DNA from: Acidithiobacillus sp. AMEEHan | GTDB lineage: Bacteria > Pseudomonadota > Gammaproteobacteria > Acidithiobacillales > Acidithiobacillaceae | Assembly: GCF_030996345.1 (NCBI RefSeq) | Contig: NZ_CP118747.1 | Span: 481,501 to 545,500 of the forward strand | DNA: 64,000 nucleotides | Reading direction: 5' to 3' | In this document: positions 1-64,000 of the stretch, piece by piece | How positions within the stretch are numbered: position 1 is the first letter of the stretch | Layout: each line of letters begins with the position of its first letter | Made by a program: the position numbers and the translations under genes | The notes under the pieces: model-generated | Databases searched by the model: none | What the model was told of the DNA's origin: nothing | What the model saw: the letters and a program-made list of their open reading frames with translations, nothing else

Positions 1-190
1 CAGCGATTGGCGCTTTTCGCCCGAGCGTTCGCGCGAGATCGTGCAGGCCCTGTATACCGCTGGCGCTCACGTGAGCTATGCCGAAATCGAATCCCATCAT
101 GGCCACGACTCGTTTTTGCTCCCGATTCCCCAGTACTTGCGGGTCATGCGCTCCTATCTGGAGCGCATGGCAGAGGAGATCGGCGTATGA
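1..190 (+). CDS. metX: Homoserine O-acetyltransferase MetX, C-terminal end (partial)
   Basis: The reading frame from base 2 enters from outside the window and ends at TGA 188-190. It encodes the last 62 residues of an alpha/beta-hydrolase-fold acyltransferase. The stretch [12 protein letters not shown] carries the catalytic histidine typical of the MetX family (acetyl or succinyl transfer to homoserine in methionine synthesis). The stop overlaps the metW start as ATGA, the usual metX-metW arrangement in proteobacteria. Acetyl versus succinyl specificity cannot be judged from this fragment. Confidence 0.88.
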
Positions 191-795
191 GCCAGACATT
201 GCGACGCGACTTGCAGATCATTGCCGACTGGATTCGTCCAGGGAGCCGCGTGCTCGACCTGGGTTGCGGCGAAGGGGAACTGCTCTCGCATCTGCAGCAG
301 CAAAAGCAGGTCAAGGGCTACGGCATCGAACTGGACGATGAGCGGGTGGCGGCGGCGTTACGGCGGGGCGTGCCGGTCCTGCAACAGGACCTAGATAGTG
401 GACTGCGGCAATTTGCCAGCGGCAGCGTGGATACGGTGGTTCTGTCCTTGACTCTGCAGGCGGTGCATTACCCTCTTGATCTTCTGTTGGAGATGTTGCG
501 AGTGGGCCGCGAAGGGATCGTCACCTTCCCCAACATGGGACATTGGCGCGCGCGCTGGCAACTCGGCGTTGGTGGCCACATGCCCATAACCGACGTTTTG
601 CCGCATACGTGGTACGATACCCCCAACATCCATCTTTGTACCATTCGCGACTTTGACGCCCTGTGCCACCAGAATCGCATCGAGGTGCGTGAGCGCGTGG
701 TGTTGGACGATCGCCGTCGCAACACCACGAGCAACCGCATGCTGCCCAATCTTCTTGGAGAAGTGGCACTCTATCGATGCGCAAAGGCGGATTGA
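187..795 (+). CDS. metW: Methionine biosynthesis protein MetW
   Basis: The 202-residue protein starts at ATG 187 inside the metX stop, so translation is probably coupled. The frame is open further upstream, but that part is the metX shadow. It has a class I SAM-dependent methyltransferase fold with motif [13 protein letters not shown] near residues 22-33. The family features TFPNMGHWR and [12 protein letters not shown] are present. MetW acts together with MetX in many proteobacteria and is needed for full MetX activity; a methyltransfer reaction for it is not established. Confidence 0.92.
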
Positions 796-817
796 GCGCA
801 GACCGCGGGAGCCAGCC

Positions 818-1474
818 ATGACCCTGGAATTGATTAGCTTTCCCCTTTGTCCCTATGTGCAGCGCTCGGTCATCACCCTGCTGCACAAAGAGGTTCTCTT
901 TACCCTGACCCACATCGATCTGGCCCACAAGCCAGAGTGGTTTCTGGCCATCTCACCCTTGGGTAAGGTTCCCTGTCTGCGCGTCGACACCGACATCGTT
1001 CTTTTTGAATCGCAGGTCATCAACGAATATCTCGACGAGACCTTGCCACCGCCTTTGCACCCTGCGAACCCCTTGGAAAGGGCCCGGCACCGGGCCTGGA
1101 TCGCCCTGGGAGGCGAGGCCCTGGGGGATCAGTTTCAGATGATGGTGGCGCAGGGAGAGGAACGCTTCACTGCTGCCCACCGCCAGCTCTTCGACAAATT
1201 GCAGCGACTGGAAACAGCAATGGGCGACGGACCTTTTTTCGCTGGAGAGCGCTTCAGTCTGGTCGATGCCGCGTTCGCCCCGCTATTCATGCGCATGGAA
1301 ATCCTCCATGCCCTGCGGCCATTGCCGAGCTGGGAAAGTCTCGGCAAACTACGGCGGTGGACCGCGCAACTCATGGAGTTGCCGGAAGTCGCTGGCTCGG
1401 TACGGGCAGATTTCGCCAACCTGCTGCGTAACTATTTGAGCGAGAAGGGCAGTTTACTGCTGCGTTCAATCTAA
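818..1474 (+). CDS. Glutathione S-transferase family protein
   Basis: This 218-residue protein starts at ATG 818 behind GGGAG. The N-terminal thioredoxin-like half begins with SFPLCPYVQR, a glutaredoxin-like Cys-Pro-Tyr motif of omega-type and SspA-like GSTs. GKVPCLRVD and the ESQVINEYLDE glutathione-binding segment follow. The C-terminal half is the all-helical GST domain, with the N-capping segment FSLVDAAFAPL. The substrate is unknown. The stop overlaps the first possible ATG of ubiE by one base, so the two genes are probably cotranscribed. Assignment to the GST superfamily is secure; SspA identity is not. Confidence 0.85.
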   Translation: MTLELISFPLCPYVQRSVITLLHKEVLFTLTHIDLAHKPEWFLAISPLGKVPCLRVDTDIVLFESQVINEYLDETLPPPLHPANPLERARHRAWIALGGEALGDQFQMMVAQGEERFTAAHRQLFDKLQRLETAMGDGPFFAGERFSLVDAAFAPLFMRMEILHALRPLPSWESLGKLRRWTAQLMELPEVAGSVRADFANLLRNYLSEKGSLLLRSI

Positions 1475-1485
1475 TGGAGAGAGGG

Positions 1486-2265
1486 ATGACCGATCACGAC
1501 CTGCCGGAAAACGAGCAAGAGTCTGCCACTACGCATTTTGGTTATCAGGAAGTTCCGGAGGCGGAAAAGGAAAAGCTGGTGCGCGGGGTGTTCAGCAGCG
1601 TTGCGAACCGCTACGACCTCATGAATGATTTGATGTCGCTGGGGGTACACCGGCTGTGGAAACGCTACACGGTAGATCTGGCCCGGCCCCGTCCGGGGCA
1701 GCAGGTGCTGGATCTGGCCGGCGGCACCGGAGATCTGGCGGCGCTCCTCTATAAACGTCTGCAGCCAAATGGCCGCATCGTCGTCTCCGATATCAACCCG
1801 GAGATGCTGGCGGTGGGCGAAAAGCGCCTCGCCGACAAGGGCATGCTTGGCGGCGTCGAGTTCGTCGAGGCCAATGCCGAAGAACTGCCCTTCGCCGACC
1901 AACAATTCGATCTCGTTACCCTGGCCTTCGGCATCCGCAACATGACGCACCCAGAGCGCGCACTGGCGGAGATCTACCGAGTACTCAAGGTTGGCGGCCG
2001 CGCCTTGATCCTGGAGTTTTCGCACCCGCGTTGGCCGGGCCTGCAGCAGATCTACGACCTTTATTCCTTCAACATCCTGCCCAAGATTGGCGAGATCGTC
2101 GCCAAAGACCGCGACAGTTATCAGTATCTGGTGGAATCCATTCGCCGCTTTCCCGATCAGGATACCTTCCGTATGATGATGGAGGATGCCGGTTTTGCGC
2201 GGGTCGACGTGCATAATCTGTCCGGTGGCATTGTCGCCATCCACCGCGGCTTTCGTCTCGATTGA
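1486..2265 (+). CDS. ubiE: Demethylmenaquinone/2-methoxy-6-polyprenyl-1,4-benzoquinol methyltransferase UbiE
   Basis: The 259-residue SAM methyltransferase performs the C-methylation step of ubiquinone (and menaquinone) synthesis. Visible family signatures are VFSSVANRYDLMNDLMSLG, VLDLAGGTGDLA (SAM site), RNMTHPERALAEIYRVLK and the ending GGIVAIHRGFR. An upstream in-frame ATG at 1474 overlaps the GST stop, but GGAGAGAGGG lies right before ATG 1486, so 1486 is preferred. The product supports the quinone pool used by respiratory enzymes such as the SQR-like protein at 33,920. Confidence 0.95.
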   Translation: MTDHDLPENEQESATTHFGYQEVPEAEKEKLVRGVFSSVANRYDLMNDLMSLGVHRLWKRYTVDLARPRPGQQVLDLAGGTGDLAALLYKRLQPNGRIVVSDINPEMLAVGEKRLADKGMLGGVEFVEANAEELPFADQQFDLVTLAFGIRNMTHPERALAEIYRVLKVGGRALILEFSHPRWPGLQQIYDLYSFNILPKIGEIVAKDRDSYQYLVESIRRFPDQDTFRMMMEDAGFARVDVHNLSGGIVAIHRGFRLD

Positions 2266-2368
2266 TTCTGCCAGTGAAGGGGATTCATCCCCCAGCGTAA
2301 AATTTCCCACTTGAGCCGCACCCACTAGCGGAGCATGATGGCGGCAATTTTGGCAGAGGAGTGATGAC

Positions 2369-4717
2369 ATGACCCGGGTGCACAATCTTGGTTTTCCCCG
2401 CATCGGCCACAAACGTGAGCTGAAGAAGGCCACCGAGGCTTATTGGTCTGGCGAAATCGACGGTGCCGAGCTGGAGGCACGAGGTGCGCAACTGCGGGAG
2501 CGTCACTGGCGCATCCAACAGACCTGCGGAGTCGATCTGGTACCCGTGGGCGATTTCACCTTTTACGACCAAATGCTCGACATGAGCTGCACTTTGGGCG
2601 CGATTCCGCCTCGCTATGGTTTTAGCGGTGGCCAAGTCGATCGCGACACCTTCTTTGCCATGGCGCGCGGCTCCAAGACCCAGCCGGCCATGGAAATGAC
2701 CAAATGGTTCGATACCAACTACCATTACATCGTCCCCGAATTCCATGAGGATATGGAGTTCCGGCTGAGCAGCGAGCGGATTTTCGCTCAGGTAAAAGAG
2801 GCCCAGGCCTTGGGTTTGAATGCCAAGCCGGTCCTCATCGGCCCGCTGACCTACCTGTGGCTGGGTAAGGAAAAAGATCTGTCCACCGCCCATGGCGAGG
2901 CTGGTCATCGCCATGACGAGGGCTGTGCTGGCCATGGCGAGGCGCCGCGTCACGCGGGTTTTGACCGTCTACGTCTGTTGCCCAAGGTTCTCCCCGTTTA
3001 TGCCGAAATCCTTGGCAAGCTGGCCGATGCTGGCGTCGAGTGGGTGCAGATGGATGAACCGGCGCTGGTCCTCGACCTGCCCCAAGAATGGCTGGACGCA
3101 CTAGACGAGGCCTATGCAGAACTGGCTCAGGGTAAGACACCCAGGATCCTGCTGGCCACCTATTTCGAGTCCGTCGCCGATCATGCTGCACGTCTCAAAG
3201 CGCTGCCGGTTGCGGGACTGCACCTGGATTTGCGACGGGCGCCGGAGCAGCGCGACGTTTTCTTGCAGAGCTATCCGGCCAACAAGATCCTTTCCCTCGG
3301 TATCGTTGACGGCCGCAACGTATGGCGGACCGATCTCGATGCCGCGCTGCAACTCTTGGCTCCTGCCCAGCAGGCGCTCGGCGATCGTTTGTGGATTGCC
3401 CCCTCCTGCAGTCTGATGCACAGCCCGGTAGATTTGGCTCAGGAAACGGAACTGGATGACGAACTCAAATCCTGGCTGGCTTTCTCCGTGCAGAAGCTGG
3501 ATGAGCTTTCGGTGCTCGCCCGCGCAATCGACAAGGGAGAGTCAGCGGCCGCCCAGGAACTGGAAGCGGCGCGCAAGGCCGTCGCCTCCCGCAAGAGCTC
3601 GCCACGCATCCACAACGCGGCCGTCAACGCCCGCCTGGAGCAGCTGGGCAATGATGATGGCCGGCGCAGCAGTCCCTTCCCGGTCCGTGCCAAGGCTCAG
3701 GCGGCGCGTTTCAAGTTGCCACCCTTCCCCACCACCACCATCGGCAGCTTTCCGCAGACCCCTGAAATCCGCAAGGCGCGATTGCAGCACCGCAAAGGTG
3801 AGCTGTCTGACGCGGAATACCACAAGATGATGGAGGCCGAAGTAGCCCTGGTAGTCAAGGAGCAGGAACGCCTGGGCCTGGACGTACCGGTACACGGTGA
3901 GCCCGAGCGCAACGACATGGTCGAATACTTTGGTGAGCAGCTCGCCGGCTTCGCCTTCACCCGCCACGGCTGGGTGCAGAGTTATGGCTCCCGCTATGTG
4001 AAGCCGCCGCTCATCTTCGGTGATGTCTCGCGTCCGCATCCGATGACGGTGGAATGGGCAAAATATGCGCAGTCTCTTACCCAGAAACCGATGAAAGGCA
4101 TGCTTACCGGTCCCGTCACCATTCTGCAGTGGTCTTTCGTGCGCGACGATCAGCCGCGCGAGCGTACCGCCCTGCAGATCGCCTTGGCCATCCGTGACGA
4201 AGTCAAGGATCTGATCGACGCCGGAATCGGCATCATCCAGATCGATGAGCCGGCGTACCGCGAGGGCCTGCCCCTCAAGCGCAAGGATTGGAATAAATAT
4301 CTGGACTGGGCCTCCCGTGCCTTCCGCATCTCGGCGCAGATCGCCCCCGATGACGTGCAGATCCATACCCACATGTGCTACTCGGAGTTCAACGACATTC
4401 TGCCGGCCATTGCAGCGATGGACGCCGATGTGATCACCATCGAGACTTCCCGCTCGCAGATGGAGCTGCTCGATGCCTTCGCTACCTTCAACTACCCCAA
4501 CGAAATCGGGCCGGGCGTCTATGATATCCACTCTCCGCGGGTACCCAGTGTGGAAGAGATGGTGCAGCTCATGGAGAAGGCAGCCAAGGTGGTGCCAGCC
4601 GAACGGCTTTGGGTGAACCCCGACTGTGGCCTCAAAACCCGTAAGTGGGCCGAGGTGACTCCCGCCTTGGAAAACATGGTCAAGGCCACCCAGGAAATTC
4701 GCCAGCGCCTCGCCTGA
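2369..4717 (+). CDS. metE: Cobalamin-independent methionine synthase MetE
   Basis: The 782-residue enzyme transfers a methyl group from methyltetrahydropteroyl-polyglutamate to homocysteine. The N-terminal half starts [10 protein letters not shown]. The catalytic half begins around [16 protein letters not shown]. Zinc ligands are visible in [10 protein letters not shown] (His and Cys), [13 protein letters not shown] (Glu) and NPDCGLKTR (Cys). GGCAGAGGAGTGA precedes ATG 2369. Unusually, the linker that in relatives runs directly from WLGK to FDRL carries about 25 extra His/Gly/Ala-rich residues encoded by a 21-bp tandem repeat (separate entry). The frame stays open throughout. The 5' gap of about 100 bases shows no cobalamin riboswitch. 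Confidence 0.95.
2890..2952 (+). repeat. Three-unit 21-bp tandem repeat inside metE
   Basis: CCATG recurs at 2890, 2911 and 2932, exactly 21 bases apart, within three imperfect units reading CCATGGCGAGG, CCATGACGAGG and CCATGGCGAGG at their starts. Because 21 is a multiple of three, the array stays in frame and gives heptads resembling [14 protein letters not shown] and HGEAPRH. Units differ at several positions, so the expansion is not very recent. Confidence 0.8.
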
Positions 4718-4741
4718 ACACAGCGGTTACCCAAACCCAGC

Positions 4742-4765
4742 AACCCCCGCCCTGCGGGGGTTTTT
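4742..4765 (+). terminator. Rho-independent terminator after metE
   Basis: AACCCCCGC (4742-4750) pairs with GCGGGGGTT across a CCT loop and is followed by a run of five T (4761-4765). It lies 25 bases after the metE stop and ends the metE transcript before sulP. Confidence 0.9.
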
Positions 4766-4836
4766 ATATGGCTGGGGAACTCGTTCCACCTCTGTTACTC
4801 TAACGGCCCGCCAGATCTGCTAAGGGGAGCCACTGG

Positions 4837-6428
4837 ATGAGTCTGCCTCAGACCTCTTCCGCCGGGCAGCGTTCTGCTGTCGGGAACATCAATCTTTCAC
4901 CACTTGCCAATTTCCGTTTCGACGTTCCTGCCGCCCTGGTCGTAGCCTTGGTGGCCATCCCCCTCTGTCTTGGCGTGGCCCTGGCGTCGGGGGCGCCACT
5001 GATGGCGGGCATCCTGGCGGGCATCGTCGGCGGCATGGTCGTGCCGCTGTTCAGCAAATCGCCCCTCTCGGTCAGCGGCCCCGCTGCCGGACTCACGGCC
5101 ATCATTGTGGTCGCCATCGAAGACCTGCACAGCTTTCCCATTTTCTTGCTGGCAGTGATCATTGCCGGCGTCCTACAGATCCTCATGGGCGTTCTGCGCG
5201 CCGGCGGCATTGCCTATTTTTTCCCATCTGCGGTCATCGAAGGCATGCTTGCGGCCATCGGCATCATCCTGATCATGAAACAGTTTCCCTATGCAGTGGG
5301 CTTCGATCTAGGACAATTTGGCGGCCAGGAATTCAGTAGCGGGGGAACGGAAAACACCTTCTCCGGCATTTTCAGTGCGCTGGGGCACGTGCATTGGGGT
5401 GCGCTATTGATCAGCGTGGTCTGTCTGACCATTCTTCTGTTCTGGGACCAGGTCCCGTTTCTAAAAAGACAAACCTGGTTTTCCGGCCCTCTGATAGCCG
5501 TACTTGCCGGTACGCTGCTCAACCTGTTGTTTGGCGCTGCATTCCCAGAGCTGCAACTCGGCGCCGACAAGCTGGTGCAACTACCCGTCATCCACTCCGT
5601 GGGAGAGCTCGGCCAGCTCGTACAGTTTCCCGATTGGTCGGCGCTGGGTCAGCAGCAGGTGTGGATCGTTGGCGTGACTATCGCCATCGTCGCGAGCTTG
5701 GAGAGCTTGCTGTCCATCGAGGCCGCCGACAAGCTCGATCCTTTCAAGCGACGTACCCCCTGGATGGCGAACTCTACGGTCAGGGGGTAGCCAATATCAT
5801 CAGTGGACTGCTCGGAGGACTACCCGTCACGGCGGTTATCGTGCGCTCCAGCGCCAACATCAGCGCCGGGGGCAGAACCAAGGCGGCGGCGTTTCTCCAT
5901 GGAGTCTTTCTCCTCGTTGCCGCTCTTTTGCTGGCACCTTTTCTCAATCGGATTCCGCTGGCGGCGCTGGCTTCTGTGCTAATGATGGTGGGTTTCAAAC
6001 TCGCCCACCCCAAGGTCTTTCGCCATATGTATTCCCTGGGCAAGACACAGGTGCTTCCGTTTGTCATTACCATTGTCGCCATACTCTCTACCGATCTGTT
6101 GATCGGCGTCGCCGTGGGCCTGGTGACTGGTCTGTTTTTCGTTTTGCGCGCCAATTATCATAGCGCCTTGGAGCTTCGTCAGGACGGCACCCATCAGTAC
6201 CTGCTGCGTTTCAAGCGCGAGCTGACCTTCGTAAACAAGGCGCGTCTGGCTCGTTTACTGGACTCTTTACCGCAAGGGAGCACCCTCATCCTCGACGGAG
6301 CGCTGGTGACCTTCATCGATCACGACGTGCTGGAGGTCATCCGCAATTTTGAAGAGTCTGCCCCCCTGCGCCAGATTCAGGTCTCGGAACGGAATTTCGA
6401 TAACCCGGTACTAAGAGCGCAGACCTGA
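4837..6428 (+). pseudogene. SulP-family anion transporter with STAS domain, frameshifted
   Basis: The gene starts at ATG 4837 behind AGGGGAG. The first 307 or so residues are a SulP membrane domain with several transmembrane helices, including SVSGPAAGLTA and ASLESLLSIEAADKLDPFKR. The frame then ends at 5790. The rest of the same protein (ELYGQGVANIISGLLGG, then a C-terminal STAS domain with LILDGALVTFIDHD) continues in the next frame to 6428. Adding one C to the five-C run at 5756-5760 restores a single protein of about 530 residues. SulP carriers move sulfate, bicarbonate or other anions; substrate is not determinable. The break may be a sequence error rather than real inactivation. Confidence 0.85.
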
Positions 6429-7343
6429 TCATTGCGGCAGTTTGGTGGATAACGGTAGATTACGTTCAATTGCCAAACGCCGCAGGGCGTCCGCGTTCTT
6501 GCCATCTCTGGCAAGGCGTTCCCACAGCGGATGCGGCCCGAGGTTCATACCCGCCCGCAACATCCGTTCGCGGATGCCTCCGCCACCCTCACCGAGCGCC
6601 AGATTCATCAGGATCAAGGCATCGATATAGCCCTCGATATCTCGCTGGTTGTGCGTGATACGCAGCAGTTCCGCGTATAGCGGCAGTCTTAGCGGCTCTT
6701 CCTGGATGGCGGCTTGCAGTATGGCAACGCCGTAGTGCGGATCGGCATTGCGTGACACCAATGCCAGCGCCTTGGCCGCCGTCATTGGCTCTTGCAGCTG
6801 CGCCTCTGGCGAGGGAATGGGCATGCCCATCTTCTCCGCGAGGACCAGCAATTCCAGATTTCCAGGGTCGCGACGCAAGCCGTCGCCGACGCGTTGCTTC
6901 CACCACAGCTCGTCGCCGGGCGCGGCACTCGATTCGCCAAGGCTTTCAAGCAGCTGCGTATAGGCATTCATGTCTTCCAGAGCAAGGTAGGCGTCGAGGA
7001 GCTGATTGATGGCCCGACCATCGCCGGGCTGCAGATCCACATACCAGCGCAGGACCGTCGCAGCCTGTGAATAATGGCCGTACTGCATGTAAATATCCGC
7101 TTCCCGCAGCAGATCTTCCCCGCTCAGGGCTTCTTCTTGCACGACCTGCCGCGGCGCGACCGTCCCCGGGGCAGAAGGAGACGCCGCGACGACGGGCTGC
7201 TCTTCGGGCGCAGGCGGAACTGGGGGAAGCTCGGCGCTACGCGCCGTTTTCTTGCCTTTGCGCCGTCCAGTGAAGCGGATGTACACCTCAATGGCGACCA
7301 GCACCACCACAACGATTTCCAGGATCAACATCAAACCCTGCAC
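6429..7343 (-). CDS. Membrane-anchored TPR protein, FimV-like
   Basis: The 304-residue protein begins at GTG 7343 behind CAGGAG; an ATG lies four codons downstream. The N terminus is a single hydrophobic anchor (LILEIVVVVLVAIEVYI), followed by a Lys/Arg patch and a Pro/Ala-rich linker. Tetratricopeptide-like helices follow, such as LLREADIYMQYGHYSQAATVL and LQPGDGRAINQLLDAYLALED, resembling the cytoplasmic TPR part of FimV-type pilus/polarity proteins. The TPR part should be cytosolic. It lies downstream of a small GTPase on the same strand, with which it may act. Its stop abuts the sulP stop (convergent). Exact function unknown. Confidence 0.7.
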   Translation of the reverse strand: MQGLMLILEIVVVVLVAIEVYIRFTGRRKGKKTARSAELPPVPPAPEEQPVVAASPSAPGTVAPRQVVQEEALSGEDLLREADIYMQYGHYSQAATVLRWYVDLQPGDGRAINQLLDAYLALEDMNAYTQLLESLGESSAAPGDELWWKQRVGDGLRRDPGNLELLVLAEKMGMPIPSPEAQLQEPMTAAKALALVSRNADPHYGVAILQAAIQEEPLRLPLYAELLRITHNQRDIEGYIDALILMNLALGEGGGGIRERMLRAGMNLGPHPLWERLARDGKNADALRRLAIERNLPLSTKLPQ

Positions 7344-7414
7344 GTATCTCGCTCCTGACTTGCCACTCTGTGCATGGGCACTTAGTCGAAAATGAAAAAT
7401 TTACCGGGAGGGGA

Positions 7415-8026
7415 TTAGGGTACCCCGTGTTGGATACCACCCAAGGAAAATTCATCGTGCATGGCGTTCCTCTGTCCAATTTCACCAAGGAGGAGCCGCA
7501 GTAACGTCAGCACTTCTTCCCGATCGCGAACGTCCGTAGTAGTGAGACGCAAGCGGAGGTCACCGTGTCGAAGATAGGGCGGAAGACGCAGTTCTTCGCG
7601 CTCCACTCCGGAAAGCTTGTTGAGCGCAACCACTCCCACGGGTTGGTGCAGGTAAGGTAAAATTCGGTCCAGGTACAGATGGATTCCCTGCAGCGGTTTG
7701 GGTATGCGCGCATCCATCAACAGTAGTATGCCGCTGGCATTCCGGCTGAGAATTTCCCACATGAATTGGAAACGCTCTTGACCCGGAATTGCATAGACAT
7801 GCAAACGGTCATTGCTCAAAGGGCAATCGATCACCCCGTAATCCAAGGCGACCGTCGTCGTAGTCTTGTTGTCCGAGACCGCCTCACTGTGGAGCGCATC
7901 GGTAGTGAGCGCTTGGTCACCAAAGAGCGTATGCAGCACGGTGGTCTTGCCCGCGCCGACATGCCCGGCAATCAGGATCTTCCTGACGGTCCGTGGTGGC
8001 CTGACGACGTCCGAGTTCTTGCACAT
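7415..8026 (-). CDS. Small Ras-like/MglA-type GTPase
   Basis: The 203-residue protein has a Walker A P-loop GHVGAGKTT near residues 21-29, a switch region TTTTVALDYGVI, a G3-like IPGQERFQFMWEI and a G4-like ALNKLS in which the usual Asp is Ser. This pattern fits the bacterial GTPase group often paired with roadblock proteins, including MglA-like polarity switches. The chosen ATG 8026 lies just after the upstream lipoprotein stop (8029); an open frame extends further upstream into that gene. No roadblock-domain partner is seen in the window. Membership in the GTPase family is firm; the pathway is inferred only from the adjacent TPR protein. Confidence 0.8.
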   Translation of the reverse strand: MCKNSDVVRPPRTVRKILIAGHVGAGKTTVLHTLFGDQALTTDALHSEAVSDNKTTTTVALDYGVIDCPLSNDRLHVYAIPGQERFQFMWEILSRNASGILLLMDARIPKPLQGIHLYLDRILPYLHQPVGVVALNKLSGVEREELRLPPYLRHGDLRLRLTTTDVRDREEVLTLLRLLLGEIGQRNAMHDEFSLGGIQHGVP

Positions 8027-8028
8027 TT

Positions 8029-8421
8029 TCAGTTGGCAGGCGCCGAAATGGCTTCTCCGACATACTTGCCGACCCAATGCTCGATGTCCTGCACGTCGCG
8101 CAGGTGGCCATACAAGCCAATCCGCGCCTCAAATTTGGTGACGGACGCCCCCAGTCCATGCAAGGTGATCAGGATTGCATCTCCCCCCGCCGTGTATCCC
8201 CGCAACTCTACCGTCTGCGGATTCACAGTTTTTGTACCAGTAAAACGCATACCGGCAGCCGGCAGGGCGCGTTCCGTGGCACTCACGACCGTAGCCAGCG
8301 AGGCAGGGTAGTAGGTGTAGTAGGGCACCGGATTGATCTGCGGCGCAATGGTGGAACTACAGGCACTCAGAGAGCCCGCCATGCCAAGCAACAGCGGCAG
8401 CATTATTACGTTTCTTTTCAA
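8029..8421 (-). CDS. Small lipoprotein, DUF3568-like
   Basis: The 130-residue protein carries a signal peptide ending in the lipobox LSAC near residue 21, then a short alpha/beta domain with TVVSATERALPAAGMRF and KFEARIGLYG, a pattern of small envelope lipoproteins. The start is taken as TTG 8421, preceded by GAGGAT. An ATG at 8403 would also give a signal peptide but has no visible ribosome-binding site. The gene heads the run lipoprotein, GTPase, TPR protein on the minus strand. Molecular role unknown. Confidence 0.7.
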   Translation of the reverse strand: MKRNVIMLPLLLGMAGSLSACSSTIAPQINPVPYYTYYPASLATVVSATERALPAAGMRFTGTKTVNPQTVELRGYTAGGDAILITLHGLGASVTKFEARIGLYGHLRDVQDIEHWVGKYVGEAISAPAN

Positions 8422-8555
8422 GTAATCATCCTCTCATCCGGGGATCTCTGATCACCTTGGGGAAGCGCCAAGGCACCTACTTGCGCATGGCATAAAATGC
8501 TACCATATTGATTACGAGTAAAGCCAACTGTAACGGTAGAGAGAGGGAGTCATCA

Positions 8556-8936
8556 ATGACGAAAATACGTTGGATAGTCATCGCAGTGGTTCCTGCCGTC
8601 CTGGCGGGCTGTGCCAATAATCCCTATGCCAGTAACGCAACCACGGCCAATACCGCGGGCGGGGCACTGCTGGGCTCGATCGCTGGCGCGGTCATTGGCA
8701 ATCAGACCGGGTCGCCATTGGCGGGGGCTGCTATCGGTGCGGGGCTTGGCGGGCTGGCCGGCTACGGCATTTCCCGATCGCAGGAACAGCAGGCCCCCCA
8801 GCCAGCGCAGCCGGGCTATTACGCACCCCCTGCCAACAATGTGCAGTGCCCGCCGGGGTATACCTGCACGCCGACCGCGCCACAATATCAGACGCCACCC
8901 AGCTGCCCCCCAGGCTATACCTGCACCGCCAATTGA
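8556..8936 (+). CDS. Glycine-zipper lipoprotein
   Basis: The 126-residue protein starts at ATG 8556 behind GAGAGGGAG. A signal peptide ends in the lipobox LAGC. The core is a glycine zipper (GGALLGSIAGAVIGNQTGSPLAG), followed by a Gln/Pro-rich linker and two copies of CPPGYTC at the C terminus. Glycine-zipper lipoproteins of this kind (PF13441/SlyB-like) sit in the outer membrane and are thought to affect envelope integrity. The duplicated CPPGYTC motif is unusual for this type and could form disulfides. The stop overlaps a TTG start of the next gene. Confidence 0.78.
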   Translation: MTKIRWIVIAVVPAVLAGCANNPYASNATTANTAGGALLGSIAGAVIGNQTGSPLAGAAIGAGLGGLAGYGISRSQEQQAPQPAQPGYYAPPANNVQCPPGYTCTPTAPQYQTPPSCPPGYTCTAN

Positions 8937-9472
8937 GGGCAGACGGCGCTTTGGCACAGAACGGCACGCAGCCTGAACAGCAAACATGGCAGCAAGCCGT
9001 CCTCAACTGGCAGGGAAGTGTTCCGTTCTGGCAACGACAGGGGATCGTCGTTGCCGGTTCTGGGCCGCTTCGCTGGGCACATATTGATCTCAATGGGCGA
9101 CAGATGGCCATGCAGATACCCTCGGCGTGGCAGAAAACCGCGCAGGAGCGTTGCGAAATTCTGTTGCACAGTAACGAAGTCATCGCGCTGAAAAATGCGG
9201 ACGATGTCGTCCATCCCTTACGCCTCGATCGTTTTGGGGCAGGCGTCGAATTACTCCGGCGCGAATGGATGCTGAGCCTGTTCCTCTTTGGACCGATATT
9301 GGGGGTTTTTCTGGTAAACCTCATCTTTGGCATGCCGACATTTTTGTGGTGGGCGGCGTTCGGCGTCCTGGTCTTTTCGCTGGCCATCATGGCCAGCCTG
9401 CTGCGGCGGGATCTGCGTAACATGCGAGGCTGGTTGCAGAGCCGACAAAAATACCTGTCTATCGGCCAATAA
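8933..9472 (+). CDS. Hypothetical membrane protein
   Basis: The frame reads about 179 residues and ends at TAA 9472. The start is uncertain: TTG 8933 overlaps the upstream stop as TTGA, TTG 8951 is also possible, and no ATG occurs until well inside. A soluble part of about 110 residues (PEQQTWQQAVLNWQGSVPFW, RWAHIDLNGRQMAMQIP) is followed by two hydrophobic helices (SLFLFGPILGVFLVNLIFG and WWAAFGVLVFSLAIMASLL) and a basic tail. I do not recognise the family. Position right after a lipoprotein suggests an envelope role. Bases 9,473-9,621 downstream hold a run of seven T at the end of an imperfect GC-rich inverted repeat, a weak terminator candidate. Confidence 0.55.
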   Translation: MRADGALAQNGTQPEQQTWQQAVLNWQGSVPFWQRQGIVVAGSGPLRWAHIDLNGRQMAMQIPSAWQKTAQERCEILLHSNEVIALKNADDVVHPLRLDRFGAGVELLRREWMLSLFLFGPILGVFLVNLIFGMPTFLWWAAFGVLVFSLAIMASLLRRDLRNMRGWLQSRQKYLSIGQ

Positions 9473-9621
9473 CCGGTTCGCATCCGTGCCGGCACTCGCA
9501 GGCACCTTGGCAACCCGGTTTTTTTCTTCTATCTTTCCTGTTAATAAGATTGATATCTCGCGTATTACCGTAAGTATCGAGGCGAGCCAGTTCACCGTTG
9601 AAAATGGAGGTGAAGAGGGGA

Positions 9622-10650
9622 ATGCAGGAATCGGCACCTAACCGTCTGCTGCGCTGGTCTTGCGTTGCTGCAGGACTCGCGACTCTGGCCGGCTGTGCCA
9701 GCGTATCCACACCACCGCCATCTTCGATAGCACGCAGTTCGAATTCTGGAGTGGCCTACTCCACCGGCACTACCTGCTACGCCCCTTCTCCCAATCTGCA
9801 GGCGGCCTACAACCAGCCTTACGAGATCAATGGGCAGTGGTACCACCCACTGCAAAGTGCCCAGGGGTATAACCAGACGGGCACGGCCTCATGGTATGAC
9901 ATCGCATCTTCCAGTCACGTCACGGCCATGGGTACTGCCTTTCACGACAACCGCTTGACGGCTGCAAGCCGGGTGCTGCCGCTACCCACATGCGTGCGCG
10001 TCACCAATCTGCAAAATGGCCGTAGCATTTTGGTCTTGGTCAATGATCGCGGCCCCTTCGTTGCTGGACGCATCATGGATTTATCGATTGGCAGCGCGCG
10101 TGCCCTAGGCATCGTCAACCAAGGAACGGCGCAGGTACAGATTCAAGCAGTGCAGAGCAGCGTTCCCGCACCAGCGCCCTATCGTCCGCAGGTAATTCCG
10201 CAACTGGTTCCGGTACAGAACGTTCGACCGGTCGCACCCAGTGTGCCCCCCGCCCTGCAGTTGTCTGGCTCCGGCGCAGCAAATTCCCAAGCAAAGCTGC
10301 GCTCGGTGGTGGCCAGCGCTTTTGCCAGTCCCCAGCAACCGATATCGGTTCCCGCAAAGCCAGCGGCGAAGCCAATCACGACAGCTGTGCGGCCGGTGCT
10401 TTCCGCCCCACAGCTCGAAGATGTGATATATCTGATCAGCAGCCAACCCATGGAATTGCAGCGAGCACGTGAGGAGCAGCAAAAATTACAGGCTTTCGGA
10501 ATTACGACGGCACATCTGGTCCCCGCTGCCCAGGGCTATATGGTCAAGATCGGCCCATTGGCAAGCACTGACAATACCGAGAGCTATGTACACAGCCTAC
10601 GCCGCCTACAGTTGGGCGATTTTCAGCTCAGTCAAAAAAGCGTCGACTGA
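9622..10650 (+). CDS. rlpA: RlpA-type septal ring lytic transglycosylase, lipoprotein with SPOR domain
   Basis: The 342-residue protein starts at ATG 9622. GGAGGTGA at 9606-9613 is a full anti-16S match eight bases upstream, which decides between several upstream starts. A lipobox LAGC follows the signal peptide. The double-psi beta-barrel is clear: GTASWYD, MGTAFHDNRLTAASRVLPLPTCVRVTNL and VLVNDRGPFVAGRIMDLS, containing the catalytic Asp region. A Pro/Val-rich linker leads to a C-terminal SPOR-like domain. RlpA cleaves or binds denuded glycan strands at the septum. Confidence 0.9.
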   Translation: MQESAPNRLLRWSCVAAGLATLAGCASVSTPPPSSIARSSNSGVAYSTGTTCYAPSPNLQAAYNQPYEINGQWYHPLQSAQGYNQTGTASWYDIASSSHVTAMGTAFHDNRLTAASRVLPLPTCVRVTNLQNGRSILVLVNDRGPFVAGRIMDLSIGSARALGIVNQGTAQVQIQAVQSSVPAPAPYRPQVIPQLVPVQNVRPVAPSVPPALQLSGSGAANSQAKLRSVVASAFASPQQPISVPAKPAAKPITTAVRPVLSAPQLEDVIYLISSQPMELQRAREEQQKLQAFGITTAHLVPAAQGYMVKIGPLASTDNTESYVHSLRRLQLGDFQLSQKSVD

Positions 10651-11889
10651 TCAGGCCTCGGTGCTCGTACTGAAGATGGTATCGAGCACCGCATCTCCCC
10701 GAAATTCCTCACCCATGAGGCTTTCCACCAGCAGCTGACCGCCCAGCACCTCGGGCGCGATTACCAGATCGACCCCGGTCTGACGCAAGCGCTGCAAATG
10801 CCGCTGGTTTCCCACCAGAGCCACAGTTTTCCCGGGGACCGCCATCTCCTTGGCCGTAAGGACGATGAAGGCATTTTCACTATCGTCATTGCGCAGCGCC
10901 AGAACTCCCAAAGCCCGCATCGCACCAGCGCGACGAAGAATTTCGGGATCTGTAGGGTCACCCACGAAAAGGTCGTCCTCCGGTAACCACAACGGTTCCG
11001 GTCGTGCCGGCGCGACCACGAGCACACGCAGGTGGCGGCGGCGCAGGGCCCGGTAGGTATTCTGCGCGAAGAGATTGTCACCGATGAGGACATAATGGTC
11101 ACTCCAGTCGGATTTTTTCTCTCCCAGTAGCAGGCGTTGCATCCGCCCATTGATCAGCGGTACCACCACGGCCGAGATCGAAGTGGCGAAAACGGTGATC
11201 CCAAGGATGATGATGGAGATGACGAAATAGCGTGCTTCCGGGCTTTTGGGGACGATGTCACCGTAGCCGACCGTAGACATGGTCACCACGGCAAAATAGA
11301 GGGCCGACTCCAACGATTTGATTTGCGGGCTGAAACCGGCTCCCAGGACATAGGAACCAAAGACTGCGTAGCTCAGCAGTAACACGATGGAAAGAAACGC
11401 AAAAAGGGTACCGGCGGCGACACTCGACCGGGAAAAATGTCGGCGAAAGACCAGTAAACCCAGCAAAATCAAGCCGTTGAATGCCAGCATGGCGACACTG
11501 AGATGCTGGTATCGGTGCAGCAAAAGCGCGAGACTGATCGCCGAAATCATCAGCGTCAGGGCCCAGGAGAGGCGGGAGCGGAACACCAGCCCAAAGGCCA
11601 TGATCAGGAGCACCGCACCCACGACTAGCGCTGGAATGGCGCCAAGCTGAGACATGATCGGCAGATCTGTGAGGTTGCTGCTGGGAGTGATCACCGACAA
11701 TTCTGGGATCAACGACTTCAAGGCCGGCAGGGCATGCAGCAAAGAGAGCGCGCCCAACGCCGCCACCGCCAAAGCCAAAGGAATTTGCGGGAACCAACGA
11801 TCGAGACGCAAAACGGCGCGCGTGCGCGTGCCCCAGCGGCGCAAGCGCTGCCAGGGAGAAAAATGAAACAGTTCAGTAGCGCGGATCAT
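10651..11889 (-). CDS. Voltage-gated-type potassium channel with RCK/TrkA-N domain
   Basis: The 412-residue protein has several N-terminal membrane helices, then the pore segment ALYFAVVTMSTVGYGDIVP with the potassium selectivity filter TVGYGD. A cytosolic TrkA-N/RCK domain begins at DHYVLIGDNLFAQNTYRAL. ATG 11889 is preferred; a TTG lies two codons upstream. It is the Kch type and may set membrane potential, which acidophiles keep inverted by potassium uptake (family knowledge, not shown here). The stop abuts the rlpA stop. A 34-codon ORF lies 30 bases upstream on the same strand. Confidence 0.85.
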   Translation of the reverse strand: MIRATELFHFSPWQRLRRWGTRTRAVLRLDRWFPQIPLALAVAALGALSLLHALPALKSLIPELSVITPSSNLTDLPIMSQLGAIPALVVGAVLLIMAFGLVFRSRLSWALTLMISAISLALLLHRYQHLSVAMLAFNGLILLGLLVFRRHFSRSSVAAGTLFAFLSIVLLLSYAVFGSYVLGAGFSPQIKSLESALYFAVVTMSTVGYGDIVPKSPEARYFVISIIILGITVFATSISAVVVPLINGRMQRLLLGEKKSDWSDHYVLIGDNLFAQNTYRALRRRHLRVLVVAPARPEPLWLPEDDLFVGDPTDPEILRRAGAMRALGVLALRNDDSENAFIVLTAKEMAVPGKTVALVGNQRHLQRLRQTGVDLVIAPEVLGGQLLVESLMGEEFRGDAVLDTIFSTSTEA

Positions 11890-11919
11890 GGACAAAAATC
11901 CCCGCTACCGACCTTCACG

Positions 11920-12024
11920 TTATGGGTGCTCGTTACCATCATCGCTGGTAAAGGTACTCTTCATTCCCATTACCATGGCGACGACCCAGAGCAGACTCAG
12001 CACGATAAACAAAGCATAAAACAT
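11920..12024 (-). CDS. Small hydrophobic protein, 34 residues (unannotated-type small ORF)
   Basis: On the minus strand ATG 12024 runs to TAA 11920-11922. AGGAGAG lies about ten bases before the ATG. The first 21 or so residues form one hydrophobic helix (MFYALFIVLSLLWVVAMVMG), followed by a polar tail with Lys, Ser, two Asp, Glu and His. It lies between mrdA and the potassium channel on the same strand. I do not recognise the sequence. It looks like a single-pass accessory peptide. Coding status is inferred from the strong ribosome-binding site and composition only. Confidence 0.6.
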   Translation of the reverse strand: MFYALFIVLSLLWVVAMVMGMKSTFTSDDGNEHP

Positions 12025-12100
12025 GACTACTCTCCTAGTTTCTTACTATCGACTTGAGACAATATTAGAACACGAACGTTTACTCAAATTCCAATCGAGC

Positions 12101-13948
12101 TCAGCCGAAGGCCTGCGCCGGATTGACGACGATGTTGGTAAACGTATGCAATTTCAGCTTGGGACGCAAATAGGAGAGGATCGCGGCCTTCGCCAGTGGC
12201 AAGGCCTGCCAGGCATTGCCGCCACCATCCTCCACCACCGCCGCCACAGCGATTTTCGGGTGATGATAAGGCGCCCAGCCGATAAACAGGGAATCATCGT
12301 TATAGATAGTGCGTCCGTCTTTGTAGCCCACCGGGACCTCGGCGGTGCCGGTCTTGCCCGCGACGCTCAAGCCCGGATAGGCGACGGTCTTACAGGTGCC
12401 CGAAGTAACACAGGCGCGCATCCCCTCGCGCACGGCACGTAAGGCGAATCCCGGTATGTGCAAGCGGCGTGCCGGCGGAAAATCGGGCTCGGTGATCTGA
12501 CCCGTTTGCGGGTTTTTCAGGTCCTTCAGTAAATGCAGGTAGGGCAAATGACCCCCATTGGCAATGGCAGCAACCGCACGCACCAGCTGGGTTGGGGTGA
12601 CCAAGAGATACCCCTGGCCGATCCCTAGGATCACCGTATCACCGGTATACCAAGGCGCATGTAGATGACTGATTTTCCAAGAGGGTGTGGGTACGAATCC
12701 GGCAGCGCTGCCGGCGATGTCGATGGGTGCCGGTCTACCAAAACCGAAGCGCCACAGGGTCTGGTCCTGCAGCTGAATCCCCATTCTCAACGCCAATTTA
12801 TAAAAGAAAACATCGACCGACCAAGCCAGCGCCTTGCGCAGTCCGGTCTCACCGAAACCTGCGCGATACCAGTCCCAGAAGACGTGCCCGCCGACTTTGA
12901 TATAGCCGGGGCAGTAGGTATGGAAATCTGGACGGATGATGCCTTTCTGCAGGGCTTCGAGGGAATAGAAGGGCTTGATGGTGGAGCCGGGGGGATAGAG
13001 CCCAGCCACGGTTCGGTTGAGCAACGGATGGTCGGGGTCGTGCAGCAGCGATTGCCAATGCTTGCTGCTGATACCAGCGACAAACCAGTTGGGATTGAAA
13101 CTGGGATTACTGACACTGGCGAGGATCGCGCCGGTATTGGGGTCAATGGCGATCAGGGCCCCCCGGTAGTGCTCCTTTTCCATGACGTGGGCAACGGCCT
13201 GTTGCACCCGCAGACGCAAGGTCGTGTGTACCGTATCGCCTGGCTTGGGCGCCACCCGACGCAGAGGCGCCACCGGGTCCCCTAAAGCATTCACGCTGCG
13301 GATGTCATAGCCAAACCGCCCACGCAATTGCCGTTCCAGGGTATACTCCAAGCCACTGACGCCAATCGTATGCCGATATAGATACTGCTGCGGATCGAAC
13401 CCTTGCAGGTCTCGTTGCGTGACCGGCCCGACATAGCCGATCGTGTTGGCAAAGAGACTGCCATAAGGGTAATAGCGGTGCCAACGCACGGCGAGACGAA
13501 CTCCCGGGTATGCCTCCTCACGCACGGCAAAGCGCGCCAGCAGTTCGGGCGAGAGGTGGGCGAGCAGGACGCGCGGCAGATAGGCTGGCTTGTCATCGAT
13601 GGTATGCAAAAGGTGACGTATGGTCTTTTGCGGGATCGGGAAGTCCTGCTGCAGCCTGTGCAAGGTGGCATGCAGGTGATGAATTTCATCTGGGATCAGC
13701 TCGAGGACGTAGTACGCGCGATTAGCCGCCAACACCTGGCCATGATCCGCCAGAACCAGACCGCGGGGCGGCGCCAGAGGGACGATGGCGGTATGATTGG
13801 CACGAGCCAACTGACGAAAGCGCCGATACTGAAAGACCTGCAGGTCGATCACCCGGGCGGCGAGTACCAGCAGCAGCACTAGCAAAACCAGCGCCGCCCA
13901 CCCCAGGCGTCGGCGGAAGCGACGCGACTCGTCCCGATGCGTATCCAT
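12101..13948 (-). CDS. mrdA: Penicillin-binding protein 2 (peptidoglycan D,D-transpeptidase)
   Basis: The 615-residue protein starts at ATG 13948 (MDTHRDESRRFRRRLGWA), a short cytosolic tail before one transmembrane helix; the open frame extends 23 codons upstream without reason to use it. The dimerisation domain includes APPRGLVLADHGQVLA. The transpeptidase motifs are GSTIKPF (SxxK serine), SVD (the PBP2-type SxN equivalent) and GKTGTAE (KTG). PBP2 makes lateral-wall cross-links with RodA and MreB. The rod-system partners mreBCD and rodA are not in the window, which is a less usual placement. Confidence 0.92.
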   Translation of the reverse strand: MDTHRDESRRFRRRLGWAALVLLVLLLVLAARVIDLQVFQYRRFRQLARANHTAIVPLAPPRGLVLADHGQVLAANRAYYVLELIPDEIHHLHATLHRLQQDFPIPQKTIRHLLHTIDDKPAYLPRVLLAHLSPELLARFAVREEAYPGVRLAVRWHRYYPYGSLFANTIGYVGPVTQRDLQGFDPQQYLYRHTIGVSGLEYTLERQLRGRFGYDIRSVNALGDPVAPLRRVAPKPGDTVHTTLRLRVQQAVAHVMEKEHYRGALIAIDPNTGAILASVSNPSFNPNWFVAGISSKHWQSLLHDPDHPLLNRTVAGLYPPGSTIKPFYSLEALQKGIIRPDFHTYCPGYIKVGGHVFWDWYRAGFGETGLRKALAWSVDVFFYKLALRMGIQLQDQTLWRFGFGRPAPIDIAGSAAGFVPTPSWKISHLHAPWYTGDTVILGIGQGYLLVTPTQLVRAVAAIANGGHLPYLHLLKDLKNPQTGQITEPDFPPARRLHIPGFALRAVREGMRACVTSGTCKTVAYPGLSVAGKTGTAEVPVGYKDGRTIYNDDSLFIGWAPYHHPKIAVAAVVEDGGGNAWQALPLAKAAILSYLRPKLKLHTFTNIVVNPAQAFG

Positions 13949-14088
13949 GTGCAAGGAATAGAGGACAGAAAGGGCAAAGAGTTCCCGGCACCAACAGGGA
14001 TATTCATCACCGTTCACAGGCTGTCTGGGAACTTCCCCGTGGCCTGCCCGTCATAGTCTACGTCAAACAACAGGGGAACAGCCGAATT

Positions 14089-15561
14089 ATGACCGCAAAA
14101 TCCGCAAAATCTCGCAAAATGATCCTTGCTGTCGGCAGCGCCGTATTTGCCGTGGGTTTGGGAGCCGTTGGCGTCTCTTTTGCCGCCAACGAGGAGATGC
14201 CCATCCCCAAGCCGGTTCTGCATGCGCCCGGTCCAAAGATGGTACCGGTACCGGATTTCAGTCCAATCGTCGAGAAGTATGGTAATGCGATTGTCAAAAT
14301 CGATGATTCCGATACCAAGGTCGTCGGTGGCGCCCAGGGGCAGAACCCCTTCCCGAAGAACTCTCCGTTCTATCAGTTTTTCCAGAACTTCCCCGGCGTG
14401 CAGCCACCGCAGAGGGAGAAAGAAGAGGCCCTCGGCTCGGGTTTCATCATTTCCCCCAACGGCTACATCGTCACCGCCGGCCATGTGGTGCGCGGCATGC
14501 ACCACATCATCGTCACCCTCACGAACCATCGCGCGTATCCGGCCAAGGTGGTCGGTCTCTCGGTGCGTTATGATACGGCCCTGCTAAAAATCGACGCCCA
14601 CAATCTGCCAACGGTGGAACTGGGGAACGCCAACGACCTGAAAGTTGGCCAGTGGCTGCTGGCCATCGGCATGCCCTTCGGCTTCTATAACACCGTGACC
14701 CAGGGCGTGGTGAGCGCTCTGGATCGTTCTTTGCCGCACGATGATGAATATATCCCCTTCATCCAGAGCGATGTGCCGATTAATCCAGGTAACTCTGGCG
14801 GCCCCATCTTCAATATGTCCGGGCAGGTGGTCGGAATCAACGATCAGATCTACACCAACGATGGTGGCTATATGGGCCTCTCATTCAGCATCCCCATCAA
14901 TACCGCCATGCGCGCCGTGGATGCTTTCCTTGCCCACAAAAAGTTACGTTTTGGCTGGCTGGGCGTCGATGTGCAGGAAGTGACACCGCAAATGGCACAG
15001 GCTCTGCATCTGAAAGAGCCGGTAGGGGCGCTGGTAGCCAATGTGGAACCCAATGAAGCAGCGGCTAAGGCGGGACTGAAGACTGGCGATGTCATCGTCA
15101 CCTATGACCACAAACCGGTATACAGTGTCGGCTCCCTGCCTCCGCTGGTGGGCGACACGCCGCCGGGGACGAGGGTTCCCATCGGCATCCTGCGCAATGG
15201 CAAACCGGAAACCATCGATGCCGTCATTGGCACCATGCCACAAAAAATGCGCCATGCCGAGATGGACAAGGTGGTGGATATTCATCGGCTGGGCCTGCGG
15301 GTAAGCAGCCTGGATGCGGCCGAGAAAAAGGCCCTGGGGATTCGCCACGGTGTCCTCATCGAGAGCGTCTATCCCGGCCCAGCGGCAGAAATCGGCCTGC
15401 ATGAGGGCATGGCCATTCAGGAGATCAATCAACAGGCCGTCGACAGTCCCCAGCAGCTGGAGAGCATCGTCAAAGGTCTTCCGGCGCATCAGCCGATTTC
15501 CGTGCTGATCCGTCAGGGGCATAACAGTCTCTTCGTGGTCATCCATCTGCCCAAAGAGTAA
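14089..15561 (+). CDS. Periplasmic serine endoprotease, DegP/HtrA family
   Basis: The 490-residue protein has a signal peptide (VGSAVFAVGLGAVGVSFA), then a trypsin-like domain with catalytic His in TAGHVV, Asp in RYDTALLKID and Ser in NPGNSGGPIF. Two PDZ domains follow (from FGWLGVDVQEVTPQMA and from LGLRVSSLDAAEKKALG). This is the usual DegP/MucD layout for periplasmic quality control. A short Pro-rich insert lies before the catalytic domain. It is followed 12 bases later by the carboxypeptidase gene, so both envelope genes are probably one transcript. Which of DegP, DegQ or MucD it matches cannot be settled by eye. Confidence 0.9.
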   Translation: MTAKSAKSRKMILAVGSAVFAVGLGAVGVSFAANEEMPIPKPVLHAPGPKMVPVPDFSPIVEKYGNAIVKIDDSDTKVVGGAQGQNPFPKNSPFYQFFQNFPGVQPPQREKEEALGSGFIISPNGYIVTAGHVVRGMHHIIVTLTNHRAYPAKVVGLSVRYDTALLKIDAHNLPTVELGNANDLKVGQWLLAIGMPFGFYNTVTQGVVSALDRSLPHDDEYIPFIQSDVPINPGNSGGPIFNMSGQVVGINDQIYTNDGGYMGLSFSIPINTAMRAVDAFLAHKKLRFGWLGVDVQEVTPQMAQALHLKEPVGALVANVEPNEAAAKAGLKTGDVIVTYDHKPVYSVGSLPPLVGDTPPGTRVPIGILRNGKPETIDAVIGTMPQKMRHAEMDKVVDIHRLGLRVSSLDAAEKKALGIRHGVLIESVYPGPAAEIGLHEGMAIQEINQQAVDSPQQLESIVKGLPAHQPISVLIRQGHNSLFVVIHLPKE

Positions 15562-15573
15562 GGAAATCGACAG

Positions 15574-16728
15574 ATGAATCTCTCCCTGCGGCGCCTGCGG
15601 GCGCCTCTGCTGGCGTTGTGCTTCTCTCCCATGGGCGTCTCTCTGGCGCAAGCGGCGGACCTGCAGCCTCCGCCGCCGCCCATTCCCGACTGCAAGAGCT
15701 ACGTGCTGATGGATTTTCGCACCGGCGCCATCATTGCCGAAAAAGATCCAGACCTGCAGCTGCCACCTGCGAGTCTCACCAAATTGATGACCGCGTATTT
15801 GACCTATCGCGCCCTCGCTGAGGGACGCCTGCATTGGAATCAGCAGATACCCGTCAGTAACGTGGCCTGGCACACCGGCGGATCCAGCATGTTCATTCAG
15901 CCCAACCTGCCGGTCACCGTTAGCCAGCTCATGCACGGGCTGATCATCGACTCCGGCAACGACGCCGCTGTCGCCCTAGCCCAGGCGGTCGCTGGCAATC
16001 GCGCCGCTTTTGTCGAGGAGATGAATGCCGAGGCGCAGAAAATGGGACTCGAAGGGGCGCATTATAGCAATGTCGATGGTCTGCCTGACCCCGGCCTGCA
16101 TCTTTCGGCCATGAACATTGCGACCATTTCCCGCAATCTGATCCAGAAATACCCGCAGGTGATCGACATTTCCAAGATCAAATATTATCGCTACAACCAC
16201 ATCACGCAGCGCAGTTGGAATCCCGCCCTCTTTGGCCATCCGAGCATCGACGGGCTGAAAACCGGCCACACGAATGCCGCTGGTCACTGCATGGATACCA
16301 CCGCCATTCGCCACGGACGGCGTTTGATCGCCGTCGTCATGGGGGCGCCGAACTGGCCTGCCGGCGTGAACGATGTCGTCGCCCTGCTCGACTATGGCTA
16401 CACCTTCACCGGCGATGTGGAAGCAGTGAAGGCAGGGACCGTGCTGGGCAAATACAGCGATCCGCAACTGGACCCGGAGGATTTCGCGGTCAAGGCGGCA
16501 GAGGATGTCTGGGTAACCGTACCGGAGGGGGAGCAGAAGGATCTGCAGCGCACAGTCAGCTACGACAAGCTGGGGGACAAAGCAGTGGCTGCCGGCGCCG
16601 TCGTGGGCCACTTACAGATTACCCTGCACGGTAAAGTGCTTGGCGAAACCCCGCTGGTGGCTGCTGAGGCTGCCAAACCTGCGGGCACGATCGGCACTCT
16701 CTGGCATCAAGCCGAGAACGCGCTGTAA
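15574..16728 (+). CDS. dacA: D-alanyl-D-alanine carboxypeptidase (PBP5/6 type)
   Basis: The 384-residue protein has a signal peptide ending AQA. Its active-site motifs are PPASLTKLMT (SxxK), DSGNDAAVAL (SGN) and LKTGHTNAAG (KTG). The C-terminal beta-rich PBP5 domain and a possible terminal amphipathic helix (GTIGTLWHQAENAL) complete the class A low-mass PBP layout. It trims the terminal D-Ala from pentapeptides. AAGGA lies upstream of ATG 15574. It follows the protease gene closely. Confidence 0.92.
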   Translation: MNLSLRRLRAPLLALCFSPMGVSLAQAADLQPPPPPIPDCKSYVLMDFRTGAIIAEKDPDLQLPPASLTKLMTAYLTYRALAEGRLHWNQQIPVSNVAWHTGGSSMFIQPNLPVTVSQLMHGLIIDSGNDAAVALAQAVAGNRAAFVEEMNAEAQKMGLEGAHYSNVDGLPDPGLHLSAMNIATISRNLIQKYPQVIDISKIKYYRYNHITQRSWNPALFGHPSIDGLKTGHTNAAGHCMDTTAIRHGRRLIAVVMGAPNWPAGVNDVVALLDYGYTFTGDVEAVKAGTVLGKYSDPQLDPEDFAVKAAEDVWVTVPEGEQKDLQRTVSYDKLGDKAVAAGAVVGHLQITLHGKVLGETPLVAAEAAKPAGTIGTLWHQAENAL

Positions 16729-16775
16729 TCTAGGACTCCCTGCCTTGCCGATCGGATGAGGAGGCAAGCGGATCG

Positions 16776-18182
16776 CTAAGGCGCTGGCGTCCCCAGACGG
16801 CGCGCCTGTTCGCGAGGCAACCGGCGCGCCCGCCAACTGGCGTAGAACAGCGCGGGCAGGATCGCCGCTATCCAGAGGGCCAGGGACCAGCCGAGGGGAT
16901 AGGCCAAAGGAAAGAGGGATTCCCAAAGCACCCACCAGAAGAGCAGCGTAGCCACGACCGGCAAGAGAAAATGGAAGAAGACGCGACCGGTGCGGGAGTC
17001 ATCACCCGCTGGCAGACGCATCAAGGCCAGATTCATCAGGGTATGGGCAGTCACCAGCCCAATCAGTACGGCCGTCGTCATGACATTGAAGCCATTGCTG
17101 GGCCCGAAAACTAGGCCAAACAGGATTGCCAAGGCCAGCGCCAACGCGGTGAGAAAGTTGATGGCGCCCTGGGGGGCACGTTGCCCGTTTACCAAAGCGA
17201 AGCGAGTGTGCAGCAAGCGATCGCGAGCAATGGCGAAGAGCACCCGTGCCGAACCATTCAACAAGGCCAGACCGTCGGCCATGGCGCTGTTGATGGCCAG
17301 GATCACCAACGCCGCCGCACCCCAGAACCCGAGATATTTTTCAAATACCAGCACCCCCGGAGCGCCGTTGGCAGCAAAGCTGCGCATGTCGTGCATCCCC
17401 CAGCCCACGGTCAAGGCATAGGCTGACAGAACCAGCGCTGCGCCGACCAGACTCAGGGATACCAGTGCCGCCTTGCCGATCACCCGTCCGTTCTGGGTGC
17501 GTACCCCACGCGCCTCCTCGGCCAAGGGTGTGTGGCTACCAATGCCGATAAAACTGGTGATCGCAAAGATCATTCCCATCGCTACGCCCTTGAAGCCGAC
17601 GTCCGCGGTGCTGAAGGGCGCCCACGGATGGGCGGGCAGGGCACGACTGATGATGAACAGCGAACTACCCACCAAAAACAGGATTTCCATCAGGCTGGTG
17701 AGTGCCACCGTACGAATGCTGGGCCGAATGCCAGCCACACTGAGCAGCCACGGGACACCCACAAAGAACAAAATACTGGCAATCCAGAACCAGGAAGGTA
17801 GTGCGATGCCCAGGCTGCGCGCGAGTCCAGGCAGAAAGACGCCGCCCACATAGACGGGGATCGCCCCGACACTCAGGGTTTGATAGAAGATCACCATGAA
17901 ACCCGTCACCAGCGCCGCTGGCGCCCCCAAACCTGCCGAGACAAAACTATAATATCCGCCGGCCGAGGCCCGATGCTTGGTCAGGTGGTAGATGGTGTTC
18001 ACCTCGATGAACATCAGGATGAAGGCTGCAAGATAGGAGAGCGGCATGGCTACCAAGGCGAAAGCAGCACCGGCAGTCATGAAAGCGACCACATCACAGG
18101 TCGGCGCCATGCCGGATATGCTCTGGCCCACCAAGCCCCAGAAGCTCACGACATCACGCTGTAACGTACTGGAATCTGACAT
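16776..18182 (-). CDS. APC-family amino acid permease
   Basis: The 468-residue protein has about twelve hydrophobic segments. The N-terminal SISGMAPTCDVVAFMTAGAA and the ASAGGYYSFVSAGLG segment fit the amino acid-polyamine-organocation superfamily. The inner segment ITSFIGIGSHTPLAEEARG is the conserved TM6-loop region with the acidic pair. ATG 18182 is chosen, with AAGGCG upstream; the frame stays open for 18 codons further. Substrate unknown. A 15-base palindrome sits 15 bases upstream of the start and may be an operator. Confidence 0.8.
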   Translation of the reverse strand: MSDSSTLQRDVVSFWGLVGQSISGMAPTCDVVAFMTAGAAFALVAMPLSYLAAFILMFIEVNTIYHLTKHRASAGGYYSFVSAGLGAPAALVTGFMVIFYQTLSVGAIPVYVGGVFLPGLARSLGIALPSWFWIASILFFVGVPWLLSVAGIRPSIRTVALTSLMEILFLVGSSLFIISRALPAHPWAPFSTADVGFKGVAMGMIFAITSFIGIGSHTPLAEEARGVRTQNGRVIGKAALVSLSLVGAALVLSAYALTVGWGMHDMRSFAANGAPGVLVFEKYLGFWGAAALVILAINSAMADGLALLNGSARVLFAIARDRLLHTRFALVNGQRAPQGAINFLTALALALAILFGLVFGPSNGFNVMTTAVLIGLVTAHTLMNLALMRLPAGDDSRTGRVFFHFLLPVVATLLFWWVLWESLFPLAYPLGWSLALWIAAILPALFYASWRARRLPREQARRLGTPAP

Positions 18183-18196
18183 GCTTTGCGCCTTTT

Positions 18197-18211
18197 TGCA
18201 ACACTGTTGCA
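18197..18211. promoter_or_regulatory. Palindrome upstream of the APC permease
   Basis: TGCAACA and TGTTGCA flank a single C, a perfect 7-bp inverted repeat about 15 bases before the permease start. Size and position suit a helix-turn-helix repressor site. No linked regulator gene is nearby, so the ligand and protein are unknown. Confidence 0.35.
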
Positions 18212-18376
18212 TAGCATGGTAGCGATTCGCACGCAAATGTCAACAACACTACCGGCTTGAAAGACGGTAATGGCAGGTCAGTGCCTTGGGTGACTGGTCT
18301 TGCGGGGCTGGAATAGCGGATTTGAGAAGAATCACTGCCCGTTCAATCGCTTCTCAAGCAAACAAACCGCGTCTGA

Positions 18377-18411
18377 CATCAATGCTTCTGGGGGCATCAA
18401 TGCTTCTGGGG
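18377..18411 (+). repeat. 18-bp tandem duplication
   Basis: CATCAATGCTTCTGGGG occurs at 18377 and again at 18395, an 18-base period. On the minus strand the second copy covers the stop codon of the ABC-transporter remnant. The rest of the 18,183-18,648 gap holds the remnant, the permease palindrome and the rplU promoter. Confidence 0.7.
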
Positions 18412-18510
18412 ACGACTTTGCCGGGTCCAAAGTTCTGCGTAATGCCCACCGGCCTGCAGTAGTTGCTGATGATTACCGGTTTCCAGCACCTGGCGACCTG
18501 CCTTTCTCAT
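18397..18510 (-). pseudogene. 3' remnant of an ABC exporter ATP-binding domain
   Basis: On the minus strand the frame ending at TGA 18397 reads RQVLETGNHQQLLQAGGHYAELW followed by a short basic tail. This matches the very end of MsbA/HlyB-type exporters, where the D-loop/H-loop part is followed by a sequence like G-x-V-x-E-x-G-x-H-x-x-L-L-x-x-G-x-Y-A-x-L. About 35 codons survive. Nothing of the Walker A, Walker B or signature motif is present upstream, where the rplU promoter and gene now lie. It is therefore a deletion remnant. Confidence 0.65.
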
Positions 18511-18568
18511 TCCTACAACAACGCCCCGAACACTGCGGTCGGTGAAGGAGCGGGAGGTACACGGCCCC

Positions 18569-18597
18569 TTGACGGGTCTGGGCTTTCTCCATAATAT
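18569..18597 (+). promoter_or_regulatory. Sigma-70-type promoter for rplU-rpmA
   Basis: TTGACG at 18569-18574 and TAATAT at 18592-18597 are separated by 17 bases and lie about 50 bases upstream of the rplU start. Confidence 0.75.
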
Positions 18598-18648
18598 TCT
18601 GCTCCTTTCCGGCGCACCACGCCGGCAGTCCCATTGGTGGAGGTTCTG

Positions 18649-18960
18649 ATGTACGCAGTAGTCGAGAATGGCGGTAAGCAGTATCGAGTGGCAGTAGGTG
18701 ACAAGCTGCGCCTGGAGAAGATGGAAGCCGAGGCTGGCAGCGAGCTGGTTCTCGACCGTGTACTGCTGCTCGGCGAAGGCGAAGAAGTCCAGGTGGGACA
18801 GCCGCTCGTCGCCGGTGCCAGTGTCAAGGTTACGGTGCTGAGCCAAGGTCGCGCCGACAAGATCCACATCTTCAAGATGCGTCGTCGCAAGCATTTCCGG
18901 AAACGGCAAGGTCATCGTCAGTACTACACCGAAGTCCGCATCTCCAGCATCGACGCCTAA
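18649..18960 (+). CDS. rplU: 50S ribosomal protein bL21
   Basis: The 103-residue protein ([14 protein letters not shown] start, [20 protein letters not shown] near the end) has the family length. GGTGGAGGT lies before ATG 18649; an upstream in-frame ATG at 18634 lacks a binding site and lengthens the protein beyond the family. It precedes rpmA and obgE in the standard order. Confidence 0.97.
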
Positions 18961-18977
18961 CCCAGGAGCAAACGAAT

Positions 18978-19235
18978 ATGGCACACAAGAAAGCAGGCGG
19001 TTCCTCGCGTAACGGGCGCGACTCCGAATCCAAGCGTCTGGGCGTCAAACGTTATGGCGGACAGGCGGTCATCGCTGGCAACATCATCATCCGCCAGCGG
19101 GGTACGCAGTATCACCCTGGTGCTAACGTCGGCATCGGCAAGGATCATACCCTCTTCGCCCTGAGCGATGGTGTGGTACATTTCGAACGCAAAGGTCCGC
19201 GTCAGGTGCGCACCGTAAGCGTCATCAACGGCTGA
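18978..19235 (+). CDS. rpmA: 50S ribosomal protein bL27
   Basis: The 85-residue protein starts [19 protein letters not shown] and contains [18 protein letters not shown], both bL27 signatures. CAGGAG precedes ATG 18978. Its N-terminal tail reaches the peptidyl-transferase centre. A strong terminator follows the stop. Confidence 0.97.
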
Positions 19236-19241
19236 GTATAG

Positions 19242-21535
<2,294 letters not shown>

Positions 21536-21540
21536 CGGTT

Positions 21541-22497
21541 CTAGATGTGCCCCTCCGGGGCAAGCACGCAGGGTTGCTCGCTGTCGCCGGTTTCCACCTG
21601 CAGGGTGGGATGGTGAATCTGGAAATGCTCAGCTAGCTCTTCGGCAAGCTCGTGCAGAAAATCGTCACCTCTTGGTCCGTCTGGCATCAACAGATGAGCC
21701 GTCAGGGCGTTTTCACTTGTGCTCATGGCCCAGATGTGCAGATCGTGCACCTCCTGCACGCCCGGCCGGGCAAGGAGAAAATGCCGCACGGCCAGCGGAT
21801 CGATCCCTTTGGGTACGGCATTGAGGGCAAGACCAATCGACTCCTGCAGCACGCCCCAGGTAAACCAAACAATGAAGGCACTGACCAGAATACTCGCGGC
21901 GGCATCGAGCCAGACCCAGCCGGTAAACAGAATGACGATTCCCGTGCCTACCACCCCGAGCGATAGTGTGGCATCCCCCGCCATATGCAGGAAGGCGGCG
22001 CGCAGATTGAGATCCTCTTTTTGCCCGGCGACGAACAGGAGAGCCGTCGCGGTGTTGATGAGCACACCGACCGCTGCCACGATGATGATATCCCAGGCTG
22101 CGACTGGCGCCGGATGCAATAAACGCAGGATGGCTTCCCAGATGATGCCACCGGTGACCAGGAGCAGAAGCACCGAGTTGCCCAAGGCGGAGAGGATCGA
22201 GGCGCCACGCAGACCGTAGGTGAAGCGCAGTGAAGGAGAACGCTGCGCCAGCTTACTCCCCCCCCAGGCCAGCAGCAGGCCAAAGACATCCGCAAAGTTG
22301 TGTCCCGCGTCTGCCAACAAGGCTAAGGAGTCTCCCAGAATGCCAAACGCGATTTCCACCAAAACGAAAGCGACGTTCAGAGCGATGCCAATAGCGAAGG
22401 CCCGCCCAAAATTTGCTGGCACATGGTGCTGGTGGCCATGGTGACCATGCCCGTGCAATTGCTCGTGATGCTCCAAATCTCCCGCCACGTGCTGCAT
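21541..22497 (-). CDS. Cation diffusion facilitator (CzcD/ZitB type) metal exporter
   Basis: The 318-residue protein starts at ATG 22497, set by GGGAGGGGAA just upstream. A His-rich N terminus (HGHGHHGHQHH) precedes six membrane helices. Metal-site helices contain ALLADAGHNFADV (HxxxD) and AAFLHMAGDATLSLG (HxxxD). A cytosolic ferredoxin-like domain follows (VQEVHDLHIWAMS). This pattern suits zinc or cadmium/cobalt export. The stop is close to that of proB (convergent) and the start is divergent from htpX. Confidence 0.9.
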   Translation of the reverse strand: MQHVAGDLEHHEQLHGHGHHGHQHHVPANFGRAFAIGIALNVAFVLVEIAFGILGDSLALLADAGHNFADVFGLLLAWGGSKLAQRSPSLRFTYGLRGASILSALGNSVLLLLVTGGIIWEAILRLLHPAPVAAWDIIIVAAVGVLINTATALLFVAGQKEDLNLRAAFLHMAGDATLSLGVVGTGIVILFTGWVWLDAAASILVSAFIVWFTWGVLQESIGLALNAVPKGIDPLAVRHFLLARPGVQEVHDLHIWAMSTSENALTAHLLMPDGPRGDDFLHELAEELAEHFQIHHPTLQVETGDSEQPCVLAPEGHI

Positions 22498-22608
22498 TTC
22501 CCCTCCCAGAGATGTAATTGTCGTAGTGTACGCATCGCTGCAGACGCTTGCAATCCCGGCGCAGAGCTGCATTAATACGACTAGAGCGTCTGCGCACGGA
22601 GTCAAACC

Positions 22609-23487
22609 ATGAAGCGCATCATACTTTTCCTGGCAACCAATCTAGCCATCCTGCTGGTGCTCAGCATTTCCTGGACCATTCTGTCGCAGCTCTTCGGCTT
22701 TGATCAGGCCAGCGCGGGAATCCACTTACCGACTCTGCTGGTTTTTTCTTTGCTTTTTGGGTTTGGTGGTGCGTTCATTTCCCTATTGATGTCGAAGTGG
22801 GTAGCCAAGCGCAGCGTCGGTGCCGAAGTCATCCAACAGCCAAGCAATCCCACGGAACATTGGCTATTGCAAACCGTGCAGCGCCACGCGACTGCCGCCG
22901 GAATTGGCATGCCGGAGGTCGCGATCTATCCCTCGCCCGAGATCAACGCCTTTGCCACCGGCGCCAGTCGCAATCACGCCCTGGTTGCCGTCAGTACCGG
23001 CCTGTTGCAGCAGATGAACGCCGATGAGGCGGAAGCCGTGCTCGGACATGAAATCGGTCACATCGCCAATGGCGACATGGTCACGCTCACCCTGATTCAG
23101 GGCGTGGTCAACACGTTCGTCCTCTTTTTCGCCCGCATCATCGGCAATTTGGTGGACCGCGTCGTGTTTCGCAATGACGAGGGCAGTGGGCCCGCCTATT
23201 GGATTACCACCATCGTGGCCGAGATGGTTCTTGGTCTGCTGGCCAGCAGCATAGTTCTATGGTTTTCCCGCCAGCGGGAATTTCGTGCCGATGCCGCCGG
23301 CGCCCGCTTTGCCGGACGCAACAAAATGATCGCGGCCTTGGAACGCCTGCGTGCGTCCCACGAAGAAAGTCATCTACCCAAGGCCTTGACCGCCTTCGGC
23401 ATTCTCGGACATGGCAGCATCTCGCGCCTGTTCATGAGCCATCCTCCGCTCGAGGAGCGCATCGCTGCCCTGCGGCAGCAGAGCTAG
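22609..23487 (+). CDS. htpX: Membrane metalloprotease HtpX
   Basis: The 292-residue protein has two N-terminal membrane helices, the zinc motif [13 protein letters not shown] (HExxH), two further hydrophobic segments and the third zinc ligand in [15 protein letters not shown]. The ending [17 protein letters not shown] is typical of HtpX. It cleaves misfolded inner-membrane proteins in partnership with FtsH (family knowledge). A second M48 peptidase lies at 52,582. Confidence 0.93.
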
Positions 23488-23514
23488 GGAAGGGACGTTA
23501 CCAGAAGCGGGCCT

Positions 23515-23958
23515 TCAGCTTCCCTGCCCTTCCAGGGAACAGACGCCATTTTCCTGCATGCCCTTGCAGGTACCATAGAGGGAAAGACTGTGATCGGTGA
23601 TATGAAAGCCCCGCTCGGCAGCGATCTGCAACTGGCGGTTCTCCAGTGTTTGATCAAAAAATTCGAGGACTTTGCCGCAGGCGGTGCAGACCATGTGGTC
23701 ATGATGGCCACTTTCATTGAGCTCGAAGACGGCGCGGTCGCCTTCGAAATGGTGGCGACGTACCAGGCCCGCCATTTCGAACTGCGTCATGACGCGGTAG
23801 ACAGTTGCCAAGCCTACCTCTTCTCCGGCGTCGAGCAGCTGTCGGTAGACCTCTTCTGCCGTCAGGTGCCGCGTCTCGCTGGCCTCGAGAATTTGCAGGA
23901 TCCGCAGGCGCGGTAGGGTGGCCTTCAGACCAGCCCGTTTCAGTTCTTCACTATTCAT
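23515..23958 (-). CDS. fur: Ferric uptake regulator Fur
   Basis: The 147-residue protein starts at ATG 23958 (MNSEELKRAGLKATLPRL). The winged-helix part contains HLTAEEVYRQLLD and VGLATVYRVMTQFE. The metal/dimer part contains FELNESGHHDHMVCTACGKV. It represses iron-uptake genes when iron-bound. The divergent gap to bamE (67 bases) is the standard fur-bamE arrangement. No clear Fur box was seen in that gap. Confidence 0.93.
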   Translation of the reverse strand: MNSEELKRAGLKATLPRLRILQILEASETRHLTAEEVYRQLLDAGEEVGLATVYRVMTQFEMAGLVRRHHFEGDRAVFELNESGHHDHMVCTACGKVLEFFDQTLENRQLQIAAERGFHITDHSLSLYGTCKGMQENGVCSLEGQGS

Positions 23959-24025
23959 CCGATCCAATGGCAAGTGGCGCGTTCTTTTAGTAGCATAGTG
24001 GCACCGTACGCCCAAGACAAGGATC

Positions 24026-24355
24026 ATGCGCACATTCTCTTTTCTCGCGAGCACCCTCCTTCTCTGCACCGCCCTGAGCGCCTGCAGCATCTATCGCGTC
24101 AACGTGCAGCAAGGTAATGTCGTCAGTCAGAAAGAACTGGCGCAAATCCACAAAGGCATGGACAAGGCCGAGGTCAGCGCAGTGCTGGGTGCGCCTTTGT
24201 TGCAGGACCCCTGGAATTCCGATGAATGGGTTTACAGCTACAGTGACAAACCGGCCTATGGCAGTACCACGGTGCGCAACATCATCCTGCATTTCACCCG
24301 AAACGGCAGCTTACAAAGCATCAGCGGCGACGTGAAGGCTCTGGCAAGCAAATAA
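24026..24355 (+). CDS. bamE: Outer membrane assembly lipoprotein BamE
   Basis: The 109-residue protein has a signal peptide with lipobox LSAC and the SmpA/OmlA fold: VQQGNVVSQKELAQIHKGM, VLGAPLLQDPWNSDEWVYSY and a closing strand. It belongs to the BAM complex. It is divergent from fur, as in many proteobacteria. Confidence 0.9.
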   Translation: MRTFSFLASTLLLCTALSACSIYRVNVQQGNVVSQKELAQIHKGMDKAEVSAVLGAPLLQDPWNSDEWVYSYSDKPAYGSTTVRNIILHFTRNGSLQSISGDVKALASK

Positions 24356-24367
24356 AACGCAAAACGC

Positions 24368-24823
24368 TCAGCCGGAATTTTTTGCCAGACGCTGGTTACC
24401 ATAGACCTGCCGTGCCCGCTGTCCGAAGCGCTGCACCATGGTTTCCGCTGCTTGCTTGAAGATCGGTTCCAGGAACGCGCCGATTAGGCGGCTGGCAAAT
24501 TCAAAGCGCATGTCCAGAGTCACTCGCGTGCCACCTTCCACGGGCTCCAGCTGCCAAAGTCCTTCCAAGAAGCGAAAGGGGCCATCGACCAGACGCACCT
24601 CGGCCAGTTTCGGACGCTGGTAGCGGTTGCGCGTGGAAAAGGCTTTTCCGAAGGAATTGTGGGCGATGCGGATCTCGGCAACCACTTCATCGCCACGATC
24701 CTGCAGGATACGGGTGGCGCCACACCAGGGCAGGAATTGCGGATAACTGCGGATATCTTCGACCAGGGCAAAGATCTCTTCGGCGCTGTAGGGTAACACC
24801 GCCGTCTTGCGGATATGGTGCAT
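24368..24823 (-). CDS. ratA: RatA/COQ10-type START-like protein
   Basis: The 151-residue protein starts at ATG 24823 behind CGAGGAG. The family pattern is clear: TAVLPYSAEEIFALVEDIRSYPQFLPWC, EVVAEIRIAHNSFGKAFSTRN and the helical ending LEPIFKQAAETMVQRFGQRA. Members are annotated as ribosome-association toxin RatA or as COQ10-like ubiquinone-binding proteins; the second role seems equally likely here. It usually neighbours smpB; here a PLD-family gene lies between them on the ratA strand. Confidence 0.85.
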   Translation of the reverse strand: MHHIRKTAVLPYSAEEIFALVEDIRSYPQFLPWCGATRILQDRGDEVVAEIRIAHNSFGKAFSTRNRYQRPKLAEVRLVDGPFRFLEGLWQLEPVEGGTRVTLDMRFEFASRLIGAFLEPIFKQAAETMVQRFGQRARQVYGNQRLAKNSG

Positions 24824-24836
24824 CAAGCTCCTCGAC

Positions 24837-25979
24837 TCAGTAGCGACGCGAGCCCAACGCCCGCGCCTGAATGCGACGATCGATCTGGGCCAGCAGCCAC
24901 TCCAGCAGCCGTCGCCAAATGGACCGGCGTTGCCAGTGCTCCGCAGAAATCTCCTGAGAGCGAGCAAATTCGCGCAGAAACAGGGTGCGCAGCAGAGCCA
25001 GGGGAGGCAGACCTTTTACTTCGAGATTGAGCTCGCGGTTGAACCAGAGGCTCAGAAAATCGAGGTTGGCCGAACCGACCGCGCCCCACTGACCATCCAC
25101 CAAAACATATTTGGCATGCAGGAAACTTTCCTGATACTCGTACACCCGCACACGATGTCGCAACAGCTTTTGATAATACGCCTGAATGCCCAGGCGCAAA
25201 AGGGGATGATCCGTCACTCGGCCCGCCAGCAGCACGCGTACATCCACGCCGCGACGCACGGCGCCATACAGGGCCGAGAGAACGATGGGATCGGGATTGA
25301 AGTAGGGGGTAGCGATCCACAGACTCTCCCGCGCCGAGCGGAAAGCGGCGAGATAGCGGCGGCGAATCGTATAGCGATCCGGTGGCGAACCCGCCAGCAG
25401 GCGCACTATGGCATCGGTGCTCCGATCGATGGATCCGTCGGGAAAGGCGCGCAATTCCTTGTGCGACAGCGGGCGGTTTTTCAGAAACAGGCGGCGGACC
25501 AGAGGCACGATCGGCCCGCGACAGGCAAAGAGTGTATCACGGTAGGGAAGCTGCCCCGGATCGCCACGCAGCCAAGCATCGGCAAGGGCAACGCCGCCCA
25601 CCGCCAACCATTGTTGGTCGATGAGCACGATGCGCCGATGGCTGCGGCGCAGGCTCCTCTCCCAACCGCGCCAGGCAAGGCGGTGATACCACTCGAAAGT
25701 GCCACCAGCGGCACGCAACTTCTGAATCCAGCGGTCGGGGAATCCACGACTACCCACCGCATCGAGACGCAGGTGCACCAATACACCGTCACGCGCCTTC
25801 GCGCAGAGGATGTCGAAAATTTCTTCCGGCCAATTGCCCGCTTGAAAAATATAGTTCTCGAACAGAATTTCCTGCTCCGCAGCACGTAGCTTTTCCACCA
25901 GATGGCGCGCAATGACTGGCATCTCCGTCAGCAGTGTCCAGTCCATAGCGGGTAGCCAGGCCGGATTACGCCGCGCCAT
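24837..25979 (-). CDS. Phospholipase D-family protein, cardiolipin synthase-like
   Basis: The 380-residue protein has two PLD domains. The second HKD motif is intact (LHAKYVLVDGQWGAVGSANLD). The first reads SHRRIVLIDQQWLAVGG, with Arg where Lys is normal. Segments such as LRLDAVGSRGFP and FNPDPIVLSAL fit ClsB-like enzymes that make cardiolipin or related lipids. A C-terminal basic amphipathic part follows. It lies 13 bases upstream of ratA. No strong N-terminal membrane helices are seen, unlike ClsA. Confidence 0.8.
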   Translation of the reverse strand: MARRNPAWLPAMDWTLLTEMPVIARHLVEKLRAAEQEILFENYIFQAGNWPEEIFDILCAKARDGVLVHLRLDAVGSRGFPDRWIQKLRAAGGTFEWYHRLAWRGWERSLRRSHRRIVLIDQQWLAVGGVALADAWLRGDPGQLPYRDTLFACRGPIVPLVRRLFLKNRPLSHKELRAFPDGSIDRSTDAIVRLLAGSPPDRYTIRRRYLAAFRSARESLWIATPYFNPDPIVLSALYGAVRRGVDVRVLLAGRVTDHPLLRLGIQAYYQKLLRHRVRVYEYQESFLHAKYVLVDGQWGAVGSANLDFLSLWFNRELNLEVKGLPPLALLRTLFLREFARSQEISAEHWQRRSIWRRLLEWLLAQIDRRIQARALGSRRY

Positions 25980-26138
25980 CTTTGCCCTTCACCATTTTCG
26001 CCATTGCTCAACCTTGCGCCGGATCTTCCTGCCGGCAGTCTACCCCAGGCACCATATCGGGACTATGGCGCCCCGCACCTTGTGCGCCGCGTCGCGCTTT
26101 GCGCTAAGATCGCGCTCTGATCCACAGCTTGGGATGTC

Positions 26139-26603
26139 ATGAGCAGCAGCACCATTGCCCTCAATCGTGAGGCGAGACACGAATACTTCATCGAGGAGCG
26201 CTTCGAGGCCGGTATCGCCCTTGAAGGGTGGGAAGTGAAGTCCCTGCGGGCCGGACGCCTGCAGCTCAAGGACAGCTATGTGGTGATGAAAAATGGAGAG
26301 CTCTGGCTGCTGGGCGCGCACATCAGCCCCCTACCCACTGCCAGCACCCACATCCAACCAGACCCGACCCGTACCCGCAAACTGTTGATGCATCGCCAGG
26401 AAATCAATCGCCTGATTGGTGCCGTCGAGCGCAAGGGCTTTACCATCGTCCCCCTGGCGATGTACTGGAAGCAGGGGCGCGCCAAGGCCGAGATCGCCCT
26501 GGTCAAGGGGAAGCAGGCGCACGACAAGCGTGCCACGCTCAAAGAACGCGAGTGGCAACGGGACAAGGCGCGCATTCTGAAAGGTGGCGCACGCGATGGC
26601 TAA
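26139..26603 (+). CDS. smpB: SsrA-binding protein SmpB
   Basis: The 154-residue protein contains [38 protein letters not shown] and a C-terminal tail [18 protein letters not shown]. It brings tmRNA to stalled ribosomes. The tmRNA gene is not in the window. The end overlaps the next gene by eight bases. Confidence 0.96.
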
Positions 26604-28251
26604 GGCGCAGGAGACCGGCGAGCACCATCTTCTCCATGCCCTCTTGCTCTTCGTCTTTGCCCTCTGGCTCTTTGCTTTTCATACCGGCGACGCGAGTCTT
26701 TGGGACATCGACGAGCCGAACAACGCCCAGTGCCTGAAGGAAATGATCGCCCACAACAATTACGTGGTGCCGACTTTCAATGGTCAGTTGCGACCGGACA
26801 AACCCATTCTCAATTATTGGTTGATGGACCTGGGAGTACGCGCCCTGGGCATGAACAGTTGGGGCCTGCGCATCGGTTCGGTTCTCATGGGCGCGCTCTT
26901 GGTACTGTATCTGACGCTGGCGCTGCGGCGCCTGCTTGGGGCGCGTGCGGCCTTGCTCGGCGGCCTGTTTACCGCCACTGCATTGCACAGTCAGATCATC
27001 TTCCGCGCCGCCGTCCCCGACCCCCTGGTCATCCTGTTTACTACCGTCGCTCTCCTGGCCTATCTGCGCGGCTACATGTACCCGGAGGAGCGGCGCTGGC
27101 AATATCTTCTTTCCTATGCCGCCATGGCCTTGGGCACCCTCACGGAGGGGCCGATCTTTTTCCTGTTGCCTGGCCTGATCATCGTCGTCTTCCTGCTGCT
27201 GCGTCGCGATCTTCCGCATCTTTGGCGCGAAGGGCAATTACGCTGGGGCCTGTCGATCTTTTTGCTGCTCTGTTTGCCCTGGTATGTTGCCGTTGGCCTC
27301 GCGACTCACTGGCGTTGGGATCTGCTCTTCATTGCCCAACAGAATGTGGACCGCTACACCGGCGCCATGCAGGGACACCAAGGGCCTATTGTCTATTACC
27401 TCGTTACGACCTTTCTCGGCCTGCTACCCTGGTCGGTATTTTTCCCCCAGATGTTTGCCACCTTGTGGCTGCAACGGAAAGAGTATTTCCGTTCGCGCCC
27501 GGATCTGCTCTTTTTGGGCCTCTGGGCGGGGATCTGGATCGCTTTTTTCAGTCTGGGTGCGACCAAGTTGCCCAATTATGTATGGGAGGCCTATCCGCCT
27601 CTACTCGCCCTCCTCGCCTGGCGCATGGACCTTGCCTTGAGTGGTGTACACGCCTTTTGCGGACGTGGCGTCATCGCCTCGTTGTTGGGTCTGGCGGCGG
27701 TCGGCGGCATCCTGCTCGGGCTGGGTGCCACCCTGGTACCCCAGAGCTTGCCGCCCTTGGGATCGGTCGCCTACCTGGGCCTGCCCTATCTAATTGCCGC
27801 CCTGGTCGGCCTATATTTTGTCTATCGCCAGCAATTCCTGGGCGTGATCGGCAGCTTGGGAGTGGGGGCCGTTGCCCTAGCCTTCTGTATGATTCTGCTG
27901 CTCATGCCGGCCCTCGATCGCCTCAAGCCCTCGGTGCTCATGGGCGAGATGGTGCGCAGTATGGAAGGAGAGCGGCCCTACGCCATCGCCACCTGGCAGT
28001 GGTGGGATCCGAGTTTCCTGTTTTACGCCGGTCGCGGGGCCATGACCGCGACGCAGATCCAACAGCCCCGACAACAAATCCCGGAAATCTTGCGCTCCAG
28101 CCACGGGCCTCTGTTTCTGGTCCTGCCGCAAAAAGATATCGATGCGTTGCGCCAGCAACTGGATACTGGGGAATCGGCAAAAGTCCTCTATACTGGCTAT
28201 GAGATGTACAGCCGACAAAATATTTCTTTGGTGCGTATCGATGCGAAATAG
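26596..28251 (+). CDS. ArnT/PMT-family membrane glycosyltransferase (GT83/GT39-like)
   Basis: The 551-residue protein starts at ATG 26596 with AAAGGTGG upstream; a GTG 12 bases earlier is less well placed. The first periplasmic loop [15 protein letters not shown] has the acidic pair typical of polyprenyl-phosphate-dependent transferases, followed by DKPILNYWL. About eleven hydrophobic segments follow, and a short periplasmic C-terminal domain. ArnT-type enzymes add sugars such as aminoarabinose to lipid A; a different acceptor is possible. It overlaps smpB upstream and the Dsb-like gene downstream (11 bases), so these form one transcript. Confidence 0.78.
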
Positions 28252-28864
28252 ATTCTTGCTCGCCTTCCTGCTGCTCCTCGGCAGCCTGGTGATGTTTCCC
28301 TCGCAACCCGTACGAGCGCAAGACGCCGCGCCCCAGGCCGCAGATCACGATCTGCAATTCTGGGAAGCCCTCGGCCACTCCTACTATGTGCAGGAAGGAA
28401 CCCGAGGTCCGTTGGTCTACCTATTTCTGGAACCTGACTGTCCCTACTGTCATGTGCTCTATGACTGGCTGCAAAATCCCGTCAGCACGGGCAAGCTCCG
28501 CCTACGCGTCATCATCATTGGTTTCCCGAACTCCCCTTCCAGCATGGGCAAAGCAGCGGCGATTCTCGGCGCCAAAGACCCCGTGCAGGCGCTCAAGGAA
28601 AACGAGAAGGGCTTTGCCATCCGCGATGGTGCGCCAGAGGGCGGCATTGCGCCAGCAAGCGCCGCACTGTCTCAGAAGCAGCTCGGCAAACTGCAGCGCA
28701 ACTTTGCCTTTCTAGCGGGCAAGGAGTCCCTGCTCGATCCGCAGGGTGTGCAGCAGTCGGGGGTAAGCACGCCGATGCTGGTGTATCGCAGTGGCAAGCA
28801 GGTACAGTACGTCCTCGGGCTCCCTGACCATCAGCAATGGCAGCAGATCATCCACGGTTCTTGA
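28241..28864 (+). CDS. Periplasmic thioredoxin-fold disulfide protein, DsbG/DsbC-like
   Basis: The 207-residue protein starts at ATG 28241 inside the end of the glycosyltransferase gene. It has a signal peptide (LLAFLLLLGSLVMFPSQPVRA), the active site EPDCPYCHVLYDWL (Cys67 and Cys70) and a cis-Pro loop GVSTPMLVY. There is no obvious N-terminal dimerisation domain of full length, so it is shorter than DsbC or DsbG of E. coli. It is followed by dsbB. An isomerase or reductase role in the periplasm is inferred. Confidence 0.82.
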   Translation: MRNRFLLAFLLLLGSLVMFPSQPVRAQDAAPQAADHDLQFWEALGHSYYVQEGTRGPLVYLFLEPDCPYCHVLYDWLQNPVSTGKLRLRVIIIGFPNSPSSMGKAAAILGAKDPVQALKENEKGFAIRDGAPEGGIAPASAALSQKQLGKLQRNFAFLAGKESLLDPQGVQQSGVSTPMLVYRSGKQVQYVLGLPDHQQWQQIIHGS

Positions 28865-29346
28865 GCCCGATACTGGCCATCCTGGCGCTACTCGCTGGCC
28901 TGGCCGCCCTGGGCACGGTGCTGTACCTGCAATTCGTCGGTGCCATCCAGCCCTGCAGTCTCTGCATTTATCAGCGGGTGGCGGATCTGGCGATGCTTTC
29001 GGCGATCGGCATCGGCTTTTTTGTCGGACGGCGCTGGCTCTGGTCTCTGGCTGCCTTGGCGGCACTGACCGGGGCAGCACTGGCGGGATGGCAGTGGCAT
29101 CTGGCGCATGCGGCGACGCGCAAGGTTCAGGCCTGCGCGGCAGTTCAATTACTGTCGCAAGAAAATTTCTCATCCGGGAGCTTTGCCGGAAACTTGGCAA
29201 GCGCCCTGGCCGGGCACGGCTCCTGTGCAATTGCGGGACAGCAGCGATTCTGGGGCCTGCCGATCACCCATTGGAGTGTTGCCGTCTTTCTGCTCTGTGC
29301 GCTGTGGCTGCTCCTGGCGATTTTCTTCAGTACCCGGCGACCTTGA
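28837..29346 (+). CDS. dsbB: Disulfide bond formation protein B
   Basis: The 169-residue protein (from ATG 28837; TTG 28861 overlapping the upstream stop is an alternative) has four hydrophobic helices. It carries both redox pairs: QPCSLCIYQR (Cys40 and Cys43, facing quinone) and QAC (Cys100) with GSC (Cys130) in the second periplasmic loop. DsbB passes electrons from DsbA to quinone. The partner here could be the DsbG-like protein or a DsbA elsewhere. The 3' end overlaps the convergent fructosamine-kinase gene by 20 bases. Confidence 0.9.
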   Translation: MAADHPRFLSPILAILALLAGLAALGTVLYLQFVGAIQPCSLCIYQRVADLAMLSAIGIGFFVGRRWLWSLAALAALTGAALAGWQWHLAHAATRKVQACAAVQLLSQENFSSGSFAGNLASALAGHGSCAIAGQQRFWGLPITHWSVAVFLLCALWLLLAIFFSTRRP

Positions 29347-30199
29347 GGGCATCCCGGGCGGCTACCTGAGCCTGTCCCGCGTAGGAACGGCCAAAGAGCA
29401 ACCAGTGATTGAGCAGGTGATACAGTTGGTAGAGGGGACGCCGAGTGGCATAGGCCTCGGCGTGGAAGGCCGGCGCTGCCAATTCTTGATAACTCTGCCA
29501 AAACGATGCTGGCGGCTGGGCGAACAGTTCCAGCATGGCAAGATCCATTTCTCGATCACAGACCGCTACCGCAGGATCAAAGAGCCAGACACCTCCTTCG
29601 GTCCCCGCGCCCCAATTACCGGACCACAGATCGCCGTGGGTGAGGGAGCCCTGTGGGGCATGATCGCGCAGGATCTCGGGCAGGGCCGCCAAAAGATCCG
29701 CGAACAGCTTGGCCTCGTCCCGCTCCAGGTCGATCTGCCCGAGGAGAAACTGCAGACGCTGCTCCCGAAAAAAGCTCAGCCAGTCTGCCGGGCTACTCCC
29801 ACCCGTCTGTCGATTCCGCTGCCGGGTAGCGCCGAGAAAATTGTCATGCGGCCAACCAAACTGCGGCCAGGCCGGGCCATGCAGAGCGGCCAGAACGCTG
29901 CCCAGCGCAGCCCAGGCAGCATCGTCCTTGCGCGCAAAGCTCAGCAGCTGCAAGGCAAGGATTGTGTCGCCTGCCGCCTCCCAGAGTCCATAGACGCGGG
30001 GCACCGGCACACCCGCTGCCTGCAGGGCGCGCAAGCCGTCGGCTTCGGCTTCTACTTGGGCCTGCTCCTTACCGACCTTGAGGAACAGGGATTGATCCGC
30101 CCTATGGGCGCGATATATGCGAAAAAAATCGCTGGCGCCACTGGCTTCCACCTGCCAGTCGCCGCCCATCTCCCGCTCCAGCAGTCGCGCCAGATCCAT
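29327..30199 (-). CDS. Fructosamine/ketosamine 3-kinase family protein
   Basis: The 290-residue protein has the kinase fold of PF03881: FLKVGKE (Lys), EADGLRALQAAGVPVPRVYG, GWPHDNFLGATRQRN, SLTHGDLWSGNWG (catalytic Asp) and FDPAVAVCDREMDLAMLELF. The family phosphorylates ketosamines so glycated proteins are repaired. The start lies three bases after the purK stop, so it is cotranscribed with purE and purK. Confidence 0.88.
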   Translation of the reverse strand: MDLARLLEREMGGDWQVEASGASDFFRIYRAHRADQSLFLKVGKEQAQVEAEADGLRALQAAGVPVPRVYGLWEAAGDTILALQLLSFARKDDAAWAALGSVLAALHGPAWPQFGWPHDNFLGATRQRNRQTGGSSPADWLSFFREQRLQFLLGQIDLERDEAKLFADLLAALPEILRDHAPQGSLTHGDLWSGNWGAGTEGGVWLFDPAVAVCDREMDLAMLELFAQPPASFWQSYQELAAPAFHAEAYATRRPLYQLYHLLNHWLLFGRSYAGQAQVAARDALKVAGY

Positions 30200-30202
30200 A
30201 GC

Positions 30203-31330
30203 TCAGTCGACTTCTTCGCTGCCGCGCAGCTCCGCCACCGTGCGCAGGGCGGCCATCCGGCTTTCGGCCAGAATGTTCAGGTGGCCCATCTTGCGCCCCG
30301 GCCACGCCTCACTCTTTCCATAGAGGTAGGGTTTCACTTGCGGATGGCAAAGCCAGGCGTGCCAGTCCAGACCAGGCTCCTGCCAAAGTTCACCCAGCAG
30401 ATTCAGCATCAGTGCCGGTGAGAGCAGGCGGGTATCGCCCAACGGCAAGTCGGTCAGGGCCCGTACCTGCTGGTCGAACTGGCTCTGCACGCAGGCGTCG
30501 AGGGTATAGTGGCCACTGTTGTGCGGCCGTGGCGCCATCTCGTTGACGAGCAGCTCATCGTCGGCGCTGAGGAAAAACTCGACCGCGAGAACCCCAACAT
30601 ACTGTAACGCCTCGGCAATGCGTAGGGCTGCGCGCCGCGCCTGTTCCTGCCGTTCCTCGGAAAGCTCGCAGGGAACGATGCTGAGGTCCAGAATGCCCTG
30701 CCGGTGCCGATTCTCAGCAATGGGATAAAAGACCGCCAGTCCCTCGCCACTGCGCGCGAGAAGCACCGAAAACTCCTGGCGTAGCGCCACCCGAGCTTCC
30801 AGCAGCGCCGGACGCTGCCCGAGCTCCTGCCAGGCGCGTGCCAGATCCGCAGCGCTGCCTACCGCCACCTGCCCCTTGCCATCGTAGCCGTCCTGGGCGG
30901 TCTTGAGGATTGCCGGGAAAGGAATCTGCATGGCAGCCGGCAGATCAGCAGTTCGCTCGAGGAGGGCAAAGGGGGCGGTTGCCAATCCCAGATCCCGAAA
31001 AAAACCCTTCTCCAGACGTCGATCCTGGGCAATGCGCAAGGCTTCCGGACCTGGCCGCAGGGGGCGACGCTCGGCGCAGTAGACGAGAGTGGAAAGCGGG
31101 ATCTGCTCGCGCTCGACGGTGATGGCCGCCACGTCAGCGCAGAACTCTGCCAACGCCGTCTCCGCAGTGAAAGGGGAACAGAAATGTCGGGCCGCGGCCT
31201 CTGCCGCTGGTGCGTGCGGGTCTGGATCAAACACCCAAACATCATAGCCGAGCCGCCGGGCAGCCAGGGCAAACATCAGCCCGAGCTGCCCCCCCCCCAG
31301 AACACCCAAGGTAGCGCCGGGTGGAATCAT
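30203..31330 (-). CDS. purK: N5-carboxyaminoimidazole ribonucleotide synthase PurK
   Basis: The 375-residue ATP-grasp enzyme starts at ATG 31330, overlapping purE as [22 protein letters not shown] opens the preATP fold, where a run of ten G is kept in frame. ATP-grasp features are [41 protein letters not shown] and the closing [18 protein letters not shown]. It makes N5-CAIR from AIR, bicarbonate and ATP, feeding PurE. Confidence 0.95.
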
Positions 31331-31830
31331 GATGCCGGCGGCGGCACTTGGCTGTGCAAGGCCTGTTCCGTTTGCGTTGCCCGGAAGCGCTGCAGACGCG
31401 CGTGCAAGGCCGGGTCGTGCAGGGCCAATTGTGCTGCAGCAAAGAGCGCCGCATTGGCTGCCCCTGCCGCGCCGATGGCAAAAGTGGCGACTGGTACCCC
31501 CTTGGGCATCTGCACAATGGAAAGCAGGGAGTCCTGCCCCTGCAGGTGTCGGGAAGGTACGGGCACGCCGAGCACCGGCAGCAGTGTCTTGGCGGCCAGC
31601 ATCCCCGGCAGGTGGGCGGCACCGCCGGCGCCGGCTATGATGGCCTGCAATCCGCGCGTGCCAGCCTCTTCGGCATAAGCGAAGAGGAGATCCGGGGTGC
31701 GGTGGGCGGAGACGACCCGGGTCTCGTGTGCTATCTGCAAATCGGTCAGGATCTGGGCCGCCGACTGCATCACCTCCCAGTCGCTCACACTGCCCATGAC
31801 GACGCCGATGATCGGCTTTTCCTGCATCAT
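31327..31830 (-). CDS. purE: N5-carboxyaminoimidazole ribonucleotide mutase PurE
   Basis: The 167-residue protein contains [34 protein letters not shown] and [19 protein letters not shown], the class I PurE signature. AAGGAGAGA precedes two adjacent ATG codons at 31830 and 31827; either could be used. It works directly after PurK in purine synthesis. Confidence 0.95.
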
Positions 31831-31874
31831 TCTCTCCTTCGGCGACGCGCCGGAAACCAGCTATAATGCCGAGC

Positions 31875-32560
31875 ATGAATGCGACTCTCAAGCCCGAATT
31901 TCGTCCTGTCCGCAGCTTCGTCCTGCGTCAAGGCCGTCTCACCGACGCGCAAGAGCGCATATTACGAGATCGCGGCAGCCATTACATTATCGATGCCAGG
32001 GAGCCCTGGCAGTCGCCCTGGCCCGGCTCCCAGCCCCTGATGTTGGAAATTGGCTTTGGCAATGGCGAGCACCTCGCGCAATTTGCGCAGCAGCATCCGG
32101 ACTGGGGCTGTGTGGGTGCAGAGGTCCACGGCCCCGGCGTCGGCGCCCTGTTGCTGCGCGCTGAAGCGCTGGAGCTGCAAAATTTGCGGGTATTGCACGA
32201 CGACATCGTACCGTGGCTGCGTGCCCTGCCAGACAGTGTCTTTGCTTTGGTGGTCATCCAGTTTCCGGATCCCTGGCCCAAAAAACGCCACCACAAACGT
32301 CGTATCATTCAACCGGACTTTTTGCAAGTGTTGCACCGGGTCGTGCAGCCGGACGGCGAGTTGCAGCTGGCCACCGATTGGCAGCCCTACGCCGAACAGA
32401 TGCTGATGCTCTTGGAGGCGGATTCCGCTTGGGAGAATCTGGCCGGCCCTGGGAACTACGCCGTCCCCCGGGAAACCGCATCCCAACCCGCTTCGAGCGC
32501 CGCGGCATGGCCCTTGGCCACCAGGTCTTCGATTTGCGCTTTGTTTGTCGCAAGACATGA
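31875..32560 (+). pseudogene. trmB: tRNA (guanine-N7)-methyltransferase TrmB, frameshifted
   Basis: The frame from ATG 31875 (ATG 31866 also possible) encodes TrmB to about residue 197: SFVLRQGRLTDAQ, MLEIGFGNGEHLAQFA, QFPDPWPKKRHHKRRIIQPDFL. After the five-C run at 32465-32469 the TrmB ending (TRFERRGMALGHQVFDLRF) continues in another frame and stops at TGA 32560. One extra C joins both parts into a normal-length protein whose stop then overlaps the next gene as ATGA, which supports the repaired model. In the written sequence the frame runs on to 32810 with non-TrmB residues. Confidence 0.88.
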
Positions 32561-33270
32561 GCTCACCGCGCATTTCCGATTGCCTGAACTGCCAGATGCG
32601 CGGCGAAAGCATTTTCGCCGGCCTCACTCCGGTGGAACTCTGCACCCTGGGAATGAAGGTGCAGGATGTCGATTGTATCGCTGGAGAAACCCTCTACCGG
32701 GCGGGAGAACCAGCCCGCTACGCTTACACTTTGCGGGAAGGGGCGGTAAAACTGGTAAAGTCCCTGAGCAACGGTCAGGAGATCATTCTGCGCTTGCTGC
32801 ATCACGGTGATCTTTTCGGTTTTGAAGGGATGCACGAGGCTGTGCACCGCCACGATGCCATCAGCCTCGCTCCCGGCCAACTCTGTCGCCTCGATCTGAT
32901 CGAACTACAGCGCCTGTCGGAGCGTCTGCTGAAAATTCGTGAGGCCATCTTTCAGCGCTGGCAGCAAGCCCTGCGCGCCAGCGAGGAGCGGGTAGTGGAA
33001 CTGGGAGCCAAGAAGGCAGACGCTCGCTTGGCTGCTTTTTTGCTGCAATGGGCGCAACGCTATCCGCGGCTGCGTGTCCTGCCCTTCCCGCTGACCCGCC
33101 AGGACCTTGCCGACTTTCTCGGCCTATCGGTAGAGCATGTCAGCCGTCTCATGGCGGAGTTCAAACGTCAGGAACTGCTGCGCGAGAGCCGCAACCAACT
33201 CGAAATCCTTGCCCCGCAGAAACTGCAGGGAATCGCCACGGCCAAATCCGACCGGTTGACTCCAGATTGA
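32557..33270 (+). CDS. CRP/FNR-family transcriptional regulator, FNR-like
   Basis: The 237-residue protein starts at ATG 32557 within the repaired trmB stop. It has an N-terminal CxxC (Cys9 and Cys12), a cyclic-nucleotide-type beta roll (ETLYRAGEPARYAYTLREGAVKL, LRLLHHGDLFGFEG), a dimer helix and a winged helix with PLTRQDLADFLGLSVEHVSRLMAEF. The recognition helix keeps Glu, Ser and Arg (E-x-x-S-R), as in FNR, which reads TTGAT half-sites. The full four-Cys cluster pattern of E. coli FNR is not obvious; other Cys are at 29 and 40 and in GQLC. A perfect FNR box overlaps its stop codon. Confidence 0.88.
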   Translation: MSSPRISDCLNCQMRGESIFAGLTPVELCTLGMKVQDVDCIAGETLYRAGEPARYAYTLREGAVKLVKSLSNGQEIILRLLHHGDLFGFEGMHEAVHRHDAISLAPGQLCRLDLIELQRLSERLLKIREAIFQRWQQALRASEERVVELGAKKADARLAAFLLQWAQRYPRLRVLPFPLTRQDLADFLGLSVEHVSRLMAEFKRQELLRESRNQLEILAPQKLQGIATAKSDRLTPD

Positions 33271-33280
33271 TCTTTATCAA
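33267..33280. promoter_or_regulatory. Perfect FNR-type box (TTGAT-N4-ATCAA)
   Basis: TTGATCTTTATCAA is a full match to the FNR/ANR consensus. It begins at the stop codon of the FNR-like gene and lies 96 bases before the next ATG (33376). A -10-like CAAGAT at 33303-33308 would put the box centre near -41.5 of a start at about 33315, the usual activator position. Confidence 0.75.
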
Positions 33281-33375
33281 TGCGTGCTTGCCTTGCCCTG
33301 GGCAAGATATCGCCATTGACGAGATTCCGCCCTCTTCGGGGGCGGCAGAGAAAAGTAAGACAAGGAGAGTCAGCA

Positions 33376-33876
33376 ATGTACCAGAACGATTCTACAATGT
33401 TCCGCGTTCGTGGCCAGGGTGGTGGCGGGCGCGCCGGTGGCGATCCTGCCCGAGCCGCACGGCACCAACATGACCAAGCGGTTTTTCATCGTCTCCTGGC
33501 CCTGCACGAGCAGATCGAACGGGATCTGGAACTGTTGCCGAATGGGGTGCGCGCCCGCACCCGTTCCGACAATCCCGAAATCGTCGCGCTCCTGCACGAC
33601 CATGTACCCTCCATGAAGCAACGGTTGGAAGAGAACTTTGGCCTGCGCTTCTGGGATCCAGCCTTTGCCGAGCTCTTTGCCCAGCACGACAAGATCCGCA
33701 TGGAGCTCACCCTGCTGCCGGATGGCGTACTGATCGAGGAGACCAGCGAAGACCCAAACGTGGTCGAGCTGATCAAGGCCCACGGCCAGGTCATCAACCT
33801 CTTCGTCGCCAAAGGCGGCGCGCAAGCACAGCAGGAGAGTCCGTTGCCGGACAGCTACCGGCGCGTGCTCGCCTGA
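33376..33876 (+). CDS. Conserved hypothetical protein with two 60-residue repeats
   Basis: The 166-residue protein starts at ATG 33376 behind AAGGAGAG. A Gly/Arg-rich N terminus of about 30 residues precedes two copies of one module, exactly 60 residues apart. Copy one has His44, LLPNGVRARTRSDNPEIVALL and His76. Copy two has His104, LLPDGVLIEETSEDPNVVELI and His136. The modules share F, H, I, LLP-x-GV, S-x-x-P and the closing His. No signal peptide is visible. I know similar uncharacterised proteobacterial proteins with the same pattern but no function. It sits between an FNR box and the SQR-like gene. Confidence 0.75.
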   Translation: MYQNDSTMFRVRGQGGGGRAGGDPARAARHQHDQAVFHRLLALHEQIERDLELLPNGVRARTRSDNPEIVALLHDHVPSMKQRLEENFGLRFWDPAFAELFAQHDKIRMELTLLPDGVLIEETSEDPNVVELIKAHGQVINLFVAKGGAQAQQESPLPDSYRRVLA

Positions 33877-33919
33877 GCTATCCTGACCACCAGCATAGAG
33901 AGAGTCACAGGAGGATTGA

Positions 33920-35062
33920 ATGGCCCAATTCACCATCATCGGCAGCGGCTTTGGTGCTTTGACGGCGGTGCGCGAGCTGCGCCGTCGCAGTCCAGAGCTG
34001 GAGATCCGCCTCGTTGCCCCCAAGCCGGAGTTCATTTACTACCCCAGCCTCATCTGGGTACCTACCGGCTTGCGCCAGGGCGAGGAACTGCGCATCGACC
34101 TGCGCGACTTCTTCGAGCGCCAACGCGTGGATTTCGTTGCCGACACCGTGCAGTCTATCGATGCCCAGGGACGCGTACAGCTGGAATCCGGCACTCAGCT
34201 CGAGCAGGACGCGCTGATCATTGCCGCCGGTGGACGCGGCCTGCGCAAATTACCGGGAATCGAGCACAGTCTCGCCATCTGTGACGGTATCGAGACCGCA
34301 CAGGAGATTCGCAAGCGTCTGCAGGGTATAGCGGGCGGCAGCATTGCCTTTGGTTTTGCCGGCAACCCTCAGGAACCCAGTGCTGTGCGCGGAGGCCCCA
34401 TCTTCGAACTGCTCTTCGGCATCGATACCTACCTGCGTCGACAGGGTATCCGCAACAAATTTACCCTGACCTTCTTCAACCCCATGCGCGAGCCGGGCAA
34501 TCGTCTCGGTGCCGCCGCCGTCGCGGGGTTGCTGGCAGAGATGGAAAAGCGCCAGATTCATACCCATCTCGGGCATAAGATTATGGGCTTCGATGCGCAG
34601 CAGGTGCATACCGAAGGAGGCGACATCGATGCCGACCTGATCCTTTTCATGCCTGGCATGACCGGCCCGTCCTTTGCTGCCAACAGCGGTCTGCCGCTTT
34701 CACCTGGGGGATTCCTGCAGGCCGACAATCATTGTCAGGTTCCCGGACTGCCTGGGGTCTATGTGGTGGGGGATGCAGCATCCTACGGTGACAGTCCGGA
34801 CTGGCTACCCAAACAGGGGCACAGCGCCGACCTCCAGGCCAAGACTGCGGTGCACAATGCCCTTTGCCATCTGCAAGGGAAAGCGGCAGATCAGACATTC
34901 CGCCAGGAACTCATCTGCATCGTCGACAGCCTCGACGGCGGCAATCTCGTGTATCGCACCCCCAACACGGCGCGCGTCGTGCCCGGCTCCTGGTGGCATC
35001 TGGCCAAACGTGCCTTCGAATGGCGCTATCTGGCCCCCTATCGTCCCCGTTCTGCCGGGTAA
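33920..35062 (+). CDS. SQR-like FAD-dependent pyridine nucleotide-disulfide oxidoreductase
   Basis: The 380-residue flavoprotein starts at ATG 33920 with GGAGG upstream. It has an FAD dinucleotide fold IIGSGFGALTAVREL, ALIIAAGGRGLRKLPG and a second FAD site GVYVVGDAASYGDSPDWLPKQGHSADLQA. This layout is that of sulfide:quinone oxidoreductases and flavocytochrome c sulfide dehydrogenases. Cys residues are at 121, 272, 316 and 333. The segment GNPQEPSAVRGGP (149-161) has no Cys where canonical SQRs carry one beside the flavin. It may oxidise sulfide differently or use another donor. A peripheral membrane location is likely from the basic aromatic C terminus. Confidence 0.8.
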   Translation: MAQFTIIGSGFGALTAVRELRRRSPELEIRLVAPKPEFIYYPSLIWVPTGLRQGEELRIDLRDFFERQRVDFVADTVQSIDAQGRVQLESGTQLEQDALIIAAGGRGLRKLPGIEHSLAICDGIETAQEIRKRLQGIAGGSIAFGFAGNPQEPSAVRGGPIFELLFGIDTYLRRQGIRNKFTLTFFNPMREPGNRLGAAAVAGLLAEMEKRQIHTHLGHKIMGFDAQQVHTEGGDIDADLILFMPGMTGPSFAANSGLPLSPGGFLQADNHCQVPGLPGVYVVGDAASYGDSPDWLPKQGHSADLQAKTAVHNALCHLQGKAADQTFRQELICIVDSLDGGNLVYRTPNTARVVPGSWWHLAKRAFEWRYLAPYRPRSAG

Positions 35063-36213
35063 ACCCGCCCCTTCCAGGCACCACCCCGTCCGCCGTAGTG
35101 ACGGCGGGCGGAGTCCAGGGTCATCAGGGTATACAGCCAGGCCGCCGGTTGTAGGCTCAAGGCCCACATTGGCGAAAGTCGATAATCGTGCAGGGTAGGC
35201 CAGAATATCCGCCAGGAGAGTAACAGGCTGGCCAGGGACAGACCCCAGACCCAGGGCTGGCCGTTCATTAGCCCAAGTACCAACAGAACCCAGGGCAAGA
35301 GGTACAGGAACAGCATGGCGAGCGTGGCAATCAGCAGCCGGCTCGGGCGGAACTCGAGCTGGACGTAGGCCGAACGCGCCACCATCCGCCAGATTTCTTG
35401 TAGATGGGTATAACGACGCAAACTGATGCTGTGATCGGCCAGACCCAGCCAGATGGGCCCCTCTGCCTTGAGTTGCGCGGCTAGGGTGCAATCGTCGATG
35501 AGTGCGCCGCGCATGGCCGGCAGCCCGCCGCTCGTCTCCAGCGCCGCGCGGGCCACCAGCATGCAACCACCCGCCGCACCGGCGAGCCTACGGCGCGAAT
35601 CATTGACCCAGGCGAAGGGATACAACTTCTGAAAAAAGAATAGAAAAGGTGGAATGAGCCAGCGCTCCCACAGAGTTTGGCAAGAAAGACGTACCATGAG
35701 TGAAACCAGAACGCGCTTCTCTGCTACCGCCTTGGCGACGAGGGCGCGTAAGACCTGCGGCGCATGGACGATGTCACCATCGGTGAACCACAGGTAAGGC
35801 GTGTCGCCGGCCGCTGCTTCCACTCCTTGCTGCATGGCCCAGACCTTACCCGCCCAGCCTGCCGGGAGGTCTTTTCCGCGCAGGACCGTCAGTCGCGATG
35901 CGGCACCCAGTTCGGCAGCCGCAGACTGCGCCAGCTCCGCGGTGTCATCGACACTTTGGTCATCAATCACGATCAAGTACAGCGTTCCGGGGTAGTCCTG
36001 AGCGAGAATCCCGCGCACACAGGCAGCAATCCCGGCGGCCTCGTTCCGCGCGGGGACCACGGCAGTGACTGCCGGCCACTCGGCAATCTCCCCTACGACA
36101 AGGCGCTGATCGGCGCGCCAGAATGCTCCTCGGGCCAAATACAGGACGATCCAAGCCAGAAAAACCGCAACCGCAAACGCCAAGGACATCAGGCATTGCC
36201 ACCGATACGCCAT
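35038..36213 (-). CDS. hpnB: Hopene-associated glycosyltransferase HpnB
   Basis: The 391-residue protein is a membrane GT-A glycosyltransferase. It has AVVPARNEAAGIAACVRGILAQDYPG, VIDDQSVDDTAELA, DLPAGWAGKVWAMQQG, LWFTDGDIVHAP, LIPPFLFFFQKLYPFAWVNDSRR, AAGGCMLVAR and ALIDDCTLAAQLKAEGPIWLG, the HpnB pattern. Several C-terminal helices follow. ATG 36213 has GAGGAA upstream; ATG 36189, overlapping the pilU stop as TGATG, is the alternative. No other hopanoid genes are in the window. The 3' end overlaps the convergent SQR-like gene by 25 bases. Confidence 0.85.
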   Translation of the reverse strand: MAYRWQCLMSLAFAVAVFLAWIVLYLARGAFWRADQRLVVGEIAEWPAVTAVVPARNEAAGIAACVRGILAQDYPGTLYLIVIDDQSVDDTAELAQSAAAELGAASRLTVLRGKDLPAGWAGKVWAMQQGVEAAAGDTPYLWFTDGDIVHAPQVLRALVAKAVAEKRVLVSLMVRLSCQTLWERWLIPPFLFFFQKLYPFAWVNDSRRRLAGAAGGCMLVARAALETSGGLPAMRGALIDDCTLAAQLKAEGPIWLGLADHSISLRRYTHLQEIWRMVARSAYVQLEFRPSRLLIATLAMLFLYLLPWVLLVLGLMNGQPWVWGLSLASLLLSWRIFWPTLHDYRLSPMWALSLQPAAWLYTLMTLDSARRHYGGRGGAWKGRVYPAERGR

Positions 36214-37325
36214 TGGGTCGCTTCCTCGACCTTGGAACCAGGGTCCTCCAGGCCGCGCTTCATGCACTCCATCTTGATCGCAAGGCGTAGATCATTCTGG
36301 GAATCGGCGCCACGGATGGCATCCTCGTACTCGATCATGCCTTCCATAAACAGCTTCACCAGCGACTGATCGAAAGTCTGCATACCGACATCGTTGGGCC
36401 GTGCCATGGCATCTTTCAACAAGCCGACTTCCCCGCGATAGATGAGATCGGCGATCGTCGGCGTATTGATCAGGACTTCCATTGCCGCAATTCGTCCTGG
36501 TCGGCCCTTGAGAGGGAGAAGACGCTGCGAAACTACGGCGCGGAGGTTCAGGGAGAGGTCCATGAGCAACTGCCTCTTACGCTCCTCCGGGAAAAAGTTG
36601 ATGATGCGCTCCACCGCCTGATTGGCATTGTTGGCATGCAAAGTGGACATACAAAGGTGGCCGGTTTCCGCGTAGGCCACTGCATGCTCCATGGTCGCGC
36701 GGCTTCGCACTTCGCCGATCAGGATGACGTCGGGGGCCTCACGCAGGGCATTTTCCAGGGCATTCTCATAATTCAGGGTATCAATGCCGACTTCGCGCTG
36801 ATTGACGATCGACTTGATATTTTTGTGGAGATACTCGATGGGATCTTCAATGGTCAGAATATGCCCTGCAGAACTGGCATTACGATGTTGCAGCATGGAC
36901 GCCAAAGAGGTGCTTTTTCCGGAGCCGGTAGCACCCACAAACAGTACCAAGCCGCGGGAGGTCATCGCCAGTTCCTTCAGAATCGGCGGCATGTGCAACT
37001 GGTCGAGAGTCGGGATCTGCGTCTTGATGGCACGGATAACAAAGGAAATCTCGTTTCGCTGAAAAAATCCGTTGACCCGAAACCTACCCACACCGGGGAC
37101 GGACAAGGCGAGATTGGCCTCCTTTTCGTGCTGGAAATCCTGCAGACGCTCCAAACCCAGGATCTCCTTCGCCAAGGCCAGACTTTGGGCGGGCCTCAGG
37201 GGCTCATCACCAACGGGAACGGCGCGCCCATCGATCTTCATCACCGGCGGCGCGCCCACCGTGAAATACAGGTCGGAACCGTTTCTTTCCATCATCAACC
37301 GTAACAGGTCATCAAGCACTGGCAT
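36189..37325 (-). CDS. pilU: Type IV pilus retraction ATPase PilU
   Basis: The 378-residue ATPase contains GATGSGKSTSLASM (Walker A), ILTIEDPIEYLHKNIKSIVNQREVG, APDVILIGEVR (Walker B) and CMSTLHANNANQAVERI. The start MPVLDDLLRLMMERNGSDLYF and the longer C terminus separate it from PilT. It assists PilT in pilus retraction for twitching and surface attachment. It follows pilT by 12 bases. Confidence 0.93.
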   Translation of the reverse strand: MPVLDDLLRLMMERNGSDLYFTVGAPPVMKIDGRAVPVGDEPLRPAQSLALAKEILGLERLQDFQHEKEANLALSVPGVGRFRVNGFFQRNEISFVIRAIKTQIPTLDQLHMPPILKELAMTSRGLVLFVGATGSGKSTSLASMLQHRNASSAGHILTIEDPIEYLHKNIKSIVNQREVGIDTLNYENALENALREAPDVILIGEVRSRATMEHAVAYAETGHLCMSTLHANNANQAVERIINFFPEERKRQLLMDLSLNLRAVVSQRLLPLKGRPGRIAAMEVLINTPTIADLIYRGEVGLLKDAMARPNDVGMQTFDQSLVKLFMEGMIEYEDAIRGADSQNDLRLAIKMECMKRGLEDPGSKVEEATQWRIGGNA

Positions 37326-37337
37326 GGTTTTCTCCCA

Positions 37338-38396
37338 TCAAGCGACGTTGGCGAGGCTCTCTTTGTTCTGCGCCCTACGCAGTGCATCGTCGCGGCTGAT
37401 CTTGTGCGCCCGGACCAAGCCGAGTAAACACTGGTCGAGGGTCTGCATCCCCTGATTCTGGCCTGTCTGAATGACGGAATACATCTGTGCCACCTTGTTT
37501 TCCCGGATCAGATTGCGGATCGCCGGGTTGGCAATCATGATTTCGTGCGCCGCTACCCGCCCGCGATGGTCGGCGGTCGGGATGAGGGTTTGCGCGATCA
37601 CCGCGCGTAGGGACTCGGAGAGCATGGCCCGCACCATATCCTTCTCCCCGCCGGGGAAGGAATCGATGATTCGGTCGATGGTTTTCGGAGCAGAGCTGGT
37701 GTGCAGGGTACCAAAGACCACGTGCCCGGTCTCCGCCGCAGTGAGAGCCAGACGCATGGTTTCGAGATCACGCAACTCACCTACCAGAATCACATCCGGA
37801 TCCTCACGCAGGGCGGAGCGCAGGGCGTTTTCAAAGGATTTCGTGTTGGGCCCGACCTCACGCTGATTGATCAGACACTTATTGGGGGTATGCAGAAACT
37901 CGATCGGGTCCTCGATGGTAATGATATGGTCCTGACGATGGTTGTTGATGTGGTTCACCATGGCCGCGAGGGTGGTCGATTTGCCCGATCCCGTCGGCCC
38001 GGTCACCAGCACCAGCCCGCGCGGCACGTCGATGATTTCCTTGAATACCGGCGGCGCATTCAGCTCTTCCAGACTCAGGACCTTGGCAGGGATGGTGCGA
38101 AACGCTGCTGCTGGACCACGATCCTGCTGAAAGGCATTGATACGAAAGCGCGCCACCTGAGGTACATCGATGGCGAAATCGATCTCCAGATTCTCTTCGT
38201 ACCATTTCCGCTGGGCATCGTTCATGATGTCGTAGATCATGGCATGCACGATCTCCTTGCTCAGAGGTGGCACGTTGGCTGGCTTGATCTCGCCGTTGAT
38301 ACGCAGCATGGGCGGCAAGCCAGCGGAAACGTGGATATCCGACGCATTGTTTTTTACCGCGAAACCGAGCAGATCGGTGACATCCATTTGGCTCAT
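37338..38396 (-). CDS. pilT: Type IV pilus retraction ATPase PilT
   Basis: The 352-residue ATPase starts at ATG 38396 (MSQMDVTDLLGFAVKNNASDIHVSAG), with GGAAG upstream. It has GPTGSGKSTTLAAMV, HIITIEDPIEFLHTPNKCLINQREVG, DPDVILVGELRD and VFGTLHTSSAPKTIDRIID. PilT drives pilus depolymerisation. It is divergent from yggS, the usual pilT-yggS-proC cluster of gammaproteobacteria. Confidence 0.95.
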   Translation of the reverse strand: MSQMDVTDLLGFAVKNNASDIHVSAGLPPMLRINGEIKPANVPPLSKEIVHAMIYDIMNDAQRKWYEENLEIDFAIDVPQVARFRINAFQQDRGPAAAFRTIPAKVLSLEELNAPPVFKEIIDVPRGLVLVTGPTGSGKSTTLAAMVNHINNHRQDHIITIEDPIEFLHTPNKCLINQREVGPNTKSFENALRSALREDPDVILVGELRDLETMRLALTAAETGHVVFGTLHTSSAPKTIDRIIDSFPGGEKDMVRAMLSESLRAVIAQTLIPTADHRGRVAAHEIMIANPAIRNLIRENKVAQMYSVIQTGQNQGMQTLDQCLLGLVRAHKISRDDALRRAQNKESLANVA

Positions 38397-38475
38397 CGGC
38401 GACTTCCTTCTTTGGGCAAACAGTATTACGCCATTACTATAGGCGATCTTCCGGATTCCGCCCAAAGAGAGTCGA

Positions 38476-39135
38476 ATGGACCTTGCACCACGCCTACAGC
38501 AACTTCAACAAGAGATTCAGGGCGATGTGCCCTGCCGCCTGCTGGCGGTCAGCAAAACGGTGCCTGCTGAGCGTATACGTGCCGCCTACGCACTGGGCCT
38601 GCACCATTTTGGGGAAAATTACTTGCAGGAGGCCCTGGCCAAGATGGCGGCCCTGGCGGACCTGAAAATTTCTTGGCATTTCATTGGCCGCATCCAGCGC
38701 AACAAAACCCGCGAGATCGCTCGGCATTTTGACTGGGTAGAGAGCATCGACCGCAGCATTCTGGTCGAGCGTCTGGATCGCGAGCGGGCCGGACTCCCAC
38801 CCCTCCAGGTCTTGATCGAGGTTGCCATCAGCGGCGAGAAGGACAAGGGGGGCTGCACGAAAGAGGACATTTTCCCCTTGGCGGAGCAGATCGTCGCCTG
38901 CGACAATCTTCGGTTACGCGGCCTGATGGCTCTGGTGCATCCAACTCCCGGCGAGGCCCGCAAAAATTTTGCGCAGATGCGGGAATTCTATGAACAATTG
39001 CGGGGACGATTTACCGATCAGCAGATCGACACCCTTTCCATGGGCACCTCAGGCGACTATCCTGAAGCCCTAGCCCATGGGGCAACGGAAATTCGACTGG
39101 GCACCGCGCTGTTTGGCGGCCGCCCCAAGGAGTAA
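38476..39135 (+). CDS. yggS: PLP homeostasis protein YggS (PipY)
   Basis: The 219-residue protein has LLAVSKTVPAERIRAAYALG with the PLP-binding Lys, HFGENYLQEALAKM, WHFIGRIQRNKTREI and LSMGTSGDYPEALAHGATEIRLGTALFG, the family signature. It buffers pyridoxal phosphate. AAGAGAG precedes ATG 38476. proC follows after three bases. Confidence 0.95.
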   Translation: MDLAPRLQQLQQEIQGDVPCRLLAVSKTVPAERIRAAYALGLHHFGENYLQEALAKMAALADLKISWHFIGRIQRNKTREIARHFDWVESIDRSILVERLDRERAGLPPLQVLIEVAISGEKDKGGCTKEDIFPLAEQIVACDNLRLRGLMALVHPTPGEARKNFAQMREFYEQLRGRFTDQQIDTLSMGTSGDYPEALAHGATEIRLGTALFGGRPKE

Positions 39136-39138
39136 CGA

Positions 39139-39960
39139 TTGCAGCAGCAGATCATTTTTCTCGGCGCGGGCAACATGGCCCGAGCCCTCATCGCCGGCCT
39201 CTGCAATGATGGTTTCCCTGCGCAGCAGATTCAGGTACATGCTCCCCATCCCGAACGCCGCGACGCCTTGGCTGCGGAATTCGGGGTTCACAGCCGCAGC
39301 GCCGAGCCTTGTCCCCTGCCGCCAGAAGCCGTGGTCGTATATGCCGCCAAGCCCAAACAGATGCGGGCCATACTCACTGCCTGGGCGTACGAGCTGCGCG
39401 CTGCCCGAGTCTTGTTGATCTCGGTTGCTGCTGGCGTGCGCCTCGCCTCCATACAGGCGCTGGTACCGGAAGTCGACGTCGTCCGGGTCATGCCCAATAC
39501 CCCCACGCAGATTGGCGCTGGTGCGAGCACTCTCTATGCGCCAGCGGAGCTGGGCGCCGCGCGGCGACGACAGGCTGAACAACTGGTGCAGAGCACCGGG
39601 CTGGCAGAGTGGCTGCCCGACGAGGAAAGCATGGACATGGCCACCGCCCTTGCCGGAAGTGGCCCAGCCTACGTCTTTCTGTTGCTGGAAGCATTGGAAG
39701 ACGCCGCGGTGGCTGGCGGACTGTACCGTGATCAGGCCCGCCGTCTGGCGATTGCCACTCTGCGCGGGGCAGCGGAACTCGCGCAGCAGAGCGGGCTGGC
39801 ACCGGCCTTGCTCCGCCACCAGGTCACCAGTCCCGGCGGGACGACGGCGGCGGCTGTCGCGGCCTGGGAAGAGGGTCTACGCCCCCTCGCCAAACGTGCC
39901 TTGGACGCCGCCAGCCAGCGCAGTCGGGAGCTCGCGGCACTCCTGGCCAAAGAGCTCTGA
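39139..39960 (+). CDS. proC: Pyrroline-5-carboxylate reductase ProC
   Basis: The 273-residue protein starts at TTG 39139, chosen because AAGGAG lies just upstream and IIFLGAGNMARALIAGL (NADPH-binding Gly motif) begins four residues in. VVVYAAKPKQMRAIL, VVRVMPNTPTQIGAG and MATALAGSGPAYVFLLLEAL are further signatures. It finishes proline synthesis begun by ProB at 20,411. The yggT gene begins after one base. Confidence 0.95.
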   Translation: MQQQIIFLGAGNMARALIAGLCNDGFPAQQIQVHAPHPERRDALAAEFGVHSRSAEPCPLPPEAVVVYAAKPKQMRAILTAWAYELRAARVLLISVAAGVRLASIQALVPEVDVVRVMPNTPTQIGAGASTLYAPAELGAARRRQAEQLVQSTGLAEWLPDEESMDMATALAGSGPAYVFLLLEALEDAAVAGGLYRDQARRLAIATLRGAAELAQQSGLAPALLRHQVTSPGGTTAAAVAAWEEGLRPLAKRALDAASQRSRELAALLAKEL

Positions 39961-39961
39961 G

Positions 39962-40231
39962 ATGCTACTTTTCGATCTCTACCGCCTGCTGGAATTTGCC
40001 CTGACCCTGCTATTCTGGGCCATTTTCCTCCGCGCCATCCTGTCTTGGGTGCAACCCAACCCCTACAATCCAGTGGTGCGCTTTCTCGACCGCGTGACCG
40101 ATCCCATCCTGCGCCCACTGCAGCAACATCTGCCGCCTCTCGGCGGAATCGATCTCAGCCCGCTGGTGGCGATGCTCCTCATCGAGGCAGCAAAAATGCT
40201 TCTGCCACGCCTGCTCTTTGGCGGTTTCTAG
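39962..40231 (+). CDS. yggT: YggT family membrane protein
   Basis: The 89-residue protein has two hydrophobic helices around LLFWAIFLRAILSWVQPNPYNPVVRFLDRVTDPILRPL, the YGGT signature. It has a single repeat, half the length of the E. coli protein, which is normal in many other bacteria. It follows proC without a gap. Precise role unclear; linked to osmotic stress or division in various species. Confidence 0.88.
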   Translation: MLLFDLYRLLEFALTLLFWAIFLRAILSWVQPNPYNPVVRFLDRVTDPILRPLQQHLPPLGGIDLSPLVAMLLIEAAKMLLPRLLFGGF

Positions 40232-40268
40232 TATTCTCTTTCCGCTTTGACCGTTTTGGACCAAGATC

Positions 40269-41207
40269 ATGACTCAACCCTCCCTGGAAGAAATTCTCGA
40301 ACTCTTCTCCCTCCCCTTCAACGATCTCCTTTTTCGCGCGCAGCAGGTGCATCGAGAGCACTTCACGCCGAATGCCGTGCAATGTTCCACGTTGCTGTCG
40401 ATCAAGACCGGTGCCTGCCCAGAGGACTGCGGCTACTGCGCGCAAAGCGTGCATCATGAGGCCAAACTGCCGGTTACCCCGCTGATGCCCCTGGCGGACG
40501 TGCTTGCTGCCGCACAAGCTGCCAAGGATGCGGGGGCACAACGTTTCTGCATGGGAGCGGCCTGGCGCAGCCCGCATGAACGGGACCTGGAGAAAGTGGC
40601 GGAGATGGTGCAGGCAGTGAAGGACCTGGGCCTCGAAACCTGTGTCACTTTAGGGATGCTCAAGCCCGGTCAGGCGGAGCGCCTGCAGGCGGCCGGTCTG
40701 GACTACTACAACCACAATCTCGATACCTCGCCAGAGTTCTATGGCGAGGTGATTCACACGCGCAGCTACGCGGAACGTCTGGAAACCCTGGAGGCGGTGC
40801 GCAACGCCGGAATCAAAGTCTGCAGTGGCGGAATCCTGGGTATGGGAGAAAGTCGGCGTGACCGCGCCCGCCTGCTGCAAAGCCTGGCCGCTCTGGAGCC
40901 GGCGCCGGAAAGCATTCCCATCAACGCCCTGGTGCCCATTGCCGGTACTCCTCTCGCCGAAGCCGAACCCATCGACGAGATTGAATTCGTGCGCACCATT
41001 GCCGTAGCGCGCATTCTATTTCCCAAAAGTTACGTGCGCTTGGCCGCCGGTCGGGAAAAGATGAGTGACGCATTACAGGCATTGGCCTTTCTGGCCGGCG
41101 CCAACAGTATTTTCTTGGGAGATCGTCTGCTGACAACCAACAATGCCAGCAGCGATCACGACGCAGGTCTCTTCGCCAAATTAGGACTGCAAGCAGCGCC
41201 CTACTGA
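40269..41207 (+). CDS. bioB: Biotin synthase BioB
   Basis: The 312-residue radical-SAM enzyme has [19 protein letters not shown], which holds the three Cys of the 4Fe-4S cluster. [22 protein letters not shown] and [17 protein letters not shown] follow, with the arginine of the 2Fe-2S site region. It inserts sulfur into dethiobiotin. The other biotin genes (bioF, bioH, bioC, bioD) are at 53,540-56,929. The stop overlaps pagL convergently. Confidence 0.95.
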
Positions 41208-41746
41208 TCACCGAAGGAGAGCGGGAAGGAATAGGTGACGAGAGCCTCGTTCTCGCCAGGATCCTGACTGACGATGTAGGCATTGGAAATGTGCGCGATC
41301 TTGACCCCGAGCCGCCCGCCATTGGCAAACTGATAGGCGAGGCCCAATTCCAGACGAAATTCAAAGATGCTGCCCAAATCTTTGCCGTTCTTCCCAGCAT
41401 CATAGCCACCAAAGCCGAGAACCGGGGTCAAGACCCAACGGTCCCAGGCAATATCCGAGTAAAAGCCGGTATAGCCCATGAATCCGCCCCGAGTGTTGGC
41501 CATGAGGCCCCAGACGGCGCCAATCCCAAAAAGTTTCGAGGCCGACTGGTACTCGACGTTGATCTCCGGTACGCGCGGATTGGGGCCGGAAATGGGGTGA
41601 ATCCCGACCCCGTTGAAAACCCCCACACCGGCGCTCAGGTAGGCCGGCCCACTCTGGATCACATGCAACCCTTCGGCGCTGGCAAAAGGCGCAAAAGCCA
41701 GCATTGCGGCACCTACAAATAACCTCTTCGGGGAAGAAATCCGCAT
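41201..41746 (-). CDS. pagL: Lipid A 3-O-deacylase PagL-like outer membrane protein
   Basis: The 181-residue protein has a signal peptide ending ASA, then alternating strands of an eight-stranded barrel. The catalytic pair is in AHISNAY (His152 and Ser154, with Asn155) and a nearby Glu (165 or 167) completes the triad. PINVEYQ-like and [17 protein letters not shown] segments match the family. PagL removes a lipid A acyl chain. AAGGAG precedes ATG 41746. It is divergent from the EmrA-like gene across a TetR-type palindrome. Confidence 0.8.
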
Positions 41747-41807
41747 TCGCTACTCCTTAGTCTCTGTTCAAAAATTACTTGCCCGCAGGCGCGCCATGCG
41801 CTACCTT

Positions 41808-41825
41808 ATCGACCGAACGGTCAGT
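41808..41825. promoter_or_regulatory. TetR-type operator candidate upstream of the EmrA-like gene
   Basis: GACCG and CGGTC flank AA at 41811-41822. The 18 bases ATCGACCGAACGGTCAGT share 12 positions with the palindrome at 45840-45857 before the tetR gene, including an identical CGGTCAGT end. It lies in the 179-base divergent gap between pagL and the EmrA-like gene. Confidence 0.55.
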
Positions 41826-41925
41826 ATGTCTTGTGTTACGAATTCCGTCAAAGATTCTAACGCTGGACAGGTACCAAGGCCGAAAGACACGCCCTACGTA
41901 TTGCTGCGGGAGAAGGGAAATCGCC

Positions 41926-42939
41926 ATGCGATGGATCAAGCGGTTTGCGGTGCTCATCATTGTGGTGCTGGTTGCCTTCGGCGCCTATGCCTATTTTCAG
42001 ATCTCCGACTACTACCCAAGTACTGATGACGCCTATGTACACGCCCATGTCGTCAACATCGCTCCGCGGGTAACTGGTCATATCGTGGCCCTCTACGTGC
42101 GCGACAACCAGATCGTCCAGCGGGGACAGCCTCTCCTCAAAATCGATCCGCGGGCCTATGAGTATAAATTAGAGCAGGCCGAGGCTGAACTCGCCCAGGC
42201 ACAGCGGCAGCGTGCCAGCATCGCTGCCAAGATCGCCTCGGCACAGGCGCAAATCCGCGCCAATCAGATCAATTATGCCAACGCCGCACGCAATGCCGAT
42301 CGCGCCAAGGCGCTGGCCGCCAAACGGTATCTGTCGGTGCAGGCAGCAGATGACGCACAGACCAAAGCGGCTGAGTTGCAAGCGCAATTGCAGGCCAATC
42401 GCGCCACATTTGCCGGGGCCGTGTCAGAAAAATCGCTGAACAAAGCGAGGATCGCCGCAGCCGAGGCAGCAGTGCGTATGGCCAAGCTGGATCTTTCGGA
42501 GACGACGATCTACGCCCCGATCGCTGGGGTGGTCAGCAAGGTGGATAAAATCCATGTGGGAGATGTGGTGTCCGTCAATCAGGATCTCTTCCCGCTGATT
42601 GGCGACCAAGCCTACTGGATCGAGGCGAACTACAAAGAGACCGATCTCGACCGCATCCATCCGGGACTCGCAGCGACCATCAACATCGACATGTACCCCA
42701 ACCACAGCTTCAAAGGCAAGGTAGTGAGCATCAGTGGTGGCGCCGGCAATGCCTTTTCTCTCTTACCCCCGGAAAATGCGACCGGTAATTGGGTAAAGGT
42801 CACGCAACGCGTGCCGGTGCGTGTCGACGTGCTCAATCCCGATCCGAAGCTCCCCCTGCGCATCGGTACGAGCGCAACGGTTACCGTCAGCACCAAAGAC
42901 ATCCCGGGCTGGGTAACCTTCTTGCAACCGTTTTTCTGA
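41926..42939 (+). CDS. EmrA/HlyD-family membrane fusion protein
   Basis: The 337-residue protein starts at ATG 41926 with GGAGAAGGG upstream; the open frame 49 codons further is not needed. One N-terminal transmembrane helix (FAVLIIVVLVAFGAYAYF) leads to STDDAYVHAHVVNIAPRVTG (lipoyl half), a long Ala/Gln-rich coiled coil and the second lipoyl/beta-barrel part ETTIYAPIAGVVSKVDKIHVGDVV. It is a periplasmic adaptor for a drug or acid efflux pump. No EmrB-like pump or outer membrane channel is adjacent, so the partner lies elsewhere. Confidence 0.85.
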   Translation: MRWIKRFAVLIIVVLVAFGAYAYFQISDYYPSTDDAYVHAHVVNIAPRVTGHIVALYVRDNQIVQRGQPLLKIDPRAYEYKLEQAEAELAQAQRQRASIAAKIASAQAQIRANQINYANAARNADRAKALAAKRYLSVQAADDAQTKAAELQAQLQANRATFAGAVSEKSLNKARIAAAEAAVRMAKLDLSETTIYAPIAGVVSKVDKIHVGDVVSVNQDLFPLIGDQAYWIEANYKETDLDRIHPGLAATINIDMYPNHSFKGKVVSISGGAGNAFSLLPPENATGNWVKVTQRVPVRVDVLNPDPKLPLRIGTSATVTVSTKDIPGWVTFLQPFF

Positions 42940-42947
42940 TCTTTGAC

Positions 42948-43577
42948 TCAGGCAGGCCCGATGCGCTTGCCTTCGATTTCCACTTTGATCTCGATTTTGT
43001 TCGACAGGCCTTGCGGCAGGTAGGCCATTAAGCCGTAGTTGGAACGCTCGATGCTGGTCGTCGCCACATAGCCGGAAAGGTAACCACCCCACGGCTTGGG
43101 CAGATAGGGTACGTCTCCCGCGCCGATCTCCCGCACCCGGAACGTCACCGGATGGGTGACGCCGTGAAAACTGAGTTTGCCGGTAAGCAAACCGGTTTTT
43201 GCGCCAGTGGGATGGTAGCTGCCACTGACAAAGTGGATCTCGGGGTATTTCTTGGCGTCGAAAAATTTGCTGCTGCGCAGAATGGCATCCCGCGCCTGGT
43301 TGTCGGTATCGATGCTGGCGACAGGAATGCTGATGTCCACCCGGTCGAGAGCCGGATTCTGGGTGTCAAAGCGATAGGTTCCGGAAATTTTGTTGAAGCG
43401 TCCGGTAAGCTCGGTAATCCCTACATGACCGATAGTGAAATAGGCGCCGCTGTGGGCGGGATCGATCCGATACTGGCCATCGGGGTTACCATCCAGATTA
43501 TGATACGAGGCGGCCATACTGGCGACTGGCAGAAGCAGCAAGAGACCGACCGAACTGGATACGTTGCGTATTTTCAT
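42948..43577 (-). CDS. YceI family periplasmic lipid-binding protein
   Basis: The 209-residue protein has a signal peptide ending SMA, then the YceI barrel: YRIDPAHSGAYFTIGHVGITELTGRFNKISGTYRFD, DNQARDAILRSSKFFDAKKYPEIHFVS, GKLSFHGVTHPVTFRV and RSNYGLM. Family members bind polyisoprenoid lipids. The stop is eight bases from the EmrA-like stop (convergent). Confidence 0.88.
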   Translation of the reverse strand: MKIRNVSSSVGLLLLLPVASMAASYHNLDGNPDGQYRIDPAHSGAYFTIGHVGITELTGRFNKISGTYRFDTQNPALDRVDISIPVASIDTDNQARDAILRSSKFFDAKKYPEIHFVSGSYHPTGAKTGLLTGKLSFHGVTHPVTFRVREIGAGDVPYLPKPWGGYLSGYVATTSIERSNYGLMAYLPQGLSNKIEIKVEIEGKRIGPA

Positions 43578-43602
43578 GGCGACACCTCCGTTTTGCGTGC
43601 AT

Positions 43603-45817
<2,215 letters not shown>

Positions 45818-45839
45818 TCTGGTAACCCACACAACCGAT

Positions 45840-45857
45840 ACTGACTCGTCGGTCAGT
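45840..45857. promoter_or_regulatory. TetR-type operator candidate at its own gene
   Basis: ACTGACTCGTCGGTCAGT has 6-bp arms ACTGAC and GTCAGT around a 6-base centre. It lies between -23 and -40 relative to the tetR start codon, where it would block transcription. Confidence 0.55.
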
Positions 45858-45948
45858 CTAGCACTGGAGCGCCTCCAAACGCCATCCACGCGATGCAGTC
45901 GGCTTTGCCATTTGCTATTCTTAGCGCCGTTCTTCTGTATGGTGCCCA

Positions 45949-46884
45949 ATGTTCCACCAACATAACAGCCACAGCGACTTTTCTTTCACCCTGCTTTTGC
46001 AGGCATTGCGTGGTGTCACCCTCTGGCGCCCCAATGTCGTCTACGGCGGATGCATCCTCGCCGGGGCCATCCTTTGGGAGGCATTGGCCAGCTGGGGGCA
46101 GGACGCGACAGGTGCGGTTCTGGGTGCGGCCCTCTTTGCCCTGGCCATATTGATTGGCTACTTGGCCGCCGGACGTCTGTTGGTCTACGACGCCCGAGGC
46201 GAGCGCACCCCTGGTATTTGGCGCAGTATCCTATTCGCATTGCGGGCCTGGCCGCGCCTTCTCTTGCTAGTGGTCATGGAGGGACTGCTTCTGCTGGGGA
46301 TCGGTGTCGTCGAAATGCTGGCCTTTGGCCTGACGCGCATTCCGGGTTTTGGTCCCTATCTCGTCGTACCGCTCTTTCCTTTGGCGGTCCTTTTCAACGC
46401 CGCATTGCTCATCCTCGCAATCATCGTCTTCAATTTGTCGGGTCCAGCGCTCTGGCATGGCGAGGGCGTGGCAAAGGCCTTGCGACATACCATTACCATC
46501 GCTCGGAAACGGCCTGGCTCCGTATTGCTGATGATGCTATTACTCGCCGTATTGAGCAGCGCCGTAGCCTTGGTAATCGTCCTGCTTCTATACGGTGGCT
46601 ACGCCTTGACGCTGGCGGCGGCAACGCCATTTCTGGCGAATGCGCTGTACGACCATGGTGGCGGCGAGGCGCTCTTGCTCGATTGGCTCCCCAATTTGCA
46701 TGTCGCGGTGCAGCAATGGCAGCAAAGCGTCTCCCCCATCGTCCATTGGACCCATAGCGGGCAACGCCTGTCCTGGTTTGCCGCGGGCATTCTCACTTTT
46801 TTGTTGCCCAACGTCGTATTTCTGTTGGGCATGGCTCACCTCTACCTGGAGGCCCTGGAACTGGAAGCTCCAGAAGACCTGTAA
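45949..46884 (+). CDS. Hypothetical multi-pass membrane protein
   Basis: The 311-residue protein has about six hydrophobic segments, including VLGAALFALAILIGYLAAG, LLLLVVMEGLLLLGIGVVEML, YLVVPLFPLAVLFNAALLILAIIVF and LLMMLLLAVLSSAVALVIVLLL. Between them is a cytosolic loop with HGEGVAKALRHTITIARKRPG. I do not recognise the family; a broad resemblance to poorly characterised inner-membrane proteins is all that can be said. The zinc-ribbon gene follows 11 bases later, so the two are probably cotranscribed. Confidence 0.65.
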   Translation: MFHQHNSHSDFSFTLLLQALRGVTLWRPNVVYGGCILAGAILWEALASWGQDATGAVLGAALFALAILIGYLAAGRLLVYDARGERTPGIWRSILFALRAWPRLLLLVVMEGLLLLGIGVVEMLAFGLTRIPGFGPYLVVPLFPLAVLFNAALLILAIIVFNLSGPALWHGEGVAKALRHTITIARKRPGSVLLMMLLLAVLSSAVALVIVLLLYGGYALTLAAATPFLANALYDHGGGEALLLDWLPNLHVAVQQWQQSVSPIVHWTHSGQRLSWFAAGILTFLLPNVVFLLGMAHLYLEALELEAPEDL

Positions 46885-46895
46885 GGAAGGATCTT

Positions 46896-47183
46896 ATGAA
46901 AAAATTAAGACGGCAGTGGGAATTAGAGAAGCAACGTTGCCAAAGCTGCGGGATGCCTCTCTGCTTCGATCCCGAGGGCGGAGGTAGCGAAGCAGACGGC
47001 AGCCGCAGCAAGACGTACTGCAGCTATTGCTACGCTTCTGGGAAATTCAAGGAGCCCGATCTGCAACTGGCACAAATGCAGCAGCGCGCCCGCAACCTGT
47101 TGCGCAAGCGCGGTCAGCCCTGGTACGTACGCGCATATATGGCGCACCGGATTGCCACCCTGTCGCGATGGCGCAGGAAATGA
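46896..47183 (+). CDS. Putative zinc-ribbon protein (PF12674-like)
   Basis: The 95-residue protein starts at ATG 46896 with AAGGA upstream. It has QRCQSCGMPLCFDPEGGGSEADGSRS and KTYCSYCYASGKFKEPDL, two CxxC pairs that should bind one zinc, matching the putative zinc-ribbon domain of PF12674. The Arg/Lys-rich tail (LLRKRGQPWYVRAYMAHRIATLSRWRRK) could bind nucleic acid or membrane. Function unknown. Confidence 0.75.
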   Translation: MKKLRRQWELEKQRCQSCGMPLCFDPEGGGSEADGSRSKTYCSYCYASGKFKEPDLQLAQMQQRARNLLRKRGQPWYVRAYMAHRIATLSRWRRK

Positions 47184-47199
47184 TGCGGGCAAAGCCAAA

Positions 47200-47225
47200 G
47201 GGCCTGCATTCAGCAGGCCCTTTTT
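47200..47225 (+). terminator. Rho-independent terminator after the zinc-ribbon gene
   Basis: GGGCCTGC (47200-47207) pairs with GCAGGCCC (47213-47220) over ATTCA, followed by five T. The gene at 47,243 converges on it, and the same stem could also serve the minus strand, with a weaker T run. Confidence 0.88.
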
Positions 47226-47242
47226 GCTTGGGAACCGCGCGA

Positions 47243-47605
47243 TCAAATACTGTTGCGCGGGCGACGTCCGCGACGAGGCTTCAGTTCCTGCATCAACGCT
47301 TCACCGCGCTTGTGCAGCTCTTCCATCTTTGCCTCGTTGCCGTTCACTTTTTCGTAGACCTCGGCAACGGCAGCGAGTATCTGCGTTGCCTCCCAGCCAT
47401 TGGCCAAACGAGAAATTCGGTCGACCAGCATCCGTCGCTGTGCATCACGCTCACGCTTGAGCTTGGGATTCTCCTGCAAGCGGCGCTTCTGCTCCTCAAT
47501 CTTGTTCATCTGCTCGCGCATGCGCGCTTCCATCTGCTGTTTTTTGGCTTCCAGATCTGCCAAACGTTCTTCTGCCGTACGCCGATGTCTTTTCTGCTTT
47601 TCCAT
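47243..47605 (-). CDS. Hypothetical coiled-coil protein
   Basis: The 120-residue protein is highly charged. The first 65 residues are a predicted coiled coil (ERLADLEAKKQQMEARMREQMNKIEEQKRRLQ). A second helical part (ISRLANGWEATQILAAVAEVYEKVNG) and a basic tail PRRGRRPRNS follow. GGAG lies before ATG 47605. The tail suggests nucleic-acid binding. It resembles short accessory proteins of mobilisation systems only loosely, and no relaxase is nearby. Function unknown. Confidence 0.6.
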   Translation of the reverse strand: MEKQKRHRRTAEERLADLEAKKQQMEARMREQMNKIEEQKRRLQENPKLKRERDAQRRMLVDRISRLANGWEATQILAAVAEVYEKVNGNEAKMEELHKRGEALMQELKPRRGRRPRNSI

Positions 47606-47664
47606 TTTCCGAGCTCCCTATTACCGAAGATTTGGCGTCATCTACGCCAACGTTGGCGATTATG

Positions 47665-48684
47665 TCAGCTCGTTTTACTTTTCGCAAATACAAAAGCGTC
47701 AGAAAATATGTATTGCGAATCGAGACCCGATTTCTCCAGACTTTCGGCCAGGTCGAAGACCATATCCGGATGCCCACAAAGATAGGCGACAAGGTCTTTT
47801 GGCTGGGGAAAATCCGCACTGATTGCCGCAGTGATATAACCAGTTCTTCCGCTCCAGGAGGCGTCCGGACGTGAAACCACGGGATGGAAGTGAAACTTAG
47901 GCTGCGCTGCCTGCCATTCCTGCAACAGCTCCTGATAATAAAATTCCTGGGCGTAGCGCACCCCCCAGTAAAAATGGATGTCGCGGCTATCGTCATTGGC
48001 AAAAAGTTGCTCCAGCATTCCCTTGATCGGCGCAAAGCCAGTTCCCGTTGCCGCCAGGAGCAACGGGCGCTCCGGCCAGTCATCACGGATGAAGAAGGTG
48101 CCAAGGGGACCTTCAAAGCGGAGGATGTCTTTTTCTTTCATCCCGGAAAAGACGTGGCCAGTGAACTGGCCACCGGGAACATGCTTGACGTGCAGCTCCA
48201 GCTGCGCGCCAGGTCCCGGCATATTGGCAATGGAAAAGCCTCGTCTACTGCCGTCCTTGAGCAAGATATCGATGTACTGGCCAGGTAAAAAGCGAAATTC
48301 CTGCGTGCTTGGTAACTGTAAAAACAGGGCTCGCACCTCGGGCGCGAGGTCAACGATACGCGCCACCCGCGATGGCATTGTCTTGATCTCGATCCCGGCG
48401 GCAGCACCTACCTCGCGCGCCTCGATCGACAAATCGGTTAATGGCGTCGCCTGACAAAAGAGGGCAAAACCTGCCTCCATTTCTTCATCCGGCAACATCT
48501 TCTCATCAACGTCCCCATAATCGACCGATCCCGCAAGGATCTTGCCTTTACACGTGGCACAGGTGCCACTGCGACAACTGTAGGGTAAGGCATAGCCATG
48601 ACGCAGGGCTGCCTCAAGGATCGTTTCGTTGGCCTCGATGTCCATTTCGTGGCCACTCGGTTCGATGCGTAAACGATAAGTCAT
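47665..48684 (-). CDS. 2Fe-2S ferredoxin/FAD/NAD reductase (AscD/CDP-glucoseen reductase-like)
   Basis: The 339-residue protein has an N-terminal plant-type ferredoxin domain with PYSCRSGTCATCKGKI and a fourth Cys in FALFCQATP. An FAD domain (FLPGQYIDILLKDGSRRGFSIAN) and an NAD domain (LLLAATGTGFAPIKGMLEQL, YLCGHPDMV) follow. This is the phenol-hydroxylase-reductase/AscD type that supplies electrons to an oxygenase or other acceptor. The partner is unknown. It overlaps rnt as ATGA. Confidence 0.85.
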   Translation of the reverse strand: MTYRLRIEPSGHEMDIEANETILEAALRHGYALPYSCRSGTCATCKGKILAGSVDYGDVDEKMLPDEEMEAGFALFCQATPLTDLSIEAREVGAAAGIEIKTMPSRVARIVDLAPEVRALFLQLPSTQEFRFLPGQYIDILLKDGSRRGFSIANMPGPGAQLELHVKHVPGGQFTGHVFSGMKEKDILRFEGPLGTFFIRDDWPERPLLLAATGTGFAPIKGMLEQLFANDDSRDIHFYWGVRYAQEFYYQELLQEWQAAQPKFHFHPVVSRPDASWSGRTGYITAAISADFPQPKDLVAYLCGHPDMVFDLAESLEKSGLDSQYIFSDAFVFAKSKTS

Positions 48685-49340
48685 GTACTACTCCTGTCGA
48701 GAAGAGACGCCGACCCGGAAAGTGGAGAAAAGGGCGAAATTTCGCTCTGATCAAAGCAGTTCCAGATCGAGCAAAACAAAGCAGCCGTCCTTTCTGCATC
48801 ATATAGGGCCGAATGCGCCTGTTTTCCATCCCAATCCAAACCGGCCTTGCGCACTGCTTTGGCGAGCACGGTTTCGCCCAGCGCAAGGGCAGACAAACTA
48901 ACGGTATCAAGGGTGCTGAAGGGATGAAAGGGATTGTTTTTGAGATTTTCTCGTGCTGCGGCAGCGAGAAGAAAGGAAAGATCAAAATGGGCATTGTGTC
49001 CGACCAACACCGCGCGACGGCAACCTTGCTCCCGCACCTGGCGTCGCAGGGCGCGAAAGAGGTCACGCAGGGCCTCACCTTCTGGGATGGCACCGCGCAG
49101 GGGGTGGTAAGGGTCGATGCCATTGAAGGCCAGGGCACGGGGATCAAGAACGGCATCGGCAAAAGGCTGTATGTGATAGTGCAGGGTCTGTACCGGTTGC
49201 AGCGCGCCACTCTCCCCGGCAATCACCACCGCAGCAATTTCTAACAGGGCATGCTGTTGGCAGTCGAAACCAGCAGTTTCGACATCGACGACAACCGGAA
49301 GAAAGCCGCGCACGCGGCCAGCAATCGGGGTCACGCTCAT
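48681..49340 (-). CDS. rnt: Ribonuclease T
   Basis: The 219-residue exonuclease has the DEDDh motifs: PVVVDVETAGFD, LVGHNAHFDLSFL and QAHSALYDAERTA. The RNase T pattern AFNGIDPYHPLRGA is present. RNase T trims tRNA and small RNA 3' ends. It overlaps fetB upstream and the reductase gene downstream by ATGA, making a tight run of three unrelated functions. Confidence 0.9.
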   Translation of the reverse strand: MSVTPIAGRVRGFLPVVVDVETAGFDCQQHALLEIAAVVIAGESGALQPVQTLHYHIQPFADAVLDPRALAFNGIDPYHPLRGAIPEGEALRDLFRALRRQVREQGCRRAVLVGHNAHFDLSFLLAAAARENLKNNPFHPFSTLDTVSLSALALGETVLAKAVRKAGLDWDGKQAHSALYDAERTAALFCSIWNCFDQSEISPFSPLSGSASLLDRSST

Positions 49341-50119
49341 GCTGCGTCCATTCGCGCAGGAAAGCGCAAGGCGCGGGGTCCGGCAAGGACGACGGCACTG
49401 GCGACACTGAGGCTCACCGCGGCGGTCAACATTAGCATCACCACCAACTGCATCGATACCGCTGCGAGCGGTGCCATACCCGCCAAAATCATCCCCGCAG
49501 TGATACCCGGGATATGGATCATGCCCACGCTCTTCAGGCTGTCCAAGGTGGGAATCAGCGAACTACGCACCACCATCGCGTAGAGCTGGCGCATCGCTTG
49601 ACGCTCACTGGCACCCAAGGCAAGCATGGCAAGGAGCAAATCCTCGCGCTGATCGACCTCGCTGCGTAAACGATTCAGGGCCAGGGACACGGCATTCATC
49701 GAGTTGCCGATGATCATCCCACCAATCGGCACCAGGGACTGCCCTTTCCAGGTGACCAGACCAGAGACCAGCATCCACGCCAGGGTGAGCGTGGTAGCCA
49801 GGAAGATGCTTGCGGTTCCCACCCAATAGGCATGGGGAATCCCCGCCCCGCGTTTGCGGTTGAAGAACCCGGCAGTGAAGATCATCAGGGCAAGAAACAG
49901 AATCAGTAGTGGCGGTGACTCCTGCCGAAACAGCCAGCCCAGGACAAAGCCCATGATGGCGAGCTGGACGGTGGCGCGCAGCGCCGACCACCAGAGCTCC
50001 CGCCCTACCCCCAGCCGCTGCCAGGCAGAAAGCGCCCAGGCACTGCCCAGGAGACCAAAGACGCCCGCAATCGCCCACGGCGAAAAATGACTGAATAAGC
50101 CGGTCGCAGCGTACTGCAT
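49337..50119 (-). CDS. fetB: FetB-type ABC transporter permease (UPF0014)
   Basis: The 260-residue membrane protein has LRATVQLAIMGFVLGWLF, MIFTAGFFNRKRGAG, VPIGGMIIGNSMNAVSLALNRL, ALGASERQAMRQLY and IHIPGITAGMILAGMAP, signatures of the FetB/YbbM family. E. coli FetAB is linked to iron homeostasis. No ATPase (fetA) is adjacent; the gene stands alone in front of rnt. Confidence 0.85.
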   Translation of the reverse strand: MQYAATGLFSHFSPWAIAGVFGLLGSAWALSAWQRLGVGRELWWSALRATVQLAIMGFVLGWLFRQESPPLLILFLALMIFTAGFFNRKRGAGIPHAYWVGTASIFLATTLTLAWMLVSGLVTWKGQSLVPIGGMIIGNSMNAVSLALNRLRSEVDQREDLLLAMLALGASERQAMRQLYAMVVRSSLIPTLDSLKSVGMIHIPGITAGMILAGMAPLAAVSMQLVVMLMLTAAVSLSVASAVVLAGPRALRFPARMDAA

Positions 50120-50196
50120 AGCCTTCTCGAAGCGGAAAAGAAGCAGGGACTATAGCAGGCTTGCCAAGCCGTTTCACCGCAACGCGACGAGCGTGA

Positions 50197-50619
50197 AGAT
50201 GGGTTCGTCGTACGCTTACTGTTGTCGAATGGTACCGGGCTTTCAGAATCGATCAGCCCGTGCTCGCCGCCGAAGTCCACCCAGCCGACTTAGACGACCT
50301 CACTGCATGTGCAACCAATGGCACGCTTGATTTTATTACCATCGATGGCGTCGTTGCCGGCCTCATCGCAACAGAACCGGGCGAAATCGACTGGGTGCGA
50401 GGCTACGTGGTGATCGAAGAAATCATGGCCCCCACCCGTCGCGGCCATGGCTATGCTGCCCAGGCCCAACGCCTGCTCACGGCCCGCTTGAGTGAGACGC
50501 ACGGTAGCGAGTCCCTCATCATCGGCACTATTCATCACTTGAACATTGCCTCATCCCAAACCGCAACCCGTGCCGGCAGGCCAGAGGTCATGAGTTACCG
50601 CTTCCTGTCGATGAGCTGA
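50197..50619 (+). pseudogene. 5'-truncated GNAT acetyltransferase
   Basis: The frame is open from 50197 to TGA 50619. It reads WYRAFRIDQPVLAAEVHPADL, GVVAGLIATEPGEIDW, GYVVIEEIMAPTRRGHGYAAQAQRLL (acetyl-CoA site, R-x-x-G-x-G/A) and GTIHHLNIASSQTATRAGRPEVMSYRFL. This is the C-terminal half of a GNAT protein. The start of such a protein is missing and fetB begins just upstream. GTG 50260 would give 119 residues, probably too little for a full fold. It marks the left edge of the lower-GC islet. Confidence 0.6.
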
Positions 50620-50746
50620 TGAAACATCGGGTGCTACCAACGGCGCTGTCGCTGACTACGCGGCGGCAGCAATCACCTTCGGGCAACAAGTCCCAAGCGA
50701 GATCTTCTTCTAGAGTCCGTAGTACACCCCTCTTTATTTATTCAGA

Positions 50747-50767
50747 GTACTCTATATAATAGAGTAC
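50747..50767. promoter_or_regulatory. Palindromic operator over the -10 of the islet operon
   Basis: GTACTCTAT and ATAGAGTAC are perfect 9-bp arms around ATA. A consensus -10 TATAAT (50755-50760) lies inside the palindrome, with a -35-like TTTATT at 50733-50738. AGGAGGTG follows and the first gene starts at 50782. A dimeric winged-helix repressor, probably the one encoded at 51,306, would block the promoter. Confidence 0.7.
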
Positions 50768-50781
50768 ACAGGAGGTGGGTC

Positions 50782-51306
50782 ATGACACTTGATCAGTCGA
50801 AAGCCAAGCAGACGCTTGATACCATCAAGCGTGTAGAAGGGAAGAGCGCGGCAGCACTCCATGGAATCCTCACTGCTCCATTTTTATTTCTGTGGGGAGT
50901 CATCTGGTTCTTGGGTTATGGCTCCGCTGCGTTGTTTCCCCAGTGGGAGTCATGGGTGTGGTTGGCACTGGTCACTGCAGGCGTGGCCGGGACCATAATG
51001 CTCGCAAAAGGCGTGGCCAGGAAATCTCAGTGGTTTTCGGTATTGCCAATCATCGTTGTCGCTTTGTTCATATATTTTGTCAGCAATATGATGCCGAGCA
51101 AGGTCAGTGCGGAATCCGTAATTCCACTAACTATTGGCTTGATATACGCCTTGTCAAACCATGGTAAAATGGTGTTAATAGGGCTCGCTGTTATCTTGGC
51201 AACCATGATCGGTTATTTCTTCATGCCATATTATTTCTCTTGGTGGATGGCAATCGTGGGCAGCACCACTCTGATTGGTGGCGGTTTCTTCTTAAGGAAA
51301 ATCTGA
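50782..51306 (+). CDS. Hypothetical membrane protein of the islet operon
   Basis: The 174-residue protein starts at ATG 50782 with AGGAGGTG upstream. A charged N-terminal helix (DQSKAKQTLDTIKRVEGKSAAALHG) precedes about five hydrophobic segments (FLFLWGVIWFLGYGSAAL, VWLALVTAGVAGTIMLA, VLPIIVVALFIYFVS, MVLIGLAVILATMIGYF, MAIVGSTTLIGGGFFL). GC content is visibly lower than in neighbouring genes. Family not recognised. It overlaps the next gene as TGATG. Confidence 0.75.
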   Translation: MTLDQSKAKQTLDTIKRVEGKSAAALHGILTAPFLFLWGVIWFLGYGSAALFPQWESWVWLALVTAGVAGTIMLAKGVARKSQWFSVLPIIVVALFIYFVSNMMPSKVSAESVIPLTIGLIYALSNHGKMVLIGLAVILATMIGYFFMPYYFSWWMAIVGSTTLIGGGFFLRKI

Positions 51307-51611
51307 TGGCTGAAAGCGTGGAAATAAACAAGATCATCCACCAGCCAGTGCGGTTGAAAATCATGGCTGCGCTTAGGCCACTAGCCAGCAATGGCAGCCA
51401 TTCATCCTTGGATTTTTCCCGGTTAAAGGCGATCACTGGGGCTACGGATGGAAATCTTGGGGCGCAAATAGAAGTATTGGAGAAAGCCGGGTATATCTCC
51501 GTAGTAAAAGAATTTCACAAGAGGAGGCCAAAAACGTTGCTCAGTTTAACGGCGTCTGGTATTGATGAATTCGATGATTACAAGAAATCATTGATCAGAA
51601 TAATTTCTTGA
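51306..51611 (+). CDS. Winged-helix DNA-binding regulator (ArsR/MarR-like, HTH_34 type)
   Basis: The 101-residue protein starts at ATG 51306. Its winged helix is INKIIHQPVRLKIMAALRPL, LDFSRLKAITGATDGNLGAQIEVLEKAGYI and a wing KRRPKTLLSLTASGIDEFDDYKK. This pattern is the single-domain HTH_34 family. It has no Cys, so metal sensing of the ArsR kind is unlikely. It probably binds the palindrome at 50,747 and autoregulates the operon. Confidence 0.82.
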   Translation: MAESVEINKIIHQPVRLKIMAALRPLASNGSHSSLDFSRLKAITGATDGNLGAQIEVLEKAGYISVVKEFHKRRPKTLLSLTASGIDEFDDYKKSLIRIIS

Positions 51612-51733
51612 CGTGCCAATTGATGGCCAAAGGATACGATGGATCGCTGCAAACTATCTTGCCAAGCTAATCAAGGGAAATTTATTGCACCATTCTTTGA
51701 ACACATACACTTTTCAAAAACAGGTGGTGACGT

Positions 51734-52306
51734 ATGGATCGAGCAAACCTGGTAGTCTGTTTATCAGTTATTTTCATAGAAACTTTTATTGGCATTCGTT
51801 TCCGAAGTTACGATCCAGATAAAACCCATTCTAAAGCATATTTTGATCGCTACTATTTTTGGATTCTTGGCGCGGACATCTATGTTAGCTTTGGTATCGG
51901 AATCTTTCTTAATCGATTATTTGAACTTCCCGATATAAAATACATTGCATGGAAGATTATTGGAATATTGTTTGTTTTGTTTGGATACGCGATTAGATTG
52001 TATTCCATCCATATCATGGGCAAAAACTTTTCGATAATGCTGCGTGTGGAGGATGGTCAACGCCTGGTCACGGGAGGTCCATATCGTTACGTCCGTCATC
52101 CTTCCTACACTGGCGGCCTTCTCGCTTTATCAGGGATTGGGATTCTCTCCGGTTATTGGACGGTATTTGTCCTGCTTTTTCTTTCCGTATTATCTTTGCA
52201 GCTCTTAAGAATCAAAAACGAAGAATCCATATTGACGAAAAGCCTTCCTGGCTACCTTGAATACCAAGCGCTTGTAACGAAGAAAATTATCCCCGGAATT
52301 CTTTGA
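51734..52306 (+). CDS. Isoprenylcysteine carboxyl methyltransferase (ICMT) family protein
   Basis: The 190-residue membrane protein has about five hydrophobic helices and the ICMT core: LRVEDGQRLVTGGPYRYVRHPSYTGGLLALSGIGI, then EESILTKSLPGYLEYQ. The His and Glu residues of the SAM site are kept. Bacterial members methylate unknown substrates, as CaaX prenylation is not known here. GGTGG lies before the ATG. The 122-base gap after the regulator gene shows no other ORF with a ribosome-binding site. Low GC, like the rest of the islet. Confidence 0.82.
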   Translation: MDRANLVVCLSVIFIETFIGIRFRSYDPDKTHSKAYFDRYYFWILGADIYVSFGIGIFLNRLFELPDIKYIAWKIIGILFVLFGYAIRLYSIHIMGKNFSIMLRVEDGQRLVTGGPYRYVRHPSYTGGLLALSGIGILSGYWTVFVLLFLSVLSLQLLRIKNEESILTKSLPGYLEYQALVTKKIIPGIL

Positions 52307-52309
52307 CGA

Positions 52310-52500
52310 GGCTTTGCAGCGGAAGTCGCGGAATCTCTCCGGAATATCAGCACCGCCCGAAATGGCACAAGTCGATGAGGATGGCGACGGAATCGCTCGA
52401 TGGTGGCGACACCCAAGCCCCGATTGACCGAAAAAACTTCGCCCCACTCCAATGCAGATTGCTGGTCACCATGGTACTCACTGAAACTACCAGATCAGGT
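52310..52500 (-). mobile_element. IstB-like transposition ATPase remnant
   Basis: On the minus strand one frame reads STMVTSNLHW and, after a one-base shift, the next reads LEWGEVF followed by VATIERFRRHPHRLVPF. IstB/DnaC-like helpers of IS21 end with the same order: TSNL-x-F-x-EW-GEVF, then an I-x-R-x-x-H helix. About 60 codons survive, with at least one frameshift and no start. No terminal repeats were found. It marks the right edge of the islet; the remaining bases to 52,581 show nothing else. Confidence 0.6.
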
Positions 52501-52581
52501 ACGCGAGCATCGGGGAAGCAGGGAGTTTTGAGGCACGTAACCGAAGTTCTCCGCGGAACAAGCAGAGGTAAATGGTTCGCG

Positions 52582-53448
52582 TCAGCGCATCAGGTCTTGG
52601 CGTTGCAGCGCGGAGATACGTTGTTCGAGGGTCGGATGTCCGGCCAGAATTCCTCGACTCTCGCCGAAGGTGGCCAGGGCTGCCAGGGGCCCGCAGCAAT
52701 CATCCTGAGTAATGCTGGAAGCCCGCCGGCGCAGCAAAGAGATCATTCCTGCAGCGCCATATTGCTCGGCGGCGAAACGATCGGCTGCATATTCCCGGCG
52801 CCGTGAAAGCCAGGCGATGGGAAGCAGCGCAAACAGAAAGATCAGTGCCTGCAACAACACCAATAGCAGCGAGCGGAAGGGCTGTTGGGCGTGAAAAAGC
52901 GTTGCCAAAATCTGCGCAAGGGTGAAGGCAGAAACGATACTGGTGCCCAGCAAAAGCTGCATGCCCAGCATATCTCCGAAATACACATGCGCCATTTCAT
53001 GCGCGATGGCGGCACGCAATTCCGCATCCGAGGCCGATTGCAACAGGCCGGAAGACAAAACCAGCCAAGCTCGCTGCTGACCCAAGCCGAGAACGAAGGC
53101 ATTGGGAGCCTCGGCGGCAAAGCGGTAGAGCTGCGGCGTCGGCATTCCCAAGCGTTGTGCAAGCTCATGGGCAACGGTACTGGCGAAGCGCTCTCGCGGC
53201 ATTGCGCCCAGCTGCTGCAAGTCCAGCCCGCGCTGGACCACCAAAGGCGTAAGCAGGCCAAAAAACAGGGCAGCGAATAGGCTCAATCCAAAAACCAGGA
53301 GCGGCAGCCATGGGAGCAGAGTGTGCAGCGAATACGCAAGGCCATTGCTGGAGAACGGCAGCAGCGCCAGCGAGATCAGCAGCACCATCTCCACCGTTAG
53401 CAGAAAAGCGCTTAGCAACAACCACAGCAACGCCCTGATCCACACCAT
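52582..53448 (-). CDS. M48-family membrane metalloprotease, HtpX-like
   Basis: The 288-residue protein starts at ATG 53448 with GGAG upstream. Two N-terminal hydrophobic helices, the zinc motif AIAHEMAHVYFGDM (HExxH), two more helices and REYAADRFAAEQYGAAGM (third ligand) are present. The ending SRGILAGHPTLEQRISALQ resembles HtpX. It is a second M48 protease besides htpX at 22,609, with weak identity to it by eye. It lies after bioD on the same strand with a 90-base gap. Confidence 0.85.
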   Translation of the reverse strand: MVWIRALLWLLLSAFLLTVEMVLLISLALLPFSSNGLAYSLHTLLPWLPLLVFGLSLFAALFFGLLTPLVVQRGLDLQQLGAMPRERFASTVAHELAQRLGMPTPQLYRFAAEAPNAFVLGLGQQRAWLVLSSGLLQSASDAELRAAIAHEMAHVYFGDMLGMQLLLGTSIVSAFTLAQILATLFHAQQPFRSLLLVLLQALIFLFALLPIAWLSRRREYAADRFAAEQYGAAGMISLLRRRASSITQDDCCGPLAALATFGESRGILAGHPTLEQRISALQRQDLMR

Positions 53449-53539
53449 TCCACACGCTCCCGTCTCTGTACTGTTTGCGGCATGGTAGCGCCTGCAGCGC
53501 ACTTTTTATCATTGTCAGGAGTGTAACAGATCTCAGGCA

Positions 53540-54178
53540 TTACGGAAGCGTGACACCATCAAGCTCCGTGGCTTGAAAGGGCAAGTGGCCAAGGAAGCTA
53601 CCGCGCATCCATTGCTGCAAGGTTTCCAAGGTGCCGGCGGCCACTTGCTCCTGACAATGATTTGCGATCCATCCCGCATACGGTGCCCCGCGCTGCAGTA
53701 TGACGGCCTCGCTGAGGCGGGCATGGTTGATGGCTCCGAGGCGCAAGCCCACCACCAGGATCAACGGCAATCCCAGTTCCTCGACCCAGTCAAGGGTGTC
53801 CCAGCCGGCTCCCAAAGGCACGAGCAGCCCCCCCGCCCCTTCTACCAAGATGCGCTCGACACGCTGCGCACGCGCCTGCACGAAAGCCGTCATCCGCGCA
53901 CGATCCATCTCCTGCCCCGCGAGCTTGGCGGCCCAATGCGGTGCGATGGGCGGCGCAAAACGGTAGAGATTGCACTCGTTGCGCGCCAGTTGCGGATGGC
54001 TAGCGATGCGCAATTGCTCGATGTCGGTCCAAGTAGCATCGGCGTCCTGACCCGAGGCGTACGGCTTGAGCGCCGCCACCGTCAGGCCGCGCTTGGCAAA
54101 GGCGCGGGCAAGAGCTGCCGTGACGCGAGTCTTGCCGACTTCCGTATCGGTACCGGTGATGAAATATCCCGCTATCAT
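53540..54178 (-). CDS. bioD: Dethiobiotin synthetase BioD
   Basis: The 212-residue enzyme starts at ATG 54178, overlapping the bioC stop as TGATG; a TTG one codon earlier is possible. It has FITGTDTEVGKTRVTAALA (P-loop), LKPYASGQ, LYRFAPPIAPHWAAKLAG and ILVEGAGGLLVPLG. It closes the ureido ring using ATP and CO2. It is the last gene of the bioF-bioH-bioC-bioD run. Confidence 0.95.
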   Translation of the reverse strand: MIAGYFITGTDTEVGKTRVTAALARAFAKRGLTVAALKPYASGQDADATWTDIEQLRIASHPQLARNECNLYRFAPPIAPHWAAKLAGQEMDRARMTAFVQARAQRVERILVEGAGGLLVPLGAGWDTLDWVEELGLPLILVVGLRLGAINHARLSEAVILQRGAPYAGWIANHCQEQVAAGTLETLQQWMRGSFLGHLPFQATELDGVTLP

Positions 54179-55020
54179 CAACTTCGCCTCCGTGGAACGA
54201 ATTGCAAGGGCTGCACGTCTCCTGTCGCCCGCTCGGCGGCGCGCCAGGCATGGGCATGGACTACCTCGTAGTGCAAAGGCAGTTTGCCTTCGGGCGTACG
54301 CAATTCCTCATACGCGCTGCGCAACCGTTGCAACTTCCGCGGCGTAAAAAGCCCACGACGTGATTGGGAGTTGCCCGCGCCAATACCGCGCAGATCACGC
54401 AGCAGCGTATCCAGATCATCGTAGTGCAGCTCATAGTGCTCGACATCGAGCACCGGGTCGGCAAAACCGGCCTGCACCATGGCATCGCCAAGGTCATGCA
54501 TATCCAAAAACGTGTGCACATGCGGCTCATCGTCGACGGCGCGAAAAGCCTGGCGGAGCTCCCGTAGGCTGTCCGGCCCCAGGGAACTGCAGAGAAGGAG
54601 CCCTTCAGGCGGCAAGATACGGCGCATTTCCCGCAGGGCGGGCAGGGGGTCCGGCAGCCACTGCAAAAGGAGATTGCTGAAGATCATCTGCACGGTGGCG
54701 TCGCGCAGAGGCAGATGCTCGGCATCCCCCTGCAGGTACCACTGACGCTGCAGCCAGGATTTGCGCCGCCGCGCTTCCTGCAGCATGGGTAGTGCCAGAT
54801 CGACAGCAAGGACCCGGGCGCGGGGAAAATGGCGGTTGAGGCGGCGGGTCTGCAGACCGGTGCCGGCACCGAGATCGAGGAGGAACTGCGGATCGATCTT
54901 CAGTAGCTCCAGACGGGAAAGCATTTCCTGACCGACCTGATCCTGCAGGGTGGCCAGTGCCTCGTAGTCCTTCGCTGCCCGGGAAAAGTGACGCTGTACC
55001 AGATGCTTCTGCACGCTCAT
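54178..55020 (-). CDS. bioC: Malonyl-ACP O-methyltransferase BioC
   Basis: The 280-residue SAM methyltransferase starts at ATG 55020, overlapping bioH as ATGA. It has HFSRAAKDYEALATLQDQVGQEML, LLDLGAGTGLQTRRL (SAM site), LPLRDATVQMIFSNLLLQWLPDP and MRRILPPEGLLLCSSLGPDSLRELRQAF, the BioC pattern. It masks malonyl-ACP so pimelate can be built by fatty-acid synthesis. Confidence 0.94.
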   Translation of the reverse strand: MSVQKHLVQRHFSRAAKDYEALATLQDQVGQEMLSRLELLKIDPQFLLDLGAGTGLQTRRLNRHFPRARVLAVDLALPMLQEARRRKSWLQRQWYLQGDAEHLPLRDATVQMIFSNLLLQWLPDPLPALREMRRILPPEGLLLCSSLGPDSLRELRQAFRAVDDEPHVHTFLDMHDLGDAMVQAGFADPVLDVEHYELHYDDLDTLLRDLRGIGAGNSQSRRGLFTPRKLQRLRSAYEELRTPEGKLPLHYEVVHAHAWRAAERATGDVQPLQFVPRRRS

Positions 55021-55766
55021 GGGAGAAAGACCTCGCGCAACGCAGCGGCACAAGCGGCAGGCTGGGCAAGAAAAGGGGCGTGGCCGCTGGGGAGGCAGTG
55101 CAGTACGCTGCCGGAGAGCGCTTGATGCAGATATCTGCCCGCCGCTGGTGGCACGATCCGATCGTCGCTGCCGGAAAGGATGAGCACCGGAAATGGCAAG
55201 GACCGCAGGGCGGGGCGCAGGTCGAGCCCCTGCAGAAAGCCCAGCCCCGCGCGCAGACAGCGCCGATCGGGTAAGGGCCAGTCTTCTACCCGCGGCAGAT
55301 TCCGGCGTGCCTCGGCATCGCCCAGCACCTGCAGGGCGAGGAAGCGCCGCCGTACTGCCGCCGCATCGCCCTCGAGTTCGTCGGCAAAGGCCTGCAGTTG
55401 CGCTGCCGGGATCCCCGCCGACCAGTCACTGCGCTGGACAAAGCATGGGCTGCTGGCTGCCAGTACCAGACCGGCGATGGGCGGCTGCGGACCCAAGGCC
55501 AGGGCAAGGGCGATCAGCCCTCCCAGAGACCAGCCGAGGAGGATGGGCGGCTGGGGCAGCCCCAGCAGACACTCGCGCAGATGCGCCAGCTCTGCCTCCC
55601 AGTCCCAGCCTTCCGGGGGACAGGGACGGCTGCCGTGCCCCGGCAGATCCCAACACCCAGGGCGAAAGTCAGGCTGTAAATAGGGTAGCCAAGGGGCAAA
55701 GATGCGCCGATCCATTCCCCAACCGTGGAGCAGGATCAAGGGCTTGCTCTCGCAAGGGACACTCAT
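55017..55766 (-). CDS. bioH: Pimeloyl-ACP methyl ester carboxylesterase BioH
   Basis: The 249-residue alpha/beta hydrolase has LILLHGWGMDRRIF, DLPGHGSR, LLGWSLGGLIAL (nucleophile Ser), LSGSDDRIVPP (acid) and PSGHAPFLAQP (His). It removes the methyl group at the end of pimeloyl-ACP synthesis, ending the BioC-started cycle. It overlaps bioF and bioC by ATGA at both ends. Confidence 0.93.
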   Translation of the reverse strand: MSVPCESKPLILLHGWGMDRRIFAPWLPYLQPDFRPGCWDLPGHGSRPCPPEGWDWEAELAHLRECLLGLPQPPILLGWSLGGLIALALALGPQPPIAGLVLAASSPCFVQRSDWSAGIPAAQLQAFADELEGDAAAVRRRFLALQVLGDAEARRNLPRVEDWPLPDRRCLRAGLGFLQGLDLRPALRSLPFPVLILSGSDDRIVPPAAGRYLHQALSGSVLHCLPSGHAPFLAQPAACAAALREVFLP

Positions 55767-56929
55767 ACGCGCTCCAGGGCATGCAGCAGTTGCTCGATGT
55801 CCTCGATGCTGTGGGCGGCGCTGAGACTGATCCGCAGCCGCGCCTGCCCCTGGGGTACCGTTGGCGGTCGTACCGCCGGGCAGTAGATTCCTGCCGCGCG
55901 CAGCGCTGCGGCTGCCGCCAAGGCGGCGGCATTGCTCCCCAGGATCAGGCCCTGGATGGGGGTCTGGCTGGGCAGGAAGGGGCGTCCGTGCAGGCCGGCC
56001 TGCAAGCGCTGGCGTAGCCTCTGCAAGTGCTCACGCCGGTCTTGCGCCTGCTGTAACAGGGGCAGGGCCGCCAGGGTAGCCGCCGCCAGGGATGCCGGAA
56101 GCGCGGTGTGAAAGAGATAGCTGCGCGCCGCCTGCTGCAGCCAGCAGATGGGGAAAGCGGAACTGGCAACGAAGGCCCCATAGCTACCAAAGGCCTTGCC
56201 GAGGGTGCCGATACGCAGGATCAAGGCATCGCCATCGCATTGCCAATGTTCCACACTACCCCGCCCTTCCCGGCCAAGAACACCGAAGGCATGGGCCTCG
56301 TCGAGGATCAGGGCGGCGTCGTAGCGCTGAGCCAGAGCCAGTAGCTCCGGCAGGGGGGCAAGGTCGCCATCCATACTGAACACCCCTTCGCTGACGATCC
56401 AGGCCCGGCCACTGCGGGGCTTGCGCAGCAGGGTCTCCAGGTGTTCGAGATCGTTGTGGCGAAAGCGCTGCAGTCGCGCCCCACTCAAGCGGGCGCCATC
56501 GATGAGGGAGGCATGGGCGAGACGATCGAGAAAGAGGTGATCTTGCGCTGACGTCAGGGCGCCGAACACACCCAGGTTCGCCAAGTAGCCGGAGCCAAAG
56601 AGGAGTACCGCCTCCACGCCTAGCCACGAGGCCAGAGCTGCCGCGAGTTCCGCATGTTGCCGCCGCTCGCCGCCCAGCAGCGGGGCGGCCCCGGAGCCAA
56701 ACTCGCCGACCGCGAAGCTCTGTTGCGCTGCTTCACGGAGCGCGGGGTGCCGTGCCAGACCGAGATAGTCGTTGCTGGCGAAAGAAAGCAGCAGCCTACC
56801 CGCAGCGTCGTGGTAGAGGGGACGCATTCCTGGCGCTGGCTGCAGGACTTCGGTCTGCCGCAGCAAGCCCAAGGCGCTACGCTCCGCCAGGGCCTGTGCC
56901 CAACCGTCTTCCATGCTGCGTCGATTCAT
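55763..56929 (-). CDS. bioF: 8-amino-7-oxononanoate synthase BioF
   Basis: The 388-residue PLP enzyme is taken from ATG 56929 (MNRRSMEDGW); ATG 56914 is also possible and no clear binding site decides. It has SFASNDYLGLARHPALREAA, FGSGYLANLGV, HASLIDGARLS, SEGVFSMDGDLAPL, LDEAHAFGVLG and GTLGKAFGSYGAF (PLP Lys). It joins pimeloyl-ACP and alanine. First gene of the biotin run; the 81-base divergent gap to comF must hold both promoters. Confidence 0.93.
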   Translation of the reverse strand: MNRRSMEDGWAQALAERSALGLLRQTEVLQPAPGMRPLYHDAAGRLLLSFASNDYLGLARHPALREAAQQSFAVGEFGSGAAPLLGGERRQHAELAAALASWLGVEAVLLFGSGYLANLGVFGALTSAQDHLFLDRLAHASLIDGARLSGARLQRFRHNDLEHLETLLRKPRSGRAWIVSEGVFSMDGDLAPLPELLALAQRYDAALILDEAHAFGVLGREGRGSVEHWQCDGDALILRIGTLGKAFGSYGAFVASSAFPICWLQQAARSYLFHTALPASLAAATLAALPLLQQAQDRREHLQRLRQRLQAGLHGRPFLPSQTPIQGLILGSNAAALAAAAALRAAGIYCPAVRPPTVPQGQARLRISLSAAHSIEDIEQLLHALERV

Positions 56930-57010
56930 CGCGACGGTATAGGGGAGGCGCGCGTACCTTGTCAACGGCAGACTGAGGGACAACAATGGCCGCTGCTTGG
57001 GGAGGACGGC

Positions 57011-57727
57011 ATGCTGCGCAGTGGCATCGGAACATGGGGGACAGAATGGTCGCGTTGGAGTCGCCAGAAACTATTGCCGTGGTTGCTGCCCGAAAGCTGC
57101 CGCTTTTGCGCCGCGCCGGGAGCGCCCCTCTGTGCTGACTGCCTGCGGGAACTGCCACGGCTGCCCGTCGACCGCTGTAGCTGGTGCGCCTTGCCCGTAA
57201 ATGACGAGGGTGACTGCCCGGTCTGCAGCATCGAAGCGCCCAGCTACGACTACACTTTTTGCCCTTTCGTGTATGCGCCGCCTCTCGCGGAGGCCATCAG
57301 CGCCTGGAAGTTTCACGACGGACTCGATTGGACCCGGCCCTTGGCCGAGGCCTGGATCGAGGCTTGGGAAACACCGCCCCCTCGCCCCGATGCCCTCTTG
57401 CCCGTACCTGCACACCCCGCGCGCCTGCGCGAGCGCGGTTACAACCAGGCAGCACTCCTTGCGCGTCATTGGGGTCGGTACTACGACGTATCGGTACGCG
57501 ATGTCCTGCGCCGGGTGCGCAATACCCCGCATCAGGTCGGCGGCAGCCGCGATCAACGGCGCACTAATCTGCAGTCGGCCTTCACCGTACCTGGCCGTCT
57601 GCCACAGCATGTCGCCCTCGTCGATGATGTGATGACCACCGGCAGCACCGCCGAAACCCTCGCCCAATTGCTGCGCGAGCATGGGGTGGCGCGGGTGGAC
57701 CTGTGGATTCTGGCTCGCGCTTTATGA
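57011..57727 (+). CDS. comF: ComF family protein (phosphoribosyltransferase-like)
   Basis: The 238-residue protein starts at ATG 57011 behind GGGGAGGA. A zinc-finger part has CRFCAAPGAPLCADCLREL and CSWCALPVNDEGDCPVC. The phosphoribosyltransferase-like core has LLPVPAHPARLRERGYNQAALLA, RRTNLQSAF and HVALVDDVMTTGSTAETLAQLL. ComF helps DNA uptake or repair during transformation; beside bioF it is also the GntX-type neighbour in gammaproteobacteria. Its stop overlaps trmL as ATGA. Confidence 0.9.
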   Translation: MLRSGIGTWGTEWSRWSRQKLLPWLLPESCRFCAAPGAPLCADCLRELPRLPVDRCSWCALPVNDEGDCPVCSIEAPSYDYTFCPFVYAPPLAEAISAWKFHDGLDWTRPLAEAWIEAWETPPPRPDALLPVPAHPARLRERGYNQAALLARHWGRYYDVSVRDVLRRVRNTPHQVGGSRDQRRTNLQSAFTVPGRLPQHVALVDDVMTTGSTAETLAQLLREHGVARVDLWILARAL

Positions 57728-58227
57728 ATCCGCCTCCCTGGCTGGAACTCGTACTCTATCAACCGGAAATCCCGCCCAATACCGGCAATGTGATTCGCCT
57801 CTGTGCCAACACCGGGGTTGGGCTGCACCTCATCGAGCCCCTGGGCTTTGCCTGGGAGGACCGTCGCCTGCGGCGAGCAGGACTGGATTACCACGAATTC
57901 GCCACGGTCCTTCTCCATTCCTCCTGGACCGATTGCCGTGCCCATCTGGCGGGACGACGTTTCTTTGCCTTCAGCACCAAGGGGAAGCCTGGTAGCTTTG
58001 CTGCGGCGCGCTTTCAAGCCGGGGACGTATTGGTCTTCGGCCCCGAAACCCGGGGCTTGCCCGAGGAAATCCTCACCGAATTCTCTCCCGAGACACTGCT
58101 TCGCCTGCCCATGCGCCCTGGCCAACGCAGCCTCAACCTGTCGAATAGCTGCGCCGTCGCCGTCTTCGAGGCCTGGCGCCAGCTCGGTTACCCCGGGGGA
58201 GATGACGCTGTCATAAAAGTGACATAA
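57724..58227 (+). CDS. trmL: tRNA (cytidine(34)-2'-O)-methyltransferase TrmL
   Basis: The 167-residue SPOUT enzyme starts at ATG 57724 inside the comF stop. LVLYQPEIPPNTGNVIRLCANTGVGLHLIEPLGF, RRAGLDYHEFA, VFGPETRGLPEEIL and LPMRPGQRSLNLSNSCAVAVFEAWRQLG are the TrmL signatures. It methylates the wobble base of tRNA-Leu. Its last codons overlap the Pho box of the next gene. Confidence 0.94.
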   Translation: MNPPPWLELVLYQPEIPPNTGNVIRLCANTGVGLHLIEPLGFAWEDRRLRRAGLDYHEFATVLLHSSWTDCRAHLAGRRFFAFSTKGKPGSFAAARFQAGDVLVFGPETRGLPEEILTEFSPETLLRLPMRPGQRSLNLSNSCAVAVFEAWRQLGYPGGDDAVIKVT

Positions 58228-58247
58228 AAGTTTCATCAAAATGTCAC
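58208..58247 (+). promoter_or_regulatory. Four-repeat Pho box upstream of the MFS transporter
   Basis: CTGTCAT, GTGACAT, GTTTCAT and ATGTCAC begin at 58208, 58219, 58230 and 58241, each 11 bases apart with AAAA, AAAA and CAAA between. This is two PhoB boxes in tandem. A -10-like TGTAGA at 58256 lies about nine bases after the last repeat, the spacing used by PhoB-activated promoters. The first repeats overlap the trmL end. Confidence 0.8.
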
Positions 58248-58300
58248 AATCTTGGTGTAGAGTTTCGGCTTACAAAACCGCCGCTACCCAGGAGTTTCCC

Positions 58301-59698
58301 GTGAGCACGACAGCCGTACAGGACAGCGATATTGCCGAGGCGCTCAACACCGCGCGCTTCAGCCCTTTTCATCTCAAGGCCATTTGGGCCTCTTCCATGG
58401 GTTTTTTCACCTCGGCCTATGACCTCTTCATCATCGGTACCGCCTTGGTTCTGATCAAGGAAGAGTGGCATCTGAGCCCAGACGAAGTCGGTCTGGTAGG
58501 CTCCATTTCCCTCATTGCCACCTTTGCTGGTGCCTACCTCTTCGGTATTCTGGCCGACAAGCTCGGACGCAAAAAGATTTACGGGCTGGAGGCCCTGCTG
58601 ATGACCATCGGCGCCCTGATGTCGGCGGTGGCGCCGAATGTTACAGTGCTGATCATCGCCCGCGTCATTCTGGGCCTGGGTATTGGCGGCGATTACCCCA
58701 TGTCGGCCGTCTTGATGTCGGAATATGCCAACGCCAAGTCGCGGGGACGCATGGTCTCGCTGGTCTTTTCCGCTCAGGCCATCGGTTTGGTGACGGGGCC
58801 AGTGGTGGCTCTCACCCTCCTTGCCGCAGGCATGAACCATGACCTCGCTTGGCGGCTGATGCTCGGGCTCGGCGCCCTGCCCGCTCTGGCGGTGATCTAC
58901 ATTCGCCGCACCCTCCCCGAGTCGCCGCGTTGGCTGGCGCGGGTCAAGGGGGATAGCGAAGCCGCAGCGCGGGAGCTGGCTTCCTTCAGCCTGGGCACCG
59001 CTACCGCCCGTAAGCCCGAGAGCAAGATCGTCAAGCAGCCCTTGAGCAAGTATTTCCTGACCCTCATCGGCACCGCCGGCAGTTGGTTCGTTTTTGACTA
59101 CGCTTACTACGGCAACACCATCTCCACGCCCATGATCATGCATCGCCTGGCCCCCCATGCCGACGTGATCCAGAGCACCGCCCTCAGTCTCATCGTCTTT
59201 GCCGTGGCGGCGGTGCCCGGCTACTTCCTGGCCGCTTTCACCATCGATCGTATCGGTCACAAGACCCTGCAGATGCTCGGTTTCTTCATGATGGGCCTGA
59301 TGTTCCTGCTCATCGGCGCCTTTCCAGCGATTTCCGCCAGTATTGGTGTCTTTCTGGTGATCTACGGCCTGTCCTACTTCTTCGCGGAATACGGTCCCAA
59401 TACCACCACCTTCGTCATCGCCGGCGAAGTCTTTCCGGTCAATCTGCGCACCACTGGCCACGGCCTCTCTGCCGGTACCGCCAAGGTGGGCGCCTTCCTC
59501 GGTGCCTTCATCTTCCCTGTCCTGCTGCACGATTTCGGTCTGCATGGGACGCTGATGATCACCTTCTTCTTCGCCTTGGCCGGCCTGCTCCTTACCATCT
59601 TCTTCATCCCCGAGCCGAGCGGCAAAACCTTGGAGGAAGTCAGCGGCGAAGACCGCGTCGTTGCCTTGCACGAGCCCAGCCACCCCGCACCTGTCTGA
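58301..59698 (+). CDS. MFS transporter, probable phosphate:proton symporter (Pho84-like)
   Basis: The 465-residue protein starts at GTG 58301, set by CCAGGAG. Twelve hydrophobic segments are visible. TSAYDLFIIGTALVLI, GILADKLGRKKIYG, GLGIGGDYPMSAVLMSEYANAKSRGRM and TFVIAGEVFPVNLRTTGHGLSAG match phosphate or sugar-porter-like members, with GDYPMSAVL typical of the fungal-type phosphate family. The tandem Pho box upstream supports phosphate import under starvation. A terminator follows. Confidence 0.85.
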   Translation: MSTTAVQDSDIAEALNTARFSPFHLKAIWASSMGFFTSAYDLFIIGTALVLIKEEWHLSPDEVGLVGSISLIATFAGAYLFGILADKLGRKKIYGLEALLMTIGALMSAVAPNVTVLIIARVILGLGIGGDYPMSAVLMSEYANAKSRGRMVSLVFSAQAIGLVTGPVVALTLLAAGMNHDLAWRLMLGLGALPALAVIYIRRTLPESPRWLARVKGDSEAAARELASFSLGTATARKPESKIVKQPLSKYFLTLIGTAGSWFVFDYAYYGNTISTPMIMHRLAPHADVIQSTALSLIVFAVAAVPGYFLAAFTIDRIGHKTLQMLGFFMMGLMFLLIGAFPAISASIGVFLVIYGLSYFFAEYGPNTTTFVIAGEVFPVNLRTTGHGLSAGTAKVGAFLGAFIFPVLLHDFGLHGTLMITFFFALAGLLLTIFFIPEPSGKTLEEVSGEDRVVALHEPSHPAPV

Positions 59699-59719
59699 GG
59701 CAAGCAGGAGCCCAGAACG

Positions 59720-59743
59720 AACCCCGCTACGGCGGGGTTTTTT
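59720..59743 (+). terminator. Rho-independent terminator after the MFS transporter
   Basis: AACCCCGC (59720-59727) pairs with GCGGGGTT over TACG, with a run of six T from 59738. Confidence 0.9.
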
Positions 59744-59851
59744 GCTTTCCGACCGGCCGGTATCCTGTGTTATCCTACTGATCCGGTCCATCGATACTCC
59801 AGGGAAGCGGCAGCCAGGCGGCGCAAAACGTCCTCGCGGGCAGGCCGTAAG

Positions 59852-59902
59852 GTTCGCGTGCGAACCGCCCACAACTTGCCTTCGGCGCAAACAAGTGGGC
59901 GG
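59852..59902. repeat. Nested inverted repeats in the MFS-ovoA gap
   Basis: GTTCGC and GCGAAC form a hairpin at 59852-59865. CCGCCCAC (59865-59872) then pairs with GTGGGCGG (59895-59902) around a 22-base loop that itself contains GCC-TTCG-GGC-like pairing. No T run follows. The remaining gap from 59,744 to 60,036 shows no ORF with a ribosome-binding site. It could be a structured leader of ovoA or a repeat element. Confidence 0.5.
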
Positions 59903-60036
59903 CTGATCCGCACGCTTCACCGACGGCCTGCGGCGCTCGCACCTGAGCAGCCTCCCAGCAGCCGCTTCCCGCAGTTGCACCCGATGACCACGGTATGTAT
60001 GGGCCGAGTTACGCTGTAGATCCGGGAGGATGATCG

Positions 60037-62150
60037 ATGAGCGGAATGCGCATTCACCCCTTGCGCCTGGATGGTCGAGGGCAGGAAGAGAAGCGGGAAG
60101 AAATTCGACGGGTTTTTCACCAGACCTTCAGCCTCGACGAAGAGCTCTTCCAACACCTGCATGGCGAGCGCGCCTGGTATGAAAAGGCCATCCCCTTGCG
60201 CCATCCCCTGATTTTCTATTTTGGCCACACCGCCACCTTCTTCACCAACAAGTTTCTCGTTGCCGGGCTCATCGATACACGCATCGATCCCGAGCTCGAG
60301 GCGATCTTTGCAGTCGGTGTCGATGAGATGTCCTGGGATGACCTCGACGAGACCCACTATGACTGGCCGCCCGTGGAACGGGTGCGCGCCTACCGCAATC
60401 GGGTGCGGGAAATGGTGGATGGGGTGATCAGCCGTTTGCCCCTGGACCTGCCCATTAGCTGGGACTCGCCCTGGTGGGCGGTGCTGATGGGCATCGAACA
60501 CGAGAACATCCACATCGAGACGAGTTCCGTACTGATGCGACAGTTGCCCCTGGAACGAGTGCGTCCAGTAGCCGCCTTCACCCCCGAGACTCTCGACCAC
60601 AGCGACGAATGGCCGCAGAACCGGCTGCTACCCGTGGCTGGCGGGCAAGTCCGCCTGGGTAAGGCAGAAGACGACCCCCACTATGGCTGGGACAACGAAT
60701 ACGGTAGTCACGTGCAAAACTTGGAACCCTTCGCGGCGAGCAGGTTTCTGGTCAGCAATGGTGAGTTCCGCGCCTTTGTCGATGATGGCGGCTATCGCGA
60801 CGCGCGTTGGTGGAGCAGCGAGGGGGACGAGTGGCGCCGCTACACTGGCGCCGAGCATCCGACCTTTTGGGTGCGCAGCCCCGGGGGCTGGCGCTTGCGC
60901 CTGATTGCCGAGGAGCGCCCCCTACCTTGGTCCTGGCCAGTAGAGGTGAACTACCACGAGGCAGCGGCCTTCTGTCGCTGGAAATCGGCGCAGACGGGCA
61001 TTCCCTTGCGGCTGCCCAGCGAAGACGAGTGGCGGCGCCTGCGCGATCTCTCCGCTCTGCCAGACAACGATGGCTGGGGAGAACTGGCCCCGGCGCAGAT
61101 CGGCCTTGCCTACGGCGCCTCTCCTTGCCCCGTGGATCGCCACCGCCACGGCGAATTTTTCGATGTCGTCGGCAATGTCTGGCAGTGGACGGAAACGCCC
61201 ATCTATCCCTTTGAGGGCTTTCGCGTCCATCCGTACTACGACGACTTTACCGTGCCCACCTTCGATCAGCGCCACAACCTCATCAAGGGAGGCTCCTTCA
61301 TCAGCTTGGGGAACGAGAGCCAGAAAGAGGCCCGTTATGCCTTCCGCCGGCATTTCTTCCAGCATGCCGGTTTTCGCTATGTGCAGTCCTCTAACGCCCT
61401 GCCCGAGACGCCGGTCTACGAGAGCGATGTCGCCGTGGCCCAGTATTGTCACTTTCACTATGGCCCAGACTACTTCGGCGTTGCCAATTATCCCCAGGCC
61501 ATGGCCGAACTCGCCCTCGACTGCTGGGGGATCGCCCCCTGGAACGCGCCCTCGACATTGGCTGTTCCGTGGGACGCAGCAGTTTTGCCCTCGCCCAGCG
61601 GGCGCGGGAGGTGATTGGCATCGATTTCTCCACCCGCTTCGTGCAGGTGGCGGCGCGTTTGCAGGAGAAGCTGCGCTTCCCCTACGCCATCACCGAGGAA
61701 GGCGAACTGCAGAGTCATCATTGGGTCGACTTGGCTGCCCTCGGCCTTGCGGAACAGGCTGGGCGCTGCCAATTCGTGCAGGGGGATGCCTGCAATCTCA
61801 AACCGATCTATCGCGATCTCGACCTCGTTCTCGCAGCTAACCTCATCGACCGCCTCAGTGATCCGGCCAAGTTCCTGCGCGACATCGCCGAGCGCATCCG
61901 CCCCGGCGGCCTGCTGGTCTTGAGCTCCCCTTACACCTGGCTCGAGGAATTCACTCCCAAGGAGCGTTGGATTGGCGGCCTTCGGGTAAACGGCGAGAGC
62001 CGTGATACCTTGACCGGCCTCAAGGAAATCCTCGCCGCGCATTTCGATCTCCACGCGGATTTCCCCCGCGATCTGCCCTTCGTCATCCGCGAGACGGCGC
62101 GCAAGTATCAGCATAGCATTGCTCAAGTCAGCGTCTGGCGGCGCCGTTAG
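60037..62150 (+). pseudogene. ovoA: 5-histidylcysteine sulfoxide synthase/mercaptohistidine methyltransferase OvoA, frameshifted
   Basis: The gene starts at ATG 60037 behind GGGAGGATG. The first part is the sulfoxide synthase: an N-terminal DinB-like domain with the iron site in IEHENIHIE (His155, His159, Glu161) and a formylglycine-type domain (VSNGEFRAFVDDGGYRD, LPSEDEWRRL, DVVGNVWQWTETPI, GGSFISLGNESQKEARYAFRRHFF). Its frame ends at 61614. The methyltransferase part (ALDIGCSVGRSSFALA through SVWRRR) continues in another frame to 62150. One extra C in the run at 61535-61539 joins them into about 704 residues, the OvoA length. It makes ovothiol A from histidine and cysteine. Confidence 0.87.
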
Positions 62151-62172
62151 CCTGCAGGATCGCAGCCAGCTT

Positions 62173-63423
62173 TCATAGACGTTCTTCGATGGCCGCCAGG
62201 GCGCGCGCGACGGGACCGCCCTGCTGCGCTTGCCAGGTGGCGGCACGTTCCCCCAAGGCGCGGGCCAGCTTGGGGGCGGCGAGATACTCGGCACTGTGGC
62301 GCGTAGCTTCCTCGGCACTCGCCACTTGGCAGATGCCATCTGCCGCTTGCAGAGAACGCAGGGTGTCGAAAAAATTTTCCATGTGCGGTCCGACGATAAT
62401 GGGCTTGCCCCAGGCAGCCGCTTCGATGGGATTGTGCCCCCCCCGCGCGACGAAACTTCCCCCTATCCACACCAGGTCCGCTGCGCCATAGAGGTCGATC
62501 AGCTCGCCCAGGGTATCGACCAGATACACGGGATCGTCCGGTCCGGGAAACTGCCTCTGGCTGCGGCGCGACGCGGACAGCCCAATGCTGCGCAGTTGTT
62601 CCGCCAAGGCGTCACCCCGCTCCGGATGGCGCGGAATCAGCACGAGCAGCAGCTGCGGTTCGATCTTGCGCAAGGTTGGCAACGAATTCCAAGCCAGCTC
62701 CTCTTCGCCGGGATGGGTCGAGGCAAAGACCCAAACCCGCCTGCCGGCAAAGCGCTCCCGCCAGAGCGCGGCCCGCTCTCGCGAGCCGCTACCGATCTGC
62801 AGGTCGAGCTTCATCTGCCCTTGTATGCGGACGTCGGTTGCGCCCAGCTCTGCGAAGCGCTGCGCGTCTTCCGAACTCTGCGCGCCAACCCAGTCCAGCC
62901 CCGCGAGGGCCGGGGCAAAGAGTGAGGCAAAGCGGCGATACCCTGCCAACGAGCGCGCCGACAGGCGTCCGTTGAGAAGCATCATCGGAATCCCTCGTTG
63001 CCGCGCAGCACCAAGGAGACCAGGCCACAGTTCGGTCTCCATCAGTACCCCAAGGCGCGGCTGGCTACGTTCCAGGAAACGCTGCACCGCGCCGGGGAGG
63101 TCATAGGGGAGGTAGGCTTGTGCGACCATCCCCGACAACTCCCGTGCCAGCAACGTCCTCCCGGTCGGAGTCGTGCTAGTAACAAGGATCGGCAGATCGG
63201 GGTGCCGCTCACGCAACTGGCGGATCAACGGCAGGGCAGCCATCCCCTCCCCCACACTCACCGCATGGATCCAGAGGGGCCGATCCTGGCGCCGCGGCAC
63301 CCAGCCGAAGCGCTCCTGCCAATGGGCGCGATAGACCGGGCGGCGAAGAATCCGCTGCCAGGTGAAGAGCAAGAGCACCGGGGTGAGGAGCCAGGTGAGC
63401 AGGCGGTAGAGCTGCGGCATCAT
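62173..63423 (-). CDS. waaA: 3-deoxy-D-manno-octulosonic acid transferase WaaA
   Basis: The 416-residue GT-B enzyme starts at ATG 63423 (or the adjacent ATG 63420), overlapping the upstream stop. It has an N-terminal anchor helix, IHAVSVGEGMAALPLI, VTSTTPTGRTLL, LMETELWPGLL, VFASTHPGEEE, LLVLIPRHPERG and IGGSFVARGGHNPIEAAAWGKPIIVGPHMENF. A run of eight C in the last motif is kept in frame. It adds Kdo to lipid IVA. Confidence 0.95.
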   Translation of the reverse strand: MMPQLYRLLTWLLTPVLLLFTWQRILRRPVYRAHWQERFGWVPRRQDRPLWIHAVSVGEGMAALPLIRQLRERHPDLPILVTSTTPTGRTLLARELSGMVAQAYLPYDLPGAVQRFLERSQPRLGVLMETELWPGLLGAARQRGIPMMLLNGRLSARSLAGYRRFASLFAPALAGLDWVGAQSSEDAQRFAELGATDVRIQGQMKLDLQIGSGSRERAALWRERFAGRRVWVFASTHPGEEELAWNSLPTLRKIEPQLLLVLIPRHPERGDALAEQLRSIGLSASRRSQRQFPGPDDPVYLVDTLGELIDLYGAADLVWIGGSFVARGGHNPIEAAAWGKPIIVGPHMENFFDTLRSLQAADGICQVASAEEATRHSAEYLAAPKLARALGERAATWQAQQGGPVARALAAIEERL

Positions 63424-64000
63424 TCCCGGCGCAAGATCCGATCCGTCAACCAGTCGAGACGGTACCAAGGGCGAAAGCTAGCCAGGATTTCCTCTCGATC
63501 GTATTCCATCTCTACCCAGGAACGCAGACTCATCCCTGGCTTTTGTGTCAGTTCCGCCACGGCGCGCTCAAAAAACCAGTCCAGGATCCCGGTGTTGGCA
63601 TGGCGAATGTGTCCATAGGGCCAAAGGCGCAGCTGTGCGCGGGCTTCGGTGAGCGGCACGGCATAGCGCTGGTGCAGCAGCAAGGTGGCGATGAAGCCGG
63701 CCCGATCCGCTCCCGACTTGCAGTGCACGAGCAGACGGGGGGGAAGCGTGGGAATCTGGTCGAGGAAGCGCAGCAGTGGCTCGCGACGTGGCAAATCGCG
63801 GGAACCAAAACCGTGGATGGGTAGATGCTGAATACCAAGGGCATCGCAGGCATCCTGCTCGAGGCGAAAGTGCGGCTCCGATGGCGCGGGTGCACGAATG
63901 TTGAGGATGGCGTCGAAACGGTGCGCCTCCTGCCAGCGCCGTATCTGCCAGGGGGCAGGCTGGGCAGAGCGAAAGAGTCCGGGGGCCACCTCGTGCAGAT
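63420..64000 (-). CDS. Tyrosine/dual-specificity phosphatase-like protein (partial at window end)
   Basis: The frame is open to the right edge, so the start lies outside; GTG 63989 is unlikely to be the real start, since residues before it (LHE) continue the family pattern V-x-P-G-L-x-R-S-x-Q-P. The active site is VHCKSGADRAGFIA (CX5R), with a preceding IHGFGSRDLP loop carrying a possible general acid. It may act on protein tyrosine phosphate, inositol or lipid phosphate. It overlaps waaA by four bases, which hints at an envelope role. Confidence 0.8.
   Translation of the reverse strand, partial: LHEVAPGLFRSAQPAPWQIRRWQEAHRFDAILNIRAPAPSEPHFRLEQDACDALGIQHLPIHGFGSRDLPRREPLLRFLDQIPTLPPRLLVHCKSGADRAGFIATLLLHQRYAVPLTEARAQLRLWPYGHIRHANTGILDWFFERAVAELTQKPGMSLRSWVEMEYDREEILASFRPWYRLDWLTDRILRRE

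Follow-up and report, generated by a model that had tools for sequence, protein, structure and literature searches.

Does the FNR-type regulator encoded in the 64-kb stretch of DNA analysed here (the window) control the short group of genes that follows it, and, if so, in response to which signal? All features of the locus lie on the forward strand. The gene of the regulator P0001 (237 aa, 32557..33270), assigned from its open reading frame and domain matches and an orthologue of FNR_AF of A. ferrooxidans, overlaps with its start the end of the upstream neighbour trmB (31866..32560), whose final ~30 codons are in another frame. An FNR box, TTGATCTTTATCAA (33267..33280), overlaps the stop codon of the regulator and is followed immediately by TGC (33281..33283) and by a -10-like hexamer, CAAGAT (33303..33308), centred 32 bases past the box centre. 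By inspection, a ribosome-binding site, AAGGAGAG (33362..33369), precedes the gene of P0002, an uncharacterised protein of 166 aa (33376..33876), and the last gene encodes P0003, an SQR-like flavoprotein of 380 aa (33920..35062) and the counterpart of AFE_0267.

The gene order, the box, and its spacing to the -10 are conserved among relatives. In the best reading, to which we give a probability of about 0.7, the operon is activated at low oxygen by the adjacent FNR, and the locus is probably the version that Igneacidithiobacillus has of a conserved sulfur operon under FNR control. We infer both the binding of P0001 to the box and the direction of control: a P0001 dimer would bind the box just 3' of its own gene and, at low or no oxygen, would recruit RNA polymerase in class II fashion. 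The genes transcribed would be those of P0002 and the SQR-like protein and, in most family relatives, also a dioxygenase gene placed first, and their products would handle the sulfide and sulfane sulfur accumulating in low-oxygen or ferric-iron-linked sulfur metabolism.

An FNR-type regulator with three of four cluster cysteines

Profile searches of P0001 gave matches to HTH_Crp_2 (PF13545, 65.8 bits) and cNMP_binding (PF00027, 57.7 bits), both above their cut-offs, and its recognition helix reads E-H-V-S-R, in agreement with the original prediction of an FNR-family gene that keeps E-x-x-S-R. The best NCBIfam match was the Fnr model PRK11161, yet at 92 bits versus a cut-off of 228. In an alignment of 22 regulators (one without its N-terminus, two of them paralogues), Ser212 and Arg213 are present throughout and the Glu209 equivalent in 20; the two sequences with Ala at this position are, as read from the alignments, the paralogues. 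Of the cluster cysteines of E. coli FNR (20, 23, 29, and 122), P0001 has three and not all four, namely the N-terminal C9-x2-C12 and C110, and it differs from E. coli FNR by a Ser at the position of Cys29. This Ser is found in 21/21 regulators having the residue. As a candidate for the fourth ligand, Cys40 is disfavoured because it is a Cys in only 15 of the 22 regulators, versus the constant Ser29. A Ser preceding I-F-x-G-L is, however, common in the CRP/FNR superfamily, and the invariance of Ser29 should be read with this caution.

The A. ferrooxidans orthologue FNR_AF (AFE_0270) has been described as an oxygen-tolerant FNR, a [4Fe-4S] regulator that drives PnarG, an FNR promoter, in E. coli, and whose reaction with oxygen is slow and takes hours (PMC6659574). 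Since FNR_AF carries ~4.5 Fe per monomer without Cys29 (PMC6659574), it works like an FNR. The regulator of one relative (G019) shares the features reported for FNR_AF, i.e., His22, Leu24, Gln28, and Cys40 as well as a first Cys preceded by seven residues. Although FNR_AF was put forward as the anaerobic master regulator of a model acidophile, the accessible sections of PMC6659574 contain no test of a target in its own host. Allowing up to two mismatches, we found no box in the 300 bases upstream of the regulator gene in any of 18 loci, in agreement with Osorio et al. 2019 (PMC6659574), and this, together with the overlap of the regulator start with trmB, speaks against the earlier description of the operon as self-contained.

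The FNR box and its promoter

A perfect FNR box at the stop codon of the regulator was part of the original prediction, and the box is indeed the sole exact TTGAT-N4-ATCAA within the window. Boxes with at most one mismatch number 4 in the 64 kb versus 1.33 expected (at least 4 in 3/100 shuffles), and the box was equalled in its own 120-base stretch by 1/2000 dinucleotide shuffles. The whole genome contains five exact boxes; the four besides that of the locus are inside reading frames, one of them uvrB-like. Conservation in relatives had been named beforehand as a test of the proposal, and the box is present 3' of the regulator gene in 21/21 loci carrying the regulator and a P0002 orthologue (18 family loci, G028, and two Sulfuriferula loci, from another NCBI class). 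Five of these boxes are perfect, 12 have one mismatch, three have two, and one is weak with three, the Sulfuriferula loci contributing one perfect and one weak box. TGC directly follows the box in all 21. Tested singly against shuffles in 20 loci, the box reached 0.022 or less in 16, while four missed 0.05 (G003, 0.055; G022, 0.0605; G006, 0.1195; L075, 0.374). These counts are inflated, as the relatives share descent and are not independent.

In a class II FNR promoter, TTGAT-N4-ATCAA is centred ~32 bases before the centre of the -10. The exact box of the window fits this arrangement, as does the spacing, since the A and T of the -10 stand at a fixed distance from the box in 17/18 family loci and in G028. 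The hexamer of the window itself is weak (3/6 consensus matches), but its position agrees with the suitably placed -10 noted earlier. Transcription is predicted to start near 33315. The locus thus resembles E. coli FNR and its class II promoters in the E-x-x-S-R residues, the box sequence, and the box-to-(-10) spacing, but differs from those promoters by the invariant TGC flank and by the site lying behind the regulator's own gene.

The genome-wide survey consisted of pattern searches and covered sites with few mismatches only. The pattern TTGAYN5TCAATGC has two occurrences in G000, of which one is the locus under study, and a class II pattern has four versus one for the reversed control. A DNR-type site, present in two copies next to a globin-like gene, accounts for two of the four, and another place with this pattern (L160) lies, as judged by eye, near transposase-like and reverse-transcriptase-like frames. 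Because the genome has few other good sites, P0001 may be a local regulator, although this is only suggestive.

Gene content among relatives and published counterparts

Orthologues of the regulator and of P0002 co-occur in the same 19/57 genomes, and the other 10 family genomes have neither. P0002 is the most constant partner of the regulator; the count is weakened by adjacency, as a single deletion takes out both genes together. In 11 of the 19 family genomes, a persulfide dioxygenase gene lies between the box and the P0002 gene. Relatives such as A. ferruginosus (L071) have the order regulator, dioxygenase, small protein, and SQR-like protein. The window, therefore, holds a reduced form of the unit, and the description as a three-gene unit does not extend to these relatives. 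The gene after the box in a relative (the L069 copy) matches the persulfide dioxygenases human ETHE1 (4chl, E 6.7e-61) and the Myxococcus enzyme (4ysb, E 2.2e-85), whereas in the window genome the best match has 35% identity and the gene is absent. Dioxygenase fragments persist between the box and P0002 in G018, G017, G008, and G021 (0/200 shuffles each) and, weakly, in G023 (16/200), which indicates that the box was retained after deletion of the gene; a remnant sought in G000, G007, and G002 did not rise above shuffles (169, 60, and 66 of 200). Twelve further loci of the P0002 family (from Rhodobacteraceae, Sulfoacidibacillus, and a Thermoanaerobaculia record) have no FNR box within 450 bases when up to two mismatches are allowed, and the stretch examined there contains no regulator or SQR-like neighbour, so the link to FNR does not hold throughout the family.

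A. ferrooxidans ATCC 23270 has the order AFE_0270 (FNR_AF), AFE_0269 (sdo), AFE_0268, and AFE_0267 (sqr), the same as in relatives such as A. ferruginosus, and differs from the window by its dioxygenase gene; the locus tags were matched to the window genes from papers and from the genomes of relatives. For this species others have demonstrated the Fe–S cluster, the activation of an FNR promoter in E. coli, the dioxygenase activity, and an SQR phenotype confined to anaerobic conditions. A review reports dioxygenase activity for AFE_0269 and for A5904_0790 of A. caldus. Overexpression of AFE_0267 was of benefit only in anaerobic sulfur oxidation, a phenotype rather than an assay of the purified enzyme, and 'sdo12' transcripts were higher anaerobically in the wild type, in a text that does not state which sdo genes are meant. 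The published data on the A. ferrooxidans counterparts (PMC6659574, PMC12016491) fit low-oxygen control. As for RegA as a possible regulator of this operon, the accessible text of PMC5506826 tests another sqr, AFE_1792, and not AFE_0267. The sdo2 cluster of A. caldus (A5904_0789 to A5904_0792) is similar in that it encodes a putative regulator and an ETHE1-type dioxygenase, with an sqr-like gene two positions further along, but the accessible text describes it as co-localised sulfur genes and mentions neither FNR control nor a box. Likewise, the portions of the literature available, mainly open-access main texts, do not mention a box before AFE_0269 or a role for AFE_0268, the accessible parts of PMC2621215 and PMC10322971 contain nothing on a box, and no text that connects the regulator with the box and the operon was found. 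The earlier statement that the unit had not been described is nevertheless not supported, since separate publications already cover the regulator, the SQR, and the sdo-sqr neighbourhood.

The SQR-like flavoprotein

P0003 is SQR-like, as predicted, its best PDB matches being the SQRs 3hyv (E 9.5e-26) and 3kpk (E 2.7e-24), and it has the FAD-binding fold of the pyridine nucleotide-disulfide oxidoreductases (PF07992, 74.7 bits). In type I SQR, Cys160 and Cys356 (AfSQR numbering) are the redox cysteines and C-terminal helices anchor the protein in the membrane. The Cys160 column is Arg in 13/13 sequences, that of the window included, and the Cys356 column is Cys in 13/13; the other SQR copy in the window genome (L121) has both redox cysteines. 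The alignment of P0003 ends at residue 371-372 of 380, versus 391-399 of 430-434 in the structures, so that P0003 appears to lack most of the membrane-anchoring part. Given the absence of the Cys160 equivalent in all 13 sequences, the quinone-reducing role first proposed for P0003 is uncertain.

The small protein P0002

The internal duplication proposed for P0002 was confirmed, with 13/43 identities at a 60-residue shift (0/5000 shuffles). A confident AlphaFold2 model consists of two alpha-beta-beta-alpha repeats, placed by model and repeat test at residues 24-86 (33445..33633) and 95-146 (33658..33813). The best Pfam score of P0002 was 19 bits against a cut-off of 29.8 and no NCBIfam match was obtained; a Flg_hook match in Pfam (E 0.0013), below the cut-off, was taken as chance. 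For 35 family members, the best E values were 0.00054 (Pfam) and 0.0019 (NCBIfam). Against the PDB, the sequence gave at best E 0.061 alone and 0.71 as a profile. Foldseek returned no clear relative (best E 0.11), and a second fold comparison gave at best Z 5.0 with an rmsd of 3.0 over 75 residues (Pcc1 of KEOPS).

His44, His76, Met80, and His136 are invariant in the family. P0002 has no Cys, and a role as a sulfur carrier was rejected for this reason. Periplasmic-looking paralogues sit after CusA/CzcA-type RND efflux genes in 19/24 loci. Cus-type copper/silver efflux operons carry the small metallochaperone CusF, and the P0002 family resembles these operons in gene neighbourhood, through its periplasmic-looking members; P0002 itself differs in that its start, by eye, is not signal-peptide-like and it sits among sulfur genes. 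We tentatively suggest that P0002 may bind a soft metal such as copper. The reading of P0002 as an obligate subunit of P0003, in a flavocytochrome-c-like pair, is weak, because five genomes (G005, 61% complete; G012, 71% complete; G009; G024; G027) have a P0003 orthologue (61-66% identity) but no P0002 orthologue, and P0002 lies away from P0003 in six, in which the P0003 orthologues are elsewhere.

Alternative explanations

Oxygen may not be the signal of FNR_AF, as the protein reacts with it only over hours, and strictly anaerobic activation sits badly with an ancestral unit whose first enzyme needs oxygen. P0001 might instead act at the box in response to sulfide, sulfane sulfur, or NO on its cluster or cysteines and govern a sulfide-stress operon, an explanation that the slowness towards oxygen (PMC6659574), the Ser at position 29, and an ancestral operon encoding a persulfide dioxygenase and an SQR-like protein would favour. 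We consider it unlikely: the AFE_0267 phenotype requires the absence of oxygen, 'sdo12' transcripts go up under anaerobic conditions, the literature search found no sulfide-response data, and the likelier NO sensor is another regulator of the same genome, DNR-like and located (by eye) next to a globin-like gene. An extension, which we regard as less likely still, is that P0001 is no master switch but a local FNR with hardly more than one target operon, and that its 3-Cys/1-Ser cluster has become slow towards oxygen and responds to sulfide or sulfane sulfur instead. Its core target would then be a new cytoplasmic His/Met metal-binding family with copper-linked relatives in the periplasm, and soft-metal handling would be tied to the sulfide level in metal-loaded acidic habitats.

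FNR proteins can also act as repressors, and the box of the window overlaps the regulator stop codon, so that P0001 could repress the operon, or the box could autoregulate the upstream gene instead of the downstream genes. Both are quite improbable given a box-to-(-10) spacing that suits class II activation in 17/18 loci and the lack of a box upstream of the regulator. The genome has six HTH_Crp_2 matches, five above cut-off, and another CRP/FNR protein (e.g., DNR-like or cyd-linked) might use the box while P0001 controls something else; this is very improbable, because the box adjoins a P0001-type gene in every one of the 21 loci and has a distinct TGC flank, Ala replaces the Glu209 equivalent in the cyd-linked paralogue, and the DNR-like gene is accompanied by a separate TTGACC...ATCAAGG site next to the globin-like gene. 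It is barely credible that the box arose by coincidence and has no function: the pattern has only ten fixed bases and recurs perfectly inside four reading frames, but its place, flank, and -10 spacing are conserved in the 21 loci, among them loci in a different genomic context and loci that have lost the gene following the box. The reading we retain is activation at low oxygen by the FNR encoded next to the box. Of the oxygen- or redox-controlled sulfur unit originally predicted, the link from an FNR-type regulator through the box to sulfur genes is supported and the publications, as far as available, fit low oxygen, while 'self-contained' and 'three-gene' are not supported.

Conclusions

Most parts of the operon are known separately, and P0002 belongs to an unstudied family that may bind a metal. 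The locus offers a candidate target of FNR_AF next door to its gene, a 17-base site conserved in Acidithiobacillia and Betaproteobacteria. It also bears on the identity of the fourth cluster ligand, as Ser29 is invariant and Cys40 is absent in some orthologues that keep box and operon. Moreover, it draws attention to a protein family that lacks annotation, has invariant His and Met residues, and is encoded both in sulfur operons and in the copper-type efflux operons that bioleaching bacteria carry.

Conservation of the FNR box

All four elements of the original prediction, namely the FNR-family regulator (P0001, 32557-33270, +), the FNR box, the small protein P0002 (33376-33876, +) and the SQR-like flavoprotein P0003 (33920-35062, +), were found in the window, and the closest named relative at this locus is Acidithiobacillus sp. 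YTS05. The box at 33267-33280, which overlaps the stop codon of the regulator gene, is indeed perfect, i.e., an exact TTGAT-N4-ATCAA, and the sole one in the window. Its conservation was checked at loci of P0002 orthologues, taken from the relatives and from one scan of named genomes for others. The resulting 21 loci (18 aligned family loci including that of the window genome G000, genome G028, and the Sulfuriferula loci L075 and L078) hold 5 perfect boxes, 12 with one mismatch, 3 with two and 1 with three; L078 is perfect and L075 has the three mismatches. In 18/18 aligned family loci a box with at most two mismatches starts -4 to 40 bases past the regulator stop codon, and G028, kept out of the alignment for its short contig (3 kb), has such a box too. 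The bases TGC directly follow it at 21/21 loci. Single-locus shuffle tests (20 loci; G028 not among them) gave values of 0 to 0.022 at 16 loci, the remaining four being G003 (0.055), G022 (0.0605), G006 (0.1195) and L075 (0.374).

Just two of columns 17-74 downstream of the box have at least 14 of 18 identical bases; these are the A and T of a hexamer (17/18 each) centred 32 bases from the box centre, and a similar hexamer is shifted one base further downstream in G006, L075 and L078. A centre-to-centre distance of 32 bases corresponds to class II activation spacing. A search of the 300 bases preceding the regulator gene found no box with up to two mismatches in any of the 18 loci, in agreement with Osorio et al. 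(2019). The box-linked unit is real, conserved and probably functional. A G+C-rich inverted repeat (CCGCCC...GGGCGG, read by eye) lies at 33327-33345, downstream of where transcription presumably begins and ahead of the P0002 start codon. At 32460-32480, the trmB frame shifts ahead of its last ~30 codons relative to genome G007, next to a run of C, either by sequencing error or by real truncation.

In the whole genome (2.63 Mb, nearly complete) there are five exact boxes, and the four besides the locus box all lie inside reading frames, one of them uvrB-like. The search for the extended site TTGAYN5TCAATGC gave 2 matches versus 0 for the reversed control pattern, and that for the class II pattern 4 versus 1 for its control, the four being at the P0001 locus, at locus L160 and in two copies of a site with an ATCAAGG flank between DNR-like and globin-like genes. 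These low counts indicate that the regulator's best sites are few, the census covering the extended and class II patterns.

Gene order and probable loss of the dioxygenase

Orthologues of the regulator and P0002 occur in an identical set of 19/57 genomes, the other 10 family genomes having neither, a co-occurrence weaker than it appears because adjacent genes can go in one deletion; the G028 regulator is truncated where its contig ends, and not all of the 10 negative genomes are complete. P0003 orthologues are found without both in 5 genomes. The order P0002-P0003 is seen in the clade of the window genome, in G010 and G013, and in the group comprising G019, G020 (A. ferruginosus), G022 and G025. 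This is not so in G008, G015, G017, G018, G021 and G023, in which cytochrome bd genes (cydA by eye) are found close to the regulator.

In 11 of the 19 family genomes with the regulator (G001, G003, G006, G010, G013, G015, G019, G020, G022, G025 and G028), an ETHE1-type persulfide dioxygenase gene lies between the box and P0002, likewise in Sulfuriferula L075, and its product matches human ETHE1 and related structures. Only fragments remain there in G018, G017, G008 and G021 (0/200 shuffles), with a weak signal in G023 (16/200); G008 and G018 carry the gene at another place. The shuffle comparison revealed no remnant at the locus in the window genome, G007 and G002, whose dioxygenase matches have at most 37% identity among the matches listed. 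The dioxygenase gene was thus probably lost here repeatedly, without breaking up the set of regulator, box and P0002. A second regulator-dioxygenase pair occurs at G008:C11:67533-68994, where an ETHE1-type dioxygenase gene adjoins a regulator paralogue (54% to P0001).

In A. ferrooxidans, Wu et al. (2017, PMC5584763) described the sqr gene AFE_0267 downstream of sdo AFE_0269. They also reported that sdo2 of A. caldus has an sqr-like gene downstream of it and that regulator genes occur in the vicinity of sdo genes. Activity of AFE_0269 has been reported (review PMC6335251), a lux-box has been described at AFE_0269, and AFE_0267 and AFE_0269 transcripts were lower upon afeI overexpression in sulfur medium (PMC7984328). 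A5904_0789 was named a putative one-component regulator (PMC5093147). The main texts searched held no mention of AFE_0268, the P0002 counterpart, and no literature linking FNR_AF to the operon was found, a link that Osorio et al. (2009) may have predicted. Most parts of the unit were known before; their joining and the small protein, as far as seen, were not.

The regulator and other FNR-type genes

P0001 keeps the predicted E-x-x-S-R of the recognition helix and three of the four cluster cysteines, with Ser at the E. coli FNR Cys29 position. Its A. ferrooxidans orthologue FNR_AF (AFE_0270) was purified with ~4.5 Fe per monomer, drives expression in E. coli from the narG promoter, which is FNR-dependent, and takes hours to change in air; Ser29 or Cys40 was considered as fourth cluster ligand (PMC6659574). 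Our alignment of 22 regulators includes two paralogues. Position 29 is Ser in 21/21 sequences having the residue, versus 15/22 for Cys40, which is missing in G006, G015, G021, L075 and L078, all with the box kept, and in the two paralogues. This distribution favours Ser29 as the ligand. Serine is common at this place across the regulator superfamily, and the reading calls for caution.

A second FNR-family gene (locus L058:3705-7291), with C-x2-C and Ala at the Glu209 position, is divergent from cytochrome bd genes, and no FNR box with up to one mismatch was found in L058. L165:1-2288 and its near-copy L170 carry a DNR-like regulator gene without the N-terminal Cys pair, divergent from globin-like and ferredoxin-reductase-like genes (by eye) with TTGACCAAGATCAAGG in between; the DNR-like/globin-like pair likely serves a response to NO. 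In L036, a second copy of this locus, the regulator frame is cut short.

The flavoprotein and the small protein

P0003 resembles SQR, as proposed, and a canonical SQR is separately encoded in the window genome (L121). In 13/13 P0003-type sequences, the window's included, the AfSQR Cys160 column holds Arg, and C121, C272 and C333 are invariant, C333 being the Cys356 equivalent and C121 falling one column off Cys128. When AFE_0267, the P0003 counterpart, was overexpressed, sulfur oxidation was enhanced under anaerobic conditions only (PMC12016491). P0003 may therefore be an SQR whose chemistry is altered, or no quinone reductase.

The duplicated module of P0002 proved a true internal duplication. 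The AlphaFold2 model (mean pLDDT 87, pTM 0.80) comprises two alpha-beta-beta-alpha repeats with His76 and His136 at equivalent positions. Pfam/NCBIfam gave nothing over cut-off, sequence comparison with the PDB no relative, and the fold search none that stands out. The family is rare (7/398 genomes of the phylum sample, window genome counted; one of the 7 weak, E 3e-4). Invariant among 35 members are Met1, Leu40, His44, Arg49, Gly57, His76, Met80, Phe101, Gly117, Glu122, Ile133, His136, Phe143 and Gly147. Closer relatives outside the Acidithiobacillaceae occur in Sulfuriferula, Sulfoacidibacillus, Thioclava and other Rhodobacteraceae; apart from Sulfuriferula, none has a regulator or SQR-like neighbour. 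In the Rhodobacteraceae loci L076, L077 and L082-L085, a palindrome similar to GTTATCAGATAAC, or a portion of one, and not an FNR box, was seen by eye upstream of the gene.

In a second clade (L088-L111, 24 loci, several near-identical), the proteins start with signal-peptide-like sequences and end in Met-rich stretches, and the window genome has its own such paralogue at L058:17596-18189. A CusA/CzcA-type RND gene precedes the paralogue gene in 19 of the 24 loci, five of these RND matches being partial, versus 0/27 in L061-L087; of the other five, L092 starts at the gene, the RND gene lies further away in L109, and L107, L110 and L111 have none. These periplasmic-looking paralogues are candidates for a metal-binding accessory role in copper-type efflux. 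Because P0002 has invariant His and Met but no Cys, and because its paralogues are linked to efflux genes, we hypothesize that it binds a soft metal.
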